Part shown: positions 1-64,000 of the stretch, one piece after another
Layout of the letters: each line of letters begins with the position of its first letter
Position numbering within the stretch: position 1 is the stretch's first letter
Source of the DNA: Dactylellina haptotyla
Taxonomy: Eukaryota; Ascomycota; Orbiliomycetes; Orbiliales; Orbiliaceae
Assembly (NCBI GenBank): GCA_031310005.1
Contig: CM062385.1
Coordinates: 620,001 to 684,000 of the forward strand
Direction of reading: 5' to 3'
Length of the DNA stretch: 64,000 nucleotides
Program-made: the position numbers and the translations under genes
Notes under the pieces: generated by a model
The model's database searches: none
Told to the model about the DNA's origin: nothing
Seen by the model: the letters and a program-made list of their open reading frames with translations, nothing else

Positions 1-1216
1 CTTCAACGCATATCTTTCGTGAATTCAGAGTGCAAATTCAATCTTGCCCCTCACGTCAACAAAAACTTCGCGCGGTGCTAAAGGTCTGCTGTGGAGATGT
101 AACTATGAAACAAATTACAGGATGGGCTAATAAGACAATAGAGATAAACACAATAGAACAATGCTAAGCCGCCTTCTATTATCCTCGGCATGCTGTTTAC
201 CTGTGCTCATGATACCAATGTCCTCGCTTAAAGGGTTCCTGAGTTTGTTCCAGAATTTCTTCTTCGAAAATCTTGTTTATTTACTGGTCCCACTATCACC
301 AAATGCCATAGAACGTGGCGAGTAAAACATTCCGCTTTGCATGAAAGCAGGCGGCTAGCAAAGGCAGAAACAAGGGAATGAATCCGAATGTAGTCAATGT
401 ATGCGCGGTAATAAATTATCTTTCTTGTATCTGCAGGCTCTTTCTTGTACCTGCAGGCCGATCTGGCAATCGGATCGGGTTCGAATATTCCGGTAAACGA
501 GACAAGTCTAGTCCACGACGGGATACTGTTAACTGTGTATATCGGGGTTGTGTATTTTTTGGGAATCTGGGAAGAAAGACCGCGGTATCTTCTTTTCACA
601 TTCGCTTATAGTCTTGGTCACTCGATCGTAACCTTGTAAGGAAAAAATTCTCCCAGGGAAAAAGGCTTATAATTTCTATTTTTGATGTTAGATTCTTGTT
701 CTCCCCTGCCACGATTTTGGCGTTTGAGTTCGATGATTGGGTCAGTCAGAACCTTGCGCTACGCATATCGCCGGATAGAAAATTGAAAGCTACCGGTACC
801 TGGCATCCAAGGCATTGGTACCTTATGACGGAGTATAGGAAGAAGAAACGAGAGAGAAAAAGGAAAGAGTGTCGTCAGGGATTGAAGAAGCGGAGCTCAA
901 TTCTAGAATCCTTCGGCATGTTCGGCCAAAGGCTTCCTGCTTGCATTATTGAAAAAAATTTATGGAAAATTTTACGGAAAAAATTTGTTATTTCACATAT
1001 TCACATTAGCTCATCCAGTTTAAAAAGATGTATAAATGTACTGTCTGGAACTTCTATTTGTTTGAACAAAATATTATACCCATCCTCAAAACCCAATCCA
1101 AACCTGACTCAATAATGTACACTGTAATATAACTTTAATTCCTTATAAGCCAAGCGGTTTCACTACTGACCTCACACTCGTTTTCATACTACTTTCATCT
1201 AAAAACATTGGCAACA
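1..1216. other. Intergenic region upstream of the NRPS
   Basis: No convincing gene is seen. Short open frames on both strands, including one of 139 codons at 696-1115, have no recognisable motif, no intron signals and AT-rich low-complexity ends. The last 200 bases before the NRPS start are AT-rich and should hold its promoter and leader. I see no clear TATA box. Confidence 0.5.
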
Positions 1217-4200
1217 ATGTCCGCCCAATCAACCAAAACTTTATCAGTGGTGGTCGAGCCATTTTCCCTTTTCGACAATGCAGCTGCTGTTCACGGGGCC
1301 CTTATGGAGATTGAATCTCATGGCCTCATCCCTCGTTCCTCCATATTAGACCTTTATCCATGCACACCCATGCAAGAAGGCTTCATGGCACTATCTGCCA
1401 TAGATAAACACTCGTACGTCTGTCAATATGTATTCGATCTACATCTGAACGTCAATCTGGAGCGTTTAAAAGAAGCATGGCGAGTGCTCGAAGAATCCTG
1501 CGAGCTATTGAGAACACGGATCGCGATAACAGAGACGCTCGGTACGGTTCAACTCGTCACATCGAAGGAGACAGTTTGGAAAGAAACAAAAACTCTGGAA
1601 GAGTACCAAAAATGGGACAGAGAAGAAACAATGGACTTCGAAGAACCGCTGAGCCGTTGTGGACTTGCAGACAATGGCAAGTATTTCATCTGGACTGCTC
1701 ACCATGCGATAGCAGATGCATTCAGCATGAATATAATTTTCAGAGAACTGAAGCGAATTTACGGAGAATTGTCGAACTCATCATCGAGCCACGGATCGAC
1801 AATTGTGCCGTTTAGATATTTCGTCCACGACCAGATCAGCACAGATGCGAAGGCAACGGAAAGCTATTGGCGTAAATACCTAGCTGACTGCCCAAGCTCA
1901 GCCTATCCAAAAATCAACAGCACAACTCCTCATGACTCGTCCCCGAATCAAATGATATCCGATACTATGACGATTCAACGTGTGGGCGGATCCAAAATTA
2001 AAACTTCAACTATCGCCACTGCTGCATGGGCAATAGCAATGGGGCATTACACACAATCGGACGATATAATTTTCGGAACGATAAGCGCCGGCCGAAAGGG
2101 ATCTGTCCAGGGCGTCAGAAACATGGCTGGTCCTACTCTGACAACATTTCCAGTCCGTATCACACTCGACCCTACTCAAAGTGTGACGAGCCTCCTAGAA
2201 TCCATACAGGCAGATGGTGAATATAGAGTGCCATACGAACAGTTTGGACTTCGAAGGATTGCTCAAATGGGCCCTGATGGGCGCAAGGCGAGCGATTTGC
2301 GAAACCTCTTTGTAGTCCAGCTTCCACATAAAGTGAGCTATGACCAGGCACCGTTGCCTATGAAGATCGTCTCAGAACCAAGTTATAAACATCCATACCC
2401 GTTAATGATGATCTGTATAATGGACCAACAGAAACTTACTCTTGAGGCACACTACGATGACGCAGTGATGTCCTCGAACGAAATCCGGGTGCTCCTAAAC
2501 CACTACATGCATATTGTTCAGCAGCTTGCGGAGGCCGAGTCTTCTCCGCGGTTATTACAGAACGTGGACCTCTTCACTATACATGATAGGATGCAAGTAC
2601 AGAAGTGGAACAGTATTCCGTTGAAGGAGAACTATGTCTGCCTACACGAGCTCTTCGAAATGCAGGCTAAAATCCAGCCAGATGCAACTGCTATCTCTGC
2701 CTGGGATGACCAGTTCACGTACCGAGAGCTTGACGAGATATCAAACAAGCTAGCTGCAGAATTAATGAGAATCGGTGCTGGTCCGGAGAAGATTGTACCC
2801 GTTTGTTTTTCCAAATCTGCCTGGACTCTTGTATCATTGCTTGCGGTACTAAAGTCTGGAGCAGCATGCATGGCAATGGATGCGTCACATCCACTAGCGA
2901 GGCTTCAGGCAATTGCTGCGGATACCAAGGCAGAGATAATCGTCGCAGGATCCGAGCACGTTGAATTGTGCAAAAGTCTCGTCCCTTTGGTAGTACCTGT
3001 AACTCCATCATTTGTCCAGAACCTACCGAATGTGGGTCGTGTACGATCACAAGTTCGCCCGAACAATAGAGCTTTTACATTGTTCACTTCTGGAAGTACA
3101 GGAACACCCAAGGGCATGGAAATCGAGCACCGAGCTATCTCGACAAGTCTTCTCGGACAGTGCGCCATTTATGGTATTGGACCGGGCACTCGAAGATATC
3201 AATTCTCTGGATACAGCTTCGACGCAAGTATGGCAGACATGTTCTGCCCTCTGATATCTGGTGGCTCTGTGTGTATTCCGTCTGACCACGACCGCATCAA
3301 CGACCTTGCTGGAAGCATAAACTCGATGAAAGCAAATCAGTTGTGCATGACACCATCTGTAATCGGCTTGCTGGATCCTGGTACGGTACCAACTATTCAA
3401 TCTGTCCTACTTGGAGGCGAGGCAATGACCCACGAGATTATCCAAAAATGGGCGGGCCGTGTTAGATTATTTAACGTATACGGCCCATCCGAGTGCTCAA
3501 TAATCTCATCGACAATGGAAAACAAGGTAGACGCTCCGAAGTCAAAATCAGCTTGTATCGGTTACGCACTGGGATGCCGGAATTGGGTTGTAGAACAACG
3601 TGCTTGCACCAGTTGGAAGCATTGGTGAGCTGATGATTGAAGGACCAATCGTCGCAAGGGGATATCTCGGTCGACCTGAGCAGACTGCTGCGTCGTTCAT
3701 TGAGAACCCATCCTTTCTGCAGGCGGATTGGGGTTGCCAGAATATCTACCCGAGGGTATACAAGACGGGTGACCTGGTACGATATGATGTGGACGGCACC
3801 CTCATATTTGTTGGACGCAAAGATACTCAAGTCAAGTACCATGGACAAAGAATCGAGTTGGCAGACATTGAAGAGAACTTGAGAGGCAGTAAGTATGTTC
3901 AGAACTGTATGGCGCTTGTACCAAAGGCAGGGTCGCACTCCGGACAACTTGTTGCCATACTCGAGCTCAATCAAGCTGCAGATGGGTCGGCGGATGCAGA
4001 AGATGACTTCATTCTTAATATCGACGTCGTTTCGGGTAAACTCACCGCAATACGTTCATATGCGTCTGCAAATATCCCGCCCTACATGCTACCCACGGTT
4101 TATTTGGTTTCGACAAAACTTCCACTCAACAATTCAGGAAAATTGGATCGAATAAAAATTAAAAAATCCGTCGAAACTATGTCCAAGGCTAGCAAAGAGT

Positions 4201-7200
4201 TGCTCTCATTGTCTGCGACTTCGAAGAACGCCTCGGCGAATGATAGCAAGGCGGCGACTATGGGAGTACTATCTACAAGAACGGAGGAAATTATCCGGAA
4301 CTGTTTCGCCAGAGTGCTCAGTCGCCAGCCTTCGGATGTGCCACTTGACCAGTCTTTTGTAAGGCTTGGTGGAGACTCCATTTCTGCAATGGAGCTTGTT
4401 CCAATGTGCCGCAGAGAGGGAGTTATCGTTACCGCAAAAGATGTGCTCCAATGCGAAGGTATCTCAGATCTTGCCACTCGAGCAACAAGCAATGGAATGC
4501 AGGTTGGGTCGAATTCGGAGACCAACTCCGATCATCAAGCCGTCACGCCATACTCCCTTCTCAGCCGAGTTGGAGAAGTCCAAGACGTTCTAAGTGAAGT
4601 CGAGTCTCATCATGGAATAGCTAGACGCTTTATCGCGGACATCTACCCGTGTACTCCGTTGCAGGAAAGTCTCATGGCACTTACAAAGATCCAAAAGAAT
4701 GCCTACGTTACGCAAATGGTCCTCCCTTTTGTAGCGCAAATCAACGTTAGCCAGTTTCAAGCAGCTTGGGAGCGAGTCGTGGCTAGGAACGATATCTTGC
4801 GTACTAAGATCATACAATCACCTCGTTTTGGTTCCTTACAAATTGTTTTGAAGAATGCCAATGCATCACTTAGCAATGTGGCCGACCGATTGGACGGCTA
4901 CCTGGCTGCTGACAAGGAGATACCCTTTGATTACGGGGCTTCACTTTGGCGGGCTGCCATCGTAACAGAGGGCAAGCAAATGTTCTTTGTTTGTACGATG
5001 CACCACTCTGTTTATGACGGATGGTCTTTACCCTTGATGTTGCAACAACTAGTTTTGTTTTACGATGGGAAATCAATCTCACCCTTCAGTCCTCGATTTT
5101 CTGATTTCGTCAAATACCTTGGAGAAATAAACGACAGTACGTCAGAGCGGTTCTGGCGCGGGCAGTTGGAAGGATACCAGGCGAAAGATTTCCCCGCTCG
5201 ACCACTTGATGCTCACCATATCCGTCAGAGCCAGACTTCGTCGTTCCCTATCTCCTTTACGAAACACCAAGGTAAAAATACAACAATAGCTACGCTAATC
5301 CGTGCGTCTTGGGCTTTTGTGGTGTCTCAATACTCCGAGTCTTCCGATGTTGCATTTGGAATGACAATGAGTGGAAGAAATGCGCCAGTGGATGGGATCA
5401 TGGAAATGGTCGGTCCCACCATTACGACAGTTCCTGTGCGAATTCAACTTCAAGCACAAAAACTAGTTTCCGAGTTTCTCGAAGCTGTTCAAGCACAGGC
5501 TACCAACATGATACCATATGAACACAAGGGATTGCAAAATATTGGTCGCATGGGCCAAGATTGCAAGAGCGCCTGCGATTTCCAGAATATTCTAGTCATT
5601 CAGACATCTAATGACCAAAAGAGCACCGGAAATATCTTTGGGCCCGCAATAATTCCTGCTGATTTTGCAGCTAACTTCACATCATATCCCCTTGTGGTGG
5701 AGGCTAATCTTGGAAAGTCTGCCATAAACCTGGAGATCTCATTCGATGCGAACACCATCAGCAGAGTTCAAGTTGAACGTTTGATGTTCCATTTCTCCCG
5801 AGTTTTCGAAATCCTCCATTCCGCCCCTGCTTCAATGAAAGTTAGCGACATCGATATGTTCAGCTCTCATGATCGAATGCAAATAGAAGAATGGAATAAA
5901 GAATACCCCGAAACTTTACACGAATGCATTCACGAAGTAATCCAAAAGCATGCTCATATCCGACCATTTGCCGAGGCAGTTTACGGTTGGGACCGAAGCT
6001 TTACATACGCCGAGTTGGATGTATTGTCAAGTCAACTTGCTGAACATCTAGTTCGAAACTTCTCTATTGGAGCCGAAAAATTCGTTCCTATACTTTTCGA
6101 GAAGAGCGCCTGGGTAGTCGTGGCAATTATGGGCGTCCTAAAGGCAGGGGCTGCTTTTGTGCCACTCGACATCAACCATCCCCGTCAACGACTCGAGGAA
6201 ATTATTGGACAAGTGGACGCCAAAGTTGTGTTGGCTACGCCGACGACTGAGAAGCTACTTGATCGTATGATGTTGAATAAGGTGGTTATTTCGGGCGATT
6301 GCTTTGAAAACGGCTCCTATAATCTTGAAGTGGCGCCAACTGGAATGGAGAGCGCCAGACTGGATCGTCCAAGCACAATGCATCTTCATCAGCGTGCAAA
6401 TCCACGCAGTCCTGCTTACACGATCTTTACGTCCGGCAGCACTGGTAAACCCAAGGGTGTTGTAATTGAACATAGCGCGATATGTTCGGGATTGGTGTCA
6501 CGACAAGAATCCTGCAATCTATCTTCTGAGACTAGAACACTCCAATTCTCGTCATTTAGCTTCGATGTTAGCGTGGAAGACATTCTGGCCCCCCTAGCTT
6601 TTGGAGGCTGTGTCTGCATTCCATCAGAAGAAGAACGGTTAAACAATATATCTGGGTTTATCAGAGAATCCCGAGCCAACTCCCTCGCTACTACGCCATC
6701 ATTTGCCAGTACACTCAACCCAGGTGATGTGCCATCTCTAAGATATTTGAGACTTGGTGGTGAGAGGTTGACATCTGCCCAAGTTTCAAAATGGGCTGGT
6801 GTTCTATCCTTGAAGAATTGCTACGGACCAACAGAAACTTGCATTTCGGCTACCCTTAGTGAAAAAGTCTCCTTCAAATCCGATCCTTCTAATATTGGTA
6901 AGGGAATTGGAACAGTCACCTGGATAGTGAACCCGGACGATGCGAACTACCTTACACCTCTGGGTATGGTAGGTGAACTCTTACTCGAAGGCCCACTGCT
7001 AGCGAGAGGCTATCTGAATGATGAGGAGAAGACACGCAATAGCTTCATCATTAATCCAAAGTGGGCAGTTTCCGGCAGACCAAACGAGACCCGCAGATTC
7101 TACAAAACCGGAGACTTAGTACGATACGGTGCGAACGGCGACATTCTCTACATTGGTCGCAAGGACACACAAGTCAAGTTGCATGGCCTCCGTATAGAGC

Positions 7201-9014
7201 TGGGCGAAATTGAACACCACATCAGTCAGCACATCCCTCCATCATGGAAGGTCGTTGTTGAAGTTGTCGATTCGATACGTGGTGGACATAAGTCTTCGTT
7301 TTTGGCAGCAATGGTCTCTGTCGAAGAAAACAGTAACGGCCATACGGTTTTGCCCATGACAGACGAGCTGCGAGCAATGTTCCAATCTTTAGAAACAAAT
7401 ATTAAAACCCAGATCCCGCACTACATGGTGCCCCAGTTATACGTGCCACTAAGTGGATTTCCGAGCACTATCGCGGGCAAGACAGACAGGAAAGCTTTAC
7501 GAGCACTGGGAAGTCAAATCGCATCTATGGACTTGATGCCGTATTCTATTTCAGCCAAAGTGGACAAGGAAATGCCAGCAACGGAATTGGAGGCAAGCCT
7601 ACAAGAAACCTGGGCAAATGTTCTCTGTTTAGACAAAGCGGATGTCGGAGTTAACCAGAGTTTCTACCAGCTTGGAGGTGACTCTATCACCGTGGTCTCT
7701 CTTTCAGCTGCGATCAAGAAGGAGTATGATGTTGCTGTCAGTGTGCAAAGTCTCGCAAATAGTCAAGTCACCATTCGAGACCTAGCTACACAAATACAAC
7801 ATGCCAAAGCGGGTGAGGTTGTGGAAGAACGAAAAGTCGATCTCTTGAAAGAATTCGATGATTGCATGGAGGAGATTACGCAAGACGCTGAAAGGTCGAG
7901 GGTATTCTTGACTGGCGCGACAGGGTTTTTGGGAACGCAAATTCTCAGACAACTTCTAAATCTCGAGCATGTCAAGAAAGTAGCTCTGCTTGTTAGGGCA
8001 AAGAGCGTTGAAGAAGGTTTGAAACGTGTCATTGAAGTTGCCCAGGAAAACAAGTGGTGGCGCGACGAATTTGCGACCAAACTCGAGATCTGGACTGGAG
8101 ACTTGGCGAAACCTCGGTTCGACATGACAGCGGAACAATGGATCAACCTGAGCGGATCGATCGATACAATCATTCACAATGGAGCGATAGTCAATTGGAT
8201 CGCTGACTTTGACGCCCTAAAGCCTGCAAATGTTCACTCCACCGTTCAGTTGTTGAAGATAGTGAACAGATCCCCTGCGAAACCGAGATTCGTCTTTGTC
8301 ACAGGCGGTGCTAGCTTTGAAAACGACATTCTAGAAAACCGCAAAGAGATTAGCACTATGCTCACGAAGAGTAATGGGTACGCTCAGTCGAAATATCTCG
8401 CGGAGATATTGGTGAGACAATTTGCTACAACTCCGGCAGCAGGCGATCGTGTTTCAGTTGTCAAGCCATCATTCCTGATTGGTACCCAAGAGGAAGGTGT
8501 CGCAAATACAGACGACTTCTTTTGGCGTGTAGTAGCCAGCGCGATGGAAATTGGTGCATATCCGATCGAAGAAGACAACTGGCTCACTATCTCTTCCACT
8601 GCCAACGTTTCCGCTACAATCCTCAATCAGGTAATGGGCGAAAATGTTGACACTTTTATCCAAGTCCAAAACGGACTGCCCGTGAAAGAGTTTTGGGAAA
8701 TGCTAGTCAATGAATTGGGCTACGAGATGAAGCCAATAGAGTGGACGAGTTGGCTCGGATTAATGCACCAAAGGCTCGAAGTTGTGGGCAAAAACCACGT
8801 GCTCTGGCCAGTGTTTCAATTCCTTGGTCAGTTAGGTATCGCAAAGCAACCCACAGAACTAGAAGAAAGTCAGAAAATTCAGATAAGAACAGCATTGAAG
8901 AAGAATATCGAGTATCTTGTTGGGATTGGTTATCTTCCTAACGCTAATGGAAGAAGATCCGGGGATAGGATATTGAAAAAAGGAAGAACTGCGGTCGTTC
9001 GTGCGAGGTTATAA
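1217..9014 (+). CDS. Two-module NRPS with terminal reductase, frameshifted in the first A domain
   Basis: Non-ribosomal peptide synthetase of about 2,600 codons, apparently intronless, order C-A-T-C-A-T-R. Approximate nucleotide ranges are C1 1310-2580, A1 2640-4150, T1 4270-4480, C2 4610-5870, A2 5930-7490, T2 7570-7790 and reductase 7890-8930. Visible motifs are HHAIADAFS in C1, FTSGSTGTPKG and YGPSE in A1, LGGDSI in T1, HHSVYDGWS in C2, FTSGSTGKPKG and YGPTE in A2, LGGDSI in T2, and FLTGATGFLG plus YAQSK in the NAD(P)-binding reductase. By family rule the reductase releases the thioester-bound peptide as an aldehyde or alcohol. No epimerase, methyltransferase or thioesterase domain is present. 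The first ATG in frame is 1217. The reading frame shifts by one between about 3590 and 3600, yet the remaining 1,800 codons are open. This is therefore either a recently inactivated gene or a sequence error. Domain calls are firm; the product is unknown. Confidence 0.93.
3555..3612 (+). other. Frame break inside the first adenylation domain
   Basis: Upstream the gene reads in the frame of 1217 until a TGA at 3626-3628; downstream it reads in the frame of 3600. Compared with the same stretch of module 2 (WIVNPDDANYLTPLG), module 1 has WVVEQ then VLAPVG after the shift. It is about 11 nt shorter between W and the final G, which fits a small deletion. A 58-nt GT-AG segment (3555-3612) would restore the frame if spliced, but it would remove the conserved IGYALG...WVVE segment, so a gene caller may have placed an artificial intron here. 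Confidence 0.75.
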
Positions 9015-10116
9015 ATTTCTTTCATTTAGTTGATTGTATTGTGTCTTTTCTAAAAGTTTCTTTTGGTTTCCTTAAAAAGTTAACGTTTAGCCTTGAGGCT
9101 AGTTAACGTTGTCTTCTGTTTCTCCTCTCTTTGCATGCATTTCAAAAGGTGTTGATTTTCTTTTAAAAGTTATTGTTTCATTTCACTTACATTTGGGCTA
9201 GCATAGATGGCGTTTTTGAATTGGATTCTTAGCTTAGATTAGTTGATATCAGGATGTTAAAAATAGAACTAGAATAGATCAAAAACTAATCGAATGTTTT
9301 TTAAAACTTTTTACAATATTTTCAACCTCGAGTGCTCCCTAGAATATCGCCAGGAGGAGAGAAGATGAAATTATGCCTCTCACTCTATATTTGTTATATT
9401 GGCTAACACTATAATCCACCTAGCACATATCCCACGAGATTGGACTACGATCACAATCACAGTATTTCCTGGTTTAATTATGGCTATCAATACGTCGATG
9501 GTTGGCACACCCCATGAATTTATTTCAAAGGCTGAGCTCAGTGCCAAGCTTCAAGTCAAACAACGGTAGGGACTTCGAGGCTTGACTGCGCTGCTGTGCC
9601 GCACAAATGCATATAAATTTCTCAAATTCTAACCACACAAATGGGCGAAGCATCGAGCTGCCCAATTTGTTTCTTAAGGCGGTTTTTGACAAGCTTTAGA
9701 CATAGAGTTCGGAGCTTTGATTCGTTTAGATCTCAAAGAAAGCTGTTATCTAGGCGCACCTCACTGCCGGCTCCTCTTAAATCCTAGCTCTTTTCGTATC
9801 ACTCAGGCTTATCACTTAGCGCTTGAGGCTGTACTTGACCAGCCATCCGGTCAGCAAATTTTAGGTGTCCAAGCATTTAAATATTTATCTTTAACGAGCA
9901 GATACCCTATTGCGACGCTAGAATATTACCTATAATCTCATGTGTCCGTTATGTTGAAACACTTCACAAGCTTTGTTGCCCGACATTCTATTAAAATTCT
10001 CAATATTGCACCAGCATTACAGTCGCTACCTAAGATACGACTACTTCTGTGCGGAAATTTCGAAATTTTTAGGACCCGACGCATTAAAGCCGTTGAAGAG
10101 CGGGCTTCGGGCATAA
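9015..10116. other. Intergenic, NRPS 3' region to DUF6536 gene
   Basis: AT-rich stretch without a supported gene. It holds a small interrupted inverted repeat at 9079-9107 just after the NRPS stop. Short frames at 9717-9935 and 9942-10130 show no motif and are probably chance. The right end is the promoter side of the DUF6536 gene. Confidence 0.5.
9079..9107. repeat. Interrupted inverted repeat after the NRPS
   Basis: Two GTTAAC hexamers (9079-9084 and 9102-9107) flank a TAGCC-TTGA-GGCTA hairpin (9088-9101), with a 3-nt bulge on the left arm. It lies 65 bases past the NRPS stop, so it would be in the 3' untranslated region. A role in transcript end formation is only a guess. Confidence 0.35.
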
Positions 10117-12856
10117 ATGGTCGCCGTTAAAATGCAGGCTGCAATGAAACGAATATTAAGTTTACTAACTGGCGATTATGGAGTTAAAGCTACGCTCTTT
10201 ATACACCTTTTATTCGCTACGATCATATTTGTCTTCAATATAGTAGCCATAGTTTATGGATCAACTCGTTCGATCGATTTATCCTCAGAGCAATATGATG
10301 ATCCTCGGCTGGGTCGTCCTCGTCGCTCCGAACTCGCTCCAATCTACAGAGATGCTTGTGCGACGGTTCAATCATTCGATACATGGCTACATTTACTCAT
10401 AAATATCCTTTCCACCGCCTTGCTAGGTACCTCCAATTACTCAATGCAGATATTATCTGCATTGAACAGAAAACAGGTAACGCCTAATTTATATATACAT
10501 ATATATAGGGAGCTTAAAAATCTTAAAGGGATACAATAGTATTCTATTTACACACGTCCTCGTTTTAATTTTCTTCATTTCAACTAGGTTGAAGAGTTCC
10601 ATTCCCAACAAAAATCCACCGACATTGGAGTTTTGAGTATCGGGAATATAATCAAAAAGGGAAAGATTATCGTTTTTGTGTCGTTAGTGCTTGGGCTGAC
10701 ATCCCTGCCTATTCACTTGCTGTAAGTATAAACTCACCATTTATCAAAGGAATATATCAGCAGGTCAGATAATATATACCCTCAAAATCGCTTGAGGATA
10801 ATAAAAAATAATATCGATCTTGTTGGAAATTTTATGGAATTCTAACATAAACCTAACACACCACCCGGTTAAAAATTAGTTATAACTCCGCGATAGTTCA
10901 GAGTCAGGGGATAAACGGAGCCCTTACAAATATCGTAACCGAGGACTTCTTCTTTAGGATAAACACACCCGACAATGTTACTAACGCTCGATGGATCGGT
11001 TTCAAAGACACACCTTACCGTAATTTCGTACCTGCAGAGGAACTTAAATACCAGACGGCCGGAGTATGGAATTTCGGTAGGAATACTAGCTACAGCTATG
11101 TTGCGGACTCGCTCGAGATGCTGAGGTCCAGAGTCAATGGTACCAAGACAGCGCCAGACGGGTCATACTACGAGAGTTTAGGTCAGACGGAATGCCGAGA
11201 GGAACTTTTATCCGCCTCAAGCATCTCTACATTCTCTAGTAGCTTCCTAGTCGCAAACCAGTCGGCTTTCACTAATAACGCTAGTGTAATCTTCTATGAA
11301 ATGACCTACCCTGCCGAGCGGTATGAAGTTCTACAGAACGAAACTTTAAGGGACTTACGGATAAGGCAATATTTGGGATTGAATCAAACAGATCCGGTAT
11401 TCGACAAGTTCAAACGCGAAATCAGGGCTGATTTCAGCTGGGAGGTTGAATACTGTCTGATCAATAAAACTCCAAATATTTGCAGATTGGAAGTTTGTAG
11501 GGAATATTGATTTCTGCCGATATAACTTGCTTGTTTGCTTTACTGATATGTCTCTTTTTACTTTTAGCGGTTCCGATCCTGATAGTTACATCGATTTGTG
11601 GATTATTGAAGATACTTTGCATAGGTTTTACCCTATATTACCTTCGTGGATCCGGCTATAAGGACATCTTCCTTACCATTGGCGACGCTATTTCTTCTTT
11701 CCTAACTTCGCACGACCGCCATACCCGCGACTCGGCTCAAAAGTTTATCTCTTACTCCGCATTCGATAAGCGCAGGAGAGCGCACTGGCCATTGATGAAA
11801 GAGAGTAGTACCTACGATAGCGATGATCGAAGTGATAGAGCCCGGTTTTACGCTAGCCCGAACCATTGGATTTTTTCGATTGCTGTGTAGGTCGGACACA
11901 GGCTCCTGCAGATATAATTAATAGCTAGATATGTTTCTAATCGTTATAAATACCTACAATCGATTCTTGCAATTAAGTTCCGTTATAACTGGATTGATTG
12001 GAGCCATAGTCTTTTTCAACGAATTTCAACCACTCGGCGCTCGGAGCGAACTATTCAGCTGGAGAGATTACGCGGCAGAAGGATACCCTCAAACCGGTTA
12101 CAATAAATTCTACCTCCAAGTTTTACAAATCAACACGCCTCAGTTGATTATCTCCTTGATTTACATCCCGTGAGTTTCTACTCTAGTCGCATGACATGTC
12201 TTGTAAAAGAAACAATATCTAACACCTTTTATATCCCAAGAATCAACGCCATATTAACAATAGTGTGTATGAACGAAGAGTTCATACGGTACGGGCGTCG
12301 ACCGGGACCGCTCAGACTGACGGAGCCTAAAGGAAAACAAAAGGGCACATATTTCCTTTCTCTGCCCTTTCGCTACGCTATACCATTACAAGTGATATTC
12401 ACTCTCCTCCACTGGCTCTTCTCACAGGGTCTCTTTTACAAGCGAATCAGTTTCTATGATTGGTTTGGACGGACTAACAATTCGCCCTCTATTTCCGGAA
12501 TATTCGCCCGAGCGGGCCCCATACAGATATTTTTTATCCTATTCTTAGCGATGGTATTATTTCTATTCTTCCTGTCGTGGACGAAATACCCTGGCGGTGC
12601 ACCGATTGTTGGGACGTCTACCGCTGCCATCAGCGCCGCCTGTTGGGGACCTGAAGGCTCGGCGATCGCAGAGTCGGACACTATATGTTACCGGGTTCTC
12701 ACAAAGGCTGCCGCTGGTGGAAGCGACGATGAGGAAGAAACCTCGGCAGAACCTTGGACGCCCTGGGTCCCGGTTGAGGGTCGGGCGGCCGAGAAATGCG
12801 GATTCACGGATGACACATCCTGCCCTGAAATTGAGAGTGGAGGTCAATATATGTAA
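10117..12856 (+). CDS. DUF6536 multi-pass membrane protein
   Basis: Fungal integral membrane protein of unknown function, about 745 residues. Hand-built exons are 10117-10476, 10588-10721, 10880-11496, 11568-11886, 11978-12169 and 12241-12856; all phases agree. Family signatures are CATVQSFDTWLHLLINILST, the TSLPIHLLYNSA join across intron 2, VEYCL...CRLEV, and INTPQLIISLIYIPINAILT across intron 5. Intron 3 (GTAGGG...TTTTAG) rejoins CRLEV to SVPILIVTSICGLLK, matching the family spacing and removing an apparent frameshift. Intron 4 is less sure: 11887-11977 ends in AAG, and 11885-11924 is an alternative adding about 16 residues. In-frame ATGs at 10132 and 10144 could be the true start. It lies just downstream of the NRPS on the same strand, but no link in function is shown. 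Confidence 0.82.
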
Positions 12857-13427
12857 ATGTTTCACTGTATCGTTTATGGGTGTGAATAAATCGTTTAGCG
12901 CGCAAAAAGTCTCCCGATTTATGACTATACATGTATAATACCGTACTATAATGTAACTTAGGTCCAAAGTATACAATCTTTTGGACACCAATTCTTTTTT
13001 CAACCAGGGGATTTATATTCCTCCAAAAACGCCAATATGAATTATTATCGTCCCCGAGATCCTTAAGCATCTAGTAGCTAGCGAAGACTAGAATAGGATA
13101 TTTCAGACCCAAATAAGGGTCCATGTTAGTCTTGTTGCCAGCAGCCAAATCAGCGTCTAGCAACGAGACTAGGGCCATGCCAATTCCACGCGGCAAATAT
13201 TCCCGCCCACTTATGCAAATCAATATAAGGAGTGTGTGAAAACCAAATATTCAATGATAGGGGGAAGAGAGAGAAGAGAGAGAAGGTTCGTAAGCCAGAT
13301 GGTGAAATCCGCCATTTAACACCAAAAACCAAAAGGAAAAATAAACCGCATGAAGATCAAAGAATAAAGAAAGTCGTAAGAAGGCATAAAATAAAATGAC
13401 TTTAGTAGTTCGCTTTAGAACAATCAT
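12857..13427. other. Convergent intergenic region
   Basis: Tail-to-tail gap between the DUF6536 gene and the CHIP-like gene. AT-rich, with a GGGGAAGAGAGAGAAG purine tract near 13260. No gene seen; it should hold both 3' untranslated regions. Confidence 0.5.
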
Positions 13428-14473
13428 CTAATAGTCAACAGCCCAGCCGGCATTTTCTTCCAAAAACTCTGTGCAGACTTGTTTGAGCGCCAAGTTCGGT
13501 CGCAAGTCCTCTTGCCGTAATGGTTCTCTTGTGAGTGGATCGGTGTTACTCCGTCTAAGGTGATCCATAATAACGGAGCGATCATACGAGTGACCATTCT
13601 TGGTAACTACTGGATCTGTCATAATACTATATATTTATAGTATTAGCATATAATTTAACACCCAAAGATGAGATCGTCCCGTTCTGAACATACCTAAATG
13701 ATATCGAATCGATCAAGTAATCCGGCACCTCCCGTGGTTTGTACCGCTGCGGGTCCGCTCTCGCGAAAACATTCTCGAGCTCATCCATCTGCACCCTAGC
13801 ATCCTCTCTGATAACATCCATCTCACTCTCAAAGTCTCTCTCCTCATCTGAAGAATCCCATTGGAGCTCTCTAAGCTCTACTATTTTCCTCTCAGATTCA
13901 GTCTTTATTAATTCTTTCATCTGCTTGAGAGTCGAATTATCTTTGTCGATCCGATTACGTTCCAGCTTCTTCCACCGTTGCTTCTTAGCCTCTAGGACGA
14001 CGTTGGCTACGTCTGTTGCAGATTTGGAGTGCTGCGCTATGGCGAGCTGGTAGGCTGTCATTGCGAAGCCAAGGGCCTCGCTCGGACGAGAGAGCTGGAT
14101 GAGTGCCTGCGCTGCCATGTAGTGACCCTTCACTATTACAGGTGTGAGTAGATTTTAAAAGACAAGTTGAGAAGAAGAAACTCACTCGCATCACGATTGA
14201 TGTTAATAGCGGACATGCAATCATTGATAACATCCTCATATCGAAGAAGTTTCATTCGAACCAAAGCTCTATTTGTGAAGAGCGCGAAATTCGTAGGATC
14301 GATAGCGATCGCTTGGGAGTACTTCTTATCAGCGCCCAACCAGTCTCCATTTTGGAAACATCTGAATAATTTTATTAAAATTCATGGTAAGCGAACACTC
14401 CGGTTCCAGCATGTCAAATCCTTTGTGTGTATACTTACTTGTTGCCAGCTTGCTTGAGGTCTTCGGCGCTCAT
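13428..14473 (-). CDS. CHIP/STUB1-type TPR and U-box ubiquitin ligase
   Basis: Co-chaperone E3 ligase of 282 residues. In the animal and plant family the TPR repeats bind the C-terminal EEVD of Hsp70/Hsp90 and the U-box recruits an E2 to ubiquitinate clients in the cytosol. Exons on the minus strand are 14473-14439, 14361-14186, 14132-13694 and 13626-13428. The protein starts MSAEDLKQAGNKCF, followed by TPR motifs (DPTNFALFTNRALVRMK, then GHYMAAQALIQLSRPSEALG), a charged coiled-coil linker (WKKLERNRIDKDN onward) and a U-box (DYLIDSISFSIMTDPVVT, then GHSYDR and DPLTREPL). The first exon is only 35 nt. The U-box is intact across intron 3. The protein ends shortly after the U-box, as in other CHIPs. 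Baker's yeast has no clear CHIP orthologue, to my knowledge. Confidence 0.9.
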
Positions 14474-15114
14474 TTCGAGGATATTCGGAGGCATTACAAT
14501 CCGAGAAGTCGGGACGGACCGTCAGCGAGTGTATGTATCGCCTCTCCGAATAATTGGCGAGCAATCCACCAAATGACCCGGATATCTAAACAGCAGCGGG
14601 TTACGAACAACAGACCGATCTGGCTGATTCAGACTGGAGGTCGAACAGCGTCGGCAGGAGCTACTGCACTGGTTGGAGTGGAAACACTGTTCCAGATATC
14701 AAACGTTGTTGGCGCAACAACGACGCACAGCTACGAATTAAACCGAAGAGAACAGACGAACGAAAGGGAAATGGAAAACCGGTCCAGAGGCAAGTTTGAA
14801 AGAAATGAGGGATAATTCCAAGAGAAAAGGCGTCGAGGCGAGATATAGACAAGAGGAGAGAGTTCACCTTTCCTGTATATCAAATATGTCGGTCAAATTA
14901 AGCGCTTCATGCAGCCTCATTAATTTCGTCAAGGCTGGGGGAAAGAAGGAATGCAATGCTGCACACACGCAAACTAGGCCAGCCTCACCGTCGTTGGATG
15001 ATGCCGGGTTCGATTTGTAAGCGGCGCAAAACGGTCTCGAAACATCCAAAAAAAGTAGTTGGGGTAACAGTGGGGAGAAGAAGTGAGATGTCTTGTATCC
15101 ACTCCTGGTCTCTC

Positions 15115-15122
15115 TATATAAA
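15115..15122 (+). promoter_or_regulatory. Orphan TATA box
   Basis: TATATAAA preceded by a CTCT tract. It stands about 1.1 kb upstream of the NAGS start and about 640 bp upstream of the CHIP start, so it fits neither well. It could drive a non-coding transcript or a far upstream start. Evidence is the sequence match only. Confidence 0.3.
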
Positions 15123-16041
15123 CGCCAACCAGAGGAACCGGTGTTCGCGTGTCCGGGGAATGGATACTGTGGTTCGTGGTCGTGGTTGGATCAGATGGGC
15201 GTCGCAAACGCTGACATGATATGGCCACTCTCCCTGCCGGCTGATACGCGGCAACGGATGGAAACTAAAGTCATTCGGGCAGGGCAGGCGAAAGTTCCAG
15301 AATCCCGGGACTTCCTGTGCCTGAAAGCAACATGTACCGTGTGGACTCCGCAAACCGAATGGATCAGAGCAAACACCTTTCTTTGTGCGAGTCGTGACCC
15401 CGCCGGTCCTGGGCTTGCCAAAGGATAAGGCCTGGGCAATCAGAGCCTTCCCCTCGAGCACAGGAGTGTCAGTTTATTCGCACAAGCTGCTGCCTGCACC
15501 TGCCTTTACCGATCGTTTGCTTGGCCGGTTCGGGCCAGCTCGTGCGACAACGGGACCCCGGTAGCTACCTGTAATATATAGCTAATACTTTCTGATAATG
15601 CGATTGAGAGGCTGTATGTCTATCGTCACATCAATCTCGCTGTGCGCCATCCGTATTATTGAGAGTGGAAAAAGCCGTTACCGGAAGCTCTCCCGTTCGG
15701 CTGTCGTCATGCGCGGAATATTCCATATGCATCGCCTCAGCTCCGAGCTCCATCGAGAAGATGAGTTGGGTTTGACGTCGCCGACAACAAGCGAACGAGC
15801 CCCGCGTTTTTCCTTTTCTCTTGCATACCCGGCCGCATTGCTCACACCGCACACACATACTTCCAGCCAAATTCACTCCCTCGTGAATAAAGGACCATTC
15901 AGAGTGATGGACGGAAAGGGCCCACTGCACCCCATTGCCCTATTCATTATAGCATAGTCGCATATTCTTCTCCTTCGTATCCGCCACCTGTAGCGCTCCA
16001 GCGTTTTTAAACCTTGGGACTCGCTCGAATCCCTCGCTCTC

Positions 16042-16048
16042 TGACTCG
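16042..16048. promoter_or_regulatory. CPC1/Gcn4-like site, distal
   Basis: TGACTCG, one mismatch from the cross-pathway control consensus TGACTCA, 170 bases upstream of the NAGS start. Arginine genes are classic targets of Gcn4/CPC1/CpcA in fungi, so the position makes sense, but a 6-of-7 match can arise by chance. Confidence 0.35.
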
Positions 16049-16149
16049 TATATCAAACAGGCCCCCAAGCTGGAACAAAGCCCGTGATGCCCCCAAGAGG
16101 CCAGTGTTCTAATCGCAGATACCACTTCCCTCCTCTCCAAGGATCCTCC

Positions 16150-16156
16150 TGAGTCG
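16150..16156. promoter_or_regulatory. CPC1/Gcn4-like site, proximal
   Basis: TGAGTCG, matching the TGASTCA consensus in six positions, 63 bases upstream of the NAGS start. It may lie in the leader instead of the promoter. Confidence 0.3.
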
Positions 16157-16218
16157 AATTTCAAGCCCAGAATCAATCTTTTTTCAAACTCGCAGTTTGG
16201 GTGGCTAGGCCCTTCGCA

Positions 16219-18234
16219 ATGAAAGGTTTCGTCGTGCCTACGTAAGTTCCGCAGCTTGTTTTTTCAGTATCACATGCTCCGGGGACCCATTGGCTTATCA
16301 TACATTTTTATCCAGCCGAAAAATATGTAGGTTAGGTGAAATCAAGGGACTGTCGAATCTTCTTAGAGATGTGTCACAGCAACAACGGGGGTTTGCGGCG
16401 ACGCCCTCCGCCGGCCAGCAGCAGCAGCCTCAGAAGCAGCACCGGCAGGCTAAAGAAGAAGCCAGAGTAAGAACTACTCTGCCAATTGATCTCCAATTCG
16501 GTCTTAGTATTGACATATAGTCTATCGTAGGACCTCTATCTCTCCGTACTCCAAGCGTCATCGACGAAACGAGAAGCTAAGGCTTATTTACAACGGTTCA
16601 AACCGCCTCTAACAGCGATCCAATCTGTTGCACCCTCTGAAACTGCTACAACTACATCTGAACATCATGAAGACGGAGGTTTCTCCTCAATTGTCACCAG
16701 CGAGCTTGTCCCAGGTGCTTTGCAGAAGATGCAAAACCGAGAATTCATCCGGGATCTTGTCCGACGAAAGTCACGCCCCCAGGCGTTCGAGCAGTTCTCA
16801 GAGGAATGTTTTGCTCCCGAGATCTCGGACCAGCAACTTCACCTCGCCCTTGTAAAACTGCGTGGTCCCCAGAACTTAAGCGATGTGGAACTCGCAGCGA
16901 TAGGAAGAACATTGAAGAAGTTGGGGAGACTCGGTTTGGGTTCCATTGTGGTTGTAGATGTTAACGAAGACGGGAAACCCGGTGCACCAGAGGAATCCGA
17001 TCGGGAGTTACGGGTACTTCATATCACACAGATGGAAAGGGTGGTTTCTGCAATCGAGAATGCTGGAGGACAAGCGAGAAGTGTCGAAGGCTCTCTCTCG
17101 ATCGATCATAACGGAGACAGCCACGTCCTTTTGCCGTCTCTCATACTCGCGCCAGCATCTCGAGGCGCTATCCCGGTCATCCCAGCCCTAGCTTACGACC
17201 ACAAACAAATGCTAAAACCGACATCCCCAGACTCTGTCCTGGTAGCTCTTTGCCATCTGTTGACAGACCTTCAAGATCCTGGAGATAATCAGACCGGAGA
17301 ATCACCAACCGCACCGATGACACTTGATCGACTAATCATTCTAGATCCCCTGGGAGGTATTCCATCTTTCGAACGGGCTTCCGGTGCTCACGTCTTCTTG
17401 AATCTAGAGCAAGAATACAGCAGTGTATTGTCAGAACTTCGGAGCAACAAGACTGCTCAAACCGGCACCCACATATCAACTCTCAGAAGTCTTCGACAGT
17501 CCTTAAAGCTACTTCCCTCAACTTCCTCCGCCGTTATCACAACCCCACAAGCGGCCATGACGCACGAGGGGCCGCAGGAGTCTCGAAACCCACTCATCCA
17601 CAACCTGCTAACGGACAAACCCGTTTTCTCCTCATCGCTGCCAATCACACCTTCGACACCGCGAGTCATCACAACGCTCCTAAAGCACGGTGTTCCTCTG
17701 CTGATGCTACCACCATCCGAGTTTGGAAAGAGCCAAACACTAACATCGCATCCTAAAATCAATATGGAACGACTAGTCGAACTGATAGAAGATTCGTTTG
17801 GAAAGAAACTAGACGTCGATCATTATGTTGACCGCATCGATAAGAATATCGCGGGGGTGGTAATTGCCGGTGATTACGATGGTGGAGCGATTATAACCTG
17901 GGAAGAAGGGCTAAACGGTAGAAAAGTCCCTTATCTGGATAAATTTGCCGTCGCCCGGAAAGCACAGGGGACAGGTGGTGTCGCCGATGTGGTTTTCAAA
18001 GCCATGCTCGCGCGGAAGGGTATGTTTTCGAAGGAGTTGATATGGCGGAGCAGGCAGAAGAACCCGGTCAATAAGTGGTATTTCGAGAGGGCAAAAGGGA
18101 CCTTCAAATTGCCGGACGGCAAATGGACAATGTTTTGGACGACAGATGGTTTAGTTGATAGCGGGACGGGGGATAGGAGGTTTCAAGAGTATGTGAAGAT
18201 ATGCGAAAATATAGAGCCCAGTTTGTCGGAGTGA
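16219..18234 (+). CDS. arg2: Mitochondrial amino-acid acetyltransferase (N-acetylglutamate synthase)
   Basis: Makes N-acetylglutamate from glutamate and acetyl-CoA (EC 2.3.1.1), the first step of ornithine and arginine synthesis in the mitochondrial matrix. Exons are 16219-16241, 16316-16466 and 16531-18234, giving 625 residues. The 23-nt first exon carries the ATG. The N-terminus is basic and Gln-rich (SNLLRDVSQQQRGFAATPS), as expected of a matrix presequence. Then come DLYLSVLQASSTKREAKAYL, typical of the fungal family, a degenerate kinase-like region, and the C-terminal NAT domain with RLVELIEDSFGKKLDVDHY, GDYDGGAIITWE and ARKAQGTGGVADVVFKAM. The length and order fit fungal Arg2-type enzymes. 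Two TGAC/GTC sites upstream suggest cross-pathway amino-acid control; this is inferred. Confidence 0.93.
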
Positions 18235-18861
18235 ATTTGGGGGCATGTACAAAAGTTATGTTTTACTTTACGATCTCATAAACCATATCAGCGGTTCCCG
18301 GCCTCAAGGCTTTGTAGTAATATAGACCATCATATTCTATATTTGATTTCTCTCCAGCCGCTCGAGGCGGGCAACGCAAACCTACCAATATTGCAACATT
18401 TTGCATACAGAACGATACAATGGCAAAGAGTCGATCCTTTGAATCAGCGACAGAGTGCATGTTCGATATCCCCCGTGACGGACCAGGGAATATCAGCATA
18501 TTAAATGCCTAGCAGATGTAGACATCTCACAATTTCGGGATACCCTCCATACATCCCTCAATGTTGCGAGATCAATGGATCTCAATATCTCTACTTCTAT
18601 CAGTAATATCCTTTCTCTCTCTCTACTTGACAGAACGAGTGGCTCAACCTTCTTTGTACGAGTGCCTTATCCCAACTACCAGAATCATAAAGGGAAGACC
18701 GGGGCATTGCGGAAAAGGCCACCAGGAAGTCATTAGTGTTATTCCCTAGCATCCTAGATGCTGAAATATATCTACTTTCTTTTTCAATACATGGTAAGTT
18801 ATAAATATCAATTCGCTCTCAGATAAACACTAAGGTATCTATAGACCGTAGAACTCCGAAG
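18235..18861. other. Intergenic, NAGS to orphan low-complexity gene
   Basis: No gene seen. A GTAAGT donor-like site at 18794 directly after an ATG (18791) and acceptor-like sites at 18822 and 18844 hint at a leader intron of the next gene. The frame is open in phase from 18823 to 18862, so an upstream coding exon is possible but cannot be fixed. Confidence 0.4.
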
Positions 18862-21810
18862 ATGTCTAAAAGAGACGCTCACGAACACGAAGTTTCATTG
18901 ACCTTTAAATATGCATATAGACCAAGTCTCCTCCGCCGGGAGGAAGCCTCGATTAGTCCCCACGCCTCACAGACGAACCTAGGAGTAATAAGTGCAACCC
19001 CAAGACCACCAGTCTGTTCTCCCTCCTCGCTGCCCCTCCGTCAGGATGCAATATTCCAATCATTTCCTTCGCCATCTTCGAGCAGGAATTCACCCAAAAG
19101 ATCGCCGGCTACGGGCCGCCCTTCGCGTTCAGTTCTTCCTCAACAAGCAATTCAAATTCAATCCCCGCGACCGTCCCCTCGCGGTTCACCTCACGGGACG
19201 CCACAGAATGTGCCTACCCCTGCAGAGAAAGAAGACGTGAATTGGGCAGTGTCGGAAACGGAGACACCTCTTACCTTTCAATTTGCGCGGGGCGGTATAC
19301 AGAACGAACGGTATACCAAACCTTCTGGGACCCAAGTTTCATTGTTAGATGGCGGAGGTAGTCTGAAGAACCCGGAAAGTCACAATTCAAACAAGGCTGA
19401 AAGTATAGACCAAGAGGAGAGCACTCCCAAGTGGAATGGAGGTAATTCCCTGGGGAAACAAGCTGCTATTCTGGGTCACTACCCTCAACCACCTCGAACG
19501 TCGCCCACGGGGAGTAATTCCAATGGAAAAGAGAGTTCACCCCCAACTAGCGGTTCAGCTAGGACTACAGGGGACAGTACACTCATTCCTAGACCACCGA
19601 TGCTACGGAGGAGGAGGACTTCAAGTTTTCTACACTTTATACGCTCACCTTTAACGTTTCCTGTACGAGGGCAAACTGGAAAAAGTTTGATCTATGCATG
19701 TATTCCAAGGAATAGTCGAAAGATATCACGATCAGCAGGGGCTCCAGGCATATCTTCCCCTCAAGAAACGCCCAATAATCGAATATATCGTAACAACGGT
19801 AACCACAGCCCGCCTGCACAGCCTCCAACACCTATCGAATTATCAAATGTCTCGACTCATTCTTCTTCTCTCAAGCAGCACCATCATGGAGGGTGGAGGG
19901 GTAAGAAACAGAGTAAATCCCCAGTCGTAGAATTAAAAGAAACCACAAAGCCAAGGGAAGACTCAAATAGCTGCTATGTAGGTGGCGAAGCCTTTCGCTT
20001 CCGTACTCCGCTAGAAAGTCCTCGAATCGCAGGCACACCTCCCACGCCTTCTACTTCAACCGCCATATCACCAAGGACTGTAAATTTAAGAGGAAAGAAG
20101 GCGCTTCCGTCTTATTTTGATCTCCACCGTCGCGGAACGTCGAATATAAGCCCACTCTCGCCAAATGATAGAGGTTTCACGTTGATGCCGTTGAGCGATA
20201 CAAATCTACTCCGTCGCGAGGACAGCATGCAGACACAAGCGGCGATACTTCCTCATTTCGTACAGGTACCGATGTTTTCTCGTGCTGCACCGTTCGCTCA
20301 GCGAGAAGACTACGGAGAGTACTCGGGTGAAAGGTCGCCAGCTACAGCGTCCCGTCGAAGCAGTTTCCCTCCTGGTTCCGGACGAGGTTGGTCAAATCGA
20401 TCGTCTGCAGTTTTTGGAATGCCAGATGGTGGTAGACGGGCTAGTTTCGGGTACCGGGATCATATGAATTTCATTACCAAGCCGGATGGGTATTCATCGA
20501 GAGAGGGAAGTTCTGGAAAACAGCCATCGAATACGAATAGTTCAAGAACCGGCTCAGGTTCTTCCGAGGCCCAGAAGAAGGACGGCACGAATAGGACAGA
20601 GTCGTCATCACGCAAAGGATCACTGGGTGAGAGACGGGCGTCCAAGGTTATCGCAGCGATGAATGCTTCAAGAAAAGACTCCAGTGAGAAAACAGTCATT
20701 GATGGGAATGGAAATTCCACGCACTCTGCACAGTCGTCATCTAAGATGGTTCACTGGAGAGGAGCCGAGGTGACCGAGGAAGAAGCTAAAGTGCTAGACA
20801 TGTTGGTAGGAAAGCATAGGCTCTTTTCCGAAATGTTTATGGCCCCGCTGGATAGTTCTCAGACTGAGGGATCAGAGAAGCCTCCTGAGCCAGGAGAGGG
20901 ACCTGTGAGTATTCTTCGGCGGCCGTCGTGGAGACGATTTGCATCTACGATTGGGTCGCCACCTTTGTCCGGACTTTCAGAAGAGACGGGCTCATCCGAT
21001 AGAACTCCAAAGCCTGAAGCCGGAGACGGCGTACCCGACGCTCGTGAATTATATGCTGAGGCCCTGAAACAGACTCTAGGGATTCCGATTGGCGCGGGGA
21101 AGAGCAAGAATCGAAGAGAGGACACCATAGAGAAGGCACCTACTCTGCCGCCTGCGCTGGTCGATCAGATGAAGCCTAAGGATTTTATCACAGCACCCGC
21201 CGATCTCAAGCGAACTGACACACCACCAGGAGATTCTGGAACAAATGTCTCTCGTTCTACTCGGACGACAACTCGAACCGAATACGAGACCGAGATCCTG
21301 TCCATTGCCATGTTGTACGGTAGGGTGATCAAGGAAACCACGGGACCTGCGTCGGAACCAGTCCAGACACCGTCGATCAATGAAGATTCCGCACGGCCCC
21401 CATCTCGAGCACCTTCCTTGACGGTTCCGGAGCGACCAAGCGTGAGTTTTATTACCAATGCCTTGGACGAAAGATCCCAGTCTGACAGCTTGATGTCTGA
21501 TGTACGTCGAGTATCACTCAATCCGCAAAGCAAAAGCCGAAGATCATCATCGACTGTGGCTCGGTTACAAAAACTCGCCAACGCTGTCACTGGTGGCGGA
21601 GAAAATATGTCAAAGCGGCACTCGACGACGTCGCCGTTGTCCAGCCCCCCTGAGTACACCGAAGACAGCAAGCCACGCCATCAGTCACTGAACGTGCCGT
21701 CTTTGGTGGCTGCGCTTAGGAGCATTCGAGTGAATAGCACCAGCAGAGACAAAGATAAGACCACTACCAGGTTAGGGTCTACGGATGACGGGCGGTCTCA
21801 AGGATCTTGA
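18862..21810 (+). CDS. Low-complexity Ser/Pro/Arg-rich hypothetical protein
   Basis: Unbroken 982-codon frame; no domain recognised. The protein is very rich in Ser, Pro, Thr, Arg and Gly and probably disordered over most of its length. Ordered-looking islands are the N-terminus (SLTFKYAYRPSLLRREE), a related PLTFQFARGG near residue 140, EAFRFRTPLESPRIAGTPPT near 380, and MVHWRGAEVTEEEAKVLDML near 630. Many R-x-x-S and S/T-P sites, such as SSRKGSLGERRAS, suggest phosphorylation by basophilic and proline-directed kinases. No signal peptide or membrane segment is present. The ATG at 18862 is the first in frame; an upstream spliced start is possible. Real coding status is supported by length and composition. 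Function is unknown; a scaffold or signalling protein is only a guess. Confidence 0.75.
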   Translation: MSKRDAHEHEVSLTFKYAYRPSLLRREEASISPHASQTNLGVISATPRPPVCSPSSLPLRQDAIFQSFPSPSSSRNSPKRSPATGRPSRSVLPQQAIQIQSPRPSPRGSPHGTPQNVPTPAEKEDVNWAVSETETPLTFQFARGGIQNERYTKPSGTQVSLLDGGGSLKNPESHNSNKAESIDQEESTPKWNGGNSLGKQAAILGHYPQPPRTSPTGSNSNGKESSPPTSGSARTTGDSTLIPRPPMLRRRRTSSFLHFIRSPLTFPVRGQTGKSLIYACIPRNSRKISRSAGAPGISSPQETPNNRIYRNNGNHSPPAQPPTPIELSNVSTHSSSLKQHHHGGWRGKKQSKSPVVELKETTKPREDSNSCYVGGEAFRFRTPLESPRIAGTPPTPSTSTAISPRTVNLRGKKALPSYFDLHRRGTSNISPLSPNDRGFTLMPLSDTNLLRREDSMQTQAAILPHFVQVPMFSRAAPFAQREDYGEYSGERSPATASRRSSFPPGSGRGWSNRSSAVFGMPDGGRRASFGYRDHMNFITKPDGYSSREGSSGKQPSNTNSSRTGSGSSEAQKKDGTNRTESSSRKGSLGERRASKVIAAMNASRKDSSEKTVIDGNGNSTHSAQSSSKMVHWRGAEVTEEEAKVLDMLVGKHRLFSEMFMAPLDSSQTEGSEKPPEPGEGPVSILRRPSWRRFASTIGSPPLSGLSEETGSSDRTPKPEAGDGVPDARELYAEALKQTLGIPIGAGKSKNRREDTIEKAPTLPPALVDQMKPKDFITAPADLKRTDTPPGDSGTNVSRSTRTTTRTEYETEILSIAMLYGRVIKETTGPASEPVQTPSINEDSARPPSRAPSLTVPERPSVSFITNALDERSQSDSLMSDVRRVSLNPQSKSRRSSSTVARLQKLANAVTGGGENMSKRHSTTSPLSSPPEYTEDSKPRHQSLNVPSLVAALRSIRVNSTSRDKDKTTTRLGSTDDGRSQGS

Positions 21811-24800
21811 ATTCACAATGATCTGCGAGTTTAAGCAGCAAAGCATCTTAGAGTTTCTCTGTGGGGCGATTGCGGGGGCGGTTTCAGATTGTCGAGACGA
21901 CTACTACAGGTGGAAGAGTGACCATGGGAATAAGGAGATAACAAATATTTTGTCAGGGTCTCTTCGAGAGAGCTCGTCTTGTTTCTTCTTCGTGGGAATT
22001 GGATTGGGGGTTCCTTGAGTAAGGGTCTCCAATACCGAAGTGCTGTCTCGCGACGTACGAGGCGTTGTGAGTCTCACTCTCTGGCGACGATTCAGTCGAA
22101 CGGGGAGAAAACCCAATTTCATTATGACCTGATCAGCTTAGTGGCGAAAAAGAGAGTGGGGTTCTCTTTGTTAGAACAGCTAGCTTTTGAATGTCGTGGA
22201 ATGGCTAATGATCTTGAACATGTCCGTGCCCTTCGACCTTCGCTCTTTTTCCCTCTCTCTATTGCCATCATGTGTAAACTTTATTGTTTGTGTTTTGACC
22301 ACAGCTAGAGTTTGAAAACAAGCCATCGACGGGTGAAAGGACTAGAGAAATTACACCACGGTTAGGAAAAGCCCCTCCCGCAAGTTTATTCTAGTTGATG
22401 GTGTATCGGTTCATAAGCAGATGTTTTACAAATCCTCTTCTTTATTTCTCGTGCGAAGTCTTAAGGGCTAGTGTTGAAGATATATCAAAACGAACAAAGT
22501 GCAACACGGGAAGTTGCGTCTGACAGCTGCCGGCCAGAGGCTCGCGAAGAAAAAGAGGAGAGATATTTTTTTTTGAAAAAAAAAACGTTATATTCCCTGC
22601 ATTCCTTACGTACTAAATTATAAATGCTCGGACGTCTTTAATTTTTCCAGAACCGTCGAGGCCGAGTTATACGGCATCTTCCAAAGGGCTCGAGTCATTG
22701 CTGTGCATTGCTGTGTGTGCAGTCGTTTATCTGAGGGAAACACGAGTCTCGCATGCATATGGCTAAACTGAAAAACTAAGACTTCGCGAAAAGAAACCTA
22801 AAGGATAGGTTTCACTAGCCACAAAGCCGGCGGAGGAGAGTAGGTTGCACAGATAGTAATAAAAAAGTGGTCAAGCGCGGGAGAAAAGGACATGCAAATG
22901 GAACGGTGGCATTTTCTTCAAACCTTGGCTTGAAGGCTAGTGTTGTCCTCTAACGCATTCTAAAGGTACAATTTATCAGGCCAGGTTGGAGCTGGTTTCC
23001 TTTTTTTTAACGCTATGATGCTGCATAACATTTTGCAAAAATTGACTGGGAGAGATCTGAGCGCGCACTGTGAAAAAGCAGGCAGCCGGCGCAGGTGATT
23101 GACTCTGGCTGACTGTTCAACACCGAACAGGCCCGAATGCGCGGTGGTCTCTTCTCTCATTTCTTGATTTCGTCTGGATTGGGGAATCGGTCCCTTTCTG
23201 GTAAGGAGCGAGCACATTTTACTTGAAACAAGATCAGCATGAGATCTAGCCGAGGCACTTCTTCGCAAGGAGGGATTTGCGGAGGAAATAATTCTTTCCA
23301 CCCCCAAGCACGAAATTTCGGTGGAAAAACAAGAAAAACGTGCGAAACGTGTGTGAACTTTTTACGGCTTGGGTGATATTATAACTGTAGATCTAATTGG
23401 AAAACGTGGGCGTAATACGAAAAGGTGGATTAGCCGTTTTTAGTCACAGGTTGATGTACGGATTCTAGGCCAAGAGCTGAACCAAGCCTACTATGGCCAG
23501 TGAAATTCAATATTCCTCTTGTGTTGATTATTACTAATGGGAGGCAGGCAGCAACACGGCGAACCCGTGCGAGGAGAGACAATTATGGCTGTGTTTGATC
23601 TTGGAACAAGGAAAAATACATGTAAGAGAGAGCCTCTTTTAGGGGAAATTCCGGCCGTAGACATAAGATCCACAGGTTTGTAAAAAAAAAAAGGGGGTTA
23701 ATATTTTCTTTCTATGAGGACGAATGTCCTTTTGGAGGAAATCGGTTAAGAGGGAAATGGCGAAGTCTCGTTAGGGTTTTCCAGAGTAAGGCAATGAAAG
23801 CGATATCACATATGAGCAATAATTTGGAGGGAAACGATGACACTTGCATCGACGTCTACGAGGATCAACCATGTTGCAACGGCTCCTCTTGCAGATAAAA
23901 GCAACAAGAAACATGCTAACCGCCCCCCTCTCGTGCTGGATGATCGGCCGCGGCTGCACGGGGAAAGAAAATATTTGGGCAATGTTGGTTTCTTGAGGAA
24001 CTATTGCTGGGTACCCAAGTTGATAGTCTGGGGGTGACAGACCCATTTCCTTCAAGATTTCAAGGGTTTTTGCGGAGCCAGAGTTCTGACTGGCTGGAAC
24101 AAGCTCGACGAGAGATGCCATAGATGTGGGATTTTTCTTTTGTGACCTTTTAAAACCCGCATGTCTTTTTTCCAATTCATCTTTTGTCATGCGCACGTGG
24201 GGTTTTCGTGGGCGGAGACGAGGGGTGGACCCACTTTTTTCTTTTGACCTTTAGGGTGGATTTCCAACGAAGGGTGGAGTGAGATCAGAGGGGCTCACCT
24301 TACTCAAACGTTCCCCCTTCACGAAGACCACGAACCCATCCATATAATCGCCAGCTGCAGCTGCAGCTTATGGTTATTGTGCAGCAACGAGCGTTTTCCA
24401 GATATCTATCACCTTCCCGTTAGTGGATTGATGGAAAGGGTGTGTCTCAACTTTAGTCGAGGGAAGGGAAGGGGAAATGTTTCTTGAGGATCTGGATCCG
24501 CGGAGTGATATCTATTGTTGTACAGGCCACTCTTACCCCCTTCGATCACCGTTAGTTACGTCTTTGACGAGCTCTATCAGGAAGGCGGGAACGGGCGGTC
24601 GCACTCCTATCAATTATCATGATCAGAGTCAAATTATATTACAGCTAGAGAGAGAGGCGTTTTTCTGTTATTCTTCATTTTGCTAACTGCAGAATTATGA
24701 TATGATAGCCAAGATCGAACGATTGGAAGGTTGCCGGCTCAGCCGGTTCGCCCCCTTCTTCGTGCAGCAACAATTGTTGGTTTTTTGCTTCTTCATTGGA

Positions 24801-27800
24801 CGACAGATACCTCTTTTAGAAAAGTAGAACTTCGTGTTCCCCAAACCTCGTGGCAACAGGGGTTATTCCCTTTGTGCTTCCGTCAATGATACACGGAGCA
24901 ATTGTCTAACTATTTGGTTTCTGTCATCTTTTTCTTTTCGGTTTGGCAGCGCGTACGAGACAGGAATTAAAAAAAAAAAAATCTGCATGTAGCCATATAT
25001 TCCAGTTGGTATTTTTGGACAAGGATGCCAAAATGTATCAAACCACACAGCTAACTGGAGACCAGTCGTGGTACACCCTATAAGAGGGTCCTTTAATGCT
25101 GATTAATGGGCGCGCCTTTTAAGTTTTGAAATTGGAAATGGCGTTGGTTGATCATGATCCTATCGAAGCGCCGGTCGACAGCTCGACTAATCCTTCTGAA
25201 AAATAAGGGTGTGGTCTGATATTACAGCCGACCCCAAAGGTGGCAGTCCGATTCTAGAACCTTATTGCAAATCTGCTGTGGAGAATTCGCTCTAGCCTCA
25301 AGGGCATAGTTGGCTGCAAATAAGAGAAACAAGAAGCGCCACAGTGGTAAATCACCACGGTCTCCCCTGTCCCGTGCCAGCCACTTGTGGGCTGGGAGCA
25401 CGAAATTCCCACGCGACCCCCATGGCATTAAAATTGTGGATGCTGCAGGTAGGATGAAATAAGTACCGTTTTTCACTGGGGACACAAAAGCGAACAACGA
25501 AGCCGACGGTCCTGTCAGCGGTACTACGAATGCAAGAAAAAAGAATACAAATCAGAAACCTTAATAATATAAAACCGTGTTTAAGAATTACAATTTGCGA
25601 AAGTTGAGAATGAAAAGAAAAAGAGGACGAGAAGCCGAAGTTTCTGTTGGATGTTTTAGTGTCGATGTAACGGTTTTGGCCGACCGGAACCTCATGCATG
25701 GTCCTTTTGTTCGGCGTTGGACGACTATCGCGGCTCGCCGGCAAGGCCTCGGATCAGGGGCAGAGTTCTCCCGACATCCCTCTTTGGCTCATCCAATTTC
25801 GCTTTGTCACGACGCCGAAATCGCGAAGAGACATGCTCTTATTAACAGGATGCTCGTCGAAGGCAAGATATGGAAGTTGGATCCGCAACGCAAGCCGATG
25901 GTGCTGCAAGCCCGGTTGGCCACAGGCACGGCAAGCTGGGGCGGTAAAGGAGCACGTCAGAAATGCAAAGTTATGTCCCCTTCGTTTGTGCTTGTACGCA
26001 GCAGCGACCACGCCCCCTCTTCTTCCCGAAATCTCAAGGAAAGAAAAGAAAAGAACATGAGATTTTGACATCTCGGGATCGCTTCCCACGTGTGCATCAG
26101 ACACACCTTCTTTTTTCACTCGCATTCACCAAATGAAAATGGGTTTCTTTTTCGCACAAATAGTGAGATGGTCTTCGACGCCACCGATTCAGATTACTCT
26201 TGACCTGAAATCTCGCTTCAAGGAGGTATTTTTTTGCCTTATGACTAAACGACGCCTCTTATGTAGGCAAACTGGATGGCACAGTTGAAGGACAAAGCGG
26301 GTTACCGTCGTGGGCGGACGGAGACATGTAAACGGTTGTTGGGGAATTGGAAAAGTGTGTCAATTCAAATCAACAGACATGCATGCACAGGCGGCTCACG
26401 AAATGTTGTTCGTCTTTTCTCGCATCTTCATTTTCCTTCGCCTTGCCTTACAGATGACACTAGTTGCAGAAATAATATATCTCCCGAAGAGTGATGGCGA
26501 TGAGATGTTGGCATGTCCGGGTGCGGACGCAGGACATACGAGTGCACAGAGTCGCAACCGAAGAGCGTGTTTTGGAAGAAAGAAAGGGATTCGCTCCTTT
26601 TTCGTCAGAGGAAATAAGCTTCGTTGCCATCCATGGCTGGTTCGTTGCGTCGAACCCTCGTGGAAGGAAAGGAGAATGATCTGGAGCAGGGGTTCGTAAC
26701 GTGGCAAGCTCGGTAGATGTAACGGATATTCAGTTCCACGGCATGGGTTGGTTGGGTTGGGTTGATCACATCAGGAAACCAATCACCCTCCGCTCGACGA
26801 ATCGAAAAATTGATCCGAGCTTCTTCACGTCCGAAGGGTGTGTTCACCCACACCCAGCGAAAGTAATAAGCGCAGCAAACCTGTTTAAAACAAACCCTGT
26901 GTACAGAATTTCGATCCTTGTGGCAGCCGAAAAGCCCTCTTACGAGCGAGCTCTCGGAGCGTATCCTGCGGACTCTTTTTCTATTTGACGCTTGTCCCTC
27001 CTCCGTTACGAGTAAGTGCAGCCAGCTAGCGAAAGCTGACGGCTTTTCTCTAAGCCTGAAACTCGGTGTAGGACCGCGGACCGAGATGCTCGTTACCTGA
27101 GCATGACCAAGCTGATCTCTAAACGGTTGGTGAATGAGATGAAGATCTTTCCGAATGAGATGTTTCTTCGCTCGCCCGAGCTCTGGCCGCCACCGTTGGC
27201 ATCATATAAATGAGAAGGGAGTTTTGGGCGCGCGAGTCATACCGGATCTATGCTGGTATCCTCCGTGAGTTCTTGCACAGAATTATCGCCAAGCATCATA
27301 GATGGCGTCGCCAAAAGTGGTGCCCGCCAGGGTGCACGATCATTCTTTTTTTCGATATTATGGCTGATATCTTCTGCCACGTGGTATTGTAACCATCTTG
27401 AATATCCGCTATGGAGTCCCACAATGGGAAAGGACATCATGAGGCGTTTTATTCACTCTTTTTGGCTCTTTTTTAGGTCTTGGCCGATCCGCGATTTAAT
27501 TACGGTTATTCCATTCATAATATGGGAGGGGCGTAGCTGAGAAAGTGGAGGAGAGTTCCCACTTTTTTTTTCGTTCTTGCGAGGGTTGTATCTCTATTCT
27601 GACGATTTGAATATTCCGAGTTTGGGAGGGGTTAAGGACATGGGCGCGCACGAGGTATTGCTCGTGTATTTCGTACATGTATTGGTGGATATAAGACCCG
27701 CGTATATAAGTGATACTTATTGCTGCCATGGGGCATCCACCTTTTTTTGGTGCTGAGGGTGGGCCGTTAGAGCTTATTCTTTTCCACGCGGGCGTTTCAA

Positions 27801-29816
27801 GGTGGTTTCTTGGCCGAAGGGCTGGCGCTTTCGCATTTATACGAAGGGATCCTTTTTTCGTGATAGCTCGGGCAAGCAAAAGCGCATCATCCCGGTCTGG
27901 AGGATGGGTCCAGCACCCTTACCTCCTCCAGGGATAAGAAGCCACAGCGTCTCTGTTTGGGCCACTGGATTGTCAGTAGAGAATTCTTTCTTTCGGCGGA
28001 CTTCCTCTAGCAGTGATTGCCTTTGCACTGGCGTCGTTGGAGATGGTCACAGGCAGCGGGAAAATGGTTAAAAGGGACCTGAACTGCACAGCACTGACGT
28101 GCTGAGTGGGAGAAAACCTAACCGCTCAAGCTTGCCCAAAGGCCAAGCGAGAGGAAAGGATAGCTGTGAATGGAAGAATCTGAAAGAGAGAAAACACACA
28201 AACATTAATTATTACTTTTTTCTCTTCTGCGTAGTTTCGTTATAATACGGAGCCTCCCACTAGTTTTTAGAAAGATTTGCTGTTGAAGACAGTTTTCGTG
28301 AAATCATTTCCACCCGAGCCACCGCTATTTCGATAAAACTGTTAAAATACAGCCTCTCACCAGGATACCCTTACCTGTAGAAACGACTCTTCCCACCGCT
28401 TTACGCGAAACCAGCTACCTTGATCCGACGCGCACCACTTCGTCAGTTCCAAAAATCCACAGTTTTTTTCCTGCTTCGATCGACTTAGTATCTGCAAATT
28501 AAATGCTCCACCTGAACCGGGCCCCATTTTTGACTCGACTCAGTTTTCTCGCAGTTTTTGTGGTGGATTTGGCTTTGTGGATGTCCAGCCGTGCCTGAAC
28601 TTTTGGCAGCACAATTTCCGAGTTCCGCCCAGTTTTCGTCTCAACGCCCAAGAGCCCTTCCCAGCTTCTAGAAGGCTTCTGTCCTGACGCTTGTACCTCT
28701 TTTTTTCTTCTTTGCTTTGCCTTCGAGGTCAGGTCAGGAATACCTTCTCTTCTGATTAACTCAGAGATACCAGTACCGATAAGATTTCCCGAGCTGTATC
28801 TCTCCGCATGAACCTGGTAACTGAAGCGCCGTCGTCGCATGGTATCGCCGGTTTTATTCTCACCTCAGCTCAACATCATCACCCTGTAAGTTGACCGTTT
28901 CACTTTTTATTTTATTTTTTTCTTGTTTCTTTGTTTTATGCTTCTCGCCCACCTGCATCCGACGGTCTTTGACTGTCTTAACCCATCAAGTCGGTCTACG
29001 TACTACCGTCCTCAAGCCACGTTTTTTTGGGTTCGAAAAAGGCGGTTTACCGTTTCGGCGTTTTCCCCTCTAAACTTTCTAAAATTATACTGCCCACTTG
29101 CTTTCTCCTTCCCGTCTGAAATTTATTTTTCCTTCGACGCACATTCTGGTTCTATTTTTAAGGTTTCTCGCTATCGTGGGGGACGGAAAGAAACTTTGAT
29201 TGGATATCTTGACATCGTCTCTTTCTTTGCGGGGAGTTTTTTTCTTGTCGGTTCCTCGTTCCTCCTCCGGATTATTATTACTATTACTATCATTATCGAT
29301 ATCGCTACGCTTGTCTCTGGTCGTCGTTTGTTCCGACGTCGACGACCGCTTGCTCCGGTTACCACCTAGTGTTGCCTAGTGGCTTCTTGGTAAGGCATAT
29401 TCGCTTCATCTCTGTTCGGTTTCGTTTTCCTTCCGACTGGGTCTGCGGTCTGGTCTGCGAGCGAATCACCAGATCGTCTGGTTCCCCTGTTCGTAACAGA
29501 GTCTGCATTCGTCCTCGGCCTCCCTGTTTGATATTGGTAGCAGCAGCAGTACCGTCCGTCGAATTTGCGGACAAGGTCGTACAGTACATACGGACCGTCC
29601 AAGGAATGTACAGGACATGCAATGCTCACCACCTACCCCAATCTCCTCCCTCTCACGCTCACTCTCACTCGCTCCCGCCTGCTGTCACCCTCTCCGTTTT
29701 TTGTGGAAGGGGCCAGAAAAGTGGGCCATCCGCAGGCGTATATATGTATCTGTCACGGTCTGTTCGCTCTCTCTGGCTTGAACGTCGGGGGGGAACATGA
29801 TACGATACGATGTGTA

Positions 29817-29834
29817 TGGATGGATGGATGGATG
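29817..29834. repeat. TGGA tetranucleotide repeat
   Basis: About four and a half tandem copies of TGGA in the flbA upstream region. Confidence 0.8.
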
Positions 29835-30342
29835 ACCGTGGGCTCATTTCGATGCTGAAATGATTCAAACGCATCTGCCATGTGCGGCGGTCTCATCCAG
29901 GACCAGGCTTGACTCGTGGTTGGTCAATCTCTCTGTTCGAAGTTCTTTTCTTAGGCGGCGGCCGGGCTAGCCTCGATGGAGCAAAGGGCCTATTTCTCCA
30001 CACACCCTCCCACACACAGACACCAGCACCCCTCAACCCCCTTCCCTGGTGGTCTTCTCCCTCTTTTTCCTTTTTCCTCAGTGGACTTCCCAACTATTCT
30101 CCACTTCAAGCCCTCCCTGGCAGCGCAGCAGTAGCGTGGCAGACACACCCCGGTTGCCTACACCATTTACCGCTGCCACGCTACTTTTTGGAGCATGCTT
30201 TTTCGTGCAGCGAGCAGCTGGGTTGTGGTTTCTTTTTCCGTGGTTCGGCATCAAATTTTCGGTCCTTTCTTTTTCTTCCCTCGCCTTACGCACACACCCT
30301 CATTCTGATCTGAGGGTCAGGGTGGGCGTGTGTAATAATAAG

Positions 30343-30360
30343 ATGCCATGCTACCATTAG
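30343..30360 (+). promoter_or_regulatory. Candidate upstream ORF 1 of flbA
   Basis: ATG CCA TGC TAC CAT TAG, five codons and a stop, about 670 bases before the flbA start. It matters only if the transcript begins upstream of it. Confidence 0.3.
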
Positions 30361-30384
30361 CTCAACCGAGGAGAGTGAGAGGAA

Positions 30385-30411
30385 AGAGAGAGAGCGAGAG
30401 AGAGAGAGAGG
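30385..30411. repeat. GA-rich microsatellite
   Basis: Near-perfect GA dinucleotide tract with one C interruption (AGCGAG), in the presumed flbA leader or promoter. Confidence 0.8.
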
Positions 30412-30420
30412 AATAAACCT

Positions 30421-30435
30421 AATGCCAGCCAGCTA
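30421..30435 (+). promoter_or_regulatory. Candidate upstream ORF 2 of flbA
   Basis: ATG CCA GCC AGC TAG, four codons and a stop, about 590 bases before the flbA start, again beginning ATG CCA. A role in translation control is inferred only. Confidence 0.3.
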
Positions 30436-30894
30436 GTGCAAGGGAAATCCTCACGGGCAAATCCCCCAGAAGACGAGACACAGGTTCGATAATATCCCTG
30501 CGAGATATCCTACTACTCTGCTCCGGCCAGTCTGCTACTTACTGCTGAAAAGAAAAGCAAAAGCAAAAAGGCAGCGGAGGCCATCCCAAACCTGGGACCT
30601 TCCCTTCTTTCCTTTTTGAACGCTTCTTCTTTCCTATTAAACCAAAGCACCTGTCTGTCCGTTGGAGTTTCGTCTCTTCTTGTCTCGCCTTTCTTGATTT
30701 GACTTTTTTTCTTCCCGCATTTCTTTCGGATTTGCTATTTTATTTTTCCTGTTGATTTGTTATTTTTATCAATTTTATCTCTCTGCCGCGGCATCGGGAC
30801 TCCCTTTTTTCGGCAGCCGCCTCTTTCGTGTGCCCCATTGTTGGCCCATTGTTGCGATAGAGATATATAACATTCTCGCCGTCCCTCACTTATT

Positions 30895-30936
30895 ATTTAT
30901 ATATATATATATATTGAGAAATATATATATATAAAT
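30895..30936. repeat. AT-only inverted repeat (hairpin) before flbA
   Basis: A left arm beginning ATTTATATAT and a right arm ending ATATATAAAT can pair over about 17 bp around a short GAGA-containing loop. It sits about 93 bases upstream of the flbA ATG, so it is either core promoter (several TATA-like sites) or a leader hairpin. Confidence 0.7.
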
Positions 30937-31028
30937 ATAACCGGCTGACGGAGGATACTACGGACCAACTGGATTAACACAGTTCTCTGTAGTGCATAGC
31001 GAATCTCCCCTCTGCCCGCCTCTCTTAC

Positions 31029-33830
31029 ATGCCTGATACGACTGTCCTGCCTGTTCCTTCTGGATCTTGTGACAGTCCGAGCGCCGACGGTGGCAGCAGC
31101 CTTGCGACCTCATCTCCAACCAACAACGACATCATCCCAATTTCGTCTCCGCTTCTGCCCCCAGAAACAAATTACAATACCGCTAATAATAACGGAGAAG
31201 ACAACCGAGAAGAGGACGGCATTGTGATCGAACAATTGGAATTGGAAGAGGGCCCAGAAACCAGGTGTAACCGTGGCGTGAACAGGAGCCGCCTCCCAAT
31301 TCTTGCCATTCCCAATCCGTCGAATTCGACCTCCCAATCTTTAAGAACGACGCCCGTCGCAGAAAGCTGCCCGGCTTCTCCAATATCCCGCTCCCACGAC
31401 ATCCAAGATTTCCCGGATATCACTCCCACGGCTTCTTCTGTGAGCAAGAGCGCATTGACGAACCCAATACCCGTCAAGAATCACAGTAACAGCGGCAGTG
31501 TTGCCCGTGGTGCCTCGACGTCGTACTACAGCACCCTCGCCCAGCGGCAAATCAAGAACCTCTCCAACGCAACCCTCCCGCCCTGCTTCACCACCATCGA
31601 AGGCCCCATCTCGACCCACAACAACCACCAGTACCACCCGCCGTCGAACAGCAAAGAGAACTCCTCCAGCACAAACGGCCACTCTTCAAACCGGGCGTCA
31701 ATCAGCTACTCATCTGTAAATCCCCTTCTCTCGCTTGCCAATCTTGCACGAGCCGTTTCAGGTGCCCCGACAAACCCTCAAAACGGCAGCAGCGACACCT
31801 CCACCACAACACCCTCTAACACCAACTCTCTCGGCCGCAAGAAAACTCTCTCCGGCAGGAGAAAAAGTGACGGAGGCCTCTTGAAATCGTCCAGCTACGA
31901 TAACCTCGACAATCTCAACCAGCGATATCCCGCTGGTCTGACCCTTGCTGAAGTCCTCGAGACAACAGGAAACCACTCCCAAGCAGTTGCTGTTAACCCA
32001 GCCAAAGTATATTCGCCCAATATGCATCAATCATCATCTAGATTACTGCGCATGACGCAGGATGACAGACCGTTCACTCGGGTACGCATTCGCTTGCATT
32101 TTTATATCTAAATTATCAATCTATATACTAATTAGACTCTTTCTTCTATAGGACTTCAAAGACCTCTTCTCCACACTCATGGTCTCGCTGCCGCTCACCC
32201 AGCACAGATTACGGTTCAAGACATATCTGTTCACCTTCACATCTGATCAGGCAGTCAATAATCTCGGCTCTCTGAAATTCTCCCAATCTAACAGAATGCC
32301 AGACCCAAAGGATCCCTCAAGAATAGTCACAACCACCACGACAACAACCTTCAGCATGGCCAAGGAGATGGCAAGAACAGTATGCCAGAAGTTCGTCGCC
32401 GCCAGATTCATGGAAGCCGTTGGTGAAAAGCCAAGCACGCCTTTCACAAACAAGAACCTCCTCTGGCAGCTCACACCCAAGGGAATCCACGTTCTCGAAC
32501 GCTTCTGCCAGCGAAACGGCATCAACTCTCCTCACATCATGGCCCTCCTCGCCTCTTCTCTCAACACCATGAGACTAGTCATCCTCGAAAGAGATCCGGT
32601 CACAGATAAAGTTTCTCAAGACAAATCTACTACGGAAATCATCTTTAGAAGGTTCGCCGGCACTACTCCTAACATCAAGCCCAACGCTACAGCATCGGAC
32701 TCAGATTCGGTATCAGAATACGGCGACGGATACACAGGTGTTAAGCTAGCTGAGACACGGAAAATTTACGATAAGACTGTCAAGTATTCCTTCACAGGAA
32801 AGTCGGCAGTTGATTGGCTCCTCGATTGTTGCACCACAATTGAGCCGACCGAGACACACGAAATTGCGGCTTTGTTTGTCAGATTCGGACTCGTTCAATG
32901 CGTGGTCGAAGATAAGATTGCTATCCAGCAGGACTCCAAAGTGAAGGAGTTCCAGCCGACCAAGTCTGCGATTTACATTGTAACAGAACGCGGCAAGAGA
33001 ATAGCGGGCTGGATCGATGCGGAGAGGGGAAGTCTCGAGAACGGCAAGCCCAAGAACGGACAAGCAAACGGATCGAAATCTCGAAGGGAAATGGGTACGT
33101 CGTATTCTACAATTTTCATGCCGCTCTTTATCTTGAACAAGCAAACTAACAAAAGTTCGAAACAGGTGAAAACCGCGAGACCAACACCACCCGACTTTCT
33201 TGCATCCTTGCCGATCCCGCTCTCCGCCTCCTCTTTAGGGAGTTCTTGCGCGAAACTCTTTGCGAGGAGAATCTGTCATTCTGGCTGGAGGTCAACGACT
33301 TCCATTTGCAATTCAACGCCTTGAACCAAAAGACACTCGAAAATATCCGCGAGACATTGGCACACGCTTATGGTATGGCTTTCTCGGGCGCGAATAATCA
33401 CTTTTTTTATTATTTGAATTAATATTTGTGTCAATGGTGCGCTAATTTAGATATCCTAATAGGTATATACAATGCTTTCCTGGCTCCAGGTTCTCCCTGC
33501 GAACTCAACATCGATCATACTTTACGGCAAGATCTTGCCGGCCGGATGACGAGGGCTGTTGCAAAGGAGGAGCAATCCATGCTAGTAAATTTGAAGGAAG
33601 TTGCCACTTTGTTCGAAAGAGCGCAAGAACAGGTTTTCAAGCTGATGGCCAGTGTAAGTTGATCATGATATTGTTCCGGTTTGAGAAAATACGACTAATA
33701 CCGTTTTGAAACGTAGGACTCTGTACCGAAGTTCGCACGAACCGCTCGATATATCGAGATGTCCGGGGACAATGTCTCTGACGATGGCTCCCCGACTGGA
33801 ACACCACCTCCACAGCGACAAACCAAATAA
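31029..33830 (+). CDS. flbA: FlbA-type developmental regulator, DEP-DEP-RGS
   Basis: Regulator of G-protein signalling. In Aspergillus FlbA speeds GTP hydrolysis by the G-alpha FadA, stopping vegetative growth and permitting conidiation; the yeast relative is Sst2. Exons are 31029-32081, 32152-33094, 33166-33372, 33463-33653 and 33717-33830, giving 835 residues. The first exon is a long disordered Ser/Thr/Asn-rich region with FxxR/K phosphosite-like stretches. DEP1 runs from FKDLFSTLMVSLPLTQHRLR to FTNKNLLWQLTPKGIHVLE. DEP2 contains YSFTGKSAVDWLLDCC. The RGS domain runs from LRLLFREFLRETLCEENLSF through FWLEVNDF to VFKLMASDSVPKFARTARY and is split by introns 3 and 4. It is longer than A. nidulans FlbA (about 720 residues), mainly in the N-terminal part. 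All joins keep phase. A very long gene-free upstream region suggests complex control. Confidence 0.95.
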
Positions 33831-36800
33831 ATGTATTATGACTTTTCGATGATATTTTTTCCTGGACGCGACGGAAATGATCGCCTGTACGAGTTTTTCA
33901 ACCTGCAGCTTCTCGCACTCCCAAGCGTCTCAGCAAAACCCAATACCATTGAAGAAGTTACATATATGTTCCTCTTTGATTGATACCCGACACTTGAGTG
34001 TCCAGCGGCTGGTTTACGAGACAGTCTCCAATACAAACCAATTTTACCATCAAGCCGATTCACAAGCCTTTAATTCTTCTCTGACTGCTGGCCGTCTTTT
34101 CAGCCTTTGGTTTTTTATTTCCTATTACCTTTCATATTTTTTTCCTTTGGTTGCTTTAAAATTGATACCTATGCGAAGCGGTATACAACGGTAGATTTCC
34201 TTTTACTTCATTTTCTCTATAACTCCCTTTTACTCTCCAAACTCTTTGTAATGCGCAACACCCTCAGATTAGTGTAACGGCCGTATGAAGATTTTTCATC
34301 TTTTCTCTATTACCTGTATTGATTTTCCTTTTTTATCTGTTTTACAAATGACGGAAGTAGACGGGAACGCTTCGGGATAGTAGCACGAATTCATACCAAA
34401 AAAATTACATATTTTTCTTCTATCACACTCTGCTTTGTTTACCCCCCCTTCCACCATATTTTTCTTACTCTATCTTACCATATCCCTCATCACATTGATA
34501 CGGAGTTTATAGGGCTTCATTGAAATGAAATTTGTGTTTTTCTTTTCATTTTGTTTTTTTATTTCGTTTTTAAGACTCATAAGCATGTTGCGGTTACAGT
34601 GCAAAGTGGTGTGTTACAAAGGGAATCCTTTTTTTGCTTTCTTACTACGAAGAAACCTCTCCTTCCTGTGATTACCAAAAAAAAATGATTCCCCATGTGT
34701 TATCCGAAATGAATAAAGATCATCATCACGGTTACAGTTTATTTTTTCCGAATTCTTACTTGACGTCCACGTTCCTCGTGTCCTGACACATGTCAATGCA
34801 TAAACTCACCTTCGGGGGGGATTGTATGAAATTGGCAAGTTCCGTTTAATGAGTGCTGTTTCGCAATTTCGATGGGAGGATTTCACGTATATTGGAAAAG
34901 GTGACAGAACGCAGCAGCGGGCATTCTTGGTAGCCTTAATCTTTACCCAGATTGCACAACGGTCGCTTGTGAATTTTTGTGAAGGGGGGAGGATTTAAGA
35001 GGTGGACCTAGCTTTTTCTCAGAAAGTTTACTGGGTTGAAGCTTGTTCGATGGGGTCGAGGGTGGTGGTGGTTAGTTGGTTGGACTCCACTGGAGATTCT
35101 CCGTTGATCCGGCTGTCTCGGCATGTCTGATGCCCTTTCTATTGAATTGATATTTAGGCATTTTTATTATTATCACTCGTGAGAAAGGACGACTTTAGAG
35201 TTTATTTCCTGTTATTTTCTTGGTGAGGGTTTATTTGGATTTCGTGTCGTGATGGGCCAGGTATATCTGATGCATGAAGCCGGCCGATATGGCCAATGGG
35301 GTGCCGTCGCCCGCGAGTCAACTCCGAGAAATGTGTTGGTTGGGTGTAATGAAGCACCCATCTTCCATGCAGGATTGCTGCATCGGGCGTCTTCCTCATC
35401 ATTGCATAACCAAACGAGATTAATATTGGGTCTTCAACAGGACTTCTATTTAGGCGGTTAAACCTAACTGATCTCATTCGGCATGAAGGAAAAATCGGGT
35501 GAACGCTCGGATCACAAATCATCAAATTCATTCTTCCAATTCGAACGTATTTTCGACGAGCTGGCCTGGTCGAGAACCGGACGAGCTGCAGCACGCTTTC
35601 GCCCATGCAGGTTTAACCTCCCAAATGCCATGTGCACGCTAAAAACGTGATCTGGATACGAGAAAAACGTGACGAATCTTGCAGCTTTGTTCATGCAGCT
35701 GTAACATCTCGTTCAGTCGAGCCCATGCCGGGGCGGGCGAGATGATTGGGCACAACCCAAGCTTGAGCGGGGCTAAAACAAAAAGATTAAGTGGGAAAAA
35801 GAAGATGAGCAGCAAATAAAAAAACGTGCTCTTTTGCCACGAGATTCCTGTAATATGTTGGTTCTTTGTTTTTTCCCGCCCACACGCACGCTGCAACTGG
35901 TTGGTCGGGACTCGTACTCGTTGTTGCTGGTTAAGATTATGCATGGTCCTCGTGTCGGAAATGGGCCGCCATTTGCCCTAATACCATAAACAAGAGGCAA
36001 TTGCCATGCTAAGGCCGGTCTTGGTTTAGCTGGGCCTCACTGAAACGCCTGCTGTTCAAGCTTTCGCCTGGGTTGGGTGGGGACCTGGAGGTCACGTTAT
36101 TACGAAGGGGTTATATTGCTATAGGCCTTGCTATAGCTTTGGTTTTGGCATTCCTTTGATAGCTAATTTCCAGTTGATTTGAGCTGACAAGGTAGGTCCC
36201 CTTCGTTTTCTGCGAACACCTGGAGTTCGCTTATGTGACCTTTTATGTTACAAAATTTAGGGCAGATTTAGCAGTGCTGCCGAGCTCGTTATTTTCTCGC
36301 TGTTTTTTTTTTTTGCTTTGTGATATGATCATCTGCCGTACGATTTCCGTTCAACTCGCGACAGGTTCCGATGGGTTATCTCTTCTCGAGTTAGTTTTTC
36401 ACCCGAGATATGAGCTTGCCATTCCATCTTGAATTTGTTCGTCTCGAGATGCTCACTTTTTTTCCGTGTCTTTCGCTTTCCGCCATGTCTCTGAACTAGA
36501 CCTCTGTTCGGATAGCGGTATTTCCGGGCCGGGCGTGCCTCCCAGGCTAGCTTAAGCGACGCCTGTATCAACCTGAACACTCGAATGAAAACTTATCGAA
36601 TGCAGTCGGATTTTTGCGCAGTTACAAGTGTTCTTCGTTCTCGAACTCTTGATAAGATCCGCGAACCGAACCGCTATGACTCTTTTTCACCACATTCTCA
36701 GCTACATTCCATCTATCTATCGCAGGGCGATCTGATCGCGCCGCCCTGCCGGGAGATAAACTTCTGGTGAAAGACATGTAGACTAGTTGCCATCCAGACC

Positions 36801-38258
36801 GCATTACTCGAGCGAGCGCTTGCAGGTCGATCATTATTCCCAAACGGAATGGCCAGCACGGGGGTGAAAGAAAAATCTAGGCTTTGTGTCACCATTTCAC
36901 GATAGGTCATGTCTCTTACGATCCGAACGTTTAACACTTCCGCGGGGTGGCATTTATTTTAATCTTAAAGTTTTTGCGTCTACTGTATATGGAAATTGAT
37001 TGGCAAGAGAAATAAGGCAAAAATTATATACCTCTCGTTAATGGTGTCGCTTTTACATAAAGTAATTTGGCAGAATAGTTAGGCAGGAAACCTCTAAGAG
37101 ACGAGGGATCATGGGTGCACGGCTGTTAAACACACACCCCAAGATTTCCAGCTCGATTTCATGTAGACGCACGGACAAAGGCGAAGTACATACATGTCAT
37201 GTACGTCCATGCAGGCAGGATATGGGAATGCGAGGTTTAGGAAGGGAACGGGAGCCGCGTCGAAATCTCAAGCTCCAACGGAGAAAAAACGGAAATCCCA
37301 TGGCTGGTCGTGCTGCACGACGAGTTTTGGAGGGAAAGGGTTTCATAGCTCTCCTTGCTAAGATTACAAACCATTGAGCTGCTTTTTTAACTTTTCCCTT
37401 TTTCTGAGCGGTCTTTTTTCTCGTTAAAACCCATGATCCCGGACAGCTATTGTTGGAGCTTTTTCTTTTTTTGTCTCTTGTTTTTGGAATCAACTTGGTT
37501 CGAGAGCTTTCAAAGTTATAAGACCAGCTTGCTATATTCCGAAGTATTATGCCGAAGAAAAAACAAAACTTCCAACAAAACAGTGTTTTACCAACCATCA
37601 GAACTTGCTACGTTCAAACTGCTCTTTTTCGAACAGAACCAGGTGCATAATAGACGAGTACGACTTCGTGCATAACCGAGGTCGTAGACCGGGGGGTTGG
37701 AAGTGCACGAAATGCCTGGATCTGCGAGCTCTGTTAAGAACCCACTGTCACGCGTGATGCGTGGCGGGTGGATATTTACCTCAAATCGAGGAAAGCGTCT
37801 CCCAGATATTTGACATAAAAAAAAAAAAAAAACTACTATCACCTTTTTCTTTTGCCAATATATTAATGCCTCGTGGGAACACGTAAGGCTTGTCGTGACG
37901 GGTAAAATTGCAAGAAAGGATAAACCTAGTCTGCCATCTTTGAAATCGCGCATCACGCTTTTCTTGGTGATATACCACCTGCTAGGGGTGGCTGGTCGAT
38001 ACAAGGCGGACACACCCTTTTGGTGCTTTCGCCATTACCTCGAAGCGAGGTGGAGGCTTGCATGGTCCATATATATGCTTAATTCTCCCATGAACGAGTA
38101 CGGATACAATTCCGAAGCCCTCTAAAATATTATCCTCCTTGGCTTGTCACAGAACCTCGTAAAGGGTAAGAGTCACTATCACAGCTCGACGCTCTGGCGA
38201 CGGACGTCTCACCAAGGAGAACACACAGAGAGAGGCAGGAAAAAAGTATGGATGCTCT
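33831..38258. other. 4.4-kb convergent gene-free region
   Basis: Lies between the 3' ends of flbA and ORC4. It has many T-rich tracts and short frames on both strands, none with a motif. Candidates of 133-141 codons on the minus strand near 37.2-38.0 kb run through poly-A/T and are not credible. This is longer than needed for two 3' ends, so a fast-evolving or non-coding gene cannot be excluded. Confidence 0.45.
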
Positions 38259-41158
38259 TTAAATTGTACACCAACCCTGCAGAACACTACTCATCCCCCA
38301 CGACCTCCCCTGCCTCTTAATCTCGAGCAACCCCACATCCACCCTAAACATCCTACTCTCTCTCCTACCAACCCCGGAGCTACCAGATCCTACGAGCAGC
38401 GATGCCGTAACCCCGATACCACCGCCGTACGCTGCCGCTCCAACCACCGGCACAATGAGCTCCCATTCCGCTAGCCTCTCCCATGCGGCCAGCGCGACGT
38501 CCTTACCCCAAAGCTTCATGCCCCAGGTCGTCTGCGAATAAATCTTCACCCTGCTGACTAGGGTTTTATATTCGTCGTATGCCATGGTGAAGTTGCACGT
38601 ATCCGTTTCAAGGATTGGATCGAGCCGTGCGGCGGATATCAACATGGCAAGGGAGAGCTCCGGTAGATCTGGACGAGACGAAGGGTTTTGAAAACTTGCA
38701 TTAGCGAGGACCTCATGGTTTGGTGCCGAGCTTTTTTAGCATTGTGGCTGTGCGGGGCGAGGGTTTATAATTCTCCTCGTATTCAACCGCTGGTCGGAAA
38801 ATATAAAAAAAAATTCCTCCAAAGATGCCAAAAATAATTCTAAAATAAATGATAAAATAACTCACCTTCGAGTAAGTATAGTTTGTTATCTGGAGCTACC
38901 AGGGAGTTCTTTAACAGGGCCGCGCCGTTTCCGAGAAAAGGCGCCTCAACCGTGATGTTACATATTGATAAGATAAAGTGGTTGTAGAGAACCTGAATGT
39001 TTTTGCTGGTGCTGTAGACGGTTTCGACGATACGACGGAACGTTTTGTCGTTGATGAACGCATCCTAGGAGTTCGGAAGCGAGCTGTCAGCTGGATACAA
39101 CGTCGACAGGGAAGAAGGGTCAGATGTGGTTTTGAACTTACATCCAAACTGGCATTCCACTGGGTGTAATACGCCAATTGGTCTTTATCGAAATCCAGCA
39201 GGGCTTCGATGTCCACCGACAAGCCGGATTTGGCGATTTCCCACCAGCCTTCTAAGCGGGAGCCTAGATTACCACCGGTCCTAAACCCTAGCGTTCGATG
39301 GCTGAATCTGCTCTTGACTCTTTTTTCTAAATCCTCGACGATATTGATTTTGGATGTCATGCCTACTACTGCAATTGGGGCCTTCCGCGCCTGTGCAATA
39401 TCAAAGAGGTTATACAACAGTGTCTGACGAGGATGAGCTGCGAACTGCTCGAATTCTGAGAGCAGGAATAGAACGGAAATGCTAGTTGTTTCCGCCATCG
39501 CTTCTTGCGAAGCGTTGGGATCGTGCTCTGATGGATGAGAAAGCAGAGCTAAGATCGTAGTGAGCGTATCTGCAAAGTTTATGGGCTGTGCTTAATTAGC
39601 TAGCTGCTAGTCGTGACGTTGGAATCTGTACCACTGAGCATACCTTTGACTCGTCGAGATCCATACTGCTACCAAGCTGTCTCCATATCTCTCTGACTGC
39701 TGTTCTTTCGTCTGTTTGAAGACATCCACTCAGTCTGACCACAATGAAATCCTTCTCGTGATGTTTCTTGAGTTCGTTGATCGCTTTCTCCACGACTAGA
39801 GATTTCCCACTACCTCGTGGACCAATCAACAAGATAGAATTACCCTCGCCAGCTACAACCGTCTGCTCTAACAATTGAAGAACATTGTTGAATTCATCCT
39901 TGAGCCCGATTAATTTGTCGGGCAAACCTCTTCCTGTGATCTTCCTCATAACCGCCTGCTTCAAGTACCCAACTGCCTCTTCTGTAACCGTACCCGTAAA
40001 CGTTGTGAGCACCTTCGTCTGTTTCTTCACCTGTAGCAGCTCCGCAATTTCATCGTCCTCCTCCAGAGCAACCTCAGCATCAGCATCCTTCTCATCCTCA
40101 GCTTCATTCCCTTTACTAGAGCTCGAGACCTCTCCGTCCTGTGCTGCCACTGCCGCCCTTCTTAAACTCGCAGTGAACCTCGACGGCGCCTTCTTAATAC
40201 TTTTAACTTTCTCTTGAAACGGATCCTCCTCCTCCTCCTCCTCCTCGTCCGACGCCGGGAAATCATATATAGAACTATCATCATCATTCTTCACCGGTGT
40301 CTTCTCAACTCGCTTCTTCCTCCCCGCGCTCTTCGGCGCCGCTAGTTTTGTCGGCGACCCCCTCCGCGTGGGACTGGCGTCACTATCCGCCATAATCACA
40401 TCCCCTTCCAAATCCGTATCATCAACCTTCTTCGGCTTCCTCCCTCGCCGCTTCGACGGTGTATCTTGTACAGCTTCATCTTGCGCTACACCATTAACCA
40501 CAATGGTAGGCTTCATCGCAGGCGACGCAGTAGCCCCAGGGCCCTTCTTCTTCGCGGACCCGTGCCGCCCCCGTCGGAATTTATCCACCACGCCGCCGGA
40601 TACACCCTCCTCGGTCACGACTACAGTCACGGTATGGAGGTCCTTCCTCGCCGACTTCACGGGAGATATCTCCCTGAACGAGGCAACGGTACTAGGCGTA
40701 TCATCGCGGTCCGCGTGCTTCCCTTTCCCAGCGTAGAGATTCGTGATCTTCTGCGGCGTGGCGGAGAGTTTGAACTGCGGCGGGGCGGCATTGTCTTCCC
40801 CGGGCTTAGCGAGGGCGACACGTCGCCGCACGGGCTGGCGGGCAGGAGTGGGCTTCGGTGTTTCCTCCTCTGCGGCCTTCTCTTTCGCGGGTAGTTGCTT
40901 CTTCTTCGCGCTTGGGCGGCCGACGCTGGAGGGGGCACGTTGGGTTTCTGGGGATAGCTTGCGCCGCTTGGCTACTGGCGATTCATCTTGTGCTCCGCCG
41001 TTGACTTCGGTGTCTTCGTCATTATCGGTATCTTGAGCGCCTTTCGGGGCGCGTGTATTGCTCGACCGGGGTGTTCGGGTAGTTGGAGGCGAGACGGAGC
41101 TCGATTCGAGAGCTTTGACGGAGGGTTTTGCCGGTCGGTTTGACTGACGCGTGCTCAT
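38259..41158 (-). CDS. ORC4: Origin recognition complex subunit 4, with long basic/acidic N-terminal extension
   Basis: AAA+ subunit of the six-protein complex that marks replication origins and loads MCM helicase. Minus-strand exons are 41158-39644, 39585-39142, 39064-38866 and 38668-38259, giving 855 residues. The Walker A motif GPRGSGKS lies near residue 445 and the domain continues with [20 protein letters not shown]. After intron 1 come [17 protein letters not shown], a Walker-B-region segment [13 protein letters not shown], and [20 protein letters not shown], a family signature. The C-terminal winged-helix part includes [16 protein letters not shown]. Unusually, about 370 residues precede the AAA+ core. 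They are disordered, with a nuclear-import-like [10 protein letters not shown] (61-70) and AT-hook-like patches GRPSAKKK (80-87), [11 protein letters not shown] (about 195) and KRRGRKPKK (about 235), then an acidic EEEEEE run. Confidence 0.93.
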
Positions 41159-41808
41159 TTGGGATACGCGCTAGCTCCGCGAGGGAGACGTCAATTGATA
41201 TCCGGGAGGGAGAACTGGGTGCACTAGAAGTATGTTTCTTGAAGTTGGAGTCGAGAGGAAGGTGAAGTGAGGTTGAGGTTTGGTTATAGGTGCCAAGCTG
41301 GGCGGTTGTACAACGCGGTGGTGCAGTGACCGGGGTTAGCTATTGATTTAACGCTGCTCGGTTCAACGACATTTCGGATCTCTCTTAACTTCAGAGGTAT
41401 TGGATATAGTAAAATATGTTATCTACAGTCTTATCTATTGTATAAATGTACTACTATATACAGAGAATATCTTGGAGGGTGAATGCAGAGGAGAGATACA
41501 ACCCGGAAATATATAATCAAGCAAAAAGGCTGCGACATCAGTGTGCTCCATCACGCCCTAATATGGAAAGAAAGAAAGCGCCTGGGGATAATACATATAA
41601 GAAAAATACAAGAAAGCCGTGTTCCATGTCAATTAAATGCCGCCTCGTATCTATATGCATGTTGTGTTTTGCTTGTTGAAGGAATTTGGCGGCTTCTAGG
41701 AGTTCTAACTTTTCCTTCTTCTTTCTTTCCGTCTAGTGCTCCCTGGTATGCATGCTTGCGCAGGAAAGGAGAATAAAACATGTATGTAATAGACAAACAT
41801 ATCCGTAT
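41159..41808. other. Intergenic, ORC4 promoter and Lon 3' region
   Basis: 650 bases between the ORC4 start and the Lon stop (both minus strand). The left third should be the ORC4 promoter; the rest, AT-rich, the Lon 3' end. No gene seen. Confidence 0.5.
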
Positions 41809-44800
41809 TTATACAAACCGAGAGCCAATTATCTTGCTGTCATTAACTTCGCTCTCGTCCATGTCAACCTCGAGAGATTCTCGTTCTTCGCCAGAACCCT
41901 TGGATTTCTTCTTCAGCTGCTCTTTCCAGAGTCCGTTGGCCCTGGTGGGATCGATGCCTGGGAAGACTATATCGAATACATCAGCGTACCAGCTGACAGG
42001 TCGGCCTTCGATGCCTTCTTTAATATTCTATACAATATTGATGTTAGTGACTTGCTTTGAAATTTCGTTACATGGGGGATATCGTACTTCAGGTAGCTCC
42101 AACCAATCCGACATATTGTCAGCCGGGAATATCACAGTCGAGGCACCGCTCCTTTTTGCAGCCACTGTCTTCTCTCTCAAACCCCCAATCCTCAACACCT
42201 TACCGGTAACGGTTAACTCGCCGGTCATGGCTACAGTAGGACTGACTGGCACATCGAGTGCCAAACCCAACAAACTTGTCGCCATGGTGACACCAGCTGA
42301 TGGACCGTCTTTTGGTACAGCTCCTTCAGGGCAATGCAAATGCACCCTCGCCTTCTCCAAGAACTTGTTCTCCGGGAACTTCTTAACCATGAACGATTTG
42401 GCAAAGGAATAGGCGATCGCAGTGGATTCTTTCATGACATTCTGAAGATTACCCGTGCGCTCGAGACCCGGGCGGGACTCGGAATCCAGAGCTGATTCGA
42501 GGATGCTTTCGACATAGAGTGCTGAGCCACCTAGTTGTGTCCACGCGAGACCCATGGTTACACCTGGTGGAGTGGTCTCGTAGAGTCTGTCGCTCGTATA
42601 AACCGGGGGGCCAACGTAGTCCTTCAAATTCTCCTTGTTGATGGAGACATGGACCGAGTCGGGTACTTCAAGTGCTGCTCGCGGAACCTCTGCTGTGGTT
42701 GGTTTAGCATCGGATTTAGGATCGGCTATTTCTTCTGCCTTCTCCGCAGTTTCCTTCTGTGCTTCCTTGCCTTCCTCGGTCAAAGCCTTCTCTTCGGATA
42801 GCTCCTCTTCCTCGCCGATGTTTTGGACTATCTTGAGAGCTGCTTTACGGTATACTTTCTCAATCTATCGTCAAATATTAGCGTAAAGGACAGTAGAATT
42901 TACATGCTAAATCGAACTTACGTGTTTCTTGAGATTTCTAACACCGCTCTCTCGACAGTAGCTCTTGATGAGCTCCTCAATAGCCTCCTTGGTCAAGTCG
43001 ACATCGACCTTCTCCAAACCGCTGAGTGTCTTGGCCTGTGGGGCTAAGTATCTCTCCGCGATGGCCATCTTCTCATCCGCAACATAACCACTCAACTCAA
43101 TCATTTCCATACGATCGAGCAGCGGGCGAGGGATAGTATCGGACATGTTGGCCGTGCAAACGAACAGCACCTTGCTCAAGTCCACAGGGACATCCATATA
43201 GTGATCCAAGAAGGCGTTATTCTGCTCCGGATCCAGCAACTCAAGCAACGCAGACGCAGGATCACCCTGGTGACCTCGTCCAATCTTGTCAACCTCATCA
43301 ATCAAGATCAAAGGATTCTCGGTCTGGCATTTCTTGAGCGCCTGGATTATTCGTCCCGGTAGCGCGCCGACGTACGTCCGTCTGTGACCTTTGATTTCAG
43401 CTACATCGGTAAGCCCACCAACGCTGAAACGGTAGAACTCGCGCTGCACCGCTCGCGCGATGGACTTGCCAATCGATGTTTTACCCACACCTGGTGGCCC
43501 AACGAAACACAGAATCTTTCCTTCAACGCCGCCTCTGAGCTTTCCAACGGCAATGAACTCCAGTATTCTGTCTTTAACATCCTTTAGGCCATGGTGGTCT
43601 TCGTCCAACACTTTCATCGCGTTTTTGATAGAATAGTTCTCCGCGGATCTCTGCCCCCAGGGTATCTGGGTGAGCCAGTCTAGGTAGTTTCTGGTCACGT
43701 TGAATTCCGAGGCCACGGCCTCGAGATGTGTGAGTTTGTTAAGCTCCTCATCGAAGACCTTCTTCACCGCCTCGGGCATCGCCAGCTTGTTTCCCTTCTC
43801 TTTGAACTTCTCGATGAGCTTATCCTTGCCGTCGCTTTCGATGCCGAGTTCGCGGCGGATACCCTTCATTTGTTCCATGAGCCAGTATTCCCGCTGGCGC
43901 TTCTGGATTTTTTGTTCGACATCCTTCGCGATCTTGCTTTGAAGTTCGGCGTTCATGAGTTCCTTTTTGAGGACCACCAAGGCCTTATGGAGACGGCTTT
44001 CGACGTCCAGTGTTTCAAGAACCTCTTGGAGTTCCTTGACCTCAGCGGAGGCGACTGCGGCAGCGAAGTCTGCAAGTTTTGCGGGTTCTTCTATGACGTT
44101 ACCGGCAGATTGAGACATCTGGAAGGTGGAGATCTGGTCACGGAAGAGAGGGTTCATGTTTGCGATATCTTTAAAGACACTGACGATTTCTGAGGTGACG
44201 GCTTTGATGACTGGACTCTTTCGGTCGTGGGGTAGTTCGGTGAGATTTTCGACATCAACAAGGGAGACATTGTATTTTTGTAAAAACGCCGTTGCAAAGG
44301 TCGGTGTCGATGCTACCGAGGCTTGCTTGGGCGGTTCGATATCGGTTGATGTTTCTTCGAACGAAGCTACAACGTCACCCTTCGGTTCTGGGGCATTTCC
44401 GTCGGCGTCCTTTGGAGGGGTAACGATTTGCGCTGCTGTAGAGTCCTCTTCTAGGCCGCTGGTTGATGTGGTTTTAGACTCCACCTCCGTGATAGTGGCT
44501 GCAGCGGGTGCTTTCTCTTTTGGTGGTAGTAATCTCGATAGCTTTATTCTTCGGTGAGGATAAAGAACCGCTGTTAGACTGTGCTCCTCGCCGGAAACCG
44601 GGAACACGCTAGTGATCTGTGCAAAAACACCGACGTCGTGGACTTCGTCCGCAGAAGATATCGTATCGGCATCCATATTTTCATCTTTGAACAGAAAGAC
44701 ACCAACGTATGGCTGGCCGCGTTTGAGCATTTCCTGGATTGCCGCTGTAACCGACGGGTCTCTTATTGTAACCGCCTTGTAGAATCCTGGGAACAAGGGC

Positions 44801-45375
44801 CTTTTCGCGATAGGTATAGCCATGACCTGTGGGTATATCTCGGGAACCTGCGGCTTCGATAGTAAGTGCGGTTTCTTAGTGGAATTATTATTATTTGAGC
44901 TGGAGCTGCCATCGCTCGGGTTCGAAGGTGGCGGGGAGCCGGACGAAGAGGCGCCACTGCTTCCTGCGGTTCCCTTGGGGTCGCTAGATGATGCCTTTTT
45001 AGAACCCGAGCCTGACTTCTTCTCTGCAAGCTCCTCCTCAACTTCTTCCTCAGGCGGCTCCTGCTTGTTCACGACGGGTTCGTCCGGTTTCGAGGCATCT
45101 TCTTTTAGCCGTATCGACGAAGATGTAAATGTTCGGGAATGTAACCGGAAAGGAGGGGCGTAGAACGACCAAGGTTGTATCGACGAAGCATCATTTGAAA
45201 AGACGGGGGTAGATGCATCCCGTCGCGATAGGTTTGTTCCAAGAGGCTGTCGACAAGCCGTGGAATACAAGCGGGAGCTTGATCGCGAGAGTCGCGTGCT
45301 TAGTGACGATGCGGATTGGCATGCACCAGAACGAGGCTGCCGTAGCGCCCAGCCGGCGGCTCGACCGTAGAGCAT
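41809..45375 (-). CDS. PIM1: Mitochondrial Lon protease
   Basis: ATP-dependent Ser-Lys protease of the mitochondrial matrix that removes misfolded proteins and helps maintain mtDNA. Minus-strand exons are 45375-42922, 42864-42088 and 42027-41809, giving 1,149 residues, close to yeast Pim1 (1,133). The first in-frame ATG starts [17 protein letters not shown], a basic Ser-rich matrix presequence. The LON N-terminal domain begins near [20 protein letters not shown] and carries an inserted acidic/Thr-rich loop. The AAA+ domain has Walker [10 protein letters not shown] and Walker [13 protein letters not shown]. The protease domain has the Ser in [11 protein letters not shown] and the Lys in [12 protein letters not shown] charged spacer ([17 protein letters not shown] onward) between AAA+ and protease parts is usual for fungal Lon. 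Two heat-shock-element-like sites lie upstream. Confidence 0.96.
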
Positions 45376-45614
45376 GGTATGCTGTGTGTCAACGGGGTTG
45401 CGGAGCGGTGATGGTGGTGGGGTCGGATCTTGAAGATTTGAGATTGATGTCGTGATAGCACCTGCGAATTCGGTAAGTGGGAGCGAACCAAACAACGAAC
45501 GGCCGCCGTTCAAGCTGTCAGAACGAGTCCGGACCAACTACCAAGGCGAAATCTGATGTCGCCGTAGTCTGGAGACCACCAAAAACGAAAAAAAGAAGAG
45601 GTATTTACAGTTGG

Positions 45615-45622
45615 TTCGGGAA
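45615..45622. promoter_or_regulatory. Two-unit heat-shock-element-like site
   Basis: TTCGGGAA, an inverted pair of GAA units with 2-base spacing, 240 bases upstream of the Lon start. Confidence 0.45.
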
Positions 45623-45767
45623 CGATGGAGAGGATATGACGCCGCAATGCCGCAGCTGTGCATATGCAGCCGAAGAAGCCAGTCAATTAATGTTCCGATC
45701 AAAATTCTATCGTCCGAGTTCGCCTGGCTCGCTTCGGCTGCTTATCCAACACCCCACCAGCCACATG

Positions 45768-45780
45768 GAACCTTCCCGAA
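45768..45780. promoter_or_regulatory. Three-unit heat shock element
   Basis: GAACCTTCCCGAA is a perfect nGAAnnTTCnnGAA array, the canonical minimal binding site for trimeric heat shock factor, 393 bases upstream of the Lon start. Yeast PIM1 is heat-inducible, so site and gene agree. Occupancy is not shown. Confidence 0.6.
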
Positions 45781-46322
45781 CGTGCCACCGGAGCGCTGTC
45801 TGGATGTACCGAGGGTATCATACCATACTATGGGCGCGGTTGGCGATTCTTCGTTATACGGTACTTCATTGAAGAAAAGACGATTGCGATAGGAGCATGT
45901 TAGGAATGCGAGTACAGGCGGGTTTAAACTTATGCTGCTTGACGTCACAAACCTACGTCGGAACCATGGTATCGTCTACCGCGACGCTACTAGCGCATTG
46001 GTTATATCGTAGAGACGGATTGGACCACAACACCCCATAATAAGTTTCTCGAACTCTGGGCAATTCCAGATAATGATGTATACAAACTGTGCAGGCCGAT
46101 ACAAAATTGCGGTTGTTGATGTTCCGTAGTCGAATTCTCTTGTGTGACAACCGGAACGGGAACTGCAACATTTTCAACACGACCCCAGTAACATGGGGTT
46201 AATGTTATGCACCACGATCATTAAGTTGCAAATATTTAGATATTTAAATCGTGACATATTATTAGCTATTATATTAAGGTCTAGACACTGCTAAGTATAG
46301 GGCTCCTACTACTCCAATCTCT

Positions 46323-47439
46323 CTAAATATACTCCACCACCGCCCTCCCCGGAGCTATCATCCGGCGCTGCAATGCACCCTCTTGCGCATTCTCTTTCAA
46401 TTTATCTTTAGCATCATCTTTAAGATCACCACCAATTTTCTTCAAAGTATCCTTGGTAGGTAGTTTGCCTCCAACAGCCCTCTGAAGACCCTTCTTCGCT
46501 CCGCCCACGTCCCCTTTGATCCCCTTGACACCGCTTACCACGTCGAAACCATTCTTAGCAGTCCCAAGACCATTTATGACTGCTTGCTTTATATCCCCCT
46601 CTTTCACAGCATCGTACGTGTCCTTGGCACCATCCACCGTATCTCTCGCTGTATCAATCGTCTCCGGCAGGTCAACGACCGTCAGGACCACCTTTCCGCC
46701 GGGAATCCCGTACTCGACCAGTTTCTTATTCGCGTACAGCAGACCCCGAACGCCGACACTGGCAATTTTGTTCAGAAGGGGTTGATTCTGTGTGAAAGCC
46801 ATACCGAGCTTTTTCCCACCCTGTTCCTTTACGAACAAGAGATGCACGGCAGGAGGATCAACGCCGATATCTCCGGCGATGTTGGTTTGCGTCTTTTCAG
46901 TCTTGCCGTTACTCCAGGTTAACGTCACATCAACGTTATCCGGGCGGCCGAGGGTTTTGAAACGGGCGGGAGCAACCTCGAGGGTGCCGGATGCAAGACG
47001 TTTGTTGCCTTTTATCTTGGAGATTTGGAACGAGAGCGTGACCTTGCCCGGGGCCTCCTGGGCGAGGAAGTCGAGGGTGTTGTTTTTCTTGAACATCGTT
47101 GCACCAAGGCGGACCGGCTTTGCATTCGGCATGGAATTTGTAAAATTGGTTTTGAAAACGCAGGTTTTGCCGTCCTTGTTGGTCGGGTCTGTTGGGTTGG
47201 ATTTGGCCTATTGAATCCGTATCTTGTTAGCTATATGGTTGAGGTAATTTAGAAAGGACGGATAAACGTACACCGCCGCTGTAACAACGACCATCCATAT
47301 TTGAAGCGTTAAAGTTGTTTCGGTCTCTCCATTCTACGCTGTAGCCACCTCCCTGGCAGAACACCTTGGCTTCCGTTATCGTGAACTGGAGACCTGCTGG
47401 AAGGGTTCCAAGGTAAAAGTCTTGTTTGAGAGAACCCAT
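46323..47439 (-). CDS. Hypothetical protein with helical C-terminal part
   Basis: 350 residues from two exons, 47439-47272 and 47207-46323, joined in phase across a 64-nt intron (GTACGT...AATAG). I do not recognise the family. The N-terminal part looks like a beta-rich domain with four Cys (KVFCQGGGY, MDGRCYSGG, DGKTCVFKT) and FNASN and TNFTNS glycosylation-like sites, but no signal peptide. A middle segment (VTLTWSNGKTEKTQTNIAGD) is also beta-like. The C-terminal 120 residues (from TIDTARDTVDGAKDTYDAVK) are amphipathic, Lys/Asp/Gly-rich, apolipoprotein- or LEA-like helices. No transmembrane segment is present. Long open frames and clean splice signals support it as real. Function is unknown. 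Confidence 0.75.
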
Positions 47440-48708
47440 TTTGAAGAAAGAAATGAAAAGAAGATTATTAAGAAAATATTAGGTTAGAATGGATATTCCT
47501 CGTGAGCCGAGAAGATAACGAGAGTGTTGAAGTAAATATAAGTATAATTCTCGTGACCGGCACGAGATAGAGAAACGAATGAGAAGGCGTCGATGCTACT
47601 GAAAACAAACTTAAACGGGAGAGGATACACTGCGGGCTTCAACGTCGAATATATACACATTTTCGACAATTAGATTATAAATCTGCCTATACGCCATTTG
47701 GTGAACGAGCTTTAGTGTCGGTCTATACGAACCCGATGATACAATCTACAACACGGAGCTCTGATGCCAAGATACACTAAGTATCGACAGAGTGCTTTCA
47801 ACAGATAGTCTCACGGAGAGGAAACCGAAGAGCCCCCTCTCCCCCAAATCACTAACAGGATATAATCGTAGCTTAGTACCAAAACAGGTGTTTGAAACCC
47901 GGTGTCCCTGAATGAAGGTCTACTTACTCGTGCAAAATCCAAAAGCAAGTCACGCATGCCGTTGCCTCATTCTGCGTCCCGGAGAAGAGCGGTGGCGCCA
48001 TTTTTCACCAATATACCCGTGACTTCACGGACCATGGTACTATTGTTCTAACCACAACCGGGTTTAGATATATTCCAGGAACAAAACAAAACAATATCCT
48101 GATACCAGGTAAATATGAAAGTTTCTAGAATAAACTGAATCTAATCGGTTCCAGTGATCACTTTTTAGACCTGACTCGCTGGGGCCAGTACGTTTTGGGT
48201 TCGGATATACGCAAGTCGTATCAGAATTGGCCGAATGAACAATAGGCTTGTGATTCCGAAGGGAAAAGGGTTTCCAGCTTGTCCCCATCTGGACAGAAGC
48301 CCGTTAGCTTGTCTAATTCCAGCTAAAGCTTCAAAACGGAGCTCGATGTTTTAAGGCGAGAATTCGTATTACAATGAATACTGACTCAGTCGTATAGTCG
48401 GGTGCGATGTTATCAAAAGCGATTGGTTTGATAAAATTTCCACGAACTCGCTAACCCAGAAAATCCACAATAAAACCCTACATAGACTCGTAGACTAGTC
48501 TCGTACCCAGCCACCAACAAGCCACACATATAGATACGTAAGTAATTATATCTCTAGACTAAAAGCTAAATTTGTTTCACACATAAACGTTCCCATTCCT
48601 GGCTTCGAGACTACCCATTACTATTCTGTAACCGCCCCCTAGATGTTCAAAAAAAAAAAAAGGTCGGAACGAAAGACACTGGTTAACTAGATCATCCCCT
48701 CTCTTCCG
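47440..48708. other. Intergenic upstream of the 350-residue orphan
   Basis: 1.27 kb, AT-rich, with several ACGAG/CTCGT words and a poly-A run near 48650. No gene seen. It contains the orphan's promoter and the 3' region of the DUF92 gene. Confidence 0.45.
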
Positions 48709-50092
48709 TCACTGTGCACACCACCACCCCCACCAGACACCTCCGGCAGCAACGATACCAGCCATAGCTAGATTAACCCCGTTATTACTCAACATGTCAA
48801 CTCCGCTGTAGACCTTCCTACTCCCCGACGAACCATCGCTGACAGCTTTCGTCTTGGCAGTCGCACCCATCCCTGACTTTCCTGAAGCCAACCTCCTCCT
48901 CACAGTTCCAGTGACCAGAACCTTCTCGCCACCTTCGCTCTCCACTATCTTCCCAGCTTTGACATCAATAACACTAGCCTGTAATGTAGCTCCGAGGAGG
49001 GAATCCAGAATCGTGCCGAGCATACCCGCGGCGACAACCACGCCGGCTATGGTAGCTTTGAATTTGAATATCTCGTCGCTGCTGGATGCTTGTTCTTTTG
49101 ATATCGGCAGGGCGAGCACGCAGATAAATGCGATCCACACGCTGCCTGCAAACCCGGATACGAAGCCAGCCACAGAGACCCCGCCGTTTGTACCCGGTGG
49201 AACAGTTTTGAGTGGGTTGTATATCAGGCGTGGTTGCGAACGGGAGAGGATGCCCAGTTCGGACGATAGAGTGTCCGAGCAGACTGCAGCGTATTGACTA
49301 TTTGCATCGTAAAACATTAAAATCGATTACCATTATATATAGTCAACCCACCCGTAATAATAAACAAATATACATATATGTATAGAAACGGGGCGAGTTT
49401 TAAAAGGGAAGGGGTGTATTTACGCCATAACTCCAACGATCAAGGCATCCTTCCAGCTCCCACCGGGCAGTAGAGAGAATGTGATCTCCTTCCCAGCTTT
49501 GATGTCGCCGTAGATGAGAAGGTAATGCACCAGTATCAAAATACTGGCGGAAATCGAGTTGGCGAAAACCTGAACGTGCGTCCGCGGTGTAGCTCCACCC
49601 GATGTACCCGTGGAAGATACGGTCAGGGTCTGCTTAATCGCATTCTTGTGCTTTGTCGCCGCTATTTTAATGTTTCCCAAAACGGAAGCGTGGGGGTTGT
49701 GAAGTCAGTTTATGATTCGTTCTCGAATTTTTATAGTCCCGTGCTCATATGCGCTGTCCTGTTTTACAAAAGGGAAATAAAAACCAAAAAACAAATGGCA
49801 TGTGAAGGTGTGTGTGTGTGTGTGTATATAACGGCGAAATATATACTCATCGCATAGAATTGCGTTCACAGGAACAAACACATTTTGGGACAAAAAGGAA
49901 AAAAGTAAACGTACCCGTTCCGACGATGTAGAACCCGAAGAGCAGGCAGACGGTTAATGTGGAAAACGGATGGATAGAGTGCACTACAGACGTAGCCACC
50001 GCGGCGATGATCCCCAGCGGTGTCAGTGATTTATGTGAATAAGCCCGGTAGGCTATCGCGACTGTCAGCGCCGTCGACAGAAGCGGATGCAT
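48709..50092 (-). CDS. DUF92/TMEM19 family integral membrane protein
   Basis: 334 residues from exons 50092-49915, 49661-49424 and 49297-48709 on the minus strand, all in phase. Family features are the hydrophobic start LSTALTVAIAYRAYSHKSLT with LTPLGIIAAVATS, TKHKNAIKQ after the first hydrophobic pair, and QYAAVCSDTLSSELGILS across the second join, which matches the conserved (N)GDTWASELG-like motif. Then come further membrane segments (SVAGFVSGFAGSVWIAFICV, ATIAGVVVAAGMLGTILDSL) and a C-terminal GIVAAGGVWWGWW. In plants the relative VTE6 is a phytyl-phosphate kinase; in fungi and animals (TMEM19) the role is not established, so lipid-phosphate kinase activity is only a possibility. The first intron is long (253 nt) and carries a GT/CA microsatellite. 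Confidence 0.85.
49808..49825. repeat. GT microsatellite in a DUF92 intron
   Basis: Nine GT units (CA on the coding strand) within intron 1 of the minus-strand DUF92 gene, followed by TATATA. Confidence 0.85.
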
Positions 50093-50750
50093 GGTCGATT
50101 ATAGACGGGAGTAACGTAAGCCCGGCAAATACGGATTAACACTCGGGATGCGGAAGGAGAGAAAACCCGTAGATATGGCGAACGGGAAATGGCGGACTGG
50201 GGGGGTTGGAAGGGGAGAAGGGAGTGAGGGGGGGTTCCACGAGGGAAAAGGACCGGGTTTATAGGTTTTTACAGTGAGCGTCGCTTTCGATACAGTGTCC
50301 CGTACAAGCAAAGACAGCCGGCGGGTTCGCCTTTTGTTGGAATGCGAGGAATCGTCGGTGTTTTGTGTTGCGGTGGGCGTCAGCGCTTGGCGCATGTGGT
50401 TTAAATTGCTTCTCGTTCCAGCTGCACTGCTCTGCTTGACTTGCGCTTTCGCTCACAGTTTATACGCGTATATACGTCACTGGATATCGTAATTGCACAG
50501 GGATATCCGCTTTGTAGATGGGATACGAAATACGAGGAACAGCTGCCAAAATGAGCTAGTACTGTTCTATCATTTAGTGGTATCTATAGCCCGCGCTATG
50601 TATCCATATATAAGCAGTCAAAGGAGCCAAATATCTCTACAAAAGGGACTGAAACATGCCGCCAGCGCCAGTGGTGTATTTATTTATACTTTATCGCTCC
50701 GAAATATTCGCCAGGGGAAATTGAAAATCCAAGATTATTGCGGTTCCGCT
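50093..50750. other. Intergenic, DUF92 promoter and thioesterase 3' region
   Basis: 658 bases, with a G-rich tract (GGGGGG) near 50200 directly upstream of the DUF92 gene. No gene seen. Confidence 0.45.
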
Positions 50751-51516
50751 CTAAATCTTCGGAGGATCCACACTCACTTTCCCGTGCTCGCAGGTCACCA
50801 GGATATCGCCCCTCTCGTTCTTCATGACGCCCCTCATATGGACCAATCGCTTTCCCAGGCTGACAATCTCACAGAATACGGTTATGTTGATCCCCGCGGG
50901 GGCTGGTTTTAAATACGTGCAGTTCAACGTCCTGCTAACTCCCCAGCGCTCCCAGAATCCCTCCTTCTGGACGAGCACGAGGACCATCGATGTGGCGATG
51001 TCGAAGATTGTAGAAGCGGCGCCACCGTGCAAGTTGCCTGCGACATTGGTGTAGCAGTCGTCGACTTTGAAGGAGAATGTTATAGATGGGTTTGGGGTCA
51101 TGGTCGCATGGATTGGCTCCATGTCGGTGTAGATGTCCTTGCCCCACTGTGGATCATTTAAGGAGTTAGTATACATATATAACCTTCTATGTGAGATACA
51201 GGGAAGAAACTGCACGCACGTTTTGTCTGGGGTTCCCGTCGGTGTCGGTCAACTTGCCGAAACTGCGGAATATCGACTCTTTGGCGAGTGCGAGGCACTC
51301 TTCGTCTGTTTTGGTGGCCATTTGCTTAGAATGTAAGAGAGCGAACGAGGGACGTAGATTGACAGGTGCCGGCCGCAAGACCGATATCCGAGGGCTTGGG
51401 AGTCGGTGTAACGAATGAAAATCCGGGGTACTACTGAACAGTCGCCGCTCGTGGACTCTCGGCAGGGATCGAAACAGAGGCGATGGGCGGAGAAGGAGGC
51501 GCTTGGCTGGCAGCAT
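50751..51516 (-). CDS. Mitochondrial hotdog-fold acyl-CoA thioesterase (ACOT13/PaaI-like)
   Basis: 230 residues from exons 51516-51220 and 51146-50751 (minus strand). The first in-frame ATG gives MLPAKRLLLRPSPLFRSLPR followed by ERRLFSSTP, a typical matrix presequence rich in Arg, Leu and Ser. The catalytic hotdog core has NLHGGAASTIFDIATSMVL (the HGG segment), SRTLNCTYLKPAPAG and KRLVHMRGVMKNERGDILVT. By family it hydrolyses acyl-CoA thioesters; substrate length cannot be told. The start lies head-to-head with the V-ATPase subunit e gene, 457 bases away, so promoters may be shared. Confidence 0.88.
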
Positions 51517-51973
51517 TCTCAAGAAGAAGAGACAGAGGCGGAAGCACGAATTGGCGGATAGTTTAAATATACGGATTTCAATGGGGAGGCTCCGAGGTCA
51601 GCACCCAACAAGCTTACCGACCCGAGCTGGGGCCCTGCCTGTAGCATGCGACTGTGGGTCGGGACCAGCCCCGGGCACCCATTCGCTCTGTTCTGTTCGA
51701 CGTCGAATTAGTCCGAGGCACAATTTGATTGCAGGCAGGTTTAACCCGGCGGGATGCGTTGATGTGTTGTCAGGTGAGACTACGTAAACAGCAGCCACAG
51801 CCGACTGCACGCTCGCTCACGTTGGTTTGTACGTGGTTTGGTTGGCGCGGCCCCTGTCACCAGCACTCCATCACCATCAACATCGTCACCACCGCCATCT
51901 CCGTCCCTTCAACATCCACCCCGACGACACTTCGCACCCCGCAGACATCTTGTGATACCGTATATACATCAAC
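51517..51973. other. Divergent promoter region, thioesterase/VMA9
   Basis: 457 bases between two divergent starts. The right part is C-rich (CCATCACCATCAACATCGTC-type leader of VMA9). No coding feature is seen. Confidence 0.5.
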
Positions 51974-52467
51974 ATGGCGAACGGGTACGCTCCCTCAACT
52001 GTTTACCTTGGTGTCTAGGCCTGACGCTAACATTGTGGAATGAAACTGCAGGTGGAGCATAATCATCGGCCTGGTCATCTGCCTCATCGTCGCAGTCGCC
52101 GGTTACGTCCTGGCGCCCAAGGGAGAGAACTTGACGTACGTTTTACCTGTCTACCGATTACCACTCTATTCATGACCCGAGGACTCGAAGGAAGCGACTG
52201 GTTGGCTCCTGAGTCCCGGAAGTCGGGTGGCTGGAGAAGTACGATCTGCTAACACAGTACCGCTGGATGCAGTGTCTGGAGGAGTTCGATAATTCTAACC
52301 GTTGCGTGCACATACATAATGTGGGGTACGTTTGTTGTTCCCCGGAGAGGCCTGATTAGATGAGGAGTCGAGGCTAACGTCTGTCAACAGCTCTAACGCT
52401 CCTCGCCCAACTGAACCCGCTCGTACAACCCAATGCATCCGACTTCCGGAAACAATACATCGAATAA
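51974..52467 (+). CDS. VMA9: V-type ATPase subunit e
   Basis: Small hydrophobic subunit of the V0 sector of the vacuolar proton pump, needed for assembly. The gene is 74 codons split over four exons: 51974-51984, 52053-52136, 52273-52325 and 52391-52467. The first exon is only 11 nt (ATG GCG AAC GG), so no single open frame reveals the gene. The spliced protein starts MANGWSIIIGLVICLIV, continues GYVLAPKGENLTVWRSS, then VACTYIMWALTLLAQLNPLV and ends FRKQYIE. Both membrane segments and the PKGEN loop are typical of the family. All phases agree. Confidence 0.93.
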
Positions 52468-52824
52468 ATCTCACCGATATAAATCCTTCAACGGCTATAG
52501 TTCCAGTAACGCGGTGGAGATGACGGATACGAGTGATGGGGATTCCAACGGATCCGCACGACAGGAAGGGAAACGAGAGCGGGCATTTGTAATAATAGAC
52601 TTGTATCATTCAACATTCAAGCGTGGATTTTGGTTTTCTTTTTTCCTTCTAGGGCTCTCTCTCTCTTTCGGTTTGCATCTTATTTCGGTCTAGATACCAG
52701 TTCTTCCTCCTTCGGGACGAACGGTTTGGTTGCACGCGGTGGACACATATAATACTACGGTGTAGCGTCGGGTTATCCATTTATAGGCGTCGTTTTTCAT
52801 TAAATATGGATATATAAATAACTG
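52468..52824. other. Convergent intergenic region, VMA9/ARV1
   Basis: 357 bases holding the two 3' untranslated regions. A CTCTCTCTCT tract lies near 52660. No gene seen. Confidence 0.5.
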
Positions 52825-53738
52825 TTACAAGCTGAAATACGCCATCGGTGCCCGAATCTCGAACCCCCAGCCCGACATCGGCAGTCCCGTCCAATACAAT
52901 ATCAAGTTTGTCACGAGGGACCGGACCAACGCCCCCGAAAAAGCCAAAAAAGCCGCCTTGGGGTAGCCCACATCCAATAAAACTGCAATTCTCAGTCAGC
53001 AATAGTTTTCGAATAAGTGAAGTGGCGGAAACTTACTCCTCAGTGTCTCGACATTATTGACGACGACAGCCCAGCCGACGCTCTTAGCTGCCGCGGGTAC
53101 ATCGTAGTTCCAGATGACCATGAGTATCGGAAAGAGCTTCGTGCAGCTGCTCACCAGTAGAGCTGTGCTAACAGCATTGGGCTTTCTGAATCCGTACCAG
53201 TACATCGAGATGAAGCGGATGGTCGTGTGGAATATCATGGTTTCGGTCATGCAGAGGAGCAGGAAGAACAGGTATTGTATCACAATCGGCTGCTGGTTCA
53301 AGATGCCGAGTGTCGACGTGGTAGAGGGAGTCGGCGCCTGTTTTTCTATCCGCGCCCAGGTGAGGTATACGTCGAAGAGCAGCAGCAGCACACCGAGGCG
53401 GATGATCGAACGCTGAGTCGACGTCACGTAGCTTGTTAGTAAATACTCGCGGTATAACGATGGTATATAGAAATGGAGAAAGAACGTACGTCCGGCTTGT
53501 CATTCTCGGTAACCTCCAGCCTATTGAAGAGCAGGTGTCGGTAGACCTGCGGCTTGATGAGGACCATGTCGATGAAGAGGATGACAAAGTCGTGTTCGAC
53601 ATACTTGTCGGCAAAGTTCTTGCATCGCGGGCACTGGGTGAGGCGCACGGGGCTGCCGGTCTTGCGGTCGTAGGCGGCCTGCGAGGTGGTGTAGAGCACG
53701 GGCACCGGGTACTTGCACTCGATGCACACCTTGCCCAT
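52825..53738 (-). CDS. ARV1: ARV1 sterol/lipid homeostasis protein
   Basis: ER membrane protein needed for sterol distribution and GPI-anchor precursor handling. Minus-strand exons are 53738-53490, 53412-53037 and 52982-52825, giving 260 residues. The Arv1 homology domain begins at the start: KVCIECKYPVPVLYTT and LTQCPRCKNFADKYVEHD give the C-x2-C pairs of a zinc-binding fold, followed by VILFIDMVLIKPQVYRHLLF. Membrane segments are IRLGVLLLLFDVYLTW, VIQYLFFLLLCMTETMIFH and VSTALLVSSCTKLFPILMVI; a last one follows after intron 2 (ILLDVGYPKAAFLAFSGALV). It ends GWGFEIRAPMAYFSL. An open frame continues upstream to 54005, but the ATG at 53738 is where the family starts. Confidence 0.94.
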
Positions 53739-54087
53739 CGTTACATCGCTACTTTCGTATATACACTCTGATAGTCGCGGTAGATAAAAGGAGTGAGGTT
53801 GGAAAGCGGCGGAAGGGAGAATGCAGCTGGTCGGATTTGGCGGTGTGGAGCACTCGCTTAGGGCCGCCGCTGTTAGCGAGACGTCTGCACCGCCAGCAAG
53901 CCAACTTTTCTTGAAAAGAACCGTTTTCGACACTCGAAAACTACACCATCTCGAGAATCTTCGCCACTCTCTCAACAGAGCTCTCCTCGTCCTCCTGCCC
54001 GCCACGATGATAACGTCCCTCGTTCGCCCGACTGGATTCCACTTCTAACCGCCTGAGAATGCCCTCGCCGGCAATGCCCTCTCGATT
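53739..54087. other. Divergent promoter region, ARV1/MDM31
   Basis: 349 bases between two divergent starts, GC-rich. Both genes must be driven from here. No clear TATA box. Confidence 0.5.
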
Positions 54088-56705
54088 ATGACGACACCCA
54101 CCTCCACCAAACACCTCTGGCACACCGCCCGCCGCCTGTGGCACGCGACTACCCCTCCCCCGCCCTTCACATCCGCACCCCCACACCCCTTCGCCACATT
54201 CTTTTTCTCCCGCCCGCAGGCTCAATGCCTCAAGTCTCCGCGATACGTCCTCTCCCGTGGCTTCGCATCCGGCGTGTTCGCCTGGAGCAGCCTGCCGTCC
54301 AAGGCTTCAGAGACTACCGCTGCCGTCGTGAGCTCCTGCTCGAACCCTTCGGCCGTTGACCGGATAGGAACAAACGTCAATGGGTGGAAATTCAGGGAGG
54401 GGAGGAAGCAGGGCGCTCTGTTGATCCCTCTGGCCAGGTCGATATGGAAGCGCGGGGTGTGCACGGATTGCAGGAAGGACAGGATATTGCGGATGTCGAG
54501 ACGGAGTGCGAGTTCCAAGTCCAATGGAAAGTACAATGGCAATGGGAGGAACGGAAAGAGGGAGAAGAACGGCAATGGCAGTGGTGAGAAGGAGTATAAA
54601 GACTATCCGAAGAACGGACGACAGATACAGAACGAAAAATACGACAAGGGAGAACGAAAGAATAATAGTAATGAATATAAATCGACAGAAGTGAAGAAGA
54701 AAGAGAAGGAGGCACCGGAACCTGCTGAAGCTAAAGTGACCGAGGAGAAGAGCAAATCACTGTTAGCAGCAGCTGCTGCAGCTATCGCCAAACGGGCCGC
54801 TCGAGACCACGGGTTCATGGAACGTCTACCTCAGATACACCGACCTAGCAAGGAGGAGCTCCTGGCTGCTGCGAGCAACGCGTGGGATAGATTACGGATA
54901 CGCTTCAAATGGCTCACCATACGGCAGATACGCCCGTTCAATATGGACGAGATATCTGCGTTCTTCTCGTGGATCATTCTTGGTAATTTGGCTTGGATCA
55001 TTCTGGGGACTACAACGTTTTTCTCGATAGGGATATGGCTGGTGAATACCGTTTTTGCCCAGGAGCACCTTGCGAAGGTGGTGGGCAATTACCTCACTCA
55101 GGAGATGGGTATGAAGGTGGTATTCGAGTCTGCTATCGTCCCAAGGTGGAAAGATGGGTGTATATCCTTCAAGAATGTCTTCATCTCACGAAGACCCGGT
55201 ATCCTGAAAGGTGCAGGTATCGAGAAGGGTTCATCTTCTGTCGCTGCAGCTGCAGCTGCGGCAGCGGCTTTCTCTGAAAGTCACAGCGGTACCGCCGATG
55301 AAGAAGACGACGGGAACTACACGCAATTCGATTTGACAGTAGATACCGTCAACGTCACAATATCCCTTGCAAAATGGATGAACGGGCGTGGTCTACTCGT
55401 CGATGTCGACATGAAGGGTGTTCGGGGTGTTGTCGACAGAACGCACCTCCGGTTCGATCCGGACGTCGACCCACGATCTTACAGACACAAATACGCACCA
55501 GGAGATTTCGAACTGGATCACTTCAAGCTAGAAGATTTACTCGTTACCGTATATCAAACAGGCGGATTTAGACCTTTCCACGTGAGCATATTCAGCTGCG
55601 ATCTACCACAATTGAGGAAGCGATGGTTGTTCTACGACTTTCTATCAGCGAACCACGTCTCCGGCTCATACGACGACTCGCTATTCACACTTCACCCTAG
55701 ACAAACCCACGGCCCGGTTAACCAAGTCAGCGGCCAAATCGACGCTCAAGAAGGCGCAATATACCCATGGAAGAAAACCAGTCGTTTCCGCATCGATGGT
55801 CTCCGTTTCGACCATCTGAATCGCGGTTACGAAGGTCCCCTTAGCTGGATCGTATCCGGAAACCTAGATATCATTGCAGACATCCATTTCCCCGAGGATT
55901 CAGCGGAGGGTATCAGCAAGTTCATGCACGACATGATGGAAAAGATGGAGACATCGATAACAGCACGCCGCGAGAAACTCACAGACATGATTTCCGGCAC
56001 TGACGGCCTAAGTTACGAGAATATTTCAGGGATAATCGGTGCCGCCGTAGGACTGACCGAAGGAGACGACGCCGTTGTCAATGCTATGGCTCTGGAAGAC
56101 GGCGGGAGCTACACTACGCCTATCCTGCACGATGATCTATTCGACGACCTGGGTAACACCTTGAGAAGCACAAATATGGCGGATACCTCTGCCGTATCGA
56201 AGCCCACGACGGCATCGATCCAGATGGAGCAAGCGTCTGATAATCAGAAATTCATGATGATAGATCTTCATCTCGAGATGAACGATACGCGGGCTGCGAT
56301 CCCGCTGTTTACACAGGATCTATCATACAAGAATAATGCGTTGATGCGGCCTATTATCGCTTATATCAACTCGCAGAGGACGATTATTCCGATTAATTGT
56401 CGGATGGTGAAGCGAGTCAACGAGTTCGATGGGAGCTGGACGCTGTTCGATAGCGGCTTGATGGATGACTTGAGTGCTGAGGTATGTTGTCTCATTCTAT
56501 CTATCTTGTACCTGTATTTCTTTACCACGGGAATTATTTTGATGCTAATGTTGTTTTTTTTGCGTATTAGGTTTACGATGCGTTTGTGAAGGATATCGCG
56601 GATGCGGATATCAAGAAGAGGAGGATACGTGCCGTAGGACTGTGGAGCTTGCAGGTGTTTATGAATGCGTTTTTGGCGGCCATGGCGGGAACGATGATTG
56701 CCTAG
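54088..56705 (+). CDS. MDM31: Mitochondrial distribution and morphology protein, Mdm31/Mdm32 family
   Basis: Inner-membrane mitochondrial protein needed for normal mitochondrial shape, nucleoid arrangement and cardiolipin-linked lipid balance in yeast. There are two exons, 54088-56481 and 56571-56705, giving 842 residues. The N-terminus has Arg/Ser-rich presequence character (HLWHTARRLWHATT, SPRYVLSRGFASG). A Lys/Asn/Gly-rich disordered stretch follows (about 150-230). The family core starts IRPFNMDEISAFFSWIILGN with a membrane segment (LAWIILGTTTFFSIGIWLVN) and has TQEMGMKVVFESAIVPRWKD, GCISFKNVFISRRP and DFELDHFKLEDLLVTVYQ. The second exon supplies the C-terminal anchor (GLWSLQVFMNAFLAAMAGTM). 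The choice between Mdm31 and its paralogue Mdm32 rests on recall of the family, so the symbol is less sure than the family. Confidence 0.9.
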
Positions 56706-59594
56706 GACGTGTTCAAGGGGCGGGGTTTGGACCTTTATTTTTTCACTCTCTACACATTATTGAAAATGCATTTGGGAGAGACACACATAATGATACCATG
56801 ATGACAAAAAAGCATACATATGGGAATATGGCATACCCGGGGTCTTGGAGGTCCCGAGTACATGACAGATACTTGCCCGGCAACAGGGAGGGTGGCTAGA
56901 TGAGCAATGCCTTTGGAGCCGCTTTTCACCCCCGGCTCCGAGGCCTTGTAGATATTTCTCCTAGTTGATTAAAGAATACAAAATAAAAGGGGTTTGGACG
57001 GAATGCAAATCTTTTATGCGTGAAAAGTGGTATCTCAATAGGCGTAATATAGGCATGCCTGGGTTGTTGTCTACACTTTTGCCCATCGGGCAGGAGGGAA
57101 AAGTAATAGGAGATAAATTTCTGATACGAGCCATGCGTTTTGTGTCTAATACACTTGTTCCCGAATATATGCTCGATTAAAGAGGTGGCGGGCCAGGTAT
57201 TCCTCTTGGAAGGTTTATATCACATTTGCTTCTTCATCGTCATCACGGAATTAATTTTACCTTCAGCAACCACCGCATAACGTTCGATAAATAGCTAACT
57301 AAAAGCGTAGCCCCCTAATTCAGTGGGCGATGCATAAGCAGTCCTTTAGCTACATTGCTTCTGCGATAACGTTTTGAGTTTGTTGTATCGAGTGCCTACT
57401 GGGTTGACGTGAAATATTGTACCGACCCTGTTTATTGAGTGTTCCGCTCGGAAATATTATTAAACAACCTTTTGCACTTACACCACCGTTTTGCCGCTGG
57501 AAACCTAGAAAATAATGATTGCCATAAATTTCATATCAATAGTCTAATCGATTGTGATAGAAACGTATACGTAGCGCTTTTTAGAGTGTCTCAATAATTC
57601 TCCTCTATTCCAAAACCAGATACACATGGAATCAGCTTGCCCATACTTCTTATTCAGATGCGATGTCATATCTCATTTAAATCGCCTCCCAAGATAAAAT
57701 GTCAGATTTGCCAATGAGAAAAGAACGTCTTCCAAGTCGATTAGCTTCTGTCTTGGCCGCCACGACTCCTTTCTCAGTGAAACTATCTAGACAAAGCCCT
57801 TGATATTACATAATATACCCACAATCACAAAAGAAAACTTTAAACAGAGAAAAAAATAATTCTTCAAGAGAGGGATGGAGAGCACGCGGTTCACATGAAA
57901 CCGGGTCCACGCTACCGAGAGCAGCTGAGAGCTCGACTCTTGTCCCTGCAGGAGGTACATGCAGGTGAGAGCGTGAAGTGTAAGGACAGAGCTAAGGAAC
58001 CCCCCAAGCTCGCCCTGTGAGTGGTCACAATTATATCCCGCGGATAGTGCAATCACGGACCCTAAAACAATTCAGGGACGAAGCGTTGGCCAAAATAGCA
58101 TTATATGCAGTATTTATTTATTGTTCTCGTTAACGTTCGCCCGTTGTGAATAAACACACCCTGGTCGCATTCACAAATCGCGAGCCAGGGAAAGCGACGA
58201 GTTATCAATCACGACAAGCCCTAGGAAAAAATTCCGTAAATTGGGCTGCCGGCTGTGTAAGTGTGTTATGGAAAATGACAATGACAGGATTCAGCCTAGT
58301 GAGGTTGCCGGTTTGCGCTTCCCACCCCGGGGGTGTGCGAGAGCGAGCTCGGTGCGATGGAATAAAGTGCCTTCCGTGTTTCGATTTCCAGATGGTGGCT
58401 GCAATCGTCGTGCCTTGGGTGATATTTTACTCACGAGAATAATAGAGTCAGGGCAGTGGCGCCCGTCAAAAATGCACAAGCGTGTGCTGACCAGTGGTGC
58501 CGCATTTTTCAGCCCACACGCCAGGGAACTTTTTATTTTCGTACAGCCTCAGTCCAAAAAGTTTAATTCAGGATGATATAGATGGGTTTTCCTTCACAAT
58601 CAGCGGCGCGTCCATCAGTGATGTTGAGGCTAAGTTTGTTGTTGAAATTTGAAAGGTTAGATGTTCGGATGAAAATAGTATCTGTAAACAGTACTGACAT
58701 TGTTGATCCTTTTCTCCAAATTTTTATTTCATAATCGAGCTCTGATGAATTGCGAAGCCAAGTTCTCGAACAACCATCTCCCACGATCATGGTGGGGTCT
58801 GTTGTTGAAGGGGAGGTCTAACCCAACTTGGGTCGAGTCAGGGGCTTGTTCGGCACCGGGAAATTAACGAAAGCATCAAAGGGATCTTTGTATTTTTATA
58901 TCCTTGTCAGACAAAGAGCAGCTTTGTCGAAAAGAGCGTGTAAAGGCGATTACGTATATCAGGGCCCCTAATATAAGGCTAGCCGTAACAATTGAGTCAG
59001 GGAAGCACCGAGAGCTGTCGTTCCGTTTGTGAAGAGACATATCTCTTCGTATTTTCTATTTCGAGTTGAGGACTGCCTAATTCCTAAGGGAACACCTGAG
59101 GAACAGTCTGACAGTTTCGGTTCAGATTGCTCAGGAAGATTGAGGCTTATCCTGTCGGCTGTCTGCGTCCAGGTCATATCCGCAAACCTCTTTCCAGAGG
59201 GGGTAATTCGGCAGCATCCGAGAGTGAAGTTGAAATGGATGACCCAACCCAATGACAAGGGGGGGCGAAAATGCAACACAGACTAGCAAGCGCCACCACT
59301 CCAGAACATCGGGCTATCCCTTGTCAATGTGTGCCGAATCCAAGGCTGGATGCCATAACATTTTCTTTGCGAATGAGCACAAGGATGGCTTCGGGGTCGA
59401 GATCCGGTGGGTCCGGTTGCTTCATCTGTACGCCGACTCGGTCTTGGCTAATCGGGAACACAAAAGCGCACACGGGCAGGGATGAAGTGCTTCTGAGAGG
59501 GTGCCTTGTCAACATCTCTTTTTGATATTATTTTTGGGGGCATGGATGAGAAGTGTCTGAGGATAGGGTACTAGAGAGGTTGCACAACGGTGCG

Positions 59595-59606
59595 TATATA
59601 TTAAAA
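59595..59606 (+). promoter_or_regulatory. TATA-like element of the secreted protein gene
   Basis: TATATATTAAAA, 168 bases upstream of the ATG, a suitable distance for a transcript with a leader of about 130 bases. Confidence 0.45.
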
Positions 59607-59744
59607 GCGTACACCCGTTGGGAATATGGATATCTTCTTTCACCAACCGTCTACAGTCATTCATTCGTTTCCAAGCCGTCGCGGCTAGTCACTCTTTTTT
59701 GAACCTTTGCTTCTACCGTTACTACTTTCTTTAAATAAAAACTC

Positions 59745-59770
59745 CATTCATTCATTCATTTATTTATTTC
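59745..59770 (+). repeat. ATTC/ATTT tetranucleotide repeat in the leader
   Basis: Three CATT units followed by TTATTTATTTC, ending four bases before the ATG of the secreted protein. It lies in the probable 5' untranslated region. Confidence 0.75.
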
Positions 59771-59773
59771 AAG

Positions 59774-61160
59774 ATGCATTTCACTTTTCTTAAAGGTCTT
59801 TTGTTGGCATTCGCCGCATCCGAGGCTCTAGCATCCGCGTTGCCTCAAGAAAACAAGCAGGAATTGGAAGAGCGTAACTGGGGATACAGTAAGTACATCT
59901 AAGTTTGAATCTATCGCAGTCATTACTGATTCGAGAGTAGACAAGCCGGCTCCCATCCAAACTTTGGTGGTTTATGCAACAAGATATGCCACCAGGACGG
60001 CGACAAAATATGCAAAGACAAAGACGTGTACCGAATTCAAGACCATCACCAAGCCCAAGACGGTCACCAAATATCGAGGGAAGGTCGCCACCAAGTACCT
60101 CTACGGATACGGCACGGTCACAAAGTCTAGAACTATCACCAAACATGAAACGTGCACCAAGACCATCACTGCTAAGCCCAAGACATACACTGTTCATGTG
60201 ACATCTACCCGTCCAGTAACCCGCACCGTCACCAAGGGTGCTTATCCCGTCACCGCCTATGTCACTGGATATAACACTATTATCCCCGACACCGTCACCA
60301 TGTATGCTACTGATGTTGAGACAGTGTATGCCACCCTATATGCCACCTCGGAGCCCGTTACGGTTACCATTGCTGGTGCTGGTGCCGCTCCTGTTGAGAC
60401 TATCACTGTCGGGGGCGAAACCGTAACCGTCGGCGTGCATGTTGAAACCGTCACCGAGACCGCACCGGGCTCTATCACCACCGTCACCCTTCCAGGAGAG
60501 ACTTTCAGCGTCCCCTGTAATGGTTCGGTCGTTACATTCACACAACCAGGCGCGGAAGCCGCCACTGTCACCGAGACCGCCACCAGCTATCTCGCTGGCG
60601 AGCCTGTCACCGTCCGCGCCTGTAACTCCTCTTACATTACTATGACTCAAGCTGTGCTCACCGAGACCACCACAGTCTCCATCGCTGGCGAACCAATCAC
60701 CATCCGCGCCTGCAACTCTTCTGCGGCAACAGTCGCGTCTACCGTCTCTATCGGAGGCTACAATGCTACCGCTGTTACTCTCACAATCACCGAAACAGAC
60801 CACTACCCCGTCGAGACCGTCACCTCCACCGTCTCCATCGGAGCCTATAACGCTACAGCGGTCACTTTCACCGTCACAGAAACCGACTCTTACCTTGCAA
60901 CTGTCACGGAAACCGTCTCTACCGGCGCCTACAACGGCACCGCGGTTACCTTCACCATCACGGAGAAGGATATCCAAACATACACCGAAGCCCCTGCCAC
61001 CGTCACTGAGACTACTACATACACCCAACCCGGCTATGTCGTGCCCGGAAACTGCTCGCTCGGGTCGACGACTACTATCTACGCGCCTGTTGAGACCGTT
61101 ACCATCGCCGCGGTCACACTTACCGCTACTACCACAGTGACCGAGACGCCTTACTGGTAA
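59774..61160 (+). CDS. Secreted Thr/Val-rich repeat protein
   Basis: 444 residues from exons 59774-59888 and 59941-61160 (52-nt intron). The start MHFTFLKGLLLAFAASEALA is a clear signal peptide, then SALPQENKQELEERNWGY, a possible Kex2-like pro-segment with ER as the only dibasic-like mark. The first half is Lys/Thr/Tyr-rich (YATRYATRTATKYAKTKT). The second half is Thr/Val-rich with two repeat types: (P/A)GE-x-(V/I)-x(2)-CN(G/S)S three times, and VS(I/T)G(G/A)YN(A/G)TAVT(L/F)T(I/V)TE three times. Many N-x-S/T and Thr residues suggest heavy glycosylation. There is no C-terminal hydrophobic GPI signal; it ends TATTTVTETPYW. Probably a cell-wall or extracellular matrix protein. Coding GC is higher than in the flanks. 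Confidence 0.85.
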
Positions 61161-64000
61161 TTCAGGAAAATATGATAGTTTAATGATTTGTGTGGGTGAG
61201 AGATTGTGTAGTTCTAATAAAAAGCATGTATAGACGAGGTCGGATTGTTATTTCTTTTTCATATGTTTGTTAAATATTTTGTGGATCAGTCCAGTGCCGA
61301 GACTGTTTGTGGATTTCTTTTGATACCTTTTTTTTGTATTTTTGGACGACTTGCAAGAACAAGCTGGTTAGCTTGTTTGGAAGGTTTACTATGCCCACCT
61401 TGCGGAATCTGAGAGGTGGATGTTTACTTTTGTCGATGTGTGTATATTTTATATTGTTAGAAACTACCTTTTGAACAATTCTTATAAGGAAAGGTTGTCC
61501 TGTAGGAAGGCAGGATCTTGTGAAGGGATAATAGATAAAATAGAAGCTTAATGGTCTGGTACAGCATTATACGAATCACTCTATCTGAAGGTAGTAGATA
61601 CTATAAGCTATCCCATTATCTACTTTCGGCCTGTCTCATCAATATTCGAATGCCCATACTACAAAACAGCACGGACCGGCTACGACATTGATTCGAATGA
61701 CGTTTTGCAAGACCAAGCTCGTTCAACCGCGAACGATAAATATTTTGTGTTGACCAGAACCATCAACACTGTGTTGAGTGTGTGGTATTAATCCGCCACA
61801 CCGGATCCACAACGATCACCTTCGAAATGTGACCGCTCTGCGTTGGAGGCTTTTACGTCTTGTGCTCCGAGCTTCAGCGCAGGAAATCAGGAATCTAGCG
61901 ACTGCAGGTGACGAACTTTGTGGCGAAAATTTTCATTTTTTGGGAAACCCCCTGGTGAAGCTTCCGAAAATGTGGATCTTAAAGGGGCGCACTCCAGATA
62001 CACGGAGGGTATATCTGTTCCAAAAATGGGCGCTGCTGCGAGCTCTCGCGAGCTACCAGAAAATACTCATGGGGAATTCAGGAACCCGATATCCGCTGGT
62101 AACTGGATTTCTTTTCTGGTAATTTTAAATTTTCGAATTTCAACTTTTTTCTCTCTCGCTTCTAATTAGAATAATTACTAGCTTTCGAAGCTTTCGAGCT
62201 TGGGTAATTTAACTATTTCAATTATGAACAGCTGTAGCTCCCAGCTCCAGCTCCAAGCTCTCCACTTTCGAAATTCAAGAAGCTCCGTAGCCGGACCATT
62301 TCCCCTTTCTAATTTTCTGGGATCCGAAAAGCTCGAGGCTTTACGTGTAATTTACGTTCGTGACCGGTCATACGCTGTTAACAGCTGTTCTCCTTGAAAA
62401 GATCATATCGAATGACCGGTTTGTACAACTTGTAATTTGAGTATCACGGCGGAGTGGTGTGCACGTATATACATTTTCCTGTCCGATGATTTCATAATTC
62501 TACGACATCGGAAGCCGATATTGACGAGATTTAAGGATTCTTTTTCCAATTGACTCTCCGATCTCGCAGGAACTTGTCAAAGAGGAGTGAATATATTGGA
62601 AGAATTATGTACTTTTTATTTTTTATTTCTGCTTTTTGTGGAACGAATGGAACCTCATTTTTTGATCCTGATCACATTTCTCATGCGATGCGCTGTACTG
62701 TGCTGTAGCGCACTGTAGTGTGATAACGCACCCCCGTTTGCAAAGCTAAGAGCTTAATACCCACAGTATTAATTGTCCGCCCATCATGCAATTCGTAGGG
62801 GTGTGTTCACGCCAGGGAAAGGGTAAAAAAAAAAAACGAAAAAATAAAAGTAAGCTTCATCTAGTCGGATTCGAGTATTCCATTCTTGCAGCGAGCCTGT
62901 GCATGTCCCGTGTGTAGAGGCAGCAAAGGAAAGGGAAGGGGAAGGCAGCTAGCTCGCAGGGGCGGTCGAGGGGTGCCAACGCATCACGACCGGACTTCCG
63001 GTAACGTATCGTAGCAGGCTTATACTCGCCCGGGTCATATTAGTCTAAGCCTTAAATCGCTAAACCTAGCTAACGAACGGAAAATCACAAGAAAGCAAAA
63101 GGGATCGAGAGGTATAACAATAAGCCTATTTTCACTAAGGTTAAACCATTAACGTTAATCATGTCATGTCATGGGTGGGAAACCCCGCAAGCAAGGCGAC
63201 GGGGTCCATCGAGCGAAAAAGAATGCAAGTCGACGACTCGCTGACCAACCAGGTTTTCACACGAGTCTGCAGGTCAAGTGGGGATGTGATGCAAATGGGA
63301 AGATGCGAGCGCCGCCTTTGGGCCCTTTCTGGTGTTTAATGAACCAGAAAAATGGGGATGGAGAGATAGCGTCGGTACCAGTGATGGTGCTGCGTTGCTG
63401 CGGTGGTACCTACTCAGGTGATGATGGATGATCTGGGAGGGAGAATTCGATCGCCAACCATTACGTTCTGCAGTTGACCCCCCTCACATTCTCTTTTTTT
63501 TAACTTTTACTTTTGGGGTGGGCCTCGCCTCGCCTTATCGCATTGCAGGAGATGTTCCTCGCCTTTTTTTAATTTTCGAAGAGCAAGATTACCTTGACGA
63601 GCGAGGGCGAAATGCAAGGACGGCAAGGTGAGGGGTACGTTGGCCTTCATCGATGGGGTGAATTGTGCAGGAAGAGATAGTACGGGATGCTATAGTGTGG
63701 GGTCCTTACCCTCCCGACCGTTTTGACGGTAGTGTATCGTTTGCGAGGGATGGCAGAACGTGACTTGGGTGGGTTGTGCCGTGTGGTAGCGATACATTTT
63801 AGAGTGGATTATTAGAGTAGAATAGAATATAGTTTAGCGGAACCCGCAGGTTTTGTGATCAGGGAGACCGGTTGACAACTCATCACGGTGGGATGGGTTA
63901 TTATACTATTTTATTACACAGGAGCTCAGGGAGTGTATACGTAGATACGTATATGGGAGATGTATTCACTTGTGATCACGGGTGGGGCGTCTTTTGGAAT
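61161..64000. other. 2.8-kb gene-free right end
   Basis: No supported gene. It includes AGCTCC-rich tandem words at about 62220-62270 and poly-A and poly-T tracts. Short frames (up to 114 codons) show no motif. A gene beginning beyond the window could use part of it as promoter. Confidence 0.45.

What the first reader, a model, noticed from the sequence alone, without database searches (positions are those of the whole stretch)
1217..9014. Reductase-terminated two-module NRPS with no partner genes in view
Domain order C-A-T-C-A-T-R is read directly from motifs. A reductase end implies an aldehyde or alcohol product, and two A domains imply a dipeptide. A leading C domain without its own donor module implies that an acyl group or peptidyl chain arrives in trans, as with acylated peptide aldehydes. 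Hand-aligned specificity positions are D-A-A-C-L-G-V-I-I for A1 and D-V-E-A-R-G-C-I-S for A2 (GrsA numbering 235, 236, 239, 278, 299, 301, 322, 330, 331). I do not recognise either as a known code, so the product may be new.
Basis: partly seen in the sequence, partly recalled or inferred. Interest (0 to 1): 0.7.

Follow-up and report, generated by a model that had tools for sequence, protein, structure and literature searches.

The report
Orphan fungal peptide synthetase, frame broken
This is a large fungal enzyme gene of a known kind that would link two amino acids and release them as an aldehyde or alcohol, but its reading frame is broken in the middle of the first amino-acid-selecting domain, so in this genome it is probably an inactive relic.

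Summary
The domains are real: condensation (C), adenylation (A), carrier (T) and thioester reductase (R) in the order C-A-T-C-A-T-R at 1217-9014. They are not in one frame. Frame 1208-3628 holds C1 and the front of A1; frame 3600-9014 holds the back of A1 and the rest. The change lies in the A5-A6 linker of A1, near 3596-3605, with TGA at 3626-3628. None of 17 frame-rejoining GT-AG pairs has a GTRNG donor, and each removes conserved A1 sequence. In controls, 10 of 11 frame joins within other genes have such a donor candidate; the eleventh is explained by two introns. The host is an unnamed fungus. The left flank is now read: of 36 other frames of at least 250 aa in 144 kb, 23 have a Pfam family, none a partner synthetase, acyl ligase or P450; 13 have none. 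A transcription factor lies 5-7 kb upstream. The architecture is in print (A. terreus ATEG_09068). Best reading: an orphan dipeptide-aldehyde synthetase, probably a young pseudogene. A sequencing or assembly error is not excluded. A new member of a known kind.

The parts
1217..3628 (+). First open frame: C1 and N-terminal part of A1, ending in TGA
1349..2542 (+). C1 condensation domain; motif HHAIADA at 1700-1720 (last position not the usual Gly)
   Evidence: PF00668 8e-48; motif
2654..3577 (+). A1 N-terminal part; motifs A1, A2, A3 and A5 found; specificity positions DAACLGVII (read by eye)
   Evidence: PF00501 1.5e-48, profile 1-350 of 384
3596..3605 (+). Approximate place of the frame change in the A5-A6 linker of A1
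   Evidence: three-frame translation and intron enumeration
3600..9014 (+). Second open frame: A1 C-terminal part, T1, C2, A2, T2, R
3624..4151 (+). A1 C-terminal part with motifs A6, A7, A8, A10
4290..4478 (+). T1 carrier domain, LGGDSI at 4365-4382
   Evidence: PF00550
4635..5885 (+). C2 condensation domain, HHSVYDG at 5001-5021
   Evidence: PF00668 2.6e-51
5943..7490 (+). A2 adenylation domain; motifs A1, A2, A3, A5, A6, A7, A8, A10 found; specificity positions DVEARGCIS (read by eye)
   Evidence: PF00501 2.5e-63
7581..7802 (+). T2 carrier domain, LGGDSI at 7671-7688
   Evidence: second PP-binding stretch and PF23297 at 1328-1401
7902..8870 (+). R thioester-reductase domain: TGATGFLG at 7911-7934, YAQSK at 8379-8393
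   Evidence: PF07993 1.2e-43, TIGR01746 246 bits, PDB 6nki 4e-57

Best explanation
A two-module fungal non-ribosomal peptide synthetase with a terminal thioester reductase, standing alone between a regulator gene and housekeeping genes, whose frame is broken inside A1. As built, A1 and A2 would each load an amino acid, C2 would join them, and R would release the dipeptidyl thioester with NAD(P)H as an aldehyde or alcohol (inferred from the families). Because A1 is split at the A5-A6 linker (shown), the product in this genome is most likely a truncated C1-A1 fragment and the gene a young pseudogene (inferred): the rest is still open and keeps its motifs. What C1 did is not settled. Its altered HHxxxDG motif and the lack of any donor found make a vestigial C1 at least as likely as acylation in trans.
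For: Domains and motifs. Two frames, TGA at 3626-3628. Of 17 GT-AG pairs of 40-120 nt that rejoin the frames, 0 have a GTRNG donor (0 of 16 with a narrower acceptor rule). Four of the 17 have a branch-like motif within 30 nt of the acceptor, and all four end inside or beyond motif A6 (3624-3647). Linker from IG to PxG: about 20-21 residues in A1 against 24 in A2, counted by eye. Controls: of 11 frame joins that I take to lie inside one gene (C7 synthetase 5, C8 hybrid 2, Nup170-like 2, Lys2 1, Lon 1), 10 have a GTRNG donor candidate, and the eleventh, in C8, is explained by two introns with donors GTAAAG and GTGAGT. No partner among the frames scanned.
Against: No reads, transcripts or close relatives could be examined, so a sequencing or assembly error is not excluded. 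803 plus 1804 codons are open and the core motifs on both sides are kept, which also fits a working gene with one wrong stretch of sequence. Codon scores around the junction are weak and do not by themselves fix the switch point. One control join, in the C7 synthetase, has donors but no branch-like motif, and another only distant ones. Joins tested without a candidate, which I take to lie between genes without proof: C7 3380-3979 to 4128-5225, and C8 4504-5529 to 5797-6276, 6320-7021 to 6900-10841, 13961-16225 to 17282-17950 and 17282-17950 to 18289-18753 (coordinates on the reversed stretches); 6320-7021 to 6900-10841 again gave no good donor.
Confidence: 0.6

Rival explanations
1. The gene is intact in the organism and the frame change is an error of sequencing or assembly. 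The enzyme then works as a C-A-T-C-A-T-R synthetase that releases a dipeptide aldehyde or alcohol, or a pyrazinone formed from it.
For: Core motifs on both sides are kept and 803 plus 1804 codons are open.
Against: The linker looks 3-4 residues short rather than one base off, the site is not a homopolymer run (sequence), and the 11 control joins in other large genes of this assembly all have intron explanations.
Confidence: 0.3
2. The frames are joined by an unusual intron or by ribosomal frameshifting.
For: Pairs that rejoin the frames exist: 41 GT or GC pairs of 35-160 nt, 17 GT pairs of 40-120 nt.
Against: None of the 17 has a GTRNG donor, and each removes part of the conserved stretch between A5 and A6 or of A6 itself, which is already short. 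No slippery site was looked for.
Confidence: 0.04
3. Two chains are made, C1-A1(N) and A1(C)-T-C-A-T-R, which pair to form a split A1.
For: ORF2 has an internal ATG at 3633.
Against: That ATG lies inside motif A6, and the frames overlap, leaving no intergenic space for a promoter. No fungal precedent is known to me; I did not search for one.
Confidence: 0.03
4. About function, not about the break: the synthetase is, or was, the downstream half of an acyl-peptide aldehyde line such as fellutamide, with the acyl or peptidyl chain handed to C1 from another protein.
For: A leading C domain. [quoted passage not shown]
Against: No inpA-like or inpC-like neighbour among the frames scanned. C1 has HHAIADA. 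The other C-domain loci found have architectures of their own.
Confidence: 0.15

Closest known systems
Aspergillus terreus ATEG_09068 (NRPS, C-A-T-C-A-T-R, no product given)
   Same: Identical domain order as listed in Table 1 of PMC4274970 (passages seen).
   Different: No sequence compared; no fungal genome collection is offered here.
Fungal NRPS with terminal R of PDB 6nki (recalled as PhqB of the paraherquamide pathway; the tool names it only 'NRPS')
   Same: R domain is the best solved match, E 4e-57 over residues 14-358 of 386.
   Different: PhqB and MalG, as recalled, start with A-T and have no leading C. No prenyltransferase family was among the matches in the scanned flanks.
Fellutamide synthetases inpA and inpB
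   Same: NRPS pair for tripeptide aldehydes; the 2327 aa of inpB would fit a two-module enzyme plus R, but its domain order is not stated in the passages seen.
   Different: Cluster with an acyl ligase, a transporter and a proteasome subunit; none of these was among the matches here.
Asperphenamate ApmA
   Same: Fungal NRPS that ends in reduction to an amino alcohol, N-benzoylphenylalaninol (PMC7843940 passages).
   Different: Works with ApmB, a second NRPS; not seen here.
LpsD of Aspergillus leporis
   Same: Two-module NRPS whose expression gave ergonovine; [quoted passage not shown]
   Different: Lies in an ergot alkaloid cluster; its first module groups with lysergic-acid-specific Lps2.

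Membership tests
Multimodular NRPS | Repeated C, A and T domains in order | tested here: met
Multimodular NRPS | One continuous coding sequence for the two modules | tested here: not met
   Frame change in A1 with TGA at 3626-3628
R-terminated NRPS | C-terminal thioester reductase with nucleotide-binding and YxxxK motifs | tested here: met
   TIGR01746 over cut-off; TGATGFLG and YAQSK
R-terminated NRPS | Aldehyde or alcohol product | not testable with these tools
   needs enzyme or metabolite data
Acylated peptide aldehyde line (fellutamide type) | Partner NRPS and fatty-acyl-AMP ligase beside it | tested here: not met
   none in 70 of 263 non-focal frames of 110 aa or more over 144 kb, all 36 of 250 aa or more included, three of these in part, 13 of the 36 without any Pfam family
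Acylated peptide aldehyde line (fellutamide type) | Leading C domain with intact HHxxxDG | tested here: inconclusive
   HHAIADA: both His and the Asp kept, Gly changed
PhqB/MalG type dipeptide-aldehyde NRPS | A-T-C-A-T-R without a leading C (order recalled) | tested here: not met
   C1 present

The most novel reading that the evidence does not exclude
The two frames are expressed as two proteins that reassemble a split first adenylation domain at the A5-A6 linker, giving a two-chain reductase-terminated synthetase whose product, from two unrecognised specificity codes, is a new peptide aldehyde, alcohol or pyrazinone.
Probability: 0.03. Interest if true: 0.7.

Novelty: new member of a known kind. 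Interest (0 to 1): 0.25.

Why it matters
It turns a promised new product line into a caution: reading motifs alone joined two different frames. If intact orthologues exist in related fungi, they would be candidates for an orphan peptide aldehyde, alcohol or pyrazinone made without the usual gene cluster. If the break is real, the locus is an example of a lone synthetase being lost in a fungus in which few condensation-domain loci were found.

Tried and rejected
Specificity codes as literature strings: no paper. Bacterial origin of the R domain: the scan of genome contigs confirmed two weak relatives among 31 stretches, 33% and 37% over about 60 residues each; a single-protein scan reaches close relatives only. 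AlphaFold of the R domain alone: mean pLDDT 36, discarded, no fold search made. Papers describing MalG or PhqB: none found in the listings and passages seen. Intron rescue of the frame change was considered and set aside. My GTRNG donor filter was too strict for one control intron, in C8, with donor GTAAAG and a TACTAAT-like branch; relaxing it does not help the focal site, because the listed pairs still remove conserved A1 sequence.

Full report
What was claimed.

Where it lies. The window is C7:620001-684000 of a 39.8 Mb genome in 11 contigs. Nucleoporin (Nup170-like), MDM31/32, Zn2Cys6 and Fungal_trans_2 families and short introns point to a filamentous fungus. It could not be named: 5.8S rRNA was not found and the SSU search did not complete.

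The domains are real. Hmmscan of the first frame gives Condensation 8e-48 and AMP-binding 1.5e-48. The second gives two PP-binding stretches, Condensation 2.6e-51, AMP-binding 2.5e-63 and NAD_binding_4 1.2e-43. NCBIfam's thioester reductase TIGR01746 is over its cut-off (246 against 213 bits), while the first frame reaches only 226 of 317 bits for the adenylation model TIGR01733, matching positions 1-310 of 409. Core motifs were located in both modules. The strings occur in no paper of the library.

The frame is broken. ORF1 runs from ATG 1217 to TGA 3626-3628 and ORF2 from 3600 to 9014 in another frame. Pfam follows A1 to residue 790 of the first frame, and motif A6 begins at 3624 in the second. 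In three-frame translation the strand IGYALGCRNWVV stands in the first frame and LAPVGSIGELMIEGP in the second, with almost nothing between. Counted by eye, the A1 linker has about 20-21 residues from IG to PxG against 24 in A2, so sequence seems to be missing rather than spliced. Codon scores around the junction are weak. One search listed 41 GT or GC pairs of 35-160 nt that leave an open frame; one search listed 16 GT pairs of 40-120 nt, with a slightly wider acceptor rule, 17. None of the 16 or 17 has a GTRNG donor. Four of the 17 have a branch-like motif within 30 nt of the acceptor; three end at 3642, inside motif A6, and one at 3658, beyond it.

Controls. I take 11 frame joins to lie inside one gene, because domain matches run across them or the frames follow closely: five in the C7 synthetase, two in the C8 hybrid, two in the Nup170-like gene, one in Lys2, one in Lon. 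Ten have a GTRNG donor candidate; the eleventh, in C8, is explained by a 54-nt GTAAAG and a 69-nt GTGAGT intron. One C7 join has no branch-like motif and another only distant ones. Other joins tested (one in C7, four in C8) gave no candidate; I take them to lie between genes, without proof. One further C8 join with a candidate (5797-6276 to 6320-7021) was left out of the count because I do not know whether it is inside a gene; the C6 rows compared overlapping frames and are replaced. The controls make a general assembly fault less likely but cannot exclude one at this site.

The neighbourhood. The left flank, 60 kb, and 20 kb right of the window were fetched. Of 265 frames of 110 aa or more, two are the synthetase. 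Of the other 263 I scanned 70 with Pfam, among them all 36 of 250 aa or more, three of these in part. Of the 36, 23 have a Pfam family and 13 have none. Families found over the 70: NAT of N-acetylglutamate synthase, DEP, AAA, Lon, DUF92, Arv1, MDM31/32, DUF6536, CHIP_TPR_N, a WD40-type propeller, a PF05148 methyltransferase (recalled as rRNA-processing), a phosphoribosyltransferase, MTHFR, nucleoporin, cyclophilin, NOG1, thioredoxin, a kinase, HAD, TPR, a ZIP zinc transporter, one short-chain dehydrogenase at window -36930 to -36085, a Zn2Cys6 frame at -4957 to -3914 whose gene also carries C2H2 fingers (read by eye), and a Fungal_trans_2 frame at -19027 to -17867. None is a P450, an acyl ligase, a second NRPS or a major-facilitator transporter. 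Short frames and small exons were mostly not scanned.

Other synthetases in the genome. PF00668 gives ten rows: two here; one on C8, in a locus with PKS, C, A, T and R families; five pieces of one locus on C7 at 976-984 kb with A, T and several C domains, in the manner of fungal siderophore synthetases (a likeness recalled); and a 470-aa frame in equal-scoring copies on C3 and C4. Counts from that search are lower bounds. The two modules here are 30% identical over 386 residues for C and 41% over 316 for the shared part of A. The other loci reach at most 29% for C1 or C2 and 38% for A2 over 100 residues or more; A1 was not compared with them.

The reductase. Its best solved match is 6nki, E 4e-57, ahead of MxaA at 4e-31. 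The tool calls 6nki only 'NRPS'; I recall it as the PhqB reductase, whose enzyme gives a dipeptide aldehyde. That makes a dipeptide aldehyde, perhaps closing to a pyrazinone, as reasonable as an acylated peptide aldehyde. A single-sequence fold of R was useless (mean pLDDT 36).

What is known. The architecture is in print: ATEG_09068 of A. terreus (PMC4274970, passages). C-terminal aldehydes or alcohols from fungal NRPSs are described for asperphenamate (PMC7843940), fellutamides (PMC7071103 and PMC10734572), ergonovine (PMC13278392) and fusaoctaxin A, which ends in leucinol (PMC6563249); passages only were seen of each.

Verdict. A real but ordinary kind of synthetase, alone and broken in A1. 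A young pseudogene is most likely (0.6), a sequencing or assembly error next (0.3). The product cannot be named.

Noticed in passing
L009:4398-6178 (C7:614398-616178): Transcription factor gene with C2H2 fingers followed by a Zn2Cys6 cluster (bounds read by eye), the nearest gene with a Pfam domain that I found to the left of the synthetase.
   Followed up: partly
C8:384001-404000 (L032, L033): PKS-NRPS hybrid with a terminal reductase domain, its A domain interrupted by introns.
   Followed up: partly
C7:974001-990000 (L030, L031): Synthetase with A, T and several C domains in the manner of fungal hydroxamate siderophore synthetases.
   Followed up: partly
C3:16878-17216 and C4:1202971-1203309: Equal-scoring 470-aa frame with a condensation-like match on two contigs (HHVIGDG read in the C3 copy), the C3 copy 17 kb from the contig start; perhaps a duplicate.
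   Followed up: no
window 10117-10536: Frame with a DUF6536 match just downstream of the synthetase, perhaps the first exon of a membrane protein.
   Followed up: no
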